From Mesomycoplasma flocculare ATCC 27399 (GTDB taxonomy: Bacteria > Bacillota_I > Bacilli_A > Mycoplasmatales > Metamycoplasmataceae): a stretch of 64,000 bases of DNA. Every line of letters begins with the position of its first letter. The first letter of the stretch is position 1. Positions 1 to 64,000 of the stretch are shown piece after piece. The position numbers and the translations under genes were made by a program. The DNA is taken from positions 124,001 to 188,000 of the forward strand of contig NZ_CP007585.1 in NCBI RefSeq assembly GCF_000815065.1, in the 5' to 3' direction. The notes under the pieces were generated by a model. It saw nothing but the letters and a program-made list of their open reading frames with translations. It was not told the DNA's origin and made no database searches.

Positions 1-2326
1 GTTGTTTATCATTTAAGGTATATTTTTTAATAAAAATACCTTTCCCTTCTTTATCTGCTAAGAGGTAATGAGTGTTTCAATCACCGATATTTTTTGCCCT
101 AAAAGCTAAATAAATAACTCCAGAATCAAGACGAGATTTGGGTTTTTCTTGGGGTTGTACTACTTCGGTTTCTTTACTTTGTACAGCTTGGACTTTTTTC
201 TCGTTGCTTTCATTATTTACCCATTTCAGCGGTTTTGTTAGTTCTAACCCTTCAAGAGATTTTTTACCACCTTCGGTTTTAAAACTAAATTTTTTATTTG
301 GATCTGAAATTTCGATATTGCTTGGCTTTTGCTCATTAGCTTTGGTACTTATTGTATCAAGAAAAAACTTTGGATTATATTTTTTAATTTCGTCATAGGC
401 AGATTTCTCCGAGATAATAACGTTTGTAACCACTAATTTTGAACTTGATAAAATAGTTTTATCAGTTTTAGAAACTAGTTCAAGATTAAAAATTAATTTA
501 TCATTATCAGTTTCGATTTTATATTGTGTTTCAACATCATTTAGATTATAAATTTGGGGAGCATTAATTGTTTTTCAGATGCTAGTCCCTAATTTTTTTT
601 GCGTCTCTTTTGGACTTGCTGGAGTTGGAGTTTTTGTTTCTTCTGCAAAAGTGCTAACTGAAACTTTTGTACTTCGAGTTGTTGTAGCATTTTTATTATC
701 TGAAGCTGGTTTTACCGGGGCCGCCGCCTGGGTTGAATTAGAAGAAGAGCTCGGATTTGTTGGCTTTGCATCGCTTTGAGTTTTAACTAGTTTTTTTAGT
801 TCTTCTTTTGCGGTTGCTTTTTCTTGATCATTAGGATATCGTCCATAATCGAGTAAATAAATTTTAGTGACTACTTCATCAGAAGGGTTTGCTAAATTCT
901 CTTTATTCTTTGCTAGCTCAAAAAGGCTATCAATTACCGCTTTAATTTCGTTTGTAGATAGATTTTTGGATGATTTATCATCAGGCATTGAAAATTCCTG
1001 AACTGAACTAACAGTGCCAAAAATTTGAGTTAAAGCTTTTTCATATTCATTTAAATCAATATTTAGATCGACTAAAATTGAATCTTTATTTAGAATAGAA
1101 ATTTTGGAATTTTTTTCTGGATTTACATTAACTTCAAATTCAAAACGAACTTTTTTAGTATTAACTAGTTTTGTCTTATCGGCTTGCACCACTTTATTTT
1201 GGTCCAAAACTTTTGGGCTTAGGCTAACTTTGTAGCTGCCAAATTTTGTATCAACTAGAAATTCTTTTTGTTTTAAGTCAAAAAGTTCTTCAAATTTCTT
1301 GTTTTTTATTGCCGCTTCAGTTTTAGTTTTTGTCTGTGGGTTTCCGTAGTAGAATTCACTAAGACTAATTTTATCTTCGAGTAACGCTTTTTCTAATTCG
1401 GTTTTGATTGTCAGCTTATTTTCAAGATTTTTTTCAAAATAAGTTTTTAGAATACTTCGAATTTCTTGATTTGATACAAGTCCGCGAACTTCAAGTTTTA
1501 CTTTTGTAGTTTTCTTAGAGGTTTTCTCCACTAAATTAAGTTCTAAATATAATTTTTCATCTTTTTCAGCAAGACTTAATTCATTTTGTTCAGTAAGAAC
1601 AGCTTCTAATTTATAATTTTCATCTAAAAATACGGGTGCTTCGAGCGAATTATAAAGCGATAAACTCGCATTTGTTGCAATTAATGCCTGTTCTAATCTA
1701 AGATAAGAATTTTGCGCGGCACTACCACCGAATTTTTTAAAGTTTTGCTGTAGCGCGTTTTTGAATTCGGCAATTGTTAGATTTGATCTTTTAAGGTCAA
1801 CAAAAGATTTGGTCTCTTCAATTTGGAATGTTGTTAGACTAGTGTCTGCTTGCTCGGTTGCAGAAAATCCTTTTAGTTCAATTTGTTTTGAATAAGTTAT
1901 ATGATCGTTTTCAGATTTGGCAAAAACTACAACATTTTTAATTGTAGTCCCTTCGGCAACCGCTTTTTCAAAGTCAAAACTAATTTGATAATTATTAGTT
2001 TTAAGAATACCAAAGTCAAAAGCGGATGTAAGATCAAAACGATATAGGTCGTTTTTTACAACATTTAAAGCCGCTTTTGCAGAAAGGTTTGCAAAATTTG
2101 ATTTAATTTTAAGATTGTCAACAACGGAATTAAATTGCTCGTTTGTAATTTTGGCATTGTTAGCAACTTTGTGTTGCGCAGGCGTTTGGTTTAATACTGA
2201 ATAATAAGAGTTATTATAAGATTTTATTCCAACTGCAATTCCAACAATTGCGCTTAGACCAAGTGTGGTAGCAGCAATAGTTGCAATTAGTCAAACGGGT
2301 TTTCGATAATGTTTTGGCTTTTTCAT
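1..2326 (-). CDS. P102-like surface protein (P97/P102 adhesin operon), 3' end outside window
   Basis: Reads open in code 4 from ATG at 2326 to the window edge (at least 775 codons); in-frame TGA codons at 2291, 575 and 77 are Trp. The N-terminus is basic (MKKPKHYRKP) followed by one hydrophobic segment (about residues 11-34), as in P102-family proteins, which are anchored or exported and processed on the surface. A Ser/Asn/Pro-rich disordered stretch lies near nt 610-760 and contains S-T-F-A-E, matching the S/T-X-F-X-D/E cleavage pattern of this family. A GGAGGT ribosome site is at 2341-2346. The gene starts 45 bases after the P97-like gene, the usual P97-P102 operon order. Assignment to the P102 family rests on this context and architecture, not on an alignment. 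Confidence 0.75.
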
Positions 2327-2371
2327 GATTTTAAATAGATACCTCCATTTTTAGTTTTTTATTGCTTATTT

Positions 2372-5300
2372 TTATTTGTGTGTGGCGTTATTGGCAGTTT
2401 TTCTAACCGTAATTCTCACTTTCAAAGTTGATCTTTGTGCTCCCTCAGCTTGTTTGCCTTGGTTTTGTGCCCCCTCAGCTTTTTTGCCTTGGTTTTGTGC
2501 CCCTTCAGCTTTTTTGCCTTGGTTTGAAGAACCCTCAGCTTTTTCATTTTCATTAGCTTTTACTAGCACAAAGTCAAGTGTTTTTGTACTATCATTAGAT
2601 TCTAAAACGTTATCAACTTCAGTCTGGTATTTTTTGTCCGGATAATGTTTTTTAAGATATTCGTCAACTTTTTTCCCAAGCTCAGGAAGAAAAGATGTTA
2701 GTTTATTATCATTTTCTTGATTCGGTGTTCCCTCAGCTTTTTTGCCCTGGTTTGAAGAACCTTCAGCTTTTTTTGGAAATTGAAGAGAAGAATATGAACT
2801 ATTATCTAGGCTAGTTTCGTGAAATTCATTTTGTAATTTGATAACAACACTATCTAGTTCTTTAATTGCCTTGGTTTTCTCATATATTTCGTTTGATTCT
2901 AATTCCAAGAACATTTTTAATTCGGGAGTTTTTAGACTTAATTTTGACTCATTGTTGTATTTAAGATCAAAACTAAAGGAAACTGAAAGGTATTTTTCTT
3001 CTTCTTTTTTGCCCTGGTTTGAAGAACCTTCAGCTTTTTTGCCTTGGTTTTGAGTCCCCTCAGCTTTTTTGCCTTGATTCGGTGCCCCCTCAGCTTTTTT
3101 GCCTTGATTCGGTGCTCCCTCAGCTTTTTTGCCCTGGTTTGAAGAATTAGAATTAGGTGTTATTTTTGCTTTGAATTCTTGAATTTTTTTATCAATTTCT
3201 GTTTTATTTGTATTTGTAGAGTTATTATTAAGAGTAAGAGAATATGAGATATTATCATCTAATTTGGCCCATGGGGTAAAATTATTAAATTGCGCAGCTT
3301 TTAAGAAAAAAGCTTTGAGAACATCACCAAAGTTATTAAATTCTTCGCCTTCTGTCAGTTTTTCATTACTACTATTAGTTGTCATTGAGACTGCTTGTTG
3401 TGACCCGGTTGTTTTGTCGAGAACGCTTAAACTTTCGTTTTTAATTAAAGAATGTTTTTTTAATTCCGCAAAAATCGCAGTATCATCACCTTTTAATTTA
3501 TCTTTTATACTTTTTGGAAGCACTAAAGTTCCATAAAATCCAATTCCGCTTTCATCGTTTCAAATATTGTTAAAAGAAAGTTTTTTAATTTTCCTGTTTC
3601 CGTTTTTTCAGCCAACAAAATTGATTTTATCCGCTTCAGCGAAAATATTTTTAGCGGATTTTATTGAATAAGGTAGATTTGCATATTCGGTTTTTAATCC
3701 CCATCCTTTCGCTAATTCAAAAAGTGTTTCTAATAGTGTAATTTTATCTTTAGTTAGCAAATCCTGGTAAAAATTAGCAACTTGGTGACCATCTCGGAAA
3801 TAATCGCGCGAAAGAATTGTTGCTACATTTTTTTGAGCAGTTGATTCCGATTCATCTTTTACTAATTTTTTAATATCAGTAAGTTTTGGTTGTTTAAGTT
3901 TTCCTGTTCAGGCATTAATTAAAGAAAGATAAGGTCCAAAATCATAATCATAATTATCACTAAGAACTTTTTGAATATCATTTACTTTTTTTTCTTTAAA
4001 AAGTGCATCTGCTTCAACTTGCGCAATTGGTGTTCCTGAGCGTTTTATATCCCCGCCATATGCAAAAAGTTCTTGTTTTTCTTTGCCTTTTTCTAAAAAA
4101 GGCAAAAAGGCAGTTTTATAAATCTCTTGATTTATTTTTGGGAGTTCAGTGACTTGTTTAAACCCGCTTAATTTTAAAACGCCTTCTTTTGTTGCAGTTT
4201 TTTGTGATAAATTTAAATTGAAGAAAAAATTATCATTTACAGAAGCTGTATATGGAATTAAAATTGCGGTTTTATCAGTTGGGTCAATGTTTGCTTTTAA
4301 AACATCAAGTAAGTATTCAAGACTCTCTGAATTAGCACGATCTTTAAATTTGCTATCAAATTTACCAAAACTAAAACTAACTTTATTTTTTAATAAAGCG
4401 TTAATATCAGTTTTTCTTTGTTCTGAACGGGCTGCATTATCAGTAAAATAACCAGATTTAATTTCTGCAAGAAATTCGTAGGCAGATTTTTGTTGCCCTT
4501 TGTCATTAAAATCAGTTTTTGTAACATCTTTTAGTGTTAAATTATCGATAAAATCGTTTAAATCTAAAAAATATGAACTATTATCCCTTTTTTGTAATCT
4601 TAGTGAGTTAATTATTGGTTTAAAATCGATGTTTACGCCCACTAAATCACGGGCTTCATATGTTAAATCTGCTTTTAAAAATAGTGATGGAATTTGATTT
4701 TGGACACTAACAAATTGACCAGTAATTTTATCTTTTGCAAAGCTAAATTCAAAAATATTACCAGAATTATCCGGCAATTTATTATCTTGTGAGTTATCTA
4801 ATTTATTAATTAAATTATCTAAAGCAGGGAAATAAGTTGCAAGTTTTTGAGTTAGTTCTTGGGAATTTCGTACATTGTTTAAATCTTTTTGAAAATCCTG
4901 CGCACGCAAAGTCGAAGGATCTTTTTGACTTGGTTTTGGTGTTTTGTTATTTTGAGTTTGCTCATCGGCAAAATTTGTAGTTGTTGTTGCTAGCAAATTT
5001 TGAATTGTTGTATTAAGTTTTTCAGTAATTTTTTTAAGAGAAAAATTAAATTCGGCAACTAAAAGATTTGACTGTTTTGCAAAAGAAACTGTTTGTTCGT
5101 AAATATCAGATTTTGCAATATCTCCATTTTCAAGTTCTTGATATACTTGAAATTTAACATTAAAATTCTGATTTTCATCATTTGGGTTAATTTCAATAAT
5201 GTGAAAACTAATTTTTGCATCAACATACTCAGGATCTTCAAAATTGATTTTTTCTAATTTATCGTTTGTTTTTGTGAAAAAAGAAAAGGATCCAAGTGCG

Positions 5301-5560
5301 CTTTCGCTATTTTTAATTTGATTATTAGAATCTAGAAGCAAAGATTTTATTGTATTATAATCAGAGTTTGGATCAAAAGCATTAAGACTGAAAGCCAAAT
5401 TGGAGATTCTAGATGCAAAATCATTTGCTTGTTTTCGTGGGTTTTCTGCCTTGTATTTAGCAGTTGAGCTAAGCCAAACAGTTAAACCAAAAACTCCAGC
5501 GCCAATAATTCCGCTTACCAAACCAATTTTAAATGTTTTTGATTTTAGCAATTTATTCAT
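2372..5560 (-). CDS. P97-like cilium adhesin paralogue with R2-type repeats
   Basis: 1,062 residues in code 4 (TGA at 3908, about 3607 and 3559 read as Trp); P97 is about 1,100 residues. The N-terminus (KSKTFKIGL, TM about 12-31) and segments such as SDIYEQTVSFAKQSNLLVAE and FSLKKITEKL match what I know of P97, which binds porcine cilia and host matrix. T-N-F-A-D at residues 195-199 fits the known P97 processing site. Three arrays of the ten-residue unit NQGKKAEGxx lie at about residues 804-856, 929-950 and 1006-1041. No AAKPV/E (R1) array is present; the first R2-type array occupies the place where P97 has R1. AGGAGT ribosome site at 5574-5579. First gene of the adhesin operon; its promoter contains a T20 tract. 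Confidence 0.88.
2438..2545 (-). repeat. R2-type tandem repeat, array 3 near the C-terminus (about 3.5 units)
   Basis: Three to four 30-base units (KAEGSSNQGKKAEGAQNQGK and variants) lie about 20-55 residues before the stop of the P97-like gene. The units differ mainly at the last two residues (AQ, SS), which suggests expansion by slippage or unequal exchange. Confidence 0.85.
2713..2775 (-). repeat. R2-type tandem repeat, array 2 (about two units)
   Basis: About two 30-base units (KKAEGSSNQGKKAEGTPNQ) at the position matching the R2 block of P97, followed by a segment ending in LPELGKKVDE. Confidence 0.85.
2999..3147 (-). repeat. R2-type tandem repeat, array 1 (five 30-bp units)
   Basis: Five near-identical 30-base units encode NQGKKAEGAP/TQ/SS-type decapeptides inside the P97-like gene; the last unit degenerates to KKEEE. 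The array sits just after the sequence AAQFNNFTPWAKLDD, which in P97 precedes the R1 array. Confidence 0.9.
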
Positions 5561-5703
5561 ATATATTTATTAAACTCCTAAATTTAAAAATAAATTTTTT
5601 ACTTATTTCTTAAAAAATAAGATAACAAAATAACTAGCTTATTGAATTAAATTCTAATAAGAATAGCTAAAAGTAAATAATTTATTTGGTTTGCACATTT
5701 AAA

Positions 5704-5745
5704 ATTATACCAACTTTTTTTGTCTAAAAAAAAAAAAAAAAAAAA
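5704..5745 (-). promoter_or_regulatory. Promoter of the adhesin operon with a T20 tract at the -35 position
   Basis: On the minus strand TATAAT lies at 5709-5704, giving a transcript start near 5697 and a leader of roughly 135 bases before the P97-like ATG. With a 17-base spacer the -35 hexamer would fall at 5727-5732, inside an uninterrupted run of 20 T (A20 at 5726-5745 on the plus strand). No other -35 is visible, so tract length would set spacing and contacts here. Confidence 0.6.
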
Positions 5746-5784
5746 GGCAAAAGAATTTTTTATTTTGTTTTTTTGCCTTTTTTT
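5726..5784 (-). terminator. Rho-independent terminator of gyrB
   Basis: Minus-strand inverted repeat around GGCAAAA/TTTTGCC (arms 5771-5784 and 5739-5752, 18-base loop) followed at once by a run of 20 T. It begins 43 bases after the gyrB stop. Its T tract is the same T20 that occupies the -35 region of the downstream adhesin promoter. Confidence 0.75.
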
Positions 5785-5826
5785 GGAAAAATTTGGCACA
5801 ATTTATTCATTTTAATTTTTTTAAAT

Positions 5827-7746
5827 TTAGATATCAATTTTGGCATATTGGGCATTTTCTTCGATGAAAATTTTCCGCAAGCTGACATCAATCCCCATTA
5901 ATGAGTCAAAAACTTGGCTGACCTGTTCAGCATCATGAATTTGCACTTGCGACATTCTTCTTGATTTAGGGTTCATTGTTGTTTCTCAAAGTTGTTCAGG
6001 ATTCATTTCTCCTAATCCTTTGTATCTTTGAATGGCAAATTTGGAATTTTCCTTAACAATTTCTGCTAAAATTTTCTCTTTTTCAACTTCATTATAAGCA
6101 TAATGAATTTTTTTGTTCTGGGAAATCTTATAAAGTGGCGGAATTGCAATGTAGACAAAACCAAATTCAATCAATTTTTTAAAATAACGAAATAAAAATG
6201 TAAGTAAAAGTGAGCGAATATGTGAACCGTCAGAATCAGCATCAGTCATTATAATAATTTTTTGATAGCGAATTTTGTTAATGTCAAATTCAGGACCCAC
6301 ACCAGTTCCAAAAGCAGTTATCATCGAAAGAATTTCTTCGTTACGCAAAACCTTTTCTAATTGAAAACGTTGAGAGTTAATTACTTTCCCCCTTAAAGGC
6401 AAAATTGCTTGAAAATGACGGTCACGACCCATTTTTGCGCTTCCGCCAGCAGAATTTCCTTCTACTATATAAAGTTCAGCAATTTGTGGATTTTTTACCG
6501 AACAATCAGCAAGTTTTCCTGGAAGTGTGCCAATATCAAAAATTGATTTACGCTTTACAGCTTCACGTGCTGATTTAGCAGCGCGGGCAGCTTTTTGGGC
6601 AAGAAGATTCCGTTTGATGATTTTAAGGGCATCATCGGGATTTTCTGCTAAATAACGCTCAAAAACCTCGCTAAAAGATTTATTAACATATTGGCGCACT
6701 TCTTTATTGGTTAGTTTTCCTTTGGTTTGGCCCTCAAAAATTGGATTTGAGTGTTTTATCGAAACTATTGCAATAAGACCATCTTTTATATCTTGTTTTA
6801 AAAATTTATCAGTTTCTGATTTAATAAATTTGTTTTTAAGAGCGTAATTATTCAAAATGCGCAAAAGCGCATCGTATAGGCCATTTTCGTGACTTCCGCC
6901 TTCAGGGTTATGAATATTATTTGTATAAGCTTTAATTTGGCAGTAATCTTCTTCGACATAGTTTAGTGCAAATTCGACTTTGATTATGTCATTATTATGT
7001 TTATACTCGTTTTCTGCATAAATAATTGTATCTGTTATTTTTTTAAAATTTTTACTTAATTCAACAACATAATCACGAATTCCACCATCAAAACAAAAGC
7101 TTTGACTAAAATTGCTCCGATTATCGCTAACTACAAATTTGATACCGCGAGTTAAATAAGCTGTATTTTTAATGCGGCTGATAATTGTTAAAAGTTGGAA
7201 ACTATTTTCTTCAAGAATTTGAAAGTCAGGGCTGAAAATAATTTTAGTGCCAGTTTCATTGCTGTCTAAATTAGAAATTGCTTTTAAATCGTCGGTTTTT
7301 TGACCACCATCTGTGAATTTTTGATATCAGATTTTACCTTCACGTTTAATAAAAACTTCCAATTCTTTGGCAAGGCCATTAACAACTGAAGCGCCAACTC
7401 CGTGAAGTCCACCAGATACTTTATATGATTTTCCGTCAAATTTTCCACCAGCATGTAAAACTGTAAAAACAACTTCAGCTGCAGAAACATCGTATTTTGG
7501 GTGTTTTCCTACTGGAATTCCTCGGCCATTATCTTCGATGCTGATTTTAAAATCATCCAAAATTGTAATTTTAATTTTGGATGCAAAACCAGCAAGGGCT
7601 TCATCAACAGCATTGTCAACAATTTCCCAGACTAAATGATGTAATTCATTTATGCCTGTGCCACCGATATACATTCCTGGGCGTTTACGAACCGCTTCTA
7701 AACCTTCCAAAACAACGATATTTTCGGCTTGATAATCTTTTGACAT
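5827..7746 (-). CDS. gyrB: DNA gyrase subunit B
   Basis: 639 residues, the normal GyrB length. ATPase (GHKL) domain at the N-terminus with [15 protein letters not shown] and the [13 protein letters not shown] helix; Toprim domain with EGNSAGGSA (about residue 425) and [13 protein letters not shown] (about 505); C-terminal [19 protein letters not shown]. Pairs with GyrA (encoded at 48.3-50.8 kb) to introduce negative supercoils. ATG at 7746 is chosen because GGAG lies 8-12 bases upstream; an in-frame TTG at 7761 overlaps that ribosome site. TGA at 7327 and 5986 are Trp. Transcribed alone from an extended -10 promoter; ends at a strong terminator. Confidence 0.97.
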
Positions 7747-7777
7747 TAATAATTTCTCCAATGATTTATGGTTTTAA

Positions 7778-7783
7778 ATTATA
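7778..7783 (-). promoter_or_regulatory. -10 box of the gyrB promoter
   Basis: TATAAT preceded by TG-T (extended -10) on the minus strand, predicting a start about 25 bases before the gyrB ATG. No clear -35 is visible, as is common in mycoplasmas. Confidence 0.6.
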
Positions 7784-7831
7784 ACATAAGATTTAAAAAT
7801 ACACCATTAATTTGTAGATTTTTTTTAAATT

Positions 7832-7875
7832 AAAATCCAAAAGAAACTTCTAAATTAAAGCATCTTTTGGATTTT
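7832..7875 (-). terminator. Hairpin terminator after pfkA and the 40-residue gene
   Basis: Perfect 13-bp inverted repeat AAAATCCAAAAGA / TCTTTTGGATTTT with an 18-base loop. On the minus strand it ends the pfkA-small ORF transcript before the gyrB promoter. The long U tract usually seen is short here (UUUU plus A-rich). Confidence 0.55.
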
Positions 7876-7979
7876 TAGTATATTTAAAATTTTAATTTTT
7901 TTTTAGTTCTTAAGATTTAATTAAAAAGTTAAAAAACTCTATAAAATACGGAATATTTTTGGCTTTAAGTCTTATAACT

Positions 7980-7999
7980 AAAAAAAAAAAAAAAAAAAA
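7980..7999. repeat. Homopolymer A/T tract (about 20)
   Basis: Uninterrupted run of about 20 A on the plus strand, which is T20 immediately after the stop codon of the 40-residue minus-strand gene. The flanks AACTAA/TTAGTT form a short inverted repeat around it. It may act as a U tract. Confidence 0.8.
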
Positions 8000-8122
8000 T
8001 TAGTTTAATTGTTGTTCTACTAATATTTTAAGTTTTGCATTGGCTTTTTTAGCCGCTTTGGATGTTTTAAGTCGTCTTAACTCGCGTCTTTTTGCCATTT
8101 GTAACTTTCTAATTTTACGCAT
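8000..8122 (-). CDS. Very basic 40-residue protein, hypothetical
   Basis: Small gene, 40 residues, begins MRKIRKLQMAKRRELRRLK and ends KILVEQQLN. It is Lys/Arg-rich (about 14 of 40) and predicted to be helical, like small ribosome- or RNA-associated proteins, but I do not recognise the family; it is too short and too different for me to call bS21. Support for its being real: an ideal ribosome site AAAGGAT seven bases before the ATG, a position 19 bases after the pfkA stop on the same strand, and a stop followed by T20 and a hairpin. It is probably cotranscribed with pfkA. Confidence 0.6.
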   Translation of the reverse strand: MRKIRKLQMAKRRELRRLKTSKAAKKANAKLKILVEQQLN

Positions 8123-8141
8123 CGGTCTTATCCTTTCAAAA

Positions 8142-9110
8142 CTAATTTTGGTTTATTGTATTAAGTTTAATTACTAATTCGTTGGTTTTTTTGCTTTGAA
8201 TCGAAACAACTTCTGTTATATCTCTGGCCTGAATTTTTCCATCCAAAATTCCAATTGCAAGCCCTGATTTGCCTTGGTTAATTAATTCAATTGCTTTCAT
8301 TGCCATTTTTGCTGCTAAAATTCGGTCAAATGCTGAAGGTCTTCCACCACGTTGAGGATGGCCAATTTCCAATCCTTTGGTTGTGATTTTTGTTAGCTCT
8401 TCGATTCTAGCAACAAATTCTTTTAGATTTGGCAAAATATTTTCAGTTACTGTAATTATTACACTTGGTTTGCCTTTTTTAAATTGTTCTAAAACCATTT
8501 GACTTACTTGTTCGGGCGTTAAAATGTTAGTGTGTGTGATTAAAATTTCACTACCTGTTGCCATTGCGGAATATAAGGCCAAATCTTGACAATATCGTCC
8601 CATAACTTCCACTACAAAACAACGACGGTGAGAATTTGCAGTATCACGCAACTTATCAACAGTTTCAATAATTGTATTTAATGCGGTGTCAAATCCAATT
8701 GTATAATCTGTAAATTCAATATCATTATCAATTGTTCCAGGTAGTGCAATGACATTTATCCCTTGCAAATGCATTTTATAACCACCATTGTAAGTTCCAT
8801 CGCCTCCAATCACAATTAATGAGCTAATGCCAAGTTCTTTTAAATTTTTAGCTGCTAGAAGTTGTATTTCTTCATTTTTAAATTCAGGAAAACGGGTAGA
8901 CCCAATAGCAGTCCCACCAAAACTTGCAATACCATTATAAGGAAATTTAGTTGCTGGCATTATTTTTTTTGAGATTATTCCTGAATAACCATCAAAAATC
9001 AAATAAGGTTCAAACCCTAAACTTAGTGCGGATTTTACAAGAAAACTGATAGCAGAATTCATTCCAGGTGAGTCGCCACCTGAAGTTAATATTGCAATTT
9101 TTTTTGTCAT
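8142..9110 (-). CDS. pfkA: 6-phosphofructokinase
   Basis: 322 residues, the usual bacterial length. ATP-dependent phosphorylation of fructose 6-phosphate, the committed step of glycolysis, which is the main energy source of these organisms. Motifs: GGDSPGMNSAI at residues 10-20 (nucleotide site), GGDGTYNG (about 101), catalytic loop TIDNDI followed by YTIGFDTAL, and VEVMGRYCQDLA. Ends cleanly in TAA. Ribosome site AAAGAG is modest, and a (TAA)20 tract begins 10 bases upstream of the ATG. Followed by the 40-residue basic gene. Confidence 0.97.
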   Translation of the reverse strand: MTKKIAILTSGGDSPGMNSAISFLVKSALSLGFEPYLIFDGYSGIISKKIMPATKFPYNGIASFGGTAIGSTRFPEFKNEEIQLLAAKNLKELGISSLIVIGGDGTYNGGYKMHLQGINVIALPGTIDNDIEFTDYTIGFDTALNTIIETVDKLRDTANSHRRCFVVEVMGRYCQDLALYSAMATGSEILITHTNILTPEQVSQMVLEQFKKGKPSVIITVTENILPNLKEFVARIEELTKITTKGLEIGHPQRGGRPSAFDRILAAKMAMKAIELINQGKSGLAIGILDGKIQARDITEVVSIQSKKTNELVIKLNTINQN

Positions 9111-9119
9111 TTTAAACTC

Positions 9120-9182
<63 letters not shown>

Positions 9183-9245
9183 TTATTTAAATAATTTTTT
9201 TTATATTTATAAATTTTAATTGAATTGGACAAAATAAATTTGAAA

Positions 9246-9321
9246 TGGTACGCCCTAGAGGATTTGAACCTCTGACCCAATGATTAAAAGTCATTTGCTC
9301 TACCTGCTGAGCTAAGGGCGC
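9246..9321 (-). tRNA. tRNA-Lys (TTT)
   Basis: 76 bases including encoded CCA. Acceptor GCGCCCT/AGGGCGT (G-U at 1:72), D arm TAGCTCAGCAGGTAGAG, anticodon loop CTTTTAA giving anticodon TTT, T arm AGAGGTTCAAATCCTCT. Three bases after tRNA-Leu, so the two are cotranscribed. Confidence 0.95.
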
Positions 9322-9324
9322 ATT

Positions 9325-9410
9325 TGGTGCTCGAAACTGGACTCGAACCAGCACGGGATTACTCCCAAAGGATTTTAAGTCCTTTGTGTCTACCATTCCA
9401 CCACTCGAGC
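9325..9410 (-). tRNA. tRNA-Leu (TAA)
   Basis: 86 bases with a long variable arm (GGGAGTAATCCC) typical of Leu and Ser tRNAs. The anticodon stem-loop GGACTTAAAATCC gives anticodon TAA. T arm GCTGGTTCGAGTCCAGT; CCA is encoded. Confidence 0.95.
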
Positions 9411-9447
9411 TGCTATATGAATTTTTATTTTTTTAAAAGCATAAAAA

Positions 9448-9453
9448 ATTATA
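9448..9453 (-). promoter_or_regulatory. -10 box for the tRNA-Leu/tRNA-Lys pair
   Basis: TATAAT preceded by TGG on the minus strand (extended -10), about 38 bases before the mature 5' end of tRNA-Leu. Confidence 0.55.
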
Positions 9454-9632
9454 CCATAAATAAAAAACCAGAAGCAATTTTTAATTTTAAAAGTTTTAAT
9501 TTTTCCAAATAACTTCTGCATACATTTTAACAAAAATTTACGAAAATTTTTTAAGTTTAGGAAAAAATTAGTAAATTTGAGTTTGTTTTACTATTTTTTA
9601 TTAAATAATTACAAAATTTTTAAATTAGTTAA

Positions 9633-10874
9633 ATGGGAAAAACGATCGGCAAAGCAAAATTTTGTATCATTTTAAAGGCAGTTTTTTTCTTCTCCTTTTT
9701 TTTGTTGGTTAGTTGTTTTCAAATTGACCTTAATATGAATTCTAATTATAATAAAGCAAAAAATTCTGTGACATCAGTAAATAAAAAATCTTTTGTTTTT
9801 CAATCGGTTATGACAGGGCTCCCGAAAAGCCAGAAAAAACCAGCAACAAAATTTGTTGGGATGTTAACATATGAAGAAATTGAAAATTTAAAAGTGGGTC
9901 AAATAAATGAAGAAGAATATTTTGGTTTTGAAGAAGTTTTGGTAAAATTTTTTAACACCCTCGATGCTGAAGTTGAATTTAAGAAAAAAGAACAACTATT
10001 TATGAATTTACGAAGAAAAATTGAACTTGTAAATTCAAAAATTAATCTTGGAATCAATGAAGATAAAGAATACATAAGTCAAAAAAAATCGGAAATTAAA
10101 ATAAAACAACCAGTTTTTGAAGATGAAAGCGATAGATCTTTTTATAAAGAACAAATAGAATTATTCGAATCAGACAAAGATTTAAAAAAATTTTTAGAAA
10201 AAAAGAATAAATATCTTTTTATTGAAGAAAATTTTATAAAAGAGCAAAAACAGTGAAATCCTGTAATTAAATTAATTTTTCAATTAAATATGGCGCGTTT
10301 TCATTTAGATTTTATTGAAATTACCCAACAAATAACAAAAAATATAATAATTGCGATCATTGACTATGTTATAAATCTGGAAGCAACCAAAAAAACGGAA
10401 CAAAAACTAACAAGCGAAATTAATAACCTTTCAGAGCAAAAAAGTAAAATTGGGTTAGAAATAAAAAAAGAAAAAGAAAACATACAACTAAAATTGCAAG
10501 AAAAAGACAAATTAAATGAGGAAACTTATAAAAAAATTGAAAAAATTAGTCAAAAAATTGTGGAAAAAAAAGTGAGTCTTGAAGAATTAAAGCAAAAAAA
10601 TTCACAAATTCTTAGATTAGATGTGAAAAAAATCATTGATTTTTTGGCAAGTTTTTTTGATCCTATTTTGCATTATTCAATAAAAAGCGACTATGTTTTT
10701 CAAAACGAAATTAATCTTAGAGTTAACAACCAACTTGCTTTTAGCAAATTCTTCGAATTTTTTACAAAAAATTTAAAGAAAAAACTAAAGAAATATAATC
10801 TTGAATCGCCGTTTTCTATTATGGGTGAAAAAAAACGAATAATTATTGAAAAATATTTTATTCCAATAATTTAA
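9633..10874 (+). CDS. Coiled-coil lipoprotein, hypothetical
   Basis: 413 residues in code 4; TGA at 10254 is Trp. An N-terminal basic-hydrophobic signal ends in a lipobox (FLLVSC, Cys at about residue 28), predicting a diacylglyceryl-anchored surface protein. The middle (about residues 240-330) is a Lys/Glu-rich coiled coil (TEQKLTSEINNLSEQKSKIG onward). The C-terminal part contains FLASFFDPILHYSIKSDYVF. No enzymatic motif seen. The ribosome site is weak. It is followed 76 bases downstream by a separately promoted amino-acid permease. Family not recognised; mycoplasma surface lipoproteins of this kind are often species-specific. Confidence 0.75.
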
Positions 10875-10909
10875 ATTATCCTTTAATTTATAGCATTTTT
10901 TTAAAAATG

Positions 10910-10918
10910 TGATACAAT
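10910..10918 (+). promoter_or_regulatory. Extended -10 of the permease promoter
   Basis: TGA-TACAAT, 33 bases before the permease ATG; a start near 10925 is predicted. Confidence 0.5.
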
Positions 10919-10950
10919 TAAACCGCTAATTTTGCTTTAAGGGAAATGAG

Positions 10951-12525
10951 ATGGAACAAGCATTTAACAAAAACAAAAGGGCCGAGAAAATTACTTTTTT
11001 TGGTGCGCTTTTGATTGTGCTTGGCGCAAGTATTGGAGCTGGAATTTTTTTTAAATCAAAATCAGTTTTGGAAAATTCTGGTTATAATCTTGCGCTTGCT
11101 ATCGGAAATTGAATCATTGCTTGTTTTTCAATCGTGGCAATGGCAATTGCACTTGTTGAAATTTCATCAACAACTAAAAAGTCAAATTTATCAATTATTA
11201 TTTGAAATAAAGTCTTTAATTCAGAGTCTTTTTTTCAAATTTCTAAAAATTTTATAATTTATCTTTATCTTCCGTTTACCTATTTTGTATTACCAGTTTA
11301 TTTTATGCAAATTTTGCAGGATTCAATTGCGGCATTTCGGCTTGAATCAACCAGCGAATGAAATATAAGTTCTGATTGAATAATTGTTCTTGCAGCCTCA
11401 ATTTTAATTACAATTTATTTTTTTGTTATTGGTTTGAATACAAAAATTGCTGAATTTCATAACAAAATTTTTCTAATTGCAAAATTTTTACCAATTTTAG
11501 TAACAATAATTGTCGGTTTTGTGTTATTTTTTCAAGGTGGTTCAAATAAATTATCTAATAATATAACTTTTTTACCATTAGAAAAAATCAAAACTAAAGG
11601 AGCTTCAATTTCTTCTAGTTTGCCAGGTGTTGGAGTTTTGGTTTCAATGGCAGGGATTTTCTTTTCATATGAAGGGTTTTTTACTGCCGCAGGTTTGCAA
11701 ACAGAAATGAAAAATCCAAAAAAAACTCCGATTGCAATTTTGGTTGGTATCGGAATTACAACTATAATTTACCTTTTTATTGCGATTGCAACTTCAATTG
11801 TTGGCGACGGATCGATTTCATCTTTTATTCAAATTGCAAAAAACGAACTAAATTGATCAGGCCTAACAATTAAATTAATTCTTGGGACAACTTTTTTACT
11901 AATCGGAATTAGTTTGCTAGGAATTATAAATATTTTTACTTTATGAGGCCCAAGAGCTTTAGAAGAATTAATTACAAGAAATGAGTTTTCTCTTTTAAAA
12001 AAGTGAAAAAATTTCACAAATTTAAACAAACCGATAGTTTCGACTATTTTTTTAAGTATATTTTCGATTATTTGTCTAGTTATTTTTACTTTAATTGGAG
12101 TTTTCGCCTTTGATGATCAAGGTTATGGAAATTATGGGCAAAAACTAAATAATTTATATTCCTTTGCCGATATTACGGGAAATTGGGCTGCCTTAATTAG
12201 TTTTTTACTGATTGCGGCAGCAATTTATGGGTGTATTCGCAACCGTAAAACTCAGAAAATTCCTGTTCAAAAGCAAAAATATTTTCTCTTTTTTGCTTAT
12301 ATTTCTGTAATTTTTATTAGTATAGTATTAATTTTTGCACTTTTTACACCAGTTATTGATTTAATTTTAATTTCTTTATATAAACCGCAAATTTATGATT
12401 TTGACCAAATCTTAAAAACCAGAATAACAAAGGTGGTTGTACTTTTATTATTTATTTTAGTTCCTAGTTTTCCGTTAATTTGTTGCTGAGCGCAAAAAAA
12501 ATTAAGAATATTCCTAAAAAAATAA
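10951..12525 (+). CDS. Amino-acid permease, APC superfamily
   Basis: 524 residues with about 12 predicted membrane helices. The first helix carries the APC signature GASIGAGIFFKSKSVLENSG (residues about 27-46), and a later segment GIFFSYEGFFTAAGLQTEMKNPKK resembles the TM6-TM7 region of APC transporters. At least ten TGA codons are Trp, so it looks fragmented in the standard code. Imports an amino acid by cation symport or exchange; the substrate cannot be read from sequence. Ribosome site AAGGGA. apt starts 26 bases after its stop, so the two probably share a transcript. Confidence 0.85.
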
Positions 12526-12551
12526 AAAATAGTTTACAATATAAGAAAGTT

Positions 12552-13067
12552 ATGAAAATTAACTTAGAAAAATATATTCGAACTGTTGAAGATTTCCCTA
12601 AAAAAGGAATTAGTTTTAAGGATATCTCCCCATTACTTGCTGATGGAAAAGCATTGAATTATGCAATTGTTGAAATGGCCTCGCTGGCAAAAGATGTTGA
12701 CATAATTGTAGGGCCTGATGCAAGAGGCTTTTTATTTGGAACGCCAACTGCCGCGTTTCTTTCAAAACCATTTGTAATGGTCAGAAAAGCTGGCAAATTA
12801 CCTGGTGAAGTTGAGGAATTTGCTTATGAATTAGAATATGGTTCAGCAATTCTAGAAGTTCAAGTAGGAATGATAAAACCTGGGCAAAAAGTAGCGATTG
12901 TTGATGATGTGCTAGCAACTGGAGGAACTGTAAAAGCAATCACCAAAATGATCGAAAGAGCTGGAGCAACTGTTTCTAAAATCATTTTCTTAATTGAACT
13001 TGAAAAATTACAAGGTCGTAAAAATCTTCAAAATTACGATGTTACTTCTTTGATCAAAATAAGCTAA
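12552..13067 (+). CDS. apt: Adenine phosphoribosyltransferase
   Basis: 171 residues, typical length. Converts adenine plus PRPP to AMP in purine salvage, needed because mycoplasmas lack de novo purine synthesis. Motifs: FPKKGISFKDISPLL near the N-terminus, GPDARGFLFG, VRKAGKLPGE and the PRPP loop VAIVDDVLATGGT (about residues 115-127). The ATG at 12552 gives the family N-terminus; an upstream in-frame TTG lies inside the permease gene and is rejected. Ends before a clear terminator. Confidence 0.96.
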   Translation: MKINLEKYIRTVEDFPKKGISFKDISPLLADGKALNYAIVEMASLAKDVDIIVGPDARGFLFGTPTAAFLSKPFVMVRKAGKLPGEVEEFAYELEYGSAILEVQVGMIKPGQKVAIVDDVLATGGTVKAITKMIERAGATVSKIIFLIELEKLQGRKNLQNYDVTSLIKIS

Positions 13068-13090
13068 ACTTTTTAAAAATTTCCTATTTC

Positions 13091-13133
13091 AAAAAGTTCT
13101 GACTATTTATTTTTTATTAGTCAGAACTTTTTT
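13091..13133 (+). terminator. Terminator after apt
   Basis: 15-bp stem AAAAAGTTCTGACTA / TAGTCAGAACTTTTT with a 12-base loop, ending in T6; 24 bases after the apt stop. Confidence 0.85.
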
Positions 13134-13231
13134 GTCTAAATAATATATTTATTATAATATAATAATATAACACTACTTGTAAATTTATTTTTTAAGTTCA
13201 AGTGAAGTTTTTTATCGTTTTTCTTGAATTT

Positions 13232-13237
13232 TATAAT
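13232..13237 (+). promoter_or_regulatory. -10 box of the pdhAB promoter
   Basis: TATAAT about 31 bases before the pdhA ATG; the leader carries the ribosome site AAAAGGAGATAT. Confidence 0.5.
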
Positions 13238-13268
13238 AAACTATGTAGAAATTATAAAAAGGAGATAT

Positions 13269-14392
<1,124 letters not shown>

Positions 14393-14393
<1 letters not shown>

Positions 14394-15397
14394 TGGCAAA
14401 TTCAGACAAAATTGCTCTTAACAACATTGGCGCAGTCACAAATGCTCTTGATTTAATGATGGAAAAAGATCCCCGTGTTGTTCTATGAGGGCAAGATGCT
14501 GGTTTTGAAGGCGGGGTTTTCCGCGCAACTGAAGGTTTACAAAAAAAATATGGAATTGAGCGTGTATGAGATTCGCCAATTGCTGAGGCCTCAATTTGTG
14601 GAGTTGCTATCGGGGCTGCGCTTGCTGGGCTTCGTCCGGTAATTGAAATGCAATTTCAAGGATTTTCTTTTCCAGCTTTTCAACAACTTTTTGTGCACGC
14701 GGCGCGTTATCGTAATCGCTCCCGTGGGCGTTTTAGTGTTCCAATGGTAATGCGAATGCCAATGGCAGGAGGGGTTCGCGCTCTTGAACATCATTCCGAA
14801 GCAATTGAGGCGCTTTATGCGCATATTCCTGGTCTAAAAGTGGTAATGCCCTCAACTCCTTATGATACAAAAGGACTTTTAATTTCTGCAATTAATGATC
14901 CAGATCCGGTTGTTTTTCTTGAACCAAAAAAAATCTATCGTGCTTTTAAACAAGAAGTGCCTGCCGGAATCTACGAAGTTCCGATAGGCAAAGCAAGCGT
15001 TATTAAAGAAGGTTCGGATTTGACGCTTGTTAGTTATGGGGCTCAAGTGCATGAGGCAATCGCCGCAATTAAACAACTTTCATCAACCCCAGGACTTGAG
15101 GAAGTTGATGTTGAACTAATTGATTTAAGAACAATTAAACCCCTTGATACAGAAACAATCATTGAATCTGTTAAAAAAACCGGAAGAATTTTAATAGTTC
15201 ACGAAGCAGTTAAATCATTTTCAGTTTCAGCTGAAATAATTGCCCGCGTTAACGAAAAAGCATTTGAATATCTTGAAGCAGCGCCAACCCGTCTTACTGG
15301 ATATGATATCACTGTGCCACTCGCAAAAGGAGAAAATTTCCATTCAATTACCAAAGAAAAAATAATTGATAAAATACGTAAAATTATGGAATCATAG
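14393..15397 (+). CDS. pdhB: Pyruvate dehydrogenase E1 component, beta subunit
   Basis: 334 residues, usual length. Forms the E1 heterotetramer with PdhA. Motifs: DPRVVLWGQDAGFEGGVFRAT, DSPIAEASICGVAIGAALAG, RMPMAGGVRALEHHSEAIE (active-site His pair), and C-terminal transketolase domain DLRTIKPLDTETIIESVKKT. The ATG overlaps the pdhA TAA (taATG), with ribosome site AAAGGAG inside pdhA, so the two are translationally coupled. Ends before a hairpin terminator. Confidence 0.97.
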
Positions 15398-15412
15398 TTT
15401 AAAAATTAGACA

Positions 15413-15457
15413 AAAAAACATTCAGAATCAAAGGTTTAGTTTCTGGATGTTTTTTTA
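15413..15457 (+). terminator. Terminator after pdhB
   Basis: Stem ACATTCAGA / TCTGGATGT (one G-U) with A7 before and T7 after; 16 bases after the pdhB stop. Confidence 0.8.
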
Positions 15458-15515
15458 TTTTTAAAAAACTCTAATTTTTTAAATAAATTAGAGTTGCGGA
15501 CCCTAAGCAGAGAAA

Positions 15516-15592
15516 TGGGGCGGATGACGGGGCTCGAACCCGCGAATGTCGGGACCACAACCCGATGCGTTAACCACTTCGCCACATCCACC
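15516..15592 (-). tRNA. tRNA-His (GTG)
   Basis: 77 bases. The anticodon stem-loop TCGGGTTGTGGTCCCGA gives anticodon GTG. The acceptor is eight base pairs because the extra G at -1 pairs with C73, the identity feature of tRNA-His. T arm CGCGGGTTCGAGCCCCG; CCA is encoded. Confidence 0.96.
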
Positions 15593-16006
15593 AAGTTAAC
15601 AAAATATCTTAATTATAACATAAAAAGTTTTAATTAGTACTAAATTAAACTTATTTTTTGCGTTCCAAATTCAAATTATTGAAATTTTATCAAATAAATT
15701 TGCCAAATTTTTAATTTATTAATAAAAAAGTAAAATTTAGCAAATTTAGACTCAAAATTAGCACTTTTCCAATCGCTAAATTCTAATTTTGTTAAAAAAA
15801 CCCGCCAAAAACTACATAAAATTTATTTATTTTAATTTTGTGATATAATAACCAAGCTTTATAGAATTTAATTTATTTGCTTATTTAATATAAATATCGA
15901 AACAGAAAATAATCTATTTTGTTATTTTAGCAGCCAAAATAGGTCGTTTTTGTTCTTTTCAGCAGCGGTAAAATTTAAAATCAAAACGAAAATACGAGCG
16001 AAAATA
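15593..16006. other. Intergenic region, about 410 bases
   Basis: Very AT-rich, no credible gene. Holds a -10 box TATAAT at 15844-15849 on the plus strand, the likely promoter of the large surface protein, leaving a leader of about 150 bases. The leader contains two short direct repeats (TTTTGTTATTTTAGCAG / TTTTTGTTCTTTTCAGCAG around 15918-15965). Confidence 0.5.
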
Positions 16007-19000
16007 ATGATAAAAAAAAGAAAAATTATATTATTAATTAGCACAATTTCGGCCATTTTAGCGACTTCCTTTGTCGGAATTATAATTTTGAGGGCAAAAA
16101 GTTCAAATTATGAAAAATTTTATAATTTTGAATATAAATATGATAAAAACGGGGATATTTTGCTAAATTTTAACCTTGATAAGAATTTTGCAAGCAAAAT
16201 CGCAAAAGCTAAATTTTTAAACAAAAATTTAGACTCCGAATTTGTTTCCTTTCAGGTTGATAAATCCGGAAATCTGGCAATAAATCACCCTTTTAATCTC
16301 GATGATTCTTTTAAATTAGTTGCAATTGAAATTCAGAAAAGATCCATTTTCAAAACCAGCTATGATAAAGCCCCAATTTTTAAATCAGTTAGCTGGGATA
16401 GCCAGGCGGCAAAATTACAGTTTAACAAAAATCTTACCGCAAATCAGGAGGTTTTTCTTGTTCTAAAAAATGAGGACGGATTTCAAATTGAAAAAAAAGT
16501 GGCAATTGATACTTTAGGTCAAAGTTCAAAATTAACTTCCAAAACGCTAAATTTAGACCAAAAACTTGCTCTGCGCGGCATTTATTTTATTGATCAAAAA
16601 ACTAAGGCAAACCAGCCAATTAATTTAAATGATCTTTTTGTTGAATTTGACAGCCAAAAAGCAGCAAAAAACCCTTTAGAAAATCAAGAAAAATCAGAAA
16701 TTTTAACTCCCATCAAAGATACAACCATTATAAAAAATAGCGAAAAAGTCGAAAAAAAATTTTCAATAATTAAAGACGTTGAACTAAGCGAAAATGGGGT
16801 TAATATCCATTTTAATTTCATCGATCCGGAATTGATAAGTGCGAATTTGGTGCTAACAATTAATTCAGAAGATGGCCATACTAAATTAACATCAAAATAT
16901 GGATATTTTGATTTTGATAGACAATTATATCATTTTAGTTTCGCGGAAATTCCTGGAAATAATAAATATTTTTTGTCAAATATTTATTATTATGATGCAA
17001 AAAATAAGCTAAATGAGATCAGATTTCAAAACAGCATTGAAAATTTTTCCTTTATAAAATATTTTGAGCCTGTTAAATTGAGCAAAATTCAATTGCTAAA
17101 AAGTGATTTTATCGACCAAGTTTTTGCAAATCTGGAATTAGAAGATGAAAATGAACTTTTAAAACAAGGCGATCAAATTAAAGTTTTTGCAGACAATGAG
17201 GGAAAAAACATCGAATCAATCGGGGAAATTGTGGAAAAAACGGGCAAAATTCTTCTAAATTTCCATTTTCATGTTTTACCGAATAAAAAAATTAATATTA
17301 AAAAGTTAGAGCCTTTGAAAATTAAGAAAAAATTATGGTTTAAAAATGCAAACGGCTCTGAATTTCACAAAAAGATCAAAAAACCCGAACAATTTTTTCT
17401 TGAGAACAAAATTGAATTTAAAAATCTTGAACAAACTAGTCTAAATTCATTAAAAATCGATCTAATTTCTGAAAATATTAGTCTTGAAAATGCCCAAATT
17501 AGTGTTAATTTTAATGAAAAAAGTGATATTTCTGGTAAAATTATAGCTACAAATTATCAAAAATTTAATCCGAAATTAATTTTTGATAATATAAATCTTG
17601 AAAAAAATAAAAAATATTTGATTAACAAAGTTAACTTGCGACAAAAAGGTCAAAATATTTCCATCAATTTTAGCGATAATTTCATTTTTGATACCACAGT
17701 TTTAACACTAAAAGAGCTTAAATTTAAGGAATTTTCGGAAAATAAATTAGTTGTTAGTGCAAAAATCCTCAACAACGATAGCAAAAATTTAACTTTAGTT
17801 CTAAAAAATAATAGTAAAACTTTTAAATCAACAGCAAGCAAAATTGAAAAAGAAAGTGTTGAATTTAGCTTTGAAAATGTAAATTCAAATCGAATTTTTA
17901 CTTTTGATAAAATCGAAACCGATAAAAGATGAATCGCCAGTCAAAAATTCGAAATCGGCGTTGAACCAAAAGGGATAGAGGTTGGAAAAACTAACAACAA
18001 TTTTACTAACTTAACGATCAATTCGGCAAATTTTAGCGCTGAACTAAAAAGTTTAGATAATGTTTTTAGTGAAAATCAAATAGTTAGTGCAATTTTAGCT
18101 GGCGATAATAATTTAGAAAAAACAAAATTTCAAGGCCGAATTAAAAAAGACAACGACAAATGGGTGTTAAATTTTAATTTTAATGGTCTAAAAAGTGATA
18201 AAAAATACAAAATTCAGCAACTATTTTTTAATCATAAACCCGAAAAAGCTTGAAAAAATTATAATTTAAACAATCAAGAAGGTGTTTTTTATGATTCATC
18301 AGTTAATAAAAAAGATCAATTTGAGTTTAGTACTATTAAAAATACCGTCGGATTAACTATTTTTGATGAAACTTCATCGCCGTTTGATAAAAAACGAACA
18401 TTAAAAATTCAACTTACAGATGAGAATAAATTTAATAAAAAACAAGCCAAACTAATATTTCGTGAATCAGGAAATTCTGATAATAAAGAAATAGAATCAG
18501 ATTTTTTTAGGGAAACCGAAAAAAAGGATTATAAAGCAGAGGTAAGTCTTGAAAAAACAAATACTTTTTATGAATTAGTAGCAATAAAAACTGCTGAAAA
18601 TGAAAAAATAACTGTTGATAAATCTCAAAGCAGCAAAATTATTGCAAGCGATATTTTTAAAGAAACATTACCACTTTTTTCAAGTAATCACCCAAATTCT
18701 ACCGAGGTAATAATTCCTTTTGACGACAAAATAGGAAAAATTAAGGAAAATGATAAAGCAAAAGTTACTTATAAAAATAGTAAAAATGAAACTTTTGAAA
18801 GCGAGGCAACAGTTGAAAATTCAAACCAAGAAAATAAAACAAGCAACGAAAATGACAAGAATTTGCAATATTTAAAAGCAAAGTTTCAAGATTTAAATGT
18901 AAATGAAAAGTATCAGATTGAAACTATCGAATTTGGCACAGAAACAAAAACAAACTATTACAATAACAAAGAAAATCAGGAAAAATTCAGCTTTGAAAAT

Positions 19001-20137
19001 GATATTAATTTAGTGGATAACTTAAAAATGGACGAAAAAAATAAATTTATTAATCTGGAAGCTTCGGCCAATTTTGATTTAAGCAAAACCGCACTATTTT
19101 TTGATCTACAATTAAAAAGTCAAGACAATCAAGGTGTTTTTATCAAACTTTATAAAGCCAAAGCTGAAAAAATAAACCAAACTGAGACAAATACAAATGA
19201 TCAAAAAGGTAAATTCCGCTTTAAATTCAGTTTTGATTTCTTAAAATCGGAAATTCAAAAAATCAAAACTGGAAATTATACACTACAATCATTTTCTTGA
19301 AAACAGAATCCCAAAAAGGAAACTTTGGAGATCAAAAATATAAATTCCACAATAAAATTAACAAGTTTTGATGATATAGGAAAAGAAATTGAGAAAAAAT
19401 GGGTCGATTTTGCTAAACAAAACAGGTGGAAATTTCCAAGTGAAATTTCAGAGACAGAAATTCAAAATGCCCTGACAAAAACAGATTCAGCCCTTTTTTC
19501 TGATCTAAAAATCATAAATGGTAATGAAAAAAATTTGTCTAGTTATTTACAACCACGCTACGAACTTAATTATTTAGGTTGCACTTTTTCTGGATTTTTG
19601 AAAAAAGAAAATTTTAATTTTGTTAATTATAACATCCAAAAAAATCCAAAAGAAATTTGGGGCTTTGGCGATACAAAATATTCAACCTATCTTTCATATA
19701 AATATCGGCCAGAAGAGGTTTTTGGCCATGGAAATACCTACTGATATTTAGATAATGACCGAAGCGATAAAGGCAGTGAATTTAAAATGATCCCGCAGAA
19801 TGTTTCGCAGTATCCTCATGGCTATTATGTTGAAGCTTTCCGTTTGCGCTTTTTTGACAACAGCGACTATACTCCCGTAAACAAAAATAATTGGTGAAAA
19901 GATTATATCAGTGTCTCATATGAGGATAACGAGGGGAAAACTCATAAATTGGAAAAGGACAGTATCGGCCAACCTTATCAAATTGTGGGAATAAATAGCC
20001 AACTCTCGCTAACAATTAACATCAAAAAGCGACTTAAAAAGATAATAATTAATTTTAACAACAAAATGGGTAATAAATATATTGCAATCGGACGAGTAAA
20101 CTTTGTCGGATTTGCGAATAAAAATAAGGATTTTTAA
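16007..20137 (+). CDS. Large repeat-built surface protein, hypothetical (1,376 residues)
   Basis: One gene in code 4; TGA at 17930, 18251, 19298 and 19742 are Trp. The start at 16007 puts a basic head and one membrane segment (MIKKRKIILLISTISAILAT) at the N-terminus, suiting an anchored or exported protein with an extracellular remainder. The body is predicted beta-rich and shows a recurring strand motif of the type K-Y-x-I-x-x-[IV]-x-[FY] (NKYFLSNIYY, KKYLINKVNL, KKYKIQQLFF, EKYQIETIEF) every 90-130 residues, suggesting about ten Ig-like units. The C-terminal 280 residues differ (KKWVDFAKQNRWKFPSEISE) and may be a functional cap. Weak ribosome site. I do not recognise the family with certainty; adhesin-like is inference. 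Confidence 0.8.
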
Positions 20138-20229
20138 ATAATTATAGCAAAAATTATTGAATTATTTAGATTTTTTTGACTTTTCTAGATTTAAGAACCC
20201 CAAAATAACTATTCTGGAAAAAGGGAAAA

Positions 20230-21378
20230 TTACATTAAAATATCATTGTTTTTTCTATATTTTACCAAGTTATAAATCGAAACTGTAGGAATAAAGAAGT
20301 CTAAAATATATAAAAATCAGTATTTTGGCTTTTTGATAAAAATAGCCAAATTTGCTAAATAACAAGGGCAAATATAGAAAAAATAAATTGCAAGAGTTGT
20401 TGCAAACAGAAGAAAAAAACTCACCAAAAAACCAATATTGTGAAGAATTTCCAATCTTGTAATTGCTTGCAATAATGTAATTGTAAAAACTATTAGAAAA
20501 AGGCTATGAAAAACAAGCTTTTTAACTAAAAATTTATAAAATAGTCAATTCATTTTATCTTTGCTTGCCAAATATGTGGTGCTATTTTTTTCAAAATCAG
20601 TATTTTTAATTTCTTTTTCAATTTTAAATATGTTTTTTCAAGCTTTTAAATACAAGAAAGGCAAGAAAAAAATATAACTTACGGGTGTTCAATTAGCTTG
20701 CTCTCTGTCTTTAATTTGCCTGTATATTTTAAGAGAATTAGCTCCTAATAAAAAAAACGGTATTAAAAGAAAAAATATCCCATTTCCTAATATAATCAAA
20801 TAAATATAACTAAAATTATTCTTAATATTTTCATCTAATTTAGCCTCAAAAAAAGCAAAAGTAAAAGATACTAGAAAACCAAGGACTACAAAAATTCAGA
20901 CTAAAGCAATCAAATCCTTGAAAAAATTAATGATTTTTCACTTTTGAATTAATTGTTTGGTAATTAAAAAGTCATTGATTGATTTCTTTTTTTCCAATTT
21001 TTTTGTTATTAAAATGATTGAAGTAATTAAAGGAATTAGCCCAAAACCAATTGAATATTGTTTGATATCTAACCCAGATTGTCTAAAAATTTCATCATCT
21101 CGTAGTTTTCAAGCAAAGCGAATGCGCAAAAATAAAGAAAGGAGAGTTAAAAAGCCAAAAGCTCCGAGCAAAAGCTCAATTATTTTTTTTGCAAGAAAAG
21201 GTAAATCAAGATTATTAAAAAAATTTGCCTCCCCCAGTTTCTTAAATGAAAGTGCAATGATTAAGATGATGGCAAGGCATATTGTTTTACAAATTGAAAA
21301 CCAGAAAATAACTTGAAAAACTAAAGAATTGTAATCATTAAAAAAATTTTTTTTCAATGATTTGTAAAATTTTTTCAT
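20230..21378 (-). CDS. Multi-pass membrane protein, copy 1 of a duplicated family
   Basis: 382 residues, open throughout in code 4 (several TGA Trp codons, e.g. in RIRFAWKLRDD and QLIQKWKII). About eight hydrophobic segments; no motif I can name. Segments KLRDDEIFRQSGLDIKQYSI and IKKPKYWFLYILDFFIPTVS recur almost unchanged in the decayed copy at 22824-23982, so the two are paralogues. Likely an integral membrane protein of unknown function. Upstream lies a truncated copy of the secreted gene that also precedes the second paralogue, showing that both genes were duplicated together. Confidence 0.7.
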
Positions 21379-21454
21379 AAATCTAGACCTGTTATGTTTT
21401 TTAAAAAGAATAAAGTTTAATTTTTAACAATTTATTTAGTTTTTAATTGATAGA

Positions 21455-21676
21455 ATCTGGATTATCATGTTTGTTTTCAAAAATGCTATGAATTACGTAG
21501 TTTTTTAATTTTTCAGTATTTGAAAATTCGCCTTTTTAATTCAGATTTTAGCAGCGATTTGCTTTTGCTAAATCGGAGTTAATAGATGTCAATAGCTGAC
21601 TAACAAAGGGTTCTAAAAGTATTAACGAGTAACTTAAAACAGTAAACTTTTTGGATTTTATGACTGAAAATTTCAT
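21455..21676 (-). pseudogene. Truncated copy of the secreted protein gene at 24040-24885
   Basis: The ATG at 21676, signal-peptide start (MKFSVIKSKKFTV) and -10 box (TATAAT at 21726-21721) match the intact gene at 24885 almost base for base. The frame then stops after about 41 codons (TAA at about 21551). Homology to the first 65-70 codons continues in broken frames to about 21455 and then ends, so the last three quarters of the gene are missing. Confidence 0.75.
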
Positions 21677-21820
21677 TTTAGTTTTAGCTTTTTTAAATAA
21701 TCTGAAATTATTTGACTTTAATTATAACATTAAAAATAAAATTTCGAAAGTAATTATGAAATTTATTAGCAAAAAAGAAGCAAATAATCAAAAAACAATA
21801 AAAAATAAAATGAAAAAAAG
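21654..21820. repeat. Duplicated promoter/5' segment (partner 24862-25020)
   Basis: About 155 bases are almost identical to 24862-25016, differing at only a few positions. The segment covers the first codons, promoter and upstream region of the secreted gene. Such identity in non-coding DNA points to a recent duplication or gene conversion. Confidence 0.85.
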
Positions 21821-21867
21821 TATATTAATCTAATTTTTAAAGATAAAAAATCAAAAAAGGTACAAAA

Positions 21868-22623
21868 ATGGAGAATTTTAAAAAAATTACAAGAATGGTG
21901 CGCGCAGTTCTTCTTTTCAACTTTTCCATTTTAGTTTCTTCTTGTTCTAATGTTATAATTTCTAAATCCGATTTACTAAAAATCGAAAGCAATGTATTTA
22001 ATTTTTCGGTAAGCAAAGGCAAACAAAATTTATCAAGATTTACTGCGACTTTGTTGAAGAAGACGAAAGAAAAATTGATTTTTGTTACCACGCACCATTC
22101 ACTAAATTTTGTAAAGCTAAAAATTAATGAACAAAATTTTAATATTCATTTAGAACAATTTAGTAAAATTAATTTCGAAATCCAAATAAAGTCAAAATTT
22201 AAAATTGAATACGAAAATAAGGAGAAGGATATTTTATTATTTTCATTAAATACTAGTAAATTATTGCCTTTTTTAACTACTAATTTTATTGATTTCGGGG
22301 TTTTGGAGGATTTTACCAGTTCGAAAAATAGTTTATTTAGTTTAGGTTTTGTTACACTTTTAAAAAGCAATTTTTTTCCTTATGCATCAAGATTATTATT
22401 TTATACAGATGATAAAATTCCAGAATTAGAAGAAGATAATGTATTGATACAAAATATTGATTACAGTCAAGGTTCATCAGGTTCGCCTTTATTTTTTAGA
22501 AATAAATTAGTTGGATTATACAGAGGTAAAAAAATAAAAAGTAAAAAATTAATCCCATTTTTTCGATTGATAGATTCAGAAATCAAAGAGAAAATTTTGT
22601 TATTAATTTCAAAAAGTAATTAA
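21868..22623 (+). CDS. Trypsin-like serine protease lipoprotein (putative)
   Basis: 251 residues. Signal with lipobox ILVSSC (Cys26) predicts a surface lipoprotein. The rest has the layout of a chymotrypsin-fold protease: His in FVTTHHSLN (His76 or 77, cf. TAAHC), Asp in KDILLFSL (Asp121), and Ser in QGSSGSPLFFRNKLVGLYRG (Ser204 at the GDSGSP position). The glycine-rich nucleophile loop followed by a strand F-x-x-x-L-V-G is typical. It is shorter than most mycoplasma surface proteases. The plus-strand gene lies between the two minus-strand copies of the duplicated module. Ribosome site AAAAGG. Fold inferred from motifs; substrate unknown. Confidence 0.65.
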   Translation: MENFKKITRMVRAVLLFNFSILVSSCSNVIISKSDLLKIESNVFNFSVSKGKQNLSRFTATLLKKTKEKLIFVTTHHSLNFVKLKINEQNFNIHLEQFSKINFEIQIKSKFKIEYENKEKDILLFSLNTSKLLPFLTTNFIDFGVLEDFTSSKNSLFSLGFVTLLKSNFFPYASRLLFYTDDKIPELEEDNVLIQNIDYSQGSSGSPLFFRNKLVGLYRGKKIKSKKLIPFFRLIDSEIKEKILLLISKSN

Positions 22624-22638
22624 CAAAAAATGATCACA

Positions 22639-22680
22639 AAATTAAGAAAGTTACGTAATTTATAGCGTTTTTCAATTTTA
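22639..22680 (+). terminator. Imperfect terminator-like hairpin with the CGTAATTTATAG loop
   Basis: Downstream of the protease-like lipoprotein, AAAATT...AATTTT arms with internal mismatches flank ACGTAATTTATAGCG. The loop sequence is the same, in the same orientation to transcription, as in the hairpins at 25114-25154 and 63962-64000. Confidence 0.4.
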
Positions 22681-22823
22681 TGTTTTAAAAATCTAAGCAA
22701 TCCATAAATGTTTACAGTGATATGGGTTTTGCCTTGTTGTCCGATGCAAAGATTAAATATAAATTAGTTTTAAATCTATCTTTTTTGCCTAATTAGTAAT
22801 AAAAACAATTAAAAAATCAAAAT

Positions 22824-23982
22824 TTACGTCAAAATAGTTTTGTTTTTTCTATATTTTATCAAATTATAAATTGAAACTGTAGGAATAAAAAAGTCTAAAA
22901 TATACAAAAATCAGTGTTTTGGTTTTTTAACAAAATTGGCAAAATTTGCTAAATAACAAGGGCAAATAAAGAAAAAATAAAGTGAAGTTGAGGACGCGAG
23001 TGGAAGAAGTGAAATTATAACTAGAACTTTATTATAAAAAATTTTATCTTCTAAAATTATTAGTGGCAATGTGATTATAAAAAACGTAAGAAAAATAAAG
23101 TGAAAAATATTTTTTGTTATTGTAAATTTATAAAATAATCAATTAATCTTATTTTGGTCAATTAAATTATCATCATAGTCAATCTTCTTTTCCTCTATAT
23201 TTTTAATCTCTTTTTCTGCATTAAATTTGTTTTTTCAAGTTTTTAAATATAAAAAAGGCAAGAAAAATGCATTACTATTATTACCTCAAGGCCAATTTGT
23301 TTTTAGTCTGTTTTTTATCTGTTTGTATATTTTAAGCGAATAAGCAAAGAGCAAAACAAAAGGTATTAAAAGAAAAAATATTCCAAATTGTATAACTAAA
23401 ACAACAATACTCAGTGGTTCTGCGTTGATATTTTTGTCCGAAAAACCATTAAAAAAAATCAAACCATAAGTTATTTTATTAGCTAAAATCAAAAAAAGTG
23501 ATAAGAAAAATAATACATCTCGGGCAAAATTAATAATTTTTCACTTAAGAATTAATTGCTTAGTAATTAAAAAGTCATTAATTGATATTTTGGCTGATGA
23601 AGTTTCTATAATTTATAATTAATATAATTGAAGTAATCAAAGGGATAAGGGCAAAACCAATTGAATATCATTTAATATTTAATCCCGATTGCTTAAATGT
23701 TTCATCATCTCGTAGTTTTCAAGCAAAGGAAATCCGCAAAACTAACGAGAAAAGAAACAAAAAAATTAAAATAAACGATAATGCCTTCATTGTTATTTTA
23801 ATTGAAAAAGGTATATTTGTACTTGTTTTTCATAAAAGAAGGCTAATAAAACCTTTATCAAATAATTTTGATATGATAATATAAGCTAAAAATAATATTG
23901 TTTTCAAAATTGACAGCAAGAAAACAATTCTAAATTTCTTGAAATTTCCGCTAGTAAAAAATTTTTGTATCACACTTGTCAT
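22824..23982 (-). pseudogene. Frameshifted second copy of the multi-pass membrane protein
   Basis: Starts at ATG 23982 (MTSVIQKFF...) and runs 134 codons to a TAA at 23578-23580. Homology to copy 1 (20230-21378) then continues in another frame (SINDFLITKQLILKWKII) to a TAA at 22824. The interval corresponding to 17 codons in copy 1 is 58 bases here, so the frame is shifted by one. Nothing else is missing and codon use is intact, so the break is recent; alternatively two separate polypeptides are made. No homopolymer marks the shift site. Confidence 0.7.
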
Positions 23983-24039
23983 AACAATATACAGTAATTA
24001 TAGGATTTTTTAATAATTATAATTTAACTTAAGAAAACA

Positions 24040-24885
24040 TTAATTAACATTATTTATTCCTCAATATAAATTGTAGTAATAGATATAATTTGCCCACGCT
24101 TTAACTTTTGCAAAACTAATTGCTTCGCTAATTCCACTAATTAGTTCTTGCACTAATTTATTTAAGCTTGCAAAAAGATAGTTGTTTGCAATGTCTGTTA
24201 AAAATTTAATAAGCAAAGATCTTGGATCAGAATTTTCAACAAAATTACTTACAGAATTAAGGGCGGCCTCATCAATTGCTTCTTCAATAATATTTTCCTT
24301 CTCATAAACATACATAGAGCGTAATAATTTAACCATTATAGTAAAACTTCGAACTGCAGCAACATCATATTTGCCAGCAAGAGTGTTACTTATAATTTTC
24401 GAAATCTCTACAAAAGTCGGCAAAAGGTTGAAAAAACTCCCTATTTGCTTTAGTTCGAAATCAAAAATATCTAATGCGCCATAGGCGACATATCAAAAAG
24501 CCATTGGAAATCAATGGTATCAAGCCTCTTCAAGAACTTCTTTATTTCTAAAATGCTTTTTTGTAAATAAAATCAAATTTCTGGCAGCTTTTTCAAGCTC
24601 GCTTTGCGAAAAATCTTTTATTTTATATAATTTTAACAGCTTACTTAGTTCTGATTTAATTGAACTTAAATTATCTTGTTTGTTTTCAAAAATATATTGA
24701 ATTACTGAGTTTTTTAACTTTTCAGTATTTGAAAGTTCGCTTTTTTGAATTCTGATTTCATGAGCGATTTGTTTTTGCTGAACCGGAGTTATAGATGTAA
24801 TCAATAGCGGGCTAATGAGTGTTGTAAACATTAGCGAATAGCTAAAAACAGTAAATTTTTTGGATTTTATGACTGAAAATTTCAT
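24040..24885 (-). CDS. Secreted helical protein, hypothetical
   Basis: 281 residues in code 4 (Trp from TGA at 24520, 24511, 24493, 24061). The N-terminal signal (KKFTVFSYSLMFTTLISPLL) has no lipobox Cys, so a secreted or N-terminally anchored protein is predicted. The remainder is alpha-helical, with acidic/Lys-rich segments (NTEKLKNSVIQYIFENKQDN) and a Trp/aromatic patch (EEAWYHWFPMAFWYVAYGAL). Promoter TATAAT at 24935-24930 preceded by TG-T. It lies 57 bases upstream of the decayed membrane-protein copy and is probably cotranscribed with it. Function unknown; a truncated twin sits at 21455-21676. Confidence 0.7.
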
Positions 24886-25020
24886 TTTAGTTTTAGCTTT
24901 TTTAAATAATCTGAAATTATTTGACTTTAATTATAACATTAAAAATAAAATTTCGAAAGTAATTATTAAATTTATTAGCAAAAAAGAAGCAAATAATCAA
25001 AAAACAATAAAAAATTAAAT
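24862..25020. repeat. Duplicated promoter/5' segment (partner 21654-21820)
   Basis: Second copy of the near-identical segment covering the start and promoter of the secreted gene; divergence begins abruptly after about 25016. Confidence 0.85.
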
Positions 25021-25113
25021 GCTGAAAAATTAATTTTCTGATTGATACATCCAAAAACTGAGGACTAAATTTTTTCCTGCTTAAAATAGTTAAGAATTTA
25101 AAAATAAGCATGC

Positions 25114-25154
25114 AAATTAAAAAAACACTATAAATTACGGCATTTTTTTAATTT
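25114..25154 (-). terminator. Terminator of ktrB with conserved loop
   Basis: On the minus strand AAATTAAAAAAATGC pairs with GTGTTTTTTTAATTT (15 bp, two G-U pairs that form only in the minus-strand RNA), loop CGTAATTTATA. It lies 14 bases after the ktrB stop. Confidence 0.7.
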
Positions 25155-25167
25155 TCACCGCAAAAAC

Positions 25168-26652
25168 CTAACCAATCAAAATATCTTCGGTAATATAAGT
25201 TTTACTTTGTTTTCCGATATTATCGCCTTGCCAGACATAAATAAACGAGGTAATTCCGAGTTGCCCAATTAACATCACAAGCATAAATCCAATTTGTGAA
25301 ACTGTTGATAAATGCCGAATTAGCCCGGTTGAAAGCCCTGAAGTTCCAAAAGCAGAGGTTACTTCAAAAATCAAGTGATGAATTTGATAAGGAATAGTAT
25401 TTCCCTGGTTAATCGAATTATCAAGTGAAAAACTTGCAAGAAAAACAAGAGAAATTACCAAAGCTAGGGAAATAAAGCAAACAATTGCCGCTGAGACAAT
25501 TTTATCAGTTTTAATTTTTCTTTTAAAGGCATTAACATCTTGTGACCCTTTAATTTTCGAGATAATTACAAGTATAAAAATCCAAAAAGTTGTCACTCTA
25601 ATCCCCCCTCCAGTCGAAGACGGCGAAGAGCCAATAAACATTAACAAACTTGTTAAAAAGATACTAGCTTGTGATAATTGTTTTAAATCGAAAGTTAAAA
25701 ATCCAGTTGAGCGAGCCATAAAATTATGAAAAAAAAGTGCAAAAGTTTTGGCAAATCAGTTTCCATTTTGTTGCTGGTTCCAAAAAGTAAGATTTGATGT
25801 AGAACTAGCCTCAAAAGCGATAAAAAGAATAAAACCAAAAAAAGAAATTACAAAGTAGCTTAAAAGTGAAATTTTAGAAAAAAGCGAAAAGCGGAAGTTT
25901 TGCACTTTTTGCCGTGAAAGTTTTATGCGAAAAAAGCAATAAAAATCATAAATTACTGGATAGCCAATTCCCCCAATTATTGTCAAAATAATAATAATTA
26001 TTTGCAAAAAGTAAGAATAATAATAAGGTGCAAAACTAGAAGCGCCGATTATGTCAAAACCAGCATTATTTATTGCCGAAATGCTATGGAAAATTCCGTA
26101 TCTTAGCGATAAAGAAACATCTTTATAAGGTGATTTCTCAAAAGAAAACTTGAGCGGATCAACCTCATAGAAATAAAAATGAAGGGTTAGAGCTAAACTT
26201 GAAAGTAAAACTAAAATTAAAAAGAGGTTAATTGATGTTTTAATTACTCCTTTTAAATCATTTAGTTTACTAGAACCCCGTTCAATTTTAAGAATTTCCC
26301 GTGATAAAATACTTATTTTTTTTCCAAAAAGATTATTAAAAATATAGAATTTAACGGCGAAAATTCCAATACCACCAAGTATGATCAAAATTGCAATTAC
26401 GCTCTGTCCAAAAACATTAAAATTGGTTGCGGTATCAACTAAACTAAGACCTGTATCGCTAAAAGCCGAAACTGCGGTAAAAAGTGATGTAAAAAAGCTG
26501 ATTTTATTAGCTAAAGTGCTATGCGAAAAAGGGGCAACTAAAAACGCGGCCCCAAGAAGAATAACTGATGTATAAGTGGCGAAGATAATATGTATTTTTT
26601 TAAGGCGAAAAAGTGATCTTAGAAAACTTTTGAAACTAATTTTCAAATTCAT
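25168..26652 (-). CDS. ktrB: Potassium uptake protein KtrB (TrkH/KtrB family)
   Basis: 494 residues; TGA at 25756 is Trp. K+-translocating membrane subunit with four M1-P-M2 repeats. Selectivity-filter glycines are visible at each pore: SAFSDTGLS, SAINNAGFD, MARSTGF, SAFGTSGLSTG. GSSPSSTGGGIRV marks the third to fourth unit, and FIYVWQGDNIG is near the C-terminus. Ribosome site GGGG five bases before the ATG and TAAAAT at 26676-26671 give a very short leader. The regulatory subunit KtrA is encoded divergently 281 bases away. Confidence 0.93.
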
Positions 26653-26933
26653 TTTTCCCCGTTTGACTAAATTTTACCTTGTTTTTTGCTTTTTTACTAA
26701 TTAAAATTAGTAATATAAAAGCACATTAAGTTTGTTTTTATACAAACTGACAAATAAATTGTATCAAATTTATAAAAAAATTGAAGCAAAAACAAGATCT
26801 TTAAATTAAAAGTAAATTAAGCGGGATCATTATTGCCCCCGGATGCTTTTTTATTAACTAAAGGCAAAATTTCTATTTTTATTTTTTAAAAAAATTTACA
26901 AATTTTTTTAATTTTAGTCTAAAATTTATTCAA
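26653..26933. promoter_or_regulatory. Divergent ktrB/ktrA promoter region
   Basis: 281 bases without a gene. The ktrB side has TAAAAT at 26676-26671 (minus). The ktrA side has TTTACA at 26895-26900 and TAAAAT at 26920-26925 (19-base spacer), only 8 bases before the ktrA ATG, so the ktrA mRNA is probably leaderless. No operator is recognised. Confidence 0.5.
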
Positions 26934-27629
26934 ATGAAACGAGCAAACATCTGTATAATTGGCGCTGGCCGTCTTGGTCGAGCGGCAATTTCGCAATTAG
27001 CAGAATCAGGCCATAACGTAATGGTTATTGATAAAAAAGCCGAAAATCTTAAATTTATCCGCGAGTTTGCGACTATAGAACCAATTATTATGGACGCAAG
27101 TGATATTAACGCGATGCGAAACGAAGTTGGACTTGAAGATATTGACACAATTATAGTAGCAACATCAGATAATATCGAAATTATTGCCACCTTATTAGAA
27201 TTACAAACAGAAATAAATTTTTTTAACAATTTAAAAATTGCCGCGCGCGCGGTTAATAAAAGGCACGCGCGAGTTTTAAAACAGATCGGTGTTGACTGAA
27301 TTATAAGCCCCGAAGAAGAAGCTGGAATCAAAATGGCATTATTAACTGTTGATAAAAATTTTCTTAACTATGCTGATAGCCTCAAAGAAATTGCAAGTGG
27401 AGTTTTTGCCGGAAGCGTCACTGTAAAATCGCCGCATTATATAAATAGAAGCATTAGAAATGCAAATTTACGGCAATTTAATGTCAATGTGGTTTTAATT
27501 AAAAGAAATAAAGAAACTTTTTTGCCCGCAGCTGAAACCATAATTCAGCAAAATGATGAAATTACGATTATTGGAAAAATCGGCGATGTTACCACGGTTT
27601 TACAAAAGTTAGAATCAATCAAAAAGTAA
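26934..27629 (+). CDS. ktrA: Potassium uptake regulator KtrA (RCK/TrkA domain)
   Basis: 231 residues; TGA at 27297 is Trp. Cytoplasmic gating ring of the Ktr channel. N-terminal Rossmann RCK_N domain with IIGAGRLGRAAISQLAESGH (nucleotide loop GxGxxG) and acidic residue in VMVIDKKAEN; IMDASD follows. C-terminal RCK_C domain with FLPAAETIIQQNDEITIIGK. Length matches KtrA. No ribosome site; the -10 box sits 8 bases before the ATG. Followed directly by a terminator. Confidence 0.93.
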
Positions 27630-27656
27630 AAAAGCGTATGTTTTTATACGCTTTTT
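27629..27656 (+). terminator. Terminator of ktrA
   Basis: 11-bp stem AAAAAGCGTAT / ATACGCTTTTT, six-base loop, starting at the last base of the stop codon. It is convergent with the FtsX-like gene end at 27711. Confidence 0.85.
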
Positions 27657-27710
27657 GTAAATTGTTTGATTAAATTAGCAAGGATTTTACGAATTTAAGG
27701 CAATTTTTTT

Positions 27711-29387
27711 CTAAAGCCTTTTTGTTGATGCTACATTTTTGATTTTCACAAAATTTTTCCAGTATTTAAAATAAATGGTGGCTTCAAAAATAATTGTTGA
27801 AAATGTAAGATAAACTAATGAAATTCAAAAAAGATCTAAACTAATTCGGCCAATTATGTAATTCTTTGGTCTATTTTCAAGATAGTGATTAAAAAATGGT
27901 AACTGAGTAGAAAGGAAAAACAAGAGAAAACTAGTTAGAAAAACAAGAGTTAAGATAAAAAATCAGTGTGAATTTATTTTTTTTATTACCATTTTTTTAT
28001 TTTCATTTGCAGAAAAACCATCAATTATTAGGCTGTTTATTTTGAGTTGTTTTAAACCAAAACCATAAGCAAAAAAGGAAGATATTAAAAGAATAATCAT
28101 AATTAGAACGCCAAGAATTACTAACCAAATCTCAGCAACTCCAACGTGAGTTTCATATTTTAATTTTTTAATCGGTTCATATCCCTTTTTTTCTAATTTT
28201 GAGAGTAAATTTTGCGCTGGATTTTCGCCTGGATTATGAAAAATGTCTAGTTTGAAAGGAAGATTATCATCTAGTGCATTATCAAAAACTTGAACTACGT
28301 TTTTATTAAATAGAATCTGGCTTGCTTCATCAGAATCAAAAATACCGCTAATTTTGAAGGTAAAAAGCTGGTCATTAAAAAATAAAAAGTTGGGATTTTG
28401 CAATTTAAAATTTATCTCATCACCGATATTTAAATTAAGATTTAATTTTTGCTTAAAAAGATCAATTAATTTTTGATTTACAAGAATTTCGTTATTTTTT
28501 GCAGGAATTTTTCCAGATTTGGGAGTTTTAACATTGTTATCAAGGCTGAAATTTTTTATAAAATTGAACTGTTTATATTCAGTAATTTTTGGAAATTGAC
28601 TGTTTTTTGAAATTTCCTTTTTTATTCCATAAAACGATAAATTTTGAATCAAAAATTTAGCAAAGTCAGTTTCATTATTTTCGCCTGTTTTGTCTTGAAT
28701 TAAAAATTTTTTCGAAAAATTGAAAATATTTTTAACTAAGTTTTTATAACCATTGTTTGAAATTAAAATATGAAAATCTGAACTAGTATTAATATATCCA
28801 ACAGTTCCAACTATTTTAAATTTTTCGCTATGAATTATTGGGTCTTGATTAGCTAAAACATCAGGTATTTTGTATTTGTATTCAATTGTGTCGCCAATTT
28901 TTACATCTTTTAAATTTGCAAAATCTTGTGAAACTATTATTTCGTTGTCTTTTTCTAAAAATCGCCCTTGAAAATTAACATAATTTTTCATATTATTTTT
29001 AGAAAATGAATTAATATCAACTGATTTAATTCAAGTAGGCGAAGAGTTAAAACCAAACGAATCCGAATTAGAAAATCCGCCGAATTCTAATATTGATTCG
29101 CCTTTTGAAACTGAAGTCACAGATTTTAAATTTTCAATTTCTTTGATTTCTTCATTTTTAAAAGCATGGCCATTTTTTTTGACAATTGTAATTTGTTGGT
29201 TTGGAAAATTATAAATAGGTGTGTCGAATTTTTTGTTCAATTGCCATAGAAATAATAAAAGTAAAATAGAAAAAATTGAAAAAATTGAAAAAAAGATACT
29301 TAAAAGTCAATTTTTTCTAAAATTATTTTTTGAATAGTTAAAAAAATTCTTATATCTTGATTTTTTTCCAGATTTGCTTTTATCCAT
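27711..29387 (-). CDS. FtsX/MacB-like ABC-type permease
   Basis: 558 residues in code 4 (Trp at 29031, 27963 and other TGA codons). Basic N-terminus, one membrane helix (about residues 28-46), then a large extracytoplasmic domain of about 350 residues with the MacB-PCD style pattern DNEIIVSQDFANLKDVKIGD and NNEILVNQKLIDLF ... NIGDEINF. It ends with about three helices (VAEIWLVILGVLIMIILLIS onward). This matches FtsX/MacB-type permease subunits, which work with an ATPase; none is adjacent. Ribosome site AAAGGAAC. It starts 28 bases after the cysteine-peptidase gene, so the two form an operon. Confidence 0.65.
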
Positions 29388-29415
29388 TAAAGTTCCTTTT
29401 GCTTTTCCTAATAAA

Positions 29416-30765
29416 TTAGTAAATATCGTAATTTCTGACAATATTTCCGTTTCTATTTATTTCCTGATCATTTTCAGATATTTCTGAATAGGAAAAAATT
29501 TGACCGTTATTACTCAGTAATTTTTGCTTTGGGGGATGCTTTTTCTTATAATCATCATCAATTTTAAAAGATCACCAATACCCTAGTGATCAAAAACTTC
29601 AGATATCTCATTTTGAAATAACTAAATTAGAATAATTCTCCCAACCAAAATTTACTAAATATTTTTCTGTTTTTGGGTCATAACCATATATGATAATATT
29701 GTGTCCAACACTGAAATTAGCAAATGCAACCATAACGGGCATTTGGTTTTTTAACAAAAAATTTTCTGGACTACTTGAATGCATAAAACTAGTAGAGTAG
29801 TCAGTTGTAATATATTTTTTTATTTCCTTATCTTTTAGAAAACTCTCTAATGTGGTAGTAAAATAAGAAGCATACTTAACATTTTCGTATTTTTCATTAA
29901 GTTCAAACAAATGAAGCGGAAGAGAATTAAATGTAGAGGTTCCATCGTTTGAATTTTTATGTTTATAATATTTATATTCGGCGACTCCGTCGCTTAAATT
30001 AGATGAATAATTAGTTTTTACATCAAAAAATCTGGCAACCTCTTCATTTGTAAATATCCCTGATGCAATAAATGTTTCGGCATACTCCAGCATTAATGCC
30101 ATCGCAATGTACTCACAAACGCCCACTTTTCTACTTCCTTCTTCATATTCTATGTAACCAAGCTTAGAATTTGAATCTTTAGCTTTAAATCATCAGGAAT
30201 TTGGAATACCTATATTAAACGAATTAAGATTTTCAATTTTTTCACCTTTTTCTGCTATTACATTAGGGTTTTCAATACCTCGTTTTAACCGGGTTTTCGA
30301 ATTAAAAGACTTGTCCCTTTTTTCCTTATTTTTTTCTCTATTTTTCGAAGTATTTTTTAAATATATATCTTTTCGTTTATTTATAAGTTCTACTATTTTG
30401 TCATCTAATTTTTGTTTTGAAATTAACCCAAAAAGTTCTTCGCCCTTTCTATAATGAAGTGAAAATCCGGGTATATAAACAACATTGTTTGTTTTAAATA
30501 GTTTCTCATCAAAATTAAAATTAGCAATTTCATTAGTCTCGTAATTTTCCAGAGTAATTACAAGGTAAAAATTTGTAAATTGCAAAAATAATATTGATTG
30601 ACCGTAAATGTTTTTTAGAATTTTGCAGTACAAAAAATCTTGTCTACTATCGGTTAATTCTAATAATTCTACTTTTGCAGTTTTAATAAAATAATCTATC
30701 TGTTGTTTTGGGATTTTGTTATTTTGCTCTGCTTTTACAACTACATTTTCTATTAAATTTATCAT
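29416..30765 (-). CDS. Putative cysteine peptidase, C10/C39-like (papain fold)
   Basis: 449 residues in code 4 (Trp from TGA at 30193, 30190 and 29608). The second half carries a papain-fold triad: Cys217 in RKVGVCEYIAMALMLEYAE (compare GCVATAMAQIMKYH of streptopain-type enzymes), His355 in SVGHNIIIYGYDPKTEKYL and Asn372 in LVNFGWENYSN (compare VNWGWGG). The first 190 residues could be a propeptide; they end in a Lys/Arg-rich stretch (KNREKNKEKRDKSF, then KTRLKRG) suited to cleavage. No signal peptide is obvious. Strong ribosome site AGAAGGAGA. First gene of an operon with the FtsX-like permease. Motif reading is mine; family assignment is moderately sure, substrate unknown. Confidence 0.65.
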
Positions 30766-31201
30766 ACATATTCTCCTTCTTCTAATTTAGTTATAACACT
30801 AAATTTTTAATTTACCAAAAAAAAGCAAATCAAGAAGAACAAATCAAAATTATATCATAAAAATTAGTTTTTCCTTAGCATCCAAAAGGGTTTAAAATAT
30901 GAATTTTAAATTAAGAAAAAATATTAAAAATATAATATAATTTTATTCTACCTATGGAATTCGAGAAAAAGTACTTACATTTACTAAAACTTTATATATT
31001 TGAAGCATCACTTTTTGATGATGCTGCTTTTTATTTCGAATCCGCTTCACTTAATATTTTTGACAGATTCCCCATTATTCTTCATTAGAGAAGATTTTTT
31101 CTTCAAAAATGAAGTTTTCATATTTTTTTAAGGATAAAATATTTTTTTATTCAAATTAGCAATTATTTTTATTTTATCTACTTAAGGGGAAAATTTAAAT
31201 A
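30766..31201. other. Intergenic region, 436 bases
   Basis: AT-rich, between the divergent cysteine-peptidase and pot transcripts. Contains a candidate small transcript (30943-31032, listed separately) and a possible pot promoter TAAAAT near 31134-31139. A 44-codon frame (30954-31088, MEFEKKYLHLLK...) overlaps the candidate RNA but has no ribosome site. Confidence 0.4.
30943..31032 (+). ncRNA. Candidate small RNA
   Basis: A -10 box TATAAT (30931-30936) predicts a start near 30943. About 60 bases later comes a 7-bp hairpin AGCATCA / TGATGCT (31004-31025) followed by GCTTTTT. No adjacent plus-strand gene needs this terminator, so a transcript of about 90 bases is possible. No known RNA family is recognised. 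Confidence 0.25.
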
Positions 31202-32536
31202 ATGAATAATATTGAAAAAAGCGAAATAATTATTTCGCTTGTTGATGTTGAGAAAGAATTTGGTGATAAAAAAGTTTTAAATCAAATAAATTTGGACATT
31301 AAACGTGGAGATTTTGTTACTCTTTTAGGCCCTTCAGGTTCGGGAAAAACCACAATTCTAAGACTTATTGGCGGCTTTGAGTGAACAACAAGAGGCGAAA
31401 TTAAGTTTAATGATGTTGATATTAAAGACGTTCCTGCACATAAGCGAGATACAGCCACAATTTTTCAGGACTATGCGCTTTTTCCACATTTATCGGTCAG
31501 GGGGAATATTGAATTTGGCCTCAAATTAAAACGCATCAGGAAAAGCAAATCAGAAATTCCCGATTCAGTTTGAAAAAAATTTAGTGATTTAAAGAGAAAA
31601 TGGCAAACAAAACAAAATAAAAAAATTTCAGAATTAAATATTTTACAGGCCGCTTTAGAAAAACAGCTTGAAAATTCTGGCCTTGATGAGAAAAAACGCA
31701 AGAAATTACAAGATAAATTAGATAATTCTGATTTTAAATATTCAAATTGAGAAAATTATGTTTTTTTAAAATCAGAAAGTTTTGAAAAAAAATATCTTAC
31801 ACGAAAAATATCCAAGACCGAAATTAACAAGGAAATCACTGATATTATTGAACTTGTTGGGTTAAGTGGTAATGAAAATCGGGCAATTTCGGAATTATCG
31901 GGTGGGATGAAACAAAGAGTTGCCTTGGCAAGATCGCTTGTCATTGAGCCAGAAATTGTTTTATTAGATGAGCCTTTATCTGCATTAGATGCAAAAATTC
32001 GACAAAAAATGCAAGTTTTTCTCAAAAAAATACAACAAAAACTTGGATTAACCTTCATTTTTGTCACTCATGATCAAGACGAAGCACTACAATTATCAGA
32101 TAAAATTGCAATAATCAGAAACGGAAAAATTGCCCAATATGATGAACCTAAACAAATTTACGACTACCCCATAAATAAATGGGTGGCTAATTTCATTGGT
32201 GATTCTAATTTTTTTGAGGCAAAATTTCTTAAAAAAAATCAAGTGGAAATTCTTGGTTATCCTTTATATACAATTCATGATGAATTCCAAAAAAATCAAA
32301 AATTAGATGCACTAATTCGACCCGAAGACATTGATATTGACCTAAGTTCGGGCTATTTTAAAGGAAAAGTTATCCAAAATATTTATAAGGGTTCATATTA
32401 TTGACTTGATATAAAAGTGGAAAATAAAATAATTAACGTTGAGACTAATGATTTTTATGAGCTTGAAAGTGAAGTTTTTCTAAAATGAGACGATGATGCA
32501 ATACATTTAATGGAGATAGAAAATGAGTCTGTTTAA
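31202..32536 (+). CDS. potA: Spermidine/putrescine ABC transporter ATP-binding protein
   Basis: 444 residues. Energises polyamine import. Walker [10 protein letters not shown] (about residues 43-51), Q loop [10 protein letters not shown], signature [15 protein letters not shown], Walker [15 protein letters not shown], switch His VTHDQDEA, then a TOBE-type C-terminal domain. Between Q loop and signature sits an insertion of about 100 Lys/Glu-rich residues ([20 protein letters not shown] onward), known in mycoplasma PotA. TGA codons are Trp. Ribosome site AAGGGG. The potB start lies inside the last 14 bases. Confidence 0.93.
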
Positions 32537-33383
32537 ATTCTTTAGAAAATTTTATAAAAATTTTAACAAAAATTTAAATCTACGCATCAGCCTCGCTATT
32601 CCTTATGCATTTTTTTCACTGATTTTAATAATTATTCCACTAATTTTACTTTTTATAAAATCAGTAAGTCCGCTTTCGACTCAAGGTCAAAGTTTTGATA
32701 ATTATTTATTAATTAAGGAAAAAACTACATGACAAATTATTGCTCGTTCAATTTTTGTGGGTTTAGTTTGCGCTTTTGTTTGTTTGATTTTAGCATTTCC
32801 ATATGCTTTTTTTGTAGCTACTTCAAAATCAAAAATATTCAAAATTTATGCGCTTTCTTTAATAGTGTCGCCTTTAATTATTTTCACAATTGCAAAAGTT
32901 TTTGCAATTCGCGCTTTATTTTTGTCACTTTTTGATGAAAGTGAGTTAAATAATAACTATTTTATGATTCTTGGTCTAATTTTTTTGAATTTTCCTTTTA
33001 TGCTGTTGCCGCTTTATACAATTTTACGCGATATGCCGAAAAATTTACTTGAGGCAGGCACAGATTTAGGTTATTCGAAATTTTGAGTTCTAATCAAAGT
33101 AGTTATTCCTTATAGTTTTCGTGCAATTAGTTCGGGTTTTGCGCTTGTTTTTTTGATGGCATCAACTTCAATTGTTATCTCAGATAAACTTTTGCCAAAT
33201 GGTTCGCAAAATCAATTAATTGGAAATTTGATAAATAATTCAGCAAATACAGCTAATCCTTTTGATTTAGCGCGAGTTTCTTCACTTGTTTTAGTGACGC
33301 TTTTTGTTTTTATTGGAATTTATACATTAATTCATTTTATACCAATTATTATTATGAAAATAAAAGGATTTAAGTATGACTAA
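32523..33383 (+). CDS. potB: Spermidine/putrescine transporter permease PotB
   Basis: 286 residues with six predicted membrane helices. The inner-membrane permease motif is LLEAGTDLGYSKFWVLIKVVIPYS (EAA loop contacting PotA). A periplasmic-type loop follows the first helix. ATG at 32523 overlaps the potA end by 14 bases with a ribosome site GGAGATAGAA inside potA, indicating coupled translation. In-frame TGA at 32730 and 33084 are Trp. Confidence 0.92.
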
Positions 33384-34200
33384 AATAATTGATTTTTTTC
33401 AAAAACATGAAATTTTGAAAAAATCATATGTTTGATTTTTAATTATTATTTTTTATATTCCGATAATAGTGGGCGCAATTTTTGCTTTTAATGCGCCTTC
33501 AAAAAAAGGTTTTGTCTCAACTACTATAAATAAATTTTCATTACATGCTTTTGAAAAATTTGCAGATGAAAATTTTGTTTCAGCCTTTATTAATTCAGTA
33601 ATTATTGCTTTTTTTACAGCTATTATTGTCGTTTTTCTCTCGCTTTTGACAGTTTTTGCCCTCTGACGTCAAAAAAATAAAACAGCAAAAACTTATGTTA
33701 TTTTAACATCAAATATTCCGTTAATTAATCCAGATGTGATTACTGCAGTTGCGCTTGCTACAATTTTAGCGATTTTATTTGGTTCATTGTCAGCTGCTCA
33801 TGAAGGATTGTACCGCGCCGTTATTTCACATATTGTTATGACTCTTCCTTACGGAATTCTGCTTTTATTCCCAAAAAGTGAAAAATTCTCGCTTAATTTA
33901 TATGAAGCTGCACAAGATTTAGGCTATTCAAAAATAAAAGCCTGATTTTTAATTTATTTAAAACATATGTTACCAGCAATAATTTCTACTTTTTTTATTG
34001 TAGTTTTTTTATCTTTTGATGATTTTATTATCACAAAAATTACGTCCAATGCCCAAACAGTTGGAACTCTTTTATATCAAGGCACATTTAAAACTTGAGC
34101 GCTAATGTTAGGAACAATTATGCTATTTTTTGCCATTATTTCCAATTTTGTCTGAATTTATTACAAAAATAAAAAGGAAAAAAAATGAAACAAAACTTAG
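33376..34200 (+). CDS. potC: Spermidine/putrescine transporter permease PotC
   Basis: 274 residues, six helices, EAA loop LYEAAQDLGYSKIKAWFLIY. Partner of PotB in the membrane. It begins 8 bases before the potB stop (AAGGATTTAAGT precedes). A TGA near the end (34186-34188) must be Trp, so the protein finishes KKEKKWNKT at TAG 34198-34200, overlapping potD by 16 bases. Confidence 0.92.
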
Positions 34201-35900
34201 CGCGCTTTTTTTTAAAAATATCATTTGGAATTTCTTTAATTAGTACTGTTTTTATTGCATCTTTTTTAAAATCACAGTTTCCTTTTAAACCCGTTATTTA
34301 TAATTTTGAATCATATATTTCTGATCAAGGCCGTAATTTTATAAATATAAATTTTAATTATCGTGAATTTGGTAGTGTTTATGAATTTACTCGAGCAATC
34401 GAGGATAATCGCACAATTGCAGGTGTTGGTTCGGATTTCCAAATTGCGCGTTTAGCGCAAAAAGGAATGTTGCAAAAAATAGACTATTCAAAACTTTTCC
34501 CAAATTGACAACTTACAAAAGTTTTTGAAAAACCTAAGAATTATTATGATTTATCTCTTTTTCAAAAACAAGAATATATTAATAAAAAAAGAAAAGCTTT
34601 TGAACAAATTTTTCGTCCTGAAATTGTTGAACATATCGATAAATACGACCAATTTATGAAACAAGCAGATGATCCTAAAAAAGATTTAGATATTGATAAT
34701 GACGGAATAAAAGACCGTTTTTGAGAGTTTTTTATTCCTTATTTTACTCAAGACAAGGTTGTTGTCTACACAATTGGTGATTATGAAAAAAATGGAAAAA
34801 GAGTAAATTTACGCGAGTTCCAGAAAAATTGAACTCCAGAATTTCGCAAGGCAATTCAGGAAAAAGGACTAAAATTTCAAGACCAATCACTAGTTGGTAT
34901 CGGAAAAACACTACGTAAAAATGGGTATAGTTTTTTTGAATGAACCGAAGCTATGCGCGATAATTTATTAATTGGCAGTGAAAAAATAAATCAATATGGA
35001 ACAATTATTACCGAAAAAAACTATAAATCTTTAGTTGATGGATTTATTAACTATGTTACAGAAATTTCTGGTTTTGATTATTTTAACCTTCAACACAACG
35101 TTTTTAAAACATCAGGACTTGATTTAGTAAATTCAGTAATTGACCCTTCTTTGAAGCAAGATGTTGGATTATTATATAACGGAGACTCTCTTGATGCCCA
35201 TTATTCTAAAGATAATTATGCTGAGCTTGAAGACGAAAACACAATAGCAATTATCCGCCCAAAAAACAATTTAACACTTTTAGACGGTTGAATTATCTTA
35301 AAAAATACATCGCCAGAATTAACAAATAAAGTTTATAACACACTTTATCAAGGAATTTTTAAAGGTGAAGAACTCGAATTTGATGAACTGATTGATGCTG
35401 TTAAAACCGAAGTCGAATTTTCCTATCAGCTAAATCCAGAAACAGAAAAATTTGAGAATAAAAAGGGCAAGGGTTTTAAATTTGACTATAATCTACTACC
35501 AGTTTTGGCAAATTTTGATTTTATAAATTATACACCAACATTTAGAAAATCATTTGAATTTTTCAAAAAATTTTATTTTAATAATGCACTTGCAACTGTT
35601 CGATCAAGCAAAGAAGGCGAGAATATTTTAGTATTTATTGATGAAAATAATAAAATTATCACTGATTTAAATGATTTGCGTTTCAGCAAAATAAAATCAG
35701 AAATTTTTGAAAAAACTTCACTTCGAGCGCTAAATATGTATCTTTCCCAACAAAAACAACAAACTTTATATGGAAATATGCCAACAAAGGATAATGTTGA
35801 TGAAGGCCTTTATTCAATAAATTATACTTTTCTGAGACCAATTGATGAACAATTAGCCTCACAAATTCGAACTTATTATAATCTAAAAATAAAAAATTAA
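34185..35900 (+). CDS. potD: Polyamine-binding protein PotD, large mycoplasma type
   Basis: 571 residues, larger than the roughly 350 of typical PotD. A single N-terminal hydrophobic segment (about residues 7-27, LKISFGISLISTVFIASFLK) anchors it; no lipobox Cys. The substrate-binding fold is suggested by KPVIYNFESYISDQ, the motif ALAGVGSD-like (TIAGVGSDFQIARLAQKGML) and NTIAIIRPKNNLTLLDGW. The insertion around residues 110-250 is lineage-specific. Last gene of potABCD; context makes polyamine binding the best call, though another oligocation is possible. Confidence 0.85.
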
Positions 35901-35933
35901 CAATTTTTTCTTGTTTAATTAAAATATTTAAAT

Positions 35934-35964
35934 TTTACAAATTTTTTCTTAATTATTGTAAAAT
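35934..35964 (+). promoter_or_regulatory. Promoter of the LRR lipoprotein (probably leaderless)
   Basis: TTTACA at 35934-35939, 19-base spacer, TAAAAT at 35959-35964, then ATG 7 bases later at 35972. Sequence and spacing nearly match the ktrA promoter at 26895-26925. Confidence 0.55.
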
Positions 35965-35971
35965 TTTTCTT

Positions 35972-36808
35972 ATGCTAAAAATTAGAAAATTTTTAAAGAT
36001 TATCTTTATTTTTTCGCCTGTAATTGTCTTTTTTTCTTGCGGCGAGACAGTTACACAAGCAGAAAAACTTTTAACAGGCGAAAATAAAGAAGCATCACCA
36101 TATGTAAAAATTGATGAAAAAACAAAGTCATTTACATTAGACTTATCAACTTCTAGGATTGAAAAGCTCGAAAAATCAGCTTTTTTTAGTTTAAAATCAC
36201 GATTTTACCAAAAATTAAATGCCCAAAGTCTAGATGAAAAAAACACGAATGATTCAAAAAGCAGTAAATCTAATGGCGAAAAAATAAATTTTTACTTTTT
36301 ATCCAAAATAATTTTCCCTGATTCACTTATTGAAATTGAAGATTATGCTTTTTACGTTGATAGCGCAAATTTAACTAAATGCGAAAAGATTCTTGAACTT
36401 GATTTTTCAAAAGCAAACAAACTTCAAAAAATTGGAAATTTTGCATTTCAAGGGAATAATGTAAAAACTCTTGTTCTACCGCCATCAATCAAGTCAATCG
36501 GAAAACAAGCTTTTGCGAAAAATCAATTAGAACAGGTAGATTTTTCGCAAGCCAAAAAATTAGAAGAAATTCAAACTGGTGCTTTTTTTGATAACAAAAT
36601 TAAAGAACTTGATTTTTCAGCAAATTCAAATTTAGTTGAAATTTTCCCAGGAAGTTTTGAGTCAAATCAAATTGAAAAGGTAAAATTTAATATAAATTCT
36701 AAACCAATCATAATTAGAAATTCTGTTTTTAAAGATAATGTTATTAAAACCGAAGTAGGTATTGAAAATCTCCCAAAAAATAGCAAACTTGAAAATATTT
36801 TTTCTTAA
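35972..36808 (+). CDS. BspA-type leucine-rich-repeat lipoprotein
   Basis: 278 residues. Lipobox IVFFSC (Cys23 region) gives a membrane-anchored surface lipoprotein. From about residue 105 it is made of BspA/LRR_5-type repeats of roughly 23 residues: SLIEIEDYAF, KLQKIGNFAFQGNNVKTLVLP, SIKSIGKQAFAKNQLEQVDFS, KLEEIQTGAFFDNKIKELDFS, NLVEIFPGSFESNQIEKVKF. Such repeats usually bind host proteins or mediate adhesion. No ribosome site; the promoter abuts the start. Function as an adhesin is inferred from family. Confidence 0.8.
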   Translation: MLKIRKFLKIIFIFSPVIVFFSCGETVTQAEKLLTGENKEASPYVKIDEKTKSFTLDLSTSRIEKLEKSAFFSLKSRFYQKLNAQSLDEKNTNDSKSSKSNGEKINFYFLSKIIFPDSLIEIEDYAFYVDSANLTKCEKILELDFSKANKLQKIGNFAFQGNNVKTLVLPPSIKSIGKQAFAKNQLEQVDFSQAKKLEEIQTGAFFDNKIKELDFSANSNLVEIFPGSFESNQIEKVKFNINSKPIIIRNSVFKDNVIKTEVGIENLPKNSKLENIFS

Positions 36809-36820
36809 TTTTTAATATTT

Positions 36821-37348
36821 TTATTTTATATATAAAGGAAAAATATTAATTAAATCATTTTCTTTTTTAAATAATTTTTTCGCTTCGCCAAAATTTAAAA
36901 ATATTAAGTTATAGTTTATTTCGCTGCCTTTTTCAAATTTTTCCTTAATTTCAAAAATTTCAGATGTTATTTTTCCATTTTTTGCAAAAGCGCTAAACTG
37001 TGATTTCTCGCTATAGTCGATAAAATATTGTTTATTTTCGTTTACTCTAAAAGAAAGCAAGCTAAAAGATGAACAAGTTCATAGCTCTTTTTTTCTTATC
37101 TGTGCAAATGTTCTAAAAAAGGTTAGGCCTATTCTACAACCCGTAAAATTTCCTGGGCCTAAATTAATAAAAAAAGCTGTAAATTCCGTGATTTTTAAGT
37201 TATTTTTAAATAGAATTTTGCTTACTAGCTCAGGTAAATGGTCCGCCTTATTTTTTATTTCACTAATTTGAGAATCAATTAGTTTAAAATGTTTGTCAAA
37301 AACAGCAAGCGCTAAAAATTTGCCTGTTGTGTCAATAAAAAAATTCAT
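36821..37348 (-). CDS. tsaB: tRNA threonylcarbamoyladenosine biosynthesis protein TsaB
   Basis: 175 residues, shorter than the roughly 230 of E. coli TsaB but normal for mollicutes. Starts FFIDTTGKFLALAVF (ASKHA nucleotide-fold start) and carries the diagnostic GPGNFTGCRIGL (family GPGSFTGLRIG) at about residues 63-74. It pairs with TsaD for t6A modification of tRNAs reading ANN codons. TGA at 37076-37078 is Trp. Its stop lies only 12 bases from the stop of the convergent LRR lipoprotein. Confidence 0.88.
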
Positions 37349-37405
37349 AATATCTAAGAAATTTTAATACAAAAATATTTAAAATGTTTTAAAATCCGGA
37401 ATTTT

Positions 37406-38746
37406 CTAATCTAAATTGTATTGTGGTGGGGCATATCTTCTTCAAGCAAGAAAGTATTTACCCGGTTTGTTAATTAGAAAGTTTACATTTGAAACTTTTA
37501 TCCGGTATTGCCCATTCTCAAATGCGTTAAAACTTATTTTATCATAAGGGCTAATTTTCGAGTTTGCATCAATTATTTTTTGTCATCCTCCTCGGTAAAT
37601 TTCAATTGAAATATCAAAATCGTTTAACTTGAAATTAGGTCGGCCATTAAAAAGCGCGCTAAAACTGTCTCTTATGTTTTTGCTAATATTATAAAAAAAG
37701 CCCATAAATCCTGATAAGTATTCCCCTTTTACCTCTTTTTCTGAAAATTTATCATGAAAAACTATAGCGGAAAATTTTTGTCCTTTTCTTAGCTCAAAAG
37801 GATTTGATGTATACTCGTTACCGTCAAATTTATTGTATAAGTAATTTCCTTGTTCCAAAGTTGAATGTGCATCTCTATAATTTATAAAACCAAAACCTTC
37901 ATTTGAATGAGAACCGTTAAAACCTAAATTACTATTTTCTGAAGGCGAAGCTGTTAAGGAAAGAGCGGTCATCATTTTAAGATTTCTTTCTTTTAGACTT
38001 TCATAGCTATCAAAACTGGATGAAAGATGGCTGAAAAGCGCAGCTAGAAGAAAGGAAGAATAAAATTCAATGTTTGATGAATGTGAGCTTAATTGATAAC
38101 TAAATTTTAGTTCAGGAACAATAAAATGGTTTGATTTTACTGCTCCAAAACCATCTCCAAAAATTTTCGTGTGACTAAGAATTTGGTTATTCGTTTTAAA
38201 TCGATCATCTGTTTTGGCAAAAAAACTAAAATTACTATTAATTTCATCCCCAGGAATTTTACTTCCATCAAAAAAGCTTATAATTCCTGTTTTTCCACTT
38301 CAAAGATCAAGAAAATCCCCAAATTTAATTTGATCATAACCATTTTGAAATAAACCGTTTAAAAACGTTCTTTCTTCTTTATATAGATGTAACAGCATCT
38401 CAATCCCGACGGTTTCAAAATGTTTAAGTCCATTTAGTCATTGTTCTTTTGTTTTAAAACGATAGACAACTAGTTCCGAATTTGGGGAAAAAAATTGAAA
38501 AATTGACTGTAAATTATTATAGTTTGTGTTATTGTCTTTTCCATTTTCTTCGATTAAAACACCAACTTTGACGTTTCTATTTAACTGGTTTAAATTTTTG
38601 TCAAAATTTAATTTTTTTGCCAATTCTTTAAAATTAAAATTAAGATCTAAAGGATTAGACAATACTGGCCCTTTTTGACTAAAAATAAAAAAAGGGTTCA
38701 AAATTAACAAACCAGAACTTGCCAATAACATGAACATTTTTTTCAT
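37406..38746 (-). CDS. Exported protein, hypothetical (possible degenerate subtilisin-like fold)
   Basis: 446 residues with code 4 (Trp at TGA 38438, 37583 and others). The N-terminus MKKMFMLLASSGLLILNPFF is a signal or anchor. The start at 38746 is preferred because AAGGGAAAA lies about 10 bases upstream; an earlier in-frame ATG at 38776 has no ribosome site. Segments KVGVLIEENG, FSPNSELVVYRF and a helix followed by LKMMTALSLTAS faintly resemble the strand, post-His and post-Ser regions of subtilases, but no HGTH or GTSxAxP is present, so any such protein would lack activity. Otherwise unrecognised. It is divergent from pyrH. Confidence 0.65.
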
Positions 38747-38877
38747 TTTCTTATTTTCCCTTTTCTTGTTTTTCATATATATTTAAATTTATTTGAACAT
38801 TTTTCTTAAAAAAAGTAAAATCAGTAACTTTTTCCTAAAATTTTCTATTTTTAATAAAAATTATTCATAAAATAAAG

Positions 38878-38883
38878 TATAAT
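38878..38883 (+). promoter_or_regulatory. -10 box of the pyrH operon promoter
   Basis: TATAAT 22 bases before the pyrH ATG; the short leader holds TTTTAGGG as ribosome site. Confidence 0.55.
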
Positions 38884-38905
38884 TAAAGAAACTTTTAGGG
38901 CTAAC

Positions 38906-39616
38906 ATGAATTCAACTATTCTCATTAAACTTTCTGGTGAAAGTCTTGCTAATAAACAAAAATCGCTTGCAATTGATTATGAACTTGTGCGAGAAATTGG
39001 TTTTCAGCTCAAAGAGATACAGAATTTAGGGCATAAGATTTTAATTGTGATCGGTGGCGGGAATTTCTGACGCGGAACTTCAGCTGCTAAAAACGGCATA
39101 GACCGCAATACTGCAGATTATATTGGCATGCTTGGGACTATAATGAATGGTCTCGCACTTGAGTCAGTTTTCCGTGATCTTGGAATTAAAACCCGTGTTT
39201 TGTCATCAATGAGTTTAGATCCACGAATTTGCGAGTATTTTGTAAGAGAAAAAGCAATAAAATACTTATCTGATGGTAATGTTTTAATTTTTGTTGGCGG
39301 AACTGGGCGACCATTTTTTACAACTGATAGTGCTGCAACACTTTTTGCTTCCGAAATGAGAGCTGACATTATTTTGGTCGGAAAAAATAATGTCAATGGA
39401 ATTTTTGATTCTGATCCAAATATTAACCCAAATGCGGTTAGATATGATAAAATTAGTTATGATCAAGTTATTGAAAAAAACCTTAAAGTTATGGATTCAA
39501 CCGCTTTTTCAATGGCACGTGATAACAAAATTAGATTGTTAATTTTTGATATTAAGGAAAAAAATAGCATTTCTAAATTAATAAAAGGACAAATTAAACA
39601 TACGGAGGTCTATTAG
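38906..39616 (+). CDS. pyrH: UMP kinase
   Basis: 236 residues, usual length. Phosphorylates UMP to UDP with ATP. Amino-acid-kinase fold: ILIKLSGESLA at the N-terminus, VIGGGNFWRG (Trp from TGA at 39068), DYIGMLGTIMNGLALE, GGTGRPFFTTDSAATL and KNNVNGIFDSDP. First gene of pyrH-frr-cdsA-polC, the common bacterial order. Confidence 0.97.
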
Positions 39617-39618
39617 AT

Positions 39619-40179
39619 TTGAAAACTGAAATTGAATTCAATTTTTATAAAGAAATTTTAGAAAAAAAAAGCAAGGATGTTTTTATTTTCCTTGAAAAAA
39701 GTTTTCAAAAAGTAACTATTGGAGCACCAAATCCACAATTGATTTCTCATATAAAAGTAAATTTTTACGATGTTTTAACACCAATTAATGAAATTGCCGC
39801 AATTTCTGCGCCAGCCCCACTTCAGCTTTTGGTAAAACCCTACGAGATTAAGATTGTTAAAGAAATAGCAAGTACAATTGTTGCATCAAAAATTGATGCA
39901 CAAGTTCAAAAGGAAGCTAATCAAGTACGCCTAATTTTTCCCGAACCAACACAACAAAAAAGACAAGAAAGTGTGAGTCAGCTAAAAAAAATTCACGAAG
40001 AGGCAAAAGTAAGAATGCGACTGATTCGTCAAGATGTTAATAAATTAATAAAAAAAGAAGAGTTTTCTGAAGATCTTGAAAAAGATTATCTCAATCAAGT
40101 TCAGAAAAATATAAACTCACAAATAGAAAAAATTGACGAACTTTTTGATAAAAAAGTTCACGAAATTCAGACTATTTAA
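39619..40179 (+). CDS. frr: Ribosome recycling factor
   Basis: 186 residues. Splits post-termination ribosomes with EF-G. The three-helix bundle and hinge are visible: PQLISHIKVNFYDVLTPINE, central beta domain with PEPTQQKRQESVSQLKKIHE, C-terminal helix. The start is TTG at 39619: GGAGGT at 39604-39609 is ideally spaced and no ATG fits. Two bases separate it from the pyrH stop. Confidence 0.95.
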   Translation: MKTEIEFNFYKEILEKKSKDVFIFLEKSFQKVTIGAPNPQLISHIKVNFYDVLTPINEIAAISAPAPLQLLVKPYEIKIVKEIASTIVASKIDAQVQKEANQVRLIFPEPTQQKRQESVSQLKKIHEEAKVRMRLIRQDVNKLIKKEEFSEDLEKDYLNQVQKNINSQIEKIDELFDKKVHEIQTI

Positions 40180-40181
40180 AA

Positions 40182-41108
40182 ATGCGGGCAACTTACCCAA
40201 AACCTTTGCCTACAGATTTTTCTTATCGGTTTTTATATTCTATTTTATTTTTGGTAATATTTTTACCAATTTTATTTATTGGTTATTATTTTGTTTTTTG
40301 AGGCCGAATAGTTTCGTTTATTTTTTTAAACTTGTTCTTATTTTATAGTCTTTTTGAGATTTTTTCCCATTTTCAAGTCAAAAAATTTTTTGCGGTTTTG
40401 CTATCTTTTTTTGGTGTTTTTTTATTTTCTGTTCCTGCAAAAAAAGAGATAATTGATATTAATTTTTCGCCAGAAACAAATTTTGACTGAAATTTGGTTC
40501 TTTATTTGATTAAAAACCAATTTTTAGATTATCATATTTTTTTCATTTTAACACTTACTGTAGTAGTTAGTTTTTTTGATGATAAAATAGAAAAAAAACA
40601 CAAATTTTTAATTGGTTCGTTATTAAAATTTAGTATAATTTACGTAGCGAGTTTCTTTTTTAGATTTTTGTGGATTTTAAACACTTTTAACGTATTTTTA
40701 GTTATTTTTTTGATTTCAATTGCAATAATTAGTGACACTTTTGGTTATATTTTTGGCTTAATTTTAGGTAAAAAATTTTTTAAAAAAAATTTTAATTTTT
40801 CGCCAAATAAGTCCATTGAAGGTTTTATTTTTTCTTTTGTTTTCAGTTCAATTCTAGTTTTTTTAGTTTTATTAAATTTAGATCTTAATATTAAAATAAG
40901 CGCGTATTTACCATTTAAAATTTTGTCTATTTTCCTTTTGCCGCTCGGGTCAATTACAGGCGATGCTTTTTTCTCAGTTGTAAAAAGATACTTAAAAATA
41001 AAGGATTTTTCACAAATTATCAAATGTCATGGCGGTCTTTTTGATCGGTTTGATTCAATTTCCTTTGTTTTTTTAACATTTTCAATTATCATAATTACAA
41101 CAGCATAA
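40182..41108 (+). CDS. cdsA: Phosphatidate cytidylyltransferase
   Basis: 308 residues, about eight membrane helices. Makes CDP-diacylglycerol for phospholipid synthesis. CdsA signature near the C-terminus: SDTFGYIFGLILGKKFF, then SPNKSIEGF, SITGDAFFSVVKRYLKIKDF and GGLFDRFDS. Two TGA codons in the N-terminal half are Trp. The ATG follows the frr stop by two bases, so it is translated from the same mRNA. Confidence 0.93.
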
Positions 41109-41134
41109 TTTTTTAGATGTAAACGAGAGTGTTC

Positions 41135-44100
41135 ATGAATCCGTTTAAAAAATTTTCACAAATAATAAACTGACAAAATCCCTATGATTGAGACGATGTT
41201 CTAATTAAAGAACATGATAAGAAGGAAAACTCGGTTATAAATAATGATACAGAATTTTCTGCAATATTTAGAAAAACTAGACTTCCTAAATTTAAAGATT
41301 TGTATGCATTTACTAATTTAATTGAAGAAATAAACAGAAAACTTGAAGAAATAAACAGAAAACCTAAACTTTTTAGTTGTAAGATTATATTTGATTTTGA
41401 AATCGAGCAAAATTACTTTAATGATAACGAATTATTAGAATATTTAAACGGAATAATGAAAATTATTTCGAAAAATATAGATTTTTTTAATAATAAGGAA
41501 ATTATAAGAGCTGGCGATTCACGTTTTAAAATTATTTTTTCAGATAAAAAAGATTTTAATTTTTTAAATCAACATCAGAAAAAAATCAAGGAAATGATTA
41601 AATATTTTGGACTAATTCACCTTGATGTTGATTTTATACTTGAAGAAAAACAATTACTTGAAGATAAATTAGATTTAGATCTTAACGCCATTTCAAAATC
41701 TATTGAACACGAATCTATACAAACTAATAAGTGAAAAAAGACTAGAATAAGCAATTTTGAATTTATAGAATTGAAATTTATTCGTTCGCATAAAAATCCA
41801 AATGTACAATTTGATGCTCGAATTTATAAAATTAACCCAATAAAAACTAAAAGTGGGGGCATAGTTTTAAAAATTCACCTAAATAATCATGATTATACTG
41901 AAGCTGTTAGTGTTAGTAAGTTTTTGCGGAAAAATCAAAGCCACAATTTTAAAGTTGGTGATTTAGTAAATGTAAAAGCGCAAATAAAGGACACGGTATC
42001 TCGTTTTAAATTTAACGTAGATTTGGATTTGCACGATATTACTAAGATCAAAACTTCAAAATTTTTCCCAGACGAAGAAATAGATAATGCAAAAATAAAA
42101 AGAGTTGAAATTTCTGCGCGAACTTGAAAAACAACAATGGACGGAATTTCAAGTGCTAATCAATATGTAGAACATGCACTAAGAAATGGTTATTCAGCAA
42201 TTGGAATTGCTGATCTTGATTCAGTTCAGGCATTTCCTGAATTTTATAATGCTGTTAAGGCAACTAAAATCAAGCCAATTTATGGTTCGACTTTTTCAGT
42301 TTATCATTCAAAAATAGAAAAAGTTATTAATTTTAATGGCGAAAATCATAATTTAAAAGCGGCGAAATTTGTTATTTTAGACTTAGAAACAACCGGACTT
42401 TCCGCTTATTATAATGAAATTATTGAATTCGGGGCAATTGTTTTTCAAAATGGAATTGAAATTGAAAAGCACCAGTTTTTTATCAAACCATCAAAAAATA
42501 TACCTGAAGTAATTACAAAAATTACCGGTATAACACAAAAAATGATTGATGAAAACGGGGTTTCCCAAGAAACAGCAATAAAAAAAATTGACAATATAAT
42601 TAAAAACGGGGTTTTAGTGGCTCATAATGCGACATTCGATTTTAGTTTTTTACAACAATTTTTTAAAAAACATTTAAAAAAAACTTTAAAAAACTCAATT
42701 ATTGACACACTTGAAGTAAGCCGATTTTTAAGTCCAAATGAAAAAAGTCACAGTCTTAAAAATATCGCAAAAAGACTTGAAATCCAATATGATGATGAAA
42801 TTGCCCACCGTGCGGATTATGATGCAAAAATTTTAACATCAATTTGAATAAATTTTTTAAACCTGCTCGGAAAACAAAATGTCTATGATTTAGAAACGCT
42901 TTCTAATATAAAAAGTTCAATTTTTGAACTTCGACCAGAAAAAGTTTTCCCCAAACAACTTACCATAATCGCAAAAAATCAAAGAGGTATTAAAAAATTA
43001 TACAAATTAGTCTCGCTTGCAAATACCGAAAATTTAATTTCGCGACCATTAATTTTTTACGATCGACTAGAAAAAGACCCTGATTTATTAGTGGGTTCTG
43101 GTGGCCCAGAATCACTTTTGATTCAAACATTGTTATATTTTGGCCCTGAAAAAGTTAACAGTTTTTCACAAATTTTTGATTTTATTGAAATTCCTCCTCC
43201 TATCGCTTTTATTCATTTGGTAAAAAGAGGAATTTTTAGTCAAGAGCAAATTGAAGATGTAATACAAAAATTAATAGCTTTAGCAAGAGAACTTAAAATT
43301 CCTGCTGTTGCAATTGGCGATGTTCGCTATTGTCTGCCAAAGGAAAAAATTTTTTATGAACTTTATATTTATGCAAAAGCAGTCGGTGGCATAAATCATG
43401 TTTTATTTGATACCCGTGAAAAAGAAAGAGAAGATTTTAAAAACAGTCACATTTTTCCTGAAAAACATTTTTTTACAACTGATGAGTTAAAAAAACAATT
43501 CGAATTTTTAGAAAATTCTGAATTAATTGATGAAATTGTTGTTAAAAATTCGAATATAATTGCAAATTTAATAGTCCCTGATATTCAAATTATCAAAGCT
43601 GGCTTATACCCACCAACTTTTGATAAATCAGAAACTAAGCTAAAAGAGTTCGTCTATGAAAAGGCATATGAAAAATACGGAAATTATTTGCCTGAATTAA
43701 TCGATAAAAGAATTAAAAATGAACTTGAACCAATAATTAACCACGGATTTCATGTTGTTTACTGAATTTCCAAACGCATTGTACAAGAAGCAAAAGCACA
43801 AGGGGCAATTGTTGACTCACGTGGGTCAGTTGGCTCATCATTTGTTGCTTTTCTAATAGGGATTACTGATGTTAACCCACTTTTAGCTCATTATTTATGT
43901 AATAATTGTCATAAAGTGGAATTCTCTGAATCTGAACAATTTTTATCTGGTTTTGATTTGCCAGATAAAAATTGTGAAAATTGCAATTACAGAATGGACA
44001 AAGACGGGCACAATATCCCATTTGAGACTTTTTTAGGATTTAATGCCGAAAAAGTCCCAGATATTGATCTTAATTTTTCAGGAGAGACACAATTAAAAAT

Positions 44101-45547
44101 GCATGATTTTGTTCGCGATTTATTCGGAATTGATAAAACATTTAGAGCGGGCACAATTCTAACAAATGCGGAAAAAACTGTCTTTGGCTTAGCGCGTAAA
44201 TTAGGTGAGTTTCGTGCGCGGCTTGATCCAAAATTTGATATTAATCATGAGGTTTCTTATTTTACAAATTCTTTTCTTGATTTTTTAGCAACAAAAGCTC
44301 AAGGAGTCAAAAGAACATCTGGAAAACATGCGGGAGGAATTATTGTAATCCCTCAAAATCAAGAAATTGAGGATTTTACACCAATTAATTTTCCGGCTAA
44401 CAATGAAAAATCTGACTGAAAAACAACACATTTTGATTATAACGCACTTCATGATAACCTATTAAAACTGGACATTTTAGGACATGATGATCCAACAATT
44501 TTGCTCCATTTAGAAGAATTAACAAAAATAAAATCAGACCAAATCCCCAAAAGCGACCCTAAAATCTTATCCCTTTTTAGTTCCTGTAAGGAATTAGGAA
44601 TAAAGCCGCAGCAAATTCTTGGCGAGATTACTGGCACAATTGGTATTCCTGAATTCGGAACCCCGTTTGTCCGAAAAATGCTCCAAAGTGCAAATGTTAA
44701 ATCATTTGCTGACATTTTTGCAATTTGTGGTTTAGCACACGGAACCGGAGTATGGCAGGATAATGCGCAAGCACTAATAACCTCAAAAAAGCACTTAATT
44801 CATGATGTAATTTCTTGTCGGGACGATATTATGATCTATCTTTTGAAAAAAAATGTTGAGCATCGCAAAGCTTTTAATATTATGGAAAATGTAAGAAAAG
44901 GAAAAGGACTTGACGAATCAGATATAAAACTTTTAATGGGACAAAAAGTTCCAATTTGGTATATTGAATCATTGCAAAAAATTGGTTATTTGTTTCCAAA
45001 AGCACACGCAGTTGCTTATGCGATGAAAGCCTGAAAAATTGCTTATTTTAAACTTTATCACCCTCTTGCATTCTATTCTTCTTATTTTTCAATAAGGCCT
45101 GATGTCAAAGATATTGATACCTTGATTCAACCTGCTATAAAAATTGCTCAAAAAATTAATTTGCTTAATTCAAAAAAACTTTCCACCCAAAAAGGTTTAC
45201 AGCAACTCAGCCCAAAAGAGAAAGACTTAATACCATTTTTAGAAATTAGTTTGGAGCTTAAAGCCCGGGGATTTGAAATTGAAAAGGTAAATCTTGAAAA
45301 ATCAGATTCGCAAAAATGAATTGTTAATAAGGAAAATAACTCCTTAATTCCGCCTTTTATTGCCGTTGATGGCATTGGCGATATTAATGCGAGAAAAATT
45401 GTTCAAGCGCGTAATTTAAGACCTTTTTCATCAATTGAGGATTTTGAATTCCGAACAGAAACTAATAAGACCTCCATGAAAAAACTTAAGGAATTAGGAG
45501 TTTTCGATAACATTTCAAAAAAAGCTCAGGTAAATTTGTTTGAATAA
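41135..45547 (+). CDS. polC: DNA polymerase III alpha subunit, PolC type
   Basis: 1,470 residues, normal for PolC; over ten TGA codons are Trp. Domains: N-terminal region, OB fold (about 210-320), PHP module split by the DEDD exonuclease (VILDLETTGL ... AHNATFDFSFL, HRADYDAKIL), then the polymerase core with DSRGSVGSSFVAFLIGITD, zinc ribbon CNNCHK / CENCNY and PDIDLNFSGE. In the PHP part the usual metal-binding histidines are missing (HxHTxxS becomes ARTWKTTMD; TDHG becomes ADLDS), so PHP activity is doubtful. A duplicated hexapeptide EEINRK occurs at about residues 62-74. Replicative polymerase. Confidence 0.96.
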
Positions 45548-45666
45548 AATATTAAAAAGACAAACAAAGAGCAGTAAAATTATTGAATTTTAGGATAATT
45601 TTTAAATAAAATTGGCCTTAAAAAATTATTGCAAGTTTTATATAAACTTGCCTAAAAGGAGAGAAA

Positions 45667-46956
45667 ATGAGTCTAAATTTAGAAATTAAAACAAAACTAA
45701 AGCTAAACTATCAAGATTTCGAAGAAAAAATTACTGAATTTCATGACAGAATCAACAATAAGAATAGTCCTGATATTAATTATTTGGGTTGAAATCAATT
45801 TCCTGATATTGCTATAAACTTTTCCGAAATTGAAAAAATGAAAAATATAGTGGAAAATTTACACAAAAATTCTATAAATATTTTAGTTGTTATTGGAATT
45901 GGAGGTTCCTATTTGGGAGCAAAAGCAGCTATTGATTTTATTCTAGGATTAGGCCCTTTTAAAAAAAGGCCTGAAGTTATTTTTTTAGGGAATTCGCTTT
46001 CTTCTACAGATTTACACCAAAAAATCGACTATCTAAAAACAAAAAACTTTGCTATCAATGTTATTTCTAAATCAGGATCAACGATAGAACCAGCGCTTAC
46101 CTTTCAAATTTTATATCAATTTTTAGTTAATCAAATTGGCGAAAAACAAGCAAAAACAAGAGTTTTTGTAACAACTAGTATAAAATCAGGCGAGCTTTTA
46201 GAAATCGCAAAAGCTAATAGTTTTGAAATTTTTGAGGTCATTGAATCAATTGGTGGTCGTTTTAGCGTTTTGTCATCAGTTAGCTTTTTCCCGTTAATTT
46301 TTGTAAATATTAATGTTCATGAAATTATTCAAGGGGCAAAAGATGCTCATACAAAATATTCAACCAGCTCAATATCGGAAAATTACGCTTATAAATACGC
46401 TCTTTTTCGATTTTTACTTTATAAAAAGTTCAATTATAAAATGGAAATTCTAATTGCTTATGAACCTTTTATGCTGTATTTTAACGAGTGATGAAAACAA
46501 CTTTTTGGTGAATCTGAGGGAAAAAATCTTAAAGGAATTTTTCCAACTTCGGCAATTTTTACAACAGATTTGCACTCTCTTGGCCAATTTATTCAAGAAG
46601 GGAGTAAAAATTTTTTCCAAACTGTTATTTATATTGAAAAACCAAAATTTGATCTTGAAATTAAAAAAGTTGTCCAATTTGACTCAAAAATTAATACACT
46701 TTCAGGAAAAACAGTAAGTAAAATCAATTATCAAGCATTTTTAGCAACTACGTTGGCTCATTCCAAAGAGGGGAATAACCCAAATTTGTTACTACAAATT
46801 AAAGATAGTTCGGCAAAATCTTTCGGTCATCTAGTAATGTTTTTTGAAAAGGCTTGTGCAATGTCGGCTTATTTGCTTGGCGTTAATCCCTTTGATCAGC
46901 CGGGAGTTGAAAGTTATAAAAAGGAATTGAAAAAAAATTTAGGTTGAAATAACTAG
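45667..46956 (+). CDS. pgi: Glucose-6-phosphate isomerase
   Basis: 429 residues, the short bacterial form. Interconverts glucose 6-phosphate and fructose 6-phosphate, one step before PfkA. Motifs: VVIGIGGSYLGAKAAIDF, VISKSGSTIEPAL (phosphate loop), ESIGGRFSVLSSV, and TTDLHSLGQFIQEG near the active-site His. TGA at 45790, 46489 and 46945 are Trp. Ribosome site AAAGGAG. Monocistronic; no hairpin is evident after it. Confidence 0.96.
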
Positions 46957-47188
46957 TTTCTAAATTTTTCTTACTTTTTTATAAATTAAAAATTATTAAC
47001 AGAATATTCAAATCTGCTGAAATTAAGATTTTTTTGGCTAGTTTTAAAAATTTACAAACTTTATTGTTTGAAATTAAAAATAAAATGTTATTTTTACTTT
47101 TTTATATTTAACTTTTTATATAAAACTTAACAGAAAACTTAATTTTTCCCCGCGAAAAAAACGCATTCTTAGCCTTGTTAAGATATGA

Positions 47189-47194
47189 TATAAT
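47189..47194 (+). promoter_or_regulatory. Extended -10 box directly before a leaderless start
   Basis: TGA-TATAAT ends 7 bases before the ATG at 47202. The expected transcript start coincides with the start codon. Confidence 0.55.
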
Positions 47195-47201
47195 TTTCAT
47201 T

Positions 47202-47651
47202 ATGTATTTAAACGAAAAAAAACAAATATTATCATTGGTTAGAAATCACGCAATTACCCACTTAATTCTTCGTGCAGTAAAATTTATAATAGGAATTTTT
47301 GTGTTTATTTCGCTTTTTTTTATGTTTTTTCAGGGATCAACTTTTGACAAGATAAAAAAGAACGCGGAAATCGGATGGATTGCTGCAGCAATACTTTTAG
47401 TTATTCGAATTTTACTAACTATTACAAGTCGAATTTTATTAATTGTTTATATTGTTAAAATAGGCGAGCTCACCGGTACTTTAGGTATACGACATAATCA
47501 TTTATTATTAACAAAACTTTCAAGTATAAAAACACTTTCTATTATTGGATGTTTCATTAGTTATGCTAACATAATTGTCGCAAATATTTTGTCATTGCGC
47601 CATAATCACAAAGAAGAATTGCTAAACCTTGATTACCAAGTATTAGATTAG
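47202..47651 (+). CDS. Small membrane protein, hypothetical
   Basis: 149 residues with three to four hydrophobic segments (AVKFIIGIFVFISLFFMFF; IGWIAAAILLVIRILLTI; LLIVYIVKIGELTGTLGI; LSIIGCFISYANIIVANIL). No catalytic motif recognised. ATG 47202 is chosen over an in-frame TTG at 47175, because the promoter -10 (47189-47194) lies between them. No ribosome site is present, consistent with a leaderless mRNA. Integral membrane protein of unknown role. Confidence 0.65.
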   Translation: MYLNEKKQILSLVRNHAITHLILRAVKFIIGIFVFISLFFMFFQGSTFDKIKKNAEIGWIAAAILLVIRILLTITSRILLIVYIVKIGELTGTLGIRHNHLLLTKLSSIKTLSIIGCFISYANIIVANILSLRHNHKEELLNLDYQVLD

Positions 47652-47739
47652 AAATTTTTCTTTAATTTTATATTTAAATTTTTAGAAAACCTTTAAATTT
47701 ATAGAATAATTTAATTTTTCCAATTTAAGGAGGGCAAAA

Positions 47740-48174
47740 ATGAAGAAAAATAAAAAGTTTTTACATTTAAATGAACTGCAATATAAAGTAACACAAGAAA
47801 ATTTTACTGAACCACCTTTTGAAAATCTTTATAATGATAATTATCAGGAAGGAGTTTATGTTGATGTTGTTGATGGTAGCCCGCTTTTTTTGTCGCTAAA
47901 TAAGTATGATTCAGGTTCAGGTTGGCCTTCATTTTGAAAACCAATCAATGAAAATGATATAGTTGAGGTTCTCGATTTTAGCATGCCTGTAACTAGAATT
48001 GAGGTCCGTTCGAAAAAAGCAGATTCCCATTTAGGCCATGTTTTCAATGACGGTCCCAAAAAAAATGGCGGAAGACGCTATTGTATAAATTCAGCAGCAC
48101 TTCAATTTATTCCCAAATCAGAATTAAAAGCACATAATTTGGGACATCTTTTGAAATTTTTTGAACAAAAATAG
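47740..48174 (+). CDS. msrB: Peptide-methionine (R)-S-oxide reductase
   Basis: 144 residues. Repairs methionine-R-sulfoxide in proteins. Core motifs [49 protein letters not shown] (Trp from TGA 47935) and [15 protein letters not shown] ... [10 protein letters not shown] with catalytic Cys in RYCINS. The CxxC zinc pairs of many MsrBs and the recycling Cys (SGCGWPSF) are absent, so a thioredoxin-independent or direct recycling route is likely. Ribosome site AAGGAGG. No msrA nearby. Confidence 0.93.
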
Positions 48175-48270
48175 ATTTTTTATTAATAAAGTATAAGCGA
48201 ATTTTAAAAAAATTAAGCGCCTAAAAAGTTTTGATATAATTTGCCTAGTTTTAGATTGATTTTTAGGTTC

Positions 48271-50841
48271 TTAATTTTTATTTTCGCTTTTTTTGATTAA
48301 GCTAACTGATGTAATTTCATCGTCTTTTTTGAGTTTAATTAATTTTACACCCTTAGTTCTCCTGCTAATTATCGGTACCATATCAAGATCAATTCTAATC
48401 GCAAAGCCTTTTTTTGTAGTTATTATGGCTTCTTGATTATTTTTTATTGTTGAGACAAAAACCAGATTTCCAGCTTTTGTTGAGTCAATACTAATAAGGC
48501 CTTTTGTAAGTCTTCCTGTAACTCGGTATTCGCTTACAGCTGTTTTTTTTCCAAAACCATTTTTGCTAAGACTAAAGACAAAATCATCGCCGTAAGTAAA
48601 ACAAGCCCCAATTATTTTGTGGCCTTTTTCAAGGCTAATTCCTTTAACGCCTATTGAAATACGGCCGGTTTTTCGCAGTAATTTTATTGGTCAACGATTG
48701 ACAAGACCTTGAGATGATGCAATTAAAATGTTAATATTCGGATTATCAGGGATGATAAAAGCTGAAACTAAATAGTCATTTTCCACCATTTTTAGGGCAA
48801 TTTTCCCTTTTTTTGGAATGTTGCAGAAAGCATTAAGTTCTGTTTTTTTGATATTTCCAAAAGCGGAAACTGTAATTAGTCAGTGATTTTCATAGTCTTG
48901 ATTTCAAGGAATTAAACTAGAAATATTTTCATTTTTTTCTAACCTGATCAGATTTAAAAACGGGATTCCTTTGCCTTGCTTTGAACTATCAGGAATTTGG
49001 TGAGCGCGTAATTTAAAAATTTTTGCATTGGATGAAATTATTAAAAGATCACTGAGAGTATTTGTTATGTACAGAGATTTTAGTTCATCATCTTTGTAAT
49101 GATTTGAAGCTAAAGTGCCAACGCCACCGCGATTTTGCAAGCGATATTCTTCTAAAGGAATCCTTTTTACGTAATTATTTTGCGTTAATGAAATAATTAC
49201 TTGCTCATCAGTTATTAAATCTTCTTCATCTAAATAACTAATTTCTGCAATAATTTCCGATCTTCTTTGGTCGCCGAATTGTTCAGAAACATTTTTGTGT
49301 TGTTCAATAATTAGTTCAATTAATTTATTTGGTGATTCAATAATTGCTTTAATTTCATTAATCTCAATTTTTAAATCTTCAATTTCAGTAACTAATTTTT
49401 CAATTGCCAATGAAGTTAGCCTTCCAAGTCGCATTTCAATTATCGCTTTTGTTTGACCCGGATTTAAGGCAAAAATATTTGCTAATTTTTCTTGTGCGCT
49501 CTGATCGGATTTTGATGCTTTTATTATTTCGATTACCTTGTCAATGTTTTCAATTGCAATTTTAATACCAAGTAAGACATTTAATTTATCTGCTGCTTTT
49601 TCAAGATCAAAATTCAGTGAGCGAAGATTTATTTCCTTTTGGTGTTCAAGATAATACGAAAAAATTTGTGCTAAATTCATTAATTTTGGTACACCTTTGA
49701 CAAGTGCTAGCATATTTATAGAATAACTAATTTGTAAATCCGTGCTATGATAGAGTTTATTAAGGATGATTTCAGGGTTAAAACCTTTTTTTATATCGAA
49801 GACAACACGAATTCCGTGTCGCGTACTTTCGTCACGAACATCTTTAATCCCTAAAATCTTTTTATTTTTAACTAAAAAAGCAACTTTTTCAATAATTGTT
49901 GGTTTTTTTACCTCATAAGGAATTTCGTAGAAAATAATTCGTGACTTGCCAGAATTAAGCTGTTCAATTTTTGCTTTTGCCCTTATTAAAAAAGAGCCTT
50001 TTCCAGTCAGATAAGCTTGATTTATGCCGTTTTTGCCATAAATTGTTGCACCCGTTGGAAAATCTGGTCCTGGAAGAGATGCAATTAAATTGTTAATATC
50101 AATTTCTGGATTTTTGGCAAAAATAATAAAAGAATTAATAATTTCTATTAAATTATGCGGCGGAATTTTTGTCATCATCCCAACCGCAATTCCAGAAACT
50201 CCTGATACTAATAAATTAGGAAATTTTGCAGGCAAAACTTCAGGCTCAACTTCACTAGAATCATAATTAGGCCTGAAATTAACGGTGTTTTTTTTAAGCC
50301 CTTCAATCATTTTATTAGAAATTTTCGCAAGGCGAGCTTCGGTATAACGCATTGCTGCTGCCTCATCGCCATCAATTGAGCCAAAATTTCCATGACCATC
50401 AATTAAAGGATAACGTAAAGAAAAAGGTTGCGCCATTCGCACCATTGATTCATAAACAGAAGCATCACCATGTGGGTGGTATTTTCCAAGAACATCACCA
50501 ACAATTCTTGCAGATTTTTTATAGCTTGTTCCTGATGTAATTCCTAGTTCAGCCATTGTATATAAAATTCGACGGTGCACCGGTTTTAAACCATCGCGAA
50601 CATCAGGGAGTGCGCGCGAAACAATGACAGACATTGAATAATCAAGAAATGATGATTTCATTTCATCTTCAATTTTAATTGGCAAAATATTGTCTGTTAT
50701 TGTTTTTAAAACTGTTGGTTTAATTTCATAGACATAATTTTCTTCGTCGATTTCGATTTCCTCATTATTTTCTGCGTTTGTTTCAAAATCAACATTGTTT
50801 TCATCAAAATTTTGACTATCTTTTTCTTTTTCCCCGAGCAT
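48271..50841 (-). CDS. gyrA: DNA gyrase subunit A
   Basis: 856 residues. Catalytic subunit with active-site Tyr in [40 protein letters not shown], and the GyrA box [15 protein letters not shown], which argues for GyrA rather than ParC. The C-terminal wheel domain follows (TGA at 48904 is Trp). An unusual acidic N-terminal extension of about 45 residues ([13 protein letters not shown]) precedes the normal start [17 protein letters not shown]. The ATG at 50841 follows AAGGAA by 7 bases. Partner of GyrB encoded at 5.8-7.7 kb. Confidence 0.93.
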
Positions 50842-51167
50842 CGTGATTCCTTTTTATTAGAACGTCTAGTAATTTAAAAATTATACCATTTTTTAGTGCG
50901 GTTAATATAAAAATTTATATAGCTTTTATGAGATCAATTTCTGTTTTTAATCAAGTGTTTTTTCAATTTTAGCTATTCTAAAAAACCAAAACAAGATAAT
51001 ATGATCTTTTTTAAAAAATGAAAATTGTTTTTGAATCTGAATAATAATAAAATTTTTTACTATAAATTAAGTAATTTTAAACTGTAAAATTTTTTTAAAA
51101 TTTAAAAAAATATGATAAAATTAGGACAACTTTTGCTAGTTTTTAAAATGAGTTAAAGGAAAAATCT
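50842..51167. other. Divergent gyrA/deoC intergenic region
   Basis: 326 AT-rich bases. gyrA side: TGG-TATAAT at 50885-50880 (minus), start about 35 bases before the gyrA ATG. deoC side: TGA-TAAAAT at 51113-51121 (plus), about 46 bases before the deoC ATG. No gene or repeat found between them. Confidence 0.55.
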
Positions 51168-51833
51168 ATGAATTTTAACAGTATAATTGATCATACACTT
51201 TTAAAACCACAAGCGACTTCTAGCGATATAAAAACTTTAATTCAGGAGGCAAAAACTTATAATTTTGGCGCAATTTGTATCGCGCCAGTTTGGGTTAGGC
51301 TTGCAAAAAAAGAACTAGAAAAGACAAATATTAAAATTGTAACTGTAATTGGCTTTCCTTTAGGAAATCAAATCAGCGCAATTAAACAAAAAGAAGCTGC
51401 GCTCGCAATTGCACATGGAGCTGACGAAATTGACATGGTAATGAATATTGGTAAATTCAAAGAAAAAGATTTTCAGTTTATCATAAACGAAATTAACCAA
51501 ATAAAAAAAGAAATAGGTGATAAAATATTGAAAGTTATTATCGAAACTGCACTTTTATCGCCTAGCGAAATTGCAAATGCAACAAAAGTAATTAGTTCTA
51601 CAAATGCTGATTTTATCAAAACATCAACAGGATTTTCCTATCGTGGTGCAACTTTTCAAGATCTTGAAATTATAAATGAAAACAAAAGTGAGAAATTAGC
51701 AATTAAGGCCGCAGGGGGAATTTCTAATTTTAGCGATATGGAAGCCTTTTATAAATTAGGAGCGACCCGTTTTGGTACCTCAAAATCTGTTAGCATTATA
51801 AATGGTTTAAAAGATAAAAAAAATGAATATTAA
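51168..51833 (+). CDS. deoC: Deoxyribose-phosphate aldolase
   Basis: 221 residues, typical. Cleaves 2-deoxyribose 5-phosphate to glyceraldehyde 3-phosphate and acetaldehyde, feeding salvaged deoxynucleosides into glycolysis. Motifs: [51 protein letters not shown] (first active-site Lys) and [18 protein letters not shown] (Schiff-base Lys), [10 protein letters not shown]. Ribosome site AAAGGA. upp follows 81 bases later. Confidence 0.97.
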
Positions 51834-51914
51834 TTTCGGGCTTTTAAATTTATATTATAATTTATCTAGCGAATAAAAATTGTCCTGTAAACCAATTTTA
51901 AAGGAGTAATTATT

Positions 51915-52529
51915 ATGGAAATAAGAGTTGATCACCCTTTGATTGCAAGTGAAATTGCAAAAATAAGGCAAATAACAACATTAAATGATTTCCGTAATTC
52001 TGTTAAGAAAATATCAACATTACTTGCTTTCCCAGTACTAGAAAAATTAGAAACTGAAGAATTTGTGTCAATATCAGTGCTAAATGAGAAATTTTTTGGA
52101 AAAAAAATTACAACACAAGTTGTTTTTACCCCGATTTTACGTGCTGGTTTTGGAATGCTTGAGCCGTTTTTAGAGTTAGTTTCTGATGCAAAAATTGCGC
52201 CTTTATGGTTAAAACGAAATTTAGACTTTTCAGTTCAGACTTATTTTCAAAATTTACAAAACCCTGATGCCGATTCTGTTGCCATTATTTTAGACCCAAT
52301 TTTAGCAACTGGAAATTCCTTAAGCGCAGCAATCGAAATTCTTGTGCAAAAAGGGTTCCAAAAAATAATGATTGCCACAATTTTAACAGTTCAAGAAGGG
52401 ATTGACAAAATTAGGCAACAATATCCAAATGTGACAATATTTTATTGTCAAAAAGATGAAAAATTAAACAAAAAAGGTTATATAATTCCTGGAATTGGTG
52501 ATGCCGGCGACCGATTCTTTGGTGCTTAA
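51915..52529 (+). CDS. upp: Uracil phosphoribosyltransferase
   Basis: 204 residues. Converts uracil plus PRPP to UMP. Motifs: PILRAGFGMLEPFLELV, PRPP loop IILDPILATGNSLSAAI, and C-terminal IPGIGDAGDRFFGA (uracil site). Ribosome site AAAGGAG. It is followed two bases later by a membrane gene and so lies in an operon with it. Confidence 0.97.
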   Translation: MEIRVDHPLIASEIAKIRQITTLNDFRNSVKKISTLLAFPVLEKLETEEFVSISVLNEKFFGKKITTQVVFTPILRAGFGMLEPFLELVSDAKIAPLWLKRNLDFSVQTYFQNLQNPDADSVAIILDPILATGNSLSAAIEILVQKGFQKIMIATILTVQEGIDKIRQQYPNVTIFYCQKDEKLNKKGYIIPGIGDAGDRFFGA

Positions 52530-52531
52530 AT

Positions 52532-53230
52532 ATGTCGAATTCAATTTTTTGGCGTTCTAATTTAAATTTTAAATTATCGGTTGCCGGAATTTTATTTGCG
52601 CTTTCTTTAATTTTTTTCATCTTTTCGCATAATTATTTTAGTTGGCCGCTTTTTCAAAATCTTGGTTTAAAAGTTGATCTTTCAACACTTTTTTTTATTC
52701 CAATTATCTTAATTTCTGGTTTTTGAATTGGATTTTGTTGTCTTTTAATTCGATTTTGAATTGGCCCTTGACTAATTTTTAACCGTTTTGGTGGAATTGA
52801 TATCATTTATTTTGGTCATTTTATTTTGTTTTTTGCATCGTGTGTTTATATTTTTAGTTTCTTATTTTTCCAGTTTTTAATTAAAAAAATTTTCATTAAT
52901 TGACAAAGACCAAAAACAATTATTGTCTTAGCGTTAATTTTGGCTGTATTAGTTACCTCATTTTTAATGACTTATTTAAACGGAATTTTATTCACACCCG
53001 TTTATTTAAGGCTGTATAAATTAACAGACTCGTTTTCCTTATTATCAGCGATTGAAAAATGAGACGATATTAGCAAAAAATTAACTGGGGGTTTAAAGCT
53101 TTCTTATTGAACTTTTATTTGAAGCGTTTTTCCTATTTTTAATTTAACCAATTTTTCTCTTGAATCATTTTTAGCACTACCAATTTATATAATTGTCGAT
53201 CATTTTTTACAAAAAAAAATAAAAAATTAA
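52532..53230 (+). CDS. Membrane protein, probable ECF-transporter S component
   Basis: 232 residues with about six membrane helices; at least six TGA codons are Trp. The first 85 residues follow the S-component pattern: short cytoplasmic start, helix with AGILFALSLIFFIF, loop LGLKVDLSTLFFIPIIL and SGFWIGFCCLLIRFWIGP. Such proteins bind a vitamin or base and share the EcfA/EcfT energising module, whose genes are not in the window. Two bases separate it from upp, so a pyrimidine-related substrate is a reasonable guess, not shown. The start codon lies in the upp-linked transcript without a separate promoter. Confidence 0.6.
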
Positions 53231-53321
53231 ACTATGAATTTTTATATACTTAATAAATTTAGTTAAAATTCTTAAAAAATTTCTTTTTTGGTTATTCTTA
53301 GTTAGTTTTTTATACTTATTA

Positions 53322-53330
53322 TGGTATAAT
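53322..53330 (+). promoter_or_regulatory. Extended -10 of the lon promoter
   Basis: TGG-TATAAT; start near 53337 and leader about 60 bases. No CIRCE palindrome (TTAGCACTC/GAGTGCTAA) is visible in the region. Confidence 0.6.
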
Positions 53331-53397
53331 GGTTTCGACTTAGTAACTTTTATCACCAAGGACATAAAATTAAATCACAAAATTGGAGATTTTATAA

Positions 53398-56016
53398 ATG
53401 GCAGTTCATTCTTACCGCTTTTTAGTTGCATCTGAAGATGTTTATTTTCAAAATACCCCGCAACAAACAATTAGTTTTAGCGACCCAGAATCGATTAGGA
53501 TTCTTCGAGAAATTTACCATACAAGTTCACGAACAACACTAACTAACAAAGAGCTTTTAATTGTTTATCGTAAAGCAAAAGAAAACAAACACGAAACTAA
53601 TGTTTATACCATCAATAGCGAAGACACTGAAGAAGATGAAAATAATGATTCAGAAAAAAGCAAACTTGAAGCACAAAAGACAGCTAAAAACCAAGACAAA
53701 AAACCTGGTGTAATCGAGAATAATTTTTTACCAAAAGTTTATGACCTTGATGAGCTTTCAAAATATGGATCTTTAGTTAAAATCCAAAGCTATCGGGCAA
53801 AAACCCGCGCAGATAAAAGTGATTGGCAAACGGTAATATTAGATTTTACTGTCAGTGAAAAAGTTCAGTTAGTTGAATTAGTTAACGATCCACAAAATAC
53901 AAAAGTTGACCAAATTGTTATTAGGGCAACAAGAGAAATTGTAAAAAATCGCGAAATTCATCTGGCTTTAGTTAATGATTTGCTTGATCTTGCTCGAAAA
54001 ACAAAAAATTTTAAAATTCCTACTGAATTACTTTTAATCGTTGATAAATTTGATCCTAGCTCAGAAAATGGCATAAACGATTATATAAAAGGAGTAACAA
54101 ATACTTTATCTTGCTCTGTTAGTTTAAATTATGCGCAAAAATACCAACTTTTTTCGTATAATTCTTATGCTGCAAAAATAAAAAGACTCTATGAACACGT
54201 TCATGCTTTTGCCGAACAAATTCGCCTCGAAGATGAGATTAACATCATTTTAAAATCAAATTTAGACCGTCAACAAACTGAGTTTATCCTTAAAGAAAAA
54301 ATTAGGGCAATTCGTAAAAAACTTGGCGAAGACTCACGTTATGAAGACGAAATTGAAGAACTTTTGCATTCTGATGTTGGTAAAATAATTTTTCCTAAGG
54401 AAGTTGCAAAAACAATCAAGCGTGAAGCTAACAAATTAAAGTCGATGATGGCAACTTCTCCTGAGTCAAATATTACCAAAAATTACCTTGATTTATTAGT
54501 TGCTTTGCCATGAAGACGTGTAAGAAAAGATGTTCTTGATATTAAAAATGTGCGCGAAAAACTTGAAGAAGCCCATTATGGCCTTGACGAGATTAAAAAG
54601 CGAATTATCGAATATCTAGCCGCCTTAATTCATCGCCGTTCCCAATTTGAAAAGGAGTCTCATCTTGAAAAAGTTGGTAGCGATTATGTTGATTCTAACT
54701 TATTTTTAAGTGTAAAAGAGTTAAAAAACAAAAAAAATTCAATTCCAATTCTTACTTTAGTAGGCCCACCAGGAACCGGAAAAACTTCAATTGCAATGGC
54801 AATTGCTGAAGCAATTGGTAAAGAATTTGTAAAAATTTCGCTCGGCGGTATTCGCGATGAAGCAGAGATTCGCGGTCATCGCCGCACTTACGTAGGCGCA
54901 CTTCCAGGAAAAATTATTCAAGCACTTAAAAAAGCCGGAGTTTCAAACCCGCTAATTTTACTAGATGAAATCGATAAAATGGGTTCTGATTTTAAAGGCG
55001 ATCCTGCAGCGGCGATGCTTGAAGTGCTTGATCCTGAACAAAACCGTTTTTTTCAGGATCATTACCTTGAACTTGAATATGATTTATCACAAGTATTATT
55101 TGTTGCGACCGCAAACGAAATTCATGATATTCCTGAGCCTTTACTTGATCGGGTTGAAACAATCGAGTTATCTTCTTATACATTTTTAGAAAAATTACAA
55201 ATAGCCAAATCGCACTTAATTCCGGCGGTTTTAAAAGAAAATGCCCTTGAAAGTCAGTATTTTCCAATTGATGATGCTACAATAGACTTTTTAATCCGTT
55301 ATTATACTCGCGAAGCTGGAGTTCGCGGACTAAAACGGGTATTGGATAAAATCGCGCGCAAAATAATTGTGAAACTGCTCGAAAAAACACTAAATGATGA
55401 TTTTAGAATTGATACAAAATTCGTGCGCGAACTTTTAGGAATTGAAAAATTTGATCCTGATTCTGTTGATTCTAGCCCACAAATTGGAACTGTGAATGGT
55501 CTAGGATACTCACCTCTTGGGGGGTCAACACTCCAAATCGAAGTTAGCACAATCCCCGGGCGTGGGGATATTAAACTAACAGGCTCATTAAAAGATGTGA
55601 TGCAAGAATCAGCAAGAATTGCACTTTCTTATGTTCAGTCAAAAGCAAAAGATTTTAACATTGCATTTGATTTTGAAAACAATTTAATTCACATCCATGT
55701 TCCAGAAGGGGCAATTCCAAAAGATGGACCTTCGGCAGGAATAACTTTTACAACCGCAATTATTTCTGCTTTGTCACAAAAACCAGTCTCGCATGATATT
55801 GCAATGACAGGGGAAATCACTTTACGAGGAAAAATTCTAGCAATTGGCGGTCTTAAAGAAAAATCACTTGGTGCTTATAAAAGCGGAATAAAAAAAATTT
55901 TTATTCCAAAAGCAAACGAGAAAAATTTGGTTGATATCCCCGAGGAAGTCAAAAAAGCGATTAATTTTATTCCGGTTGAGACTTATCAACAAATTTATGA
56001 TTTTATTTTTAAATAG
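53398..56016 (+). CDS. lon: ATP-dependent protease Lon
   Basis: 872 residues. Degrades misfolded and regulatory proteins in the cytoplasm. N-terminal LAN domain, which carries a Glu/Lys-rich insertion at about residues 75-115 ([17 protein letters not shown]). AAA+ module with Walker [10 protein letters not shown], Walker [11 protein letters not shown], sensor [17 protein letters not shown]. Protease domain with [14 protein letters not shown] (catalytic Ser) and the Lys in [14 protein letters not shown] single TGA (54511) is Trp. In many mycoplasmas lon is HrcA/CIRCE-controlled, but no CIRCE is seen here. Monocistronic. Confidence 0.97.
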
Positions 56017-56301
56017 TTTTTTATTTTTAAAAATAAAATCAGTTTAAACGTAGTTTTTAAGTAAAATTAGCAAATTAATTTTTCGTTATTAATAAATTCT
56101 TAAATTAATTTTTCAAATTTTTGGTATAATTATATTGAAAATTATTTTAAGAATTATTTTTTGAAAATGTTTAATTTTTCGATTAAAACTTGCAAAAAAA
56201 GGATAGGAAATAGTTGGAAGGCTATTCAGCGGTGGTTTTTTAGTAAAGTTTTATTAAAATATACAATATAGCAATAGAAATTATAAGCGAAAGGAAAAAA
56301 T
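56017..56301 (+). promoter_or_regulatory. tuf promoter and long leader
   Basis: TGG-TATAAT at 56122-56130 gives a start near 56137 and a leader of about 165 bases before tuf. The leader has a locally GC-richer stretch (about 56200-56240, AATAGTTGGAAGGCTATT with a small stem AATAG/CTATT) and ends in AAAGGA. No lon terminator with a U tract is obvious apart from AAAAATAAAA-rich sequence. Confidence 0.5.
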
Positions 56302-57510
56302 ATGGCAGTTGTTAAAACGACAGGAAAAAAAGATTTCGATCGTTCAAAAGAGCATATTAATATAGGGACAATTGGTCATGTTGATCATGGAAAAACAACG
56401 TTAACTGCGGCAATTTCAACCGTTTTGGCAAAAAAAGGGCTTGCAGAAGCCAAGGATTATGCCTCAATTGATGCAGCTCCTGAAGAAAAAGCGCGAGGAA
56501 TTACAATTAATACCGCCCATATTGAATATAGCACCGACAAACGTCATTATGCTCACGTTGATTGCCCAGGTCATGCCGATTATATCAAAAATATGATTAC
56601 CGGGGCTGCACAAATGGATGGAGCAATTTTAGTAGTTGCCGCAACTGATGGGCCAATGCCACAAACTCGCGAGCATATCCTACTTTCAAAACAGGTAGGA
56701 GTGCCAAAAATGGTTGTTTTCCTTAACAAAATTGACTTACTCGAAGGTGAGGACGAAATGGTTGATCTTGTTGAAGTTGAAATCAGAGAATTGCTTTCTT
56801 CATACGATTTTGACGGTGATAATACGCCAATTATCCGTGGTTCTGCTCGTGGTGCTTTAGAAGGGAAACCTGAATGAGAAGCTAAAGTTTTAGAACTAAT
56901 GGATGCTGTTGATTCTTATATTGACTCGCCTGTACGTGAAATGGACAAACCTTTTTTAATGGCTGTCGAAGATGTTTTTACAATCACAGGGCGGGGTACA
57001 GTTGCAACAGGAAAAGTTGAAAGAGGTCAAGTTAAACTAAATGAAGAAGTTGAAATTGTTGGTTATCGCCAAGAACCGAAAAAAACTGTTATAACCGGAA
57101 TAGAGATGTTTAACAAAAACCTCCAAAGCGCAATGGCAGGAGATAATGCGGGAGTGCTTCTTCGTGGAGTCGATCGAAAAGATATTGAACGCGGGCAAGT
57201 AATTGCAAAGCCAAAAACAATCATCCCTCACACTAAATTCAAGGCAGCAATTTATGCGCTCAAAAAAGAAGAAGGCGGAAGACATACACCTTTTTTCAAA
57301 AACTACAAACCACAATTTTATTTCCGTACTACTGACGTAACTGGCGGAATTGAATTCGAACCAGGGCGTGAAATGGTAATCCCAGGGGATAATGTCGATC
57401 TTACAGTTGAACTTATAGCTCCAATTGCCGTTGAACAAGGAACCAAATTCTCAATTCGTGAAGGCGGAAGAACTGTTGGTGCTGGAACGGTTACTGAAAT
57501 TATTAAATAA
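56302..57510 (+). CDS. tuf: Elongation factor Tu
   Basis: 402 residues. Delivers aminoacyl-tRNA to the ribosome; in this group also found on the surface, where it can bind host matrix. G motifs: GHVDHGKTT (G1), RGITINTAH (G2), DCPGHADY (G3), NKID (G4), GSARGAL (G5). Domains 2 and 3 follow ([35 protein letters not shown]). One TGA (56875) is Trp. ATG after AAAGGA. Followed by a strong terminator. Confidence 0.98.
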
Positions 57511-57551
57511 TTTTTTTATTAGTTTAAATTTAATTTCTAAAACAAAAAATC

Positions 57552-57594
57552 AAAAAATCTTCAGTTTTTGCTGAGATTTTTTTTTTTTTTTTTT
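57552..57594 (+). terminator. Terminator of tuf
   Basis: Stem AAAAAATCTTCAG / CTGAGATTTTTT (one G-U) with a six-base loop and a run of 18 T. The T tract continues well beyond the stem, making it another long homopolymer. Confidence 0.88.
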
Positions 57595-57628
57595 CAAAAA
57601 AATCTATAAAGTAGTTTGCTTTTCTAAA

Positions 57629-60600
57629 TTATTTTTTAGGATTAGGATCCTGGAAATTAGTGGGATAAGTTCCTTGTCTGATTTGCTCAAGAATTTGGTC
57701 ACGTAATTTTTCCTGCCCAGTTTGATTTTTGAATCTGTTTTGTTCTTCATTATAATAAATCATTGTTAACATATCATTTAATTTTACGTCTTTATTAGTA
57801 TATCAAGTGTTTGAAAACCAGCCTTTTTCCTTGACAGGTTCTCCTTTTAATTCATCGATAAATTTAGTATAATTATCCGTTTTTGCTCCGTTATGATTCC
57901 CATTTTTTGCATTTTTTAAATGTTTTAGAATAACTTCTGAAGCAGTAGAAGAGCTAAACAAACCTCCATAAAATGCGCTAGAGCGCAACCAGCTATTTTT
58001 CACCCGTGATTCATAGGCATAAAAAAGCAAAATTAATAAAAAACGGTATAAAACTCGGCCTTTTGCTGTATCTTTGAAATTGTGTTTATTAATATCGTCG
58101 GAATAAATTTTGTAAAATAATTTCGAAATAGCCTCAAGTTGCAAATCCTTTTGCCCTGAGTTGAAAAGATCAGAAAAAGAAATTCCAGTATATTTAATAT
58201 GGTTTAGTTCTTTTAAAATCGGCGATTGTTCTGCTTCTTTTTTTTTATCTCATTTTGGCGAGGCAAGAAAAATAAGGTCAAAAAAATCAACAAAAGATTC
58301 AACAGAAATTTTTTGATTTTCTGGTGAAATTATTGTCAATTTACTATCATCAATTTTTACCTCAGTTACCTCAGTTTCATGCTTGCTAATTTGTGTCGGT
58401 TTTGATAGTATTTTTTCCTCTAAATTTATAACCAAATCTAAATTTATCATTTTAGATAAATCAAACTTAGCGAAAAACGAGTCAAAAAAACTTTCATTTG
58501 CATTGGAATTATAAGATTTAATACTCAAAATTACTTGATTTAAAGTTTCATCAATTAATTTATTTTTAAGCCCCATCCCAACAAATTCCTTCAAGAATTT
58601 TTTTATTATTTGTCTAGGCTCTTTAATTTTAAATGATTTTAGATCGAAATTAGCACTATCTTCTAAATTTAAACTCAAATATGAGCTAATTTCATCAACC
58701 ATAAGATTACTAAATTCTCCATTTCTTAACAGAAAATCTACTAAATACCATAAATATGATTTGAGAAAAGTGGAATTATCTTGAGTTTCATTGTTTTTTA
58801 CTTCGGGTTTAGAATTGGAAGATTTGCTCTGCTCTTCTTTTAAAAAAATTGATAAAAGAGTAGGAAAATCTTTAACATTTTTAAATTTTTCAGTGTTTTT
58901 GTTAATAAAATCAAGGATTCGAAAAATTAAAATCTTATTTGCATTATTTGGTAAAAATTTTTCTAGACTATTTTTAAGCGCTAAATTAATTCTTTTTTTT
59001 TCTTGCTGACTTAATTTTTTAAACACTTTAAAATGACTAAAATCGTCAAATTTTCAAATTAGAATTTTTTTAGCAAAAAAATCAGATTTGAAAATCTTAA
59101 CTAATGTATCTCAAAATAAATTCTTCTCAGATTGATGAATTTTATTATAAACAGTGCCAATTTGTTTAATAAATTCAATAATAAATTCTTGGCTGCCAAG
59201 CTCTTTTTCTAAAAGAATGTTAAAATTCTCAAAAGAAAATTCGCGATTAGTAAGTTTGCTAATAATTGTAACTAATTTTGATAGCAAAGCATTGTCTTTT
59301 GAATAAATAGCAGTTTTTAAAGTGTTTTTTTCTGTTTGGGGACTAGAATTTTCGCTATTTACAGATGAGCTACCAGTAAATAAATTCGTTTTAGCATCTG
59401 ATTTATCCTTAAATTGATCGACGTCAGAATTTCTTTCAGGTAAAAAATCTTTAAAATTAGGCTCAACATTATAATAATTATTAAGATTATCTTGAATTAT
59501 TTCTTTGAGTAATTTAAAAAACGGAGAAATTTCGGTTGTTTGAAACTGTACATTAAAAATTTCGCTAACTAAAGTAGCAAAATTCCCCTTTAAATTAGGC
59601 ACATTTTCTAATTTTACTAGAAATTCACCAATAATTTTTGTAAAATACTGTTTTTCAAATAACGTTTTAATTAGCGAGAAATTATTTAATGGTTTGTTAA
59701 TTTCGGCTTTAGCTACTAATTTAAAATAAGAATTAAATAATTCAAGAAGTGAAGGTGATTTTAAAAATGCATCAAATATTCTCAAAATACTATCAAGGTA
59801 ATTTTTAGGAATATTTTGCAAACCCTCACGAATTTGCTCAGAAATTGCGTCTGTTTTTGCAATTTCGAAAAATAAGTTTGAAATTTGGTTTTGACTAATT
59901 TTATTCTCGACATTAATTACATTTTCTACATTTTCTACATTTTTATAATAATTATTAGCAATATCAACGCTAAAACTATCAAGCAATATTTCAAAAATGG
60001 ACTTTCCAAAAGGTAAATCATCAGTAAGATAATCAAAAATTATTCTAATTAAAGCTTGAATTACTAAAGGAGATTCGATTTTTTTTATTTTGCTTTGATT
60101 GGTTAGTGTTGCTTTTTTTCACTGAGCTAAAATATCACGAATTAAATCTTGAATTGTATGAATTGCATTTTCGGAAATGTTAAGTTTAGAAGCTTTTAAA
60201 ATGCTTTTTAAAAAATTTGAAAGCGCGTTTCAAGTGGTTGATTCATTAAGAAAAAGACTAAATACTTTTTCAATTAATTCGCTGTTTTTATTAATAAAAT
60301 TGGAAATAAAACCTGTAAAATCCGATGCTTTTAGAAAATCTTCATTGCTAAAAATATAATTTACAAATTTTTCCAGCAATTCTTCTATTTGGTTTGAAGT
60401 AAAAAAGTTGAATAGAAGTTCCAAAAGTGTATTTTTTACATTTTCTTGACCAAAAATTGAGTTATTTCTTAATTTTGTAATAATTTGCTTTTGTAAGAAT
60501 GTTTGGCTAAACAGATCTTTAAAAAATAAAACTAAATTTTGGATGCCAACTTTGCTTTTTAGATCGAGTTTTGCCAAATTTTTTAAAAGTCGAAATATTA

Positions 60601-63586
60601 TATCAGATTTCAAGAAATTTTTTAGAAAAAAGTTCGAAAAATTACCTAGAGTTAAATTGGCGTCTAGATTTTCAATTTTTGATTTGTAAAGTTGTATTTT
60701 ATCTTCATTTTCGTATTTTTCTAATTTTTCTAAGTTATCTTTTAATTCGTTATATTCGCGGAAATTGCTGTTTGTAAAATTTTTAAAACTTTCAAGGGCT
60801 GTTTGTACAAATTCAAAAATTAAGTTCTCATTTTTGTTATTTTTATCTAATTTTAATTGTTGGTATTTTTTGCTAAAATCTTCAAAAATCACTTGAAGAA
60901 TTTCTGAAAAGGTTTGTACTGATTTTTGACTAAAACCTTCAGAGCGAAGCGATTTGCTAATTAAATCAAATAAATTTGAGAAAAACTTATTATTGCTAAT
61001 AGTTTTTGCAATATAATCGTATATATTTTCTTCAAGTTTTGGCAAATTATTTGCAAGAAACTGAAAACCAAAACGGTTAAGATTATCGATTTTTTGGTAT
61101 GAAAACTTGTTTACCACAAAATCATTTATCGCCTCGCTTACAATGTTGTTAAGAACTTTAAAAGAATTAGCGCTTAAAAAGTCTTTAATTGAGTTAAAAA
61201 AAATCGAAAAATTATTATAATTTGGTGTGTTTTGGTCGATAAAATCTGTTAGTTCAAATCTTGTAATTATTTGGTAAAATTTGTTAATAACTTTTTTAAG
61301 TACAGTAATCTGATTGTTAGAAAGCTCAAAAGTTAAAAGTTCATGGAACAAATTAAGTAAATTTTGTGGTTTTTTAAAAAAAGTTGAATAAGATGTTTGG
61401 ATTTGATTGGTAAAAAATTTAGAAATCTTATCATCATTATTGCGAAAATTACGGTTTTTTATAGAGTCTAAAAAACTTTTTGCAACTTGCTTATTTAAAG
61501 TATTTCATGTTTTTGTTCGGATAAGCATATCAGACACCGACAACAAAAGACTAATTAAAGAATTTTTATCCACCTCTGATAAATTAAAATTGTAATTTGA
61601 ATTAAGGGTTTTTACTAAAATGCGTACAGATTCACGATGTTTTAAACTTTCAGAGATAAAATCACACGAAAATTTTTGGATATTTTCGTAATTTTGAGAA
61701 TTAGCAAGGAAAATTTTCAAAATATCGTAAAAGTTATTAACATTTATATATTTTTTTGATTCAAGGACAAAATCATTTATTATATATGAGAATAATTTTC
61801 TAGTTGATTCAAAACTAAAAACTACCTTTAAATCATCTTTATATTCAGGCGCGATTTCAATAATGGTATTAATTAAAAAATCCTGAATTGCACTTTGTCC
61901 AAAAACAGATACAAAAAGTAATTCTTTAATTTTCGCGGCATTCTGGCTTGTAAAATCAGAATTTAAGACATCCTTAAGAAGATTAATTATTTTTTTTTCG
62001 CTAAAATTGTTAAAAAGTGAATCTACAAGTCCTGAAATTGTTGCTTTTTCAAAATTTTGGTTAGTTATAACATTGTTTATGTAATTTTGTAAGCGAGTAA
62101 TAATTTCAGAAAAAAAATCACTTTGCAAAATTTTATGAAAAACAGTTGAAAATGATTGATTATTTTTTGCATTTTTAAGCAAAAAATCACTTAACATTTC
62201 TCGTAATTTTTCATTAATTTGAGTATTAGAACGCAAAAATTTTTCTAAAAAAGTCCCAAAGCCAATTTCATACCAGGTTCTTAAAAGAATTATAAGTTTT
62301 GAATCCTTGATTTTTGTAATTTCATCAGAACTAATTTTTTCAATTGTAGACTGCTCCGCAATAAATTTATCAACTGAGTTATCGGTACTAAGAGCATTAA
62401 AAATTTTTAAATTAGACCCAAGATTTAAAATTTGTCTGTAGGCGTTAAGATCTTTTTCTAAATATTCCTGATTTCAGTTAAGTTTTTTGACAAATTCATT
62501 TTTGAAGTTAAGATTTTGTTTAAATGCAAGCTTAAAGAGCAAATCTTGCGCCATTTTTTTATATCCTTTTGTCGAAGGATGAATATCAAATTCATTTTTA
62601 CTAAATTTGTTTGATTTATCTTTTCAGCTTTTTTCATTATAAAGATCTACAAAATTAACTCTTTGTTTTCTTGCAACGTGTTTAATTGTTTCATTTAATT
62701 GTTTTAACACCAAAGTTGTATAATTTTTAGGAAGCCCAAGTTCATTTACTAATAAATGGTCAAAAAATTTCATTGTGTGCGAAAATAAAATGTTATAACC
62801 AACTAAAACGATTTGCAAATTAGGGTTAATTTTTTTAATTTTCTGAATAAAAATATTTAAGTTTTTATTTATTTTTTCAATAGCTAAATTAGTGTTTTGT
62901 ATAAACTCAAAGGCCGCTTGAGATTTTGTCGCAATTTTTTGACTAGGTTTTGTGATTATACGAAAATCAATTGATTCTAGCAGATCATTTGCACCAAGAG
63001 ATAGTGTTAAAAGATTAGCGTTTTTAATTTTTTCTTGTAGTTTTTGGTAATTTTTAGCAGAAAAATTACCAAAAACATTACGGATTTGCTCCCCATAAGG
63101 AGATTTTGTTAACTTATCAAGTTCGTAATTAAAATTCAAATGTGTTTTATCAAAATTCTGATATTCTCTGTTTTCAGGTTCTAAAAGATAGAGTCAATCT
63201 GTGATTGTTGTTCAGGAAAGGGCAAGATTGTCAAATGATTTTATTGCATTTGGATTTATTTTTTGTACAAAATCAGCAAAAAAAGCAGCATAAGAAAGAC
63301 CTTTAACTTGCATTTTATTAATATTCCCGCGAAAATCAAAACTATAATCCCAATTAAAACCAGCAGTAATCGAATCTCCAAGCGCTAAATAATTAATTTC
63401 TTTTAAAATAGGATAATTTGTTTCGCTAGAATGGTTTATGCTGCTTTTTTTATCAATTAATTCATTTTTATCACGGTTTTTAAGGCTAATTAAAGTGATT
63501 CCGACTGTTGCGGCTGTTAAGGTGCTAAAGGATAAAAAAATTTTAAAAGCCTTTGAAAAGTCAGGTTTTGTAAATTGTTTTCTCAT
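57629..63586 (-). CDS. Giant SGNH/GDSL hydrolase-like surface protein (1,985 residues)
   Basis: A single open frame in code 4; I checked every gap between standard-code fragments and found only TGA (58250, 59111, 60230, 61505, 62624, 63212 among others). Basic N-terminus plus one membrane segment (about residues 12-34). Then a GDSL-type esterase/lipase domain: YLALGDSITAGFN (Ser72), SLGANDLLES (block III, Asn200), and DIHPSTKGYKKMA (Asp334/His336). The remaining 1,600 residues are almost entirely helical, rich in Phe, Leu, Asn and Lys, with recurring FGxxxxxxxL motifs (FGTFLEKFL, FGQSAIQDFL, FGQENVKNTL, FGKSIFEILL). The first part may cleave acyl esters or phospholipids at the host surface; the tail's role is unknown. 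No good ribosome site before the ATG. Confidence 0.85.
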
Positions 63587-64000
63587 ATTATTGTACCGTT
63601 TTATGCTTTTTTGTATGTATGTAAAATTTGTTGCACCTCCAAGTTAGATACAATTATACCTTTTTTTGCTTGGATTATTAGTTTTTTGCTTGCTGCTTTG
63701 CTTAGTCAAGACAAGATTATTACATATTCAATTTATTGCTTGATATTTGAAGTGATTTTTACTTTTGAAACTTGAGACCTTTCAAACGAACCAATTCAAG
63801 ATTATTAGCCTTTTTCAAATTAATTTTTATGATTATAACGCTAATAAACGCTAATAGAAATTAGCGTATTTATTTTTGCTAGGCAAAGCGAGGATTTTTG
63901 AAAAATAAAATAAAACTTATATAATTATTCATATTTTGATTAGCTAGATTTTAAAAACAAAAAATTAAAAAATACTATAAATTACGGTATTTTTTAATTT
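63587..64000. other. Intergenic region at the right edge
   Basis: No credible gene. On the minus strand TATAAT at 63658-63653 could drive the giant hydrolase (leader about 60 bases, containing GGAGGTG far upstream of the ATG). An inverted repeat AACGCTAATA/TTAGCGTATT lies near 63838-63870. A perfect terminator-like hairpin ends the window. Confidence 0.45.
63962..64000 (-). terminator. Terminator-like hairpin with the conserved loop
   Basis: Perfect 14-bp stem (63962-63975 with 63987-64000), loop reading CGTAATTTATA on the minus strand, as in the ktrB terminator. The orientation predicts that a minus-strand gene ends just beyond the right edge. Confidence 0.55.

What the first reader, a model, noticed from the sequence alone, without database searches (positions are those of the whole stretch)
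20160..25020. Duplicated two-gene module with complementary decay around a protease-like lipoprotein
The block contains two copies of [secreted protein - multi-pass membrane protein] on the minus strand. In copy 1 (20230-21676) the membrane gene is intact and the secreted gene is cut to about 41 codons. In copy 2 (22824-24885) the secreted gene is intact and the membrane gene is frameshifted. Together they keep exactly one functional member of each, a textbook pattern of subfunctional loss after duplication, implying that both proteins are still needed together. About 155 bases of promoter/5' DNA are almost identical, so the event or a conversion is recent. This is my best candidate for an undescribed system.
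Basis: partly seen in the sequence, partly recalled or inferred. Interest (0 to 1): 0.65.

Follow-up and report, generated by a model that had tools for sequence, protein, structure and literature searches.

The report
Mobile, decaying three-gene mycoplasma surface module
In the pig commensal Mycoplasma flocculare a block of a surface protease gene, a secreted-protein gene and a membrane-protein gene has been copied and is half broken; related mycoplasmas carry the block at different chromosomal places, in part through recent gene transfer, and often keep only the membrane gene.

Summary
In M. flocculare Ms42T (778,866 bp) copy 1 has an intact 382-aa membrane gene (M1) behind a truncated secreted gene (S1). 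Copy 2 has an intact 281-aa secreted gene (S2) and a frameshifted membrane gene (M2). A 155-bp 5' block is 153/155 identical.

The unit has three genes: the "interposed" lipoprotein is a trypsin-like protease (P) with an invariant His-Asp-Ser triad. P, S and M lie together in M. hyopneumoniae J (all intact), in an M. ovipneumoniae-like genome, and in another genus.

Leaving one intact copy of each gene is also the commoner outcome (4 of 6) when two of four genes break.

The unexpected result is mobility. M copies of M. hyopneumoniae, the M. ovipneumoniae group and G002 differ at dS 0.06-0.15, against 1.1-1.7 for YchF, with sharp similarity boundaries and different chromosomal neighbours.

Best reading: a horizontally moving accessory module that decays towards M alone. 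An effector-plus-self-protection role fits best but is unproven. S and M match no known family.

The parts
20230..21378 (-). M1, intact 382-aa multi-pass membrane protein (copy 1)
   Evidence: open under code 4; 7 hydrophobic segments; homologues in 10 other genomes
21398..21676 (-). S1, truncated relict of the secreted gene (42-aa ORF 21548-21676, broken homology beyond)
21643..21797 (-). 5' block of copy 1: presumed promoter and first codons of S1, probably also serving M1
   Evidence: 153/155 identical to 24852-25006; TATAAT at 21726; promoter role inferred
21868..22623 (+). P, intact 251-aa trypsin-like serine protease lipoprotein
   Evidence: Pfam PF00949 27.2 bits, cut-off 20; H77, D121, S204 invariant in five relatives; linked to S and M elsewhere
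22824..23982 (-). M2, frameshifted membrane gene (copy 2), reading frames 22824-23555 and 23578-23982
24040..24885 (-). S2, intact 281-aa secreted or signal-anchored helical protein
   Evidence: relatives at 56, 52 and 26% identity
24852..25006 (-). 5' block of copy 2: presumed promoter and first codons of S2
63945..64000 (+). left end of a third small relict (P and S 3' ends), continuing outside the window to C1:188192

Best explanation
Shown: this is a three-gene accessory module, P (surface trypsin-like lipoprotease, transcribed divergently) with S (exported helical protein) followed by M (polytopic membrane protein). It was duplicated in tandem and is decaying; in M. flocculare one intact copy of each gene is left, spread over two half-broken units. 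Elsewhere it has moved between species and sites, and it often decays until only M is left. Inferred: S is an exported, membrane-active protein, matured or activated at the surface by P, and M in the producer's membrane protects the producer from S or handles it. In such an effector-plus-self-protection arrangement M stays useful after S and P are gone. M1 is probably still expressed from the S1 promoter that survives in front of it.
For: Gene order M-S-P with P divergent is kept in M. hyopneumoniae J (all intact) and G013, and as relicts in G007; P, S and M occur together in another genus. Transfer: M dS 0.06-0.15 against YchF dS 1.1-1.7 between M. hyopneumoniae, the M. ovipneumoniae group and G002; about 90% DNA identity ending at the module edges; different neighbours in each lineage, and the flocculare and hyopneumoniae sites hold no module in the relatives checked. 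Asymmetry: six genomes hold intact M with no S and only fragments of P, while every intact S (flocculare, hyopneumoniae J, G013, G105) has a multi-pass membrane gene directly downstream or, in flocculare, in the neighbouring copy, and G006, which has no M, has a stop in S. S has a conserved hydrophobic, aromatic stretch AWYHWFPMAFWY and is otherwise predicted all-helical.
Against: No toxicity, protection, cleavage or expression has been measured. The structure models of S and M are too poor to use (mean pLDDT 48 and 46). The M-only genomes are about two lineages. G105 has S and P with two membrane genes that do not match the M profile. Elevated M dN/dS in places (about 1 for the ovipneumoniae pair) can mean relaxed constraint. 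The flocculare copy itself shows core-like divergence (dS 0.96 against 1.06), so recent transfer is shown for the other lineages, not for it.
Confidence: 0.4

Rival explanations
1. A host-interaction module: P cleaves host or own surface proteins, S binds the substrate, and M imports products or signals. Duplications, transfers and losses reflect adaptation to different hosts.
For: P is a surface lipoprotein with an intact protease triad; surface serine proteases of M. hyopneumoniae have been linked to processing of surface molecules (PMC6642558); species with the module live in different hosts.
Against: P is broken or lost in most genomes that keep M; M matches no transporter family.
Confidence: 0.3
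2. One reading: S and M form an obligate pair kept by selection after duplication, by complementary loss.
For: One intact copy of each remains in M. flocculare; S is never seen intact without a linked multi-pass membrane gene.
Against: Intact M without S in six genomes; complementary loss is expected in 4 of 6 random two-gene losses; P is part of the unit.
Confidence: 0.1
3. M has an independent role and S and P are passengers in decay; the linkage is a by-product of common transfer.
For: M outlives S and P; 10 of 12 M copies in S-less genomes are open; M dN/dS is 0.31-0.65 among G008-G010.
Against: P and S keep their triad, motifs and linkage over two genera; flocculare-hyopneumoniae dN/dS is 0.26 for both S and P, lower than the 0.46 for M.
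Confidence: 0.2

Closest known systems
Bacteriocin gene clusters with a dedicated multi-pass membrane immunity protein (general knowledge)
   Same: exported helical protein with a hydrophobic stretch, linked protease and polytopic membrane gene; patchy spread; membrane gene kept where the effector gene is lost
   Different: no bacteriocin family match, no dedicated ABC exporter at the intact loci, S is large (about 280 aa), no activity shown
MIB-MIP antibody-cleaving system of mycoplasmas
   Same: linked surface serine protease and exported protein in mycoplasmas
   Different: P (251 aa) has no match to the MIP peptidase family in Pfam at E up to 1; S is about 280 aa and not similar to a known family; M has no counterpart there that I know of
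Staphylococcal Spl proteases
   Same: weak profile match over the region of the catalytic serine and the C terminus (E 0.05)
   Different: P is a lipoprotein and the match is below significance; Spl are free secreted enzymes (general knowledge)

Membership tests
Trypsin-like (chymotrypsin-fold) serine peptidases, for P | His-Asp-Ser triad with GxSGSP around the serine | tested here: met
   H77, D121, S204 invariant in five sequences from two genera
Trypsin-like (chymotrypsin-fold) serine peptidases, for P | family profile above the curated cut-off | tested here: met
   PF00949 27.2 bits against 20 for P; PF00089 33.8 against 20.6 for the G105 relative
Trypsin-like (chymotrypsin-fold) serine peptidases, for P | proteolytic activity | not testable with these tools
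   needs an assay
Bacteriocin or effector-immunity system | effector inhibits sensitive cells and the immunity gene protects | not testable with these tools
   needs an assay
Bacteriocin or effector-immunity system | sequence match to a known effector or immunity family | tested here: not met
   no significant match for S or M in Pfam, NCBIfam, PADLOC or PDB sequences
Bacteriocin or effector-immunity system | immunity gene may occur alone, effector gene not | tested here: inconclusive
   direction as expected but few independent lineages, and G105 has S without a recognisable M
MIB-MIP system | protease of the MIP (DUF31) family | tested here: not met
   P hits only Peptidase_S7
Horizontally transferred module | divergence far below the core genome, sharp edges, different sites | tested here: met
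   one core gene (ychF) with trkH and flanks as yardstick; met for hyopneumoniae, G002 and the ovipneumoniae group, not for the flocculare copy (dS 0.96)

The most novel reading that the evidence does not exclude
P-S-M is an undescribed antagonism system between wall-less bacteria: S a membrane-active effector activated by the surface protease P, M its immunity protein, spreading between mycoplasmas of different hosts and leaving immunity-only remnants.
Probability: 0.2. Interest if true: 0.7.

Novelty: new variant of a known kind. Interest (0 to 1): 0.42.

Why it matters
Here a small module shows near-identical copies in M. hyopneumoniae, the M. ovipneumoniae group and a further species whose core genes are far apart, and two of its three protein families are described in no library searched. 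If M protects against S, it would give a handle on competition between mycoplasmas that share the airway, and the gene states found in nature (all three genes, M only, none) make the idea directly testable. It also corrects a tempting inference: complementary loss in one genome does not show that two genes are needed together.

Tried and rejected
Strain-level check in M. flocculare: no second strain is in the collections; the draft of ATCC 27716 (described in PMC3610235) could not be fetched. Structure prediction of S (single sequence) and M (5 rows) gave low confidence, so no fold search was made. The two small membrane ORFs beside P in G006 and behind S in G105 were tested as split M genes and do not match the M profile. 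Plasmid search with M and phage search with S found nothing. A simple empty site in G002 was considered: the 1395-aa gene and trkH are neighbours there, but the former is inverted, so only absence of the block is claimed. A TATAAT in the 5' block was seen, but the promoter scan of the region was no richer than shuffles.

Full report
What is there. The window is C1:124001-188000 of a 778,866-bp genome, the size of M. flocculare Ms42T (PMC4357767). Read from the right, S2 (24885-24040, intact) and M2 (23982-22824, two frames) lie on the minus strand, then P on the plus strand (21868-22623, intact), then S1 (relict from 21676) and M1 (21378-20230, intact) on the minus strand.

Age of the copies. 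The 5' block is 153/155 identical. S1/S2 including this block are 87% over 391 bp, but the M genes only 71%, with M1/M2 dS about 0.74. One duplication event does not easily give both values; the 5' end was copied or converted later (inference). M1 and M2 are sisters in the M tree (99/99, long branches), so the pair appears particular to this lineage. The ovipneumoniae group and G002 have another, older M pair (about 37% and 45% identity to M1), and M. ovipneumoniae SC01 has two closer copies.

The protease belongs to the unit. P has a lipobox and invariant H77, D121 and S204 and passes Pfam cut-offs. In M. hyopneumoniae J the order M-S-P is intact, with an extra P relict. In G013 it is M, S, broken P, M, P relict. 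G007 keeps relicts of all three side by side. In another genus, G095 has P, M and broken copies of S and M, and G105 has P and S followed by two other membrane genes. In 135 genomes of the family, P is found in 13, M in 11 and S in 6 plus one marginal match (G138); all but that one lie within the P set. Over 320 genomes of the order, S and M are found in no further genus.

Is the pair needed together? G002, G005, G008, G009, G010 and G014 hold intact M and no S at profile level, with P reduced to fragments. These genomes are about two lineages, so it is a few events, not six. In the other direction, every intact S has a linked multi-pass membrane gene, and G006, which has no M, has a stop in S; this is compatible with S depending on M. 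Chance is enough for the complementary pattern in flocculare: 4 of the 6 possible two-gene losses leave one of each.

Mobility. Between M. hyopneumoniae, the ovipneumoniae group and G002, M is 90-94% identical in DNA with dS 0.06-0.15, while YchF is 74-79% with dS 1.1-1.7. The similarity stops at the module edges. The neighbours differ: ychF-rpsR-ssb-rpsF in hyopneumoniae, a cytosine methylase plus GmrSD-type gene in the ovipneumoniae group, ABC transporters in G002, trkH and a 1395-aa gene in flocculare. The sequence beyond rpsF in hyopneumoniae has no counterpart at that place in four relatives, and the flocculare block none beside trkH in three. An IS3-type transposase relict lies between S and M in G013. 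The flocculare copy is about as diverged from hyopneumoniae as its core genes (dS 0.96 against 1.06), so recent transfer is shown for the other lineages only. How the module moves is not known.

How it may work. Shown: protease triad, lipobox, a hydrophobic N terminus in S, 7-8 hydrophobic segments in M, gene order. Inferred: S acts at membranes, P matures it, M protects or handles it. Keeping M after loss of S and P is what a self-protection gene would show, but relaxed decay and an independent role of M remain possible; the rivals together weigh as much as the leading reading.

Known or new. P is a trypsin-family member. S and M match nothing significant in Pfam, NCBIfam, PADLOC or PDB sequences. 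Eight serine proteases are mentioned for M. hyopneumoniae F7.2C (PMC6642558), but I could not tell whether P is one of them.

Noticed in passing
window 15950-20137 and G000:C1:188266-192429 (L083): A 1395-aa gene without a Pfam family has a second copy (68% identical) in the same genome; each copy lies beside module sequence (M1 at one, a P/S relict at the other).
   Followed up: partly
L041:8074-8285 (G013): Relict of an IS3-type transposase between S and M, about 96% identical to an open transposase gene in G008 (L037:2581-3759).
   Followed up: partly
L037:9644-13899, L041:12047-16305 (G008, G013): Next to the module in the M. ovipneumoniae group lie a C5 cytosine methylase and a 1015-aa protein with GmrSD domains, a likely restriction-modification pair.
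   Followed up: no
L036:3-6939 (G006) and L034:177-4538 (G002): In both, module remains lie near two large ABC-ATPase plus FtsX-type fusion genes.
   Followed up: no
L141:10041-11277 (G105): Two overlapping multi-pass membrane genes (267 and 147 aa) directly behind intact S, unlike M by profile; possible functional stand-ins.
   Followed up: partly
L037:2420-2498, G005:C1:433541-433606: Copies of the last codons of M and the DNA behind them lie elsewhere in the genome, perhaps further relicts.
   Followed up: no
L142:8071-8817 (G095): A second P copy in another place has Tyr where the lipobox Cys would be, beside a subtilisin-like ORF (9178-11007, by eye).
   Followed up: no
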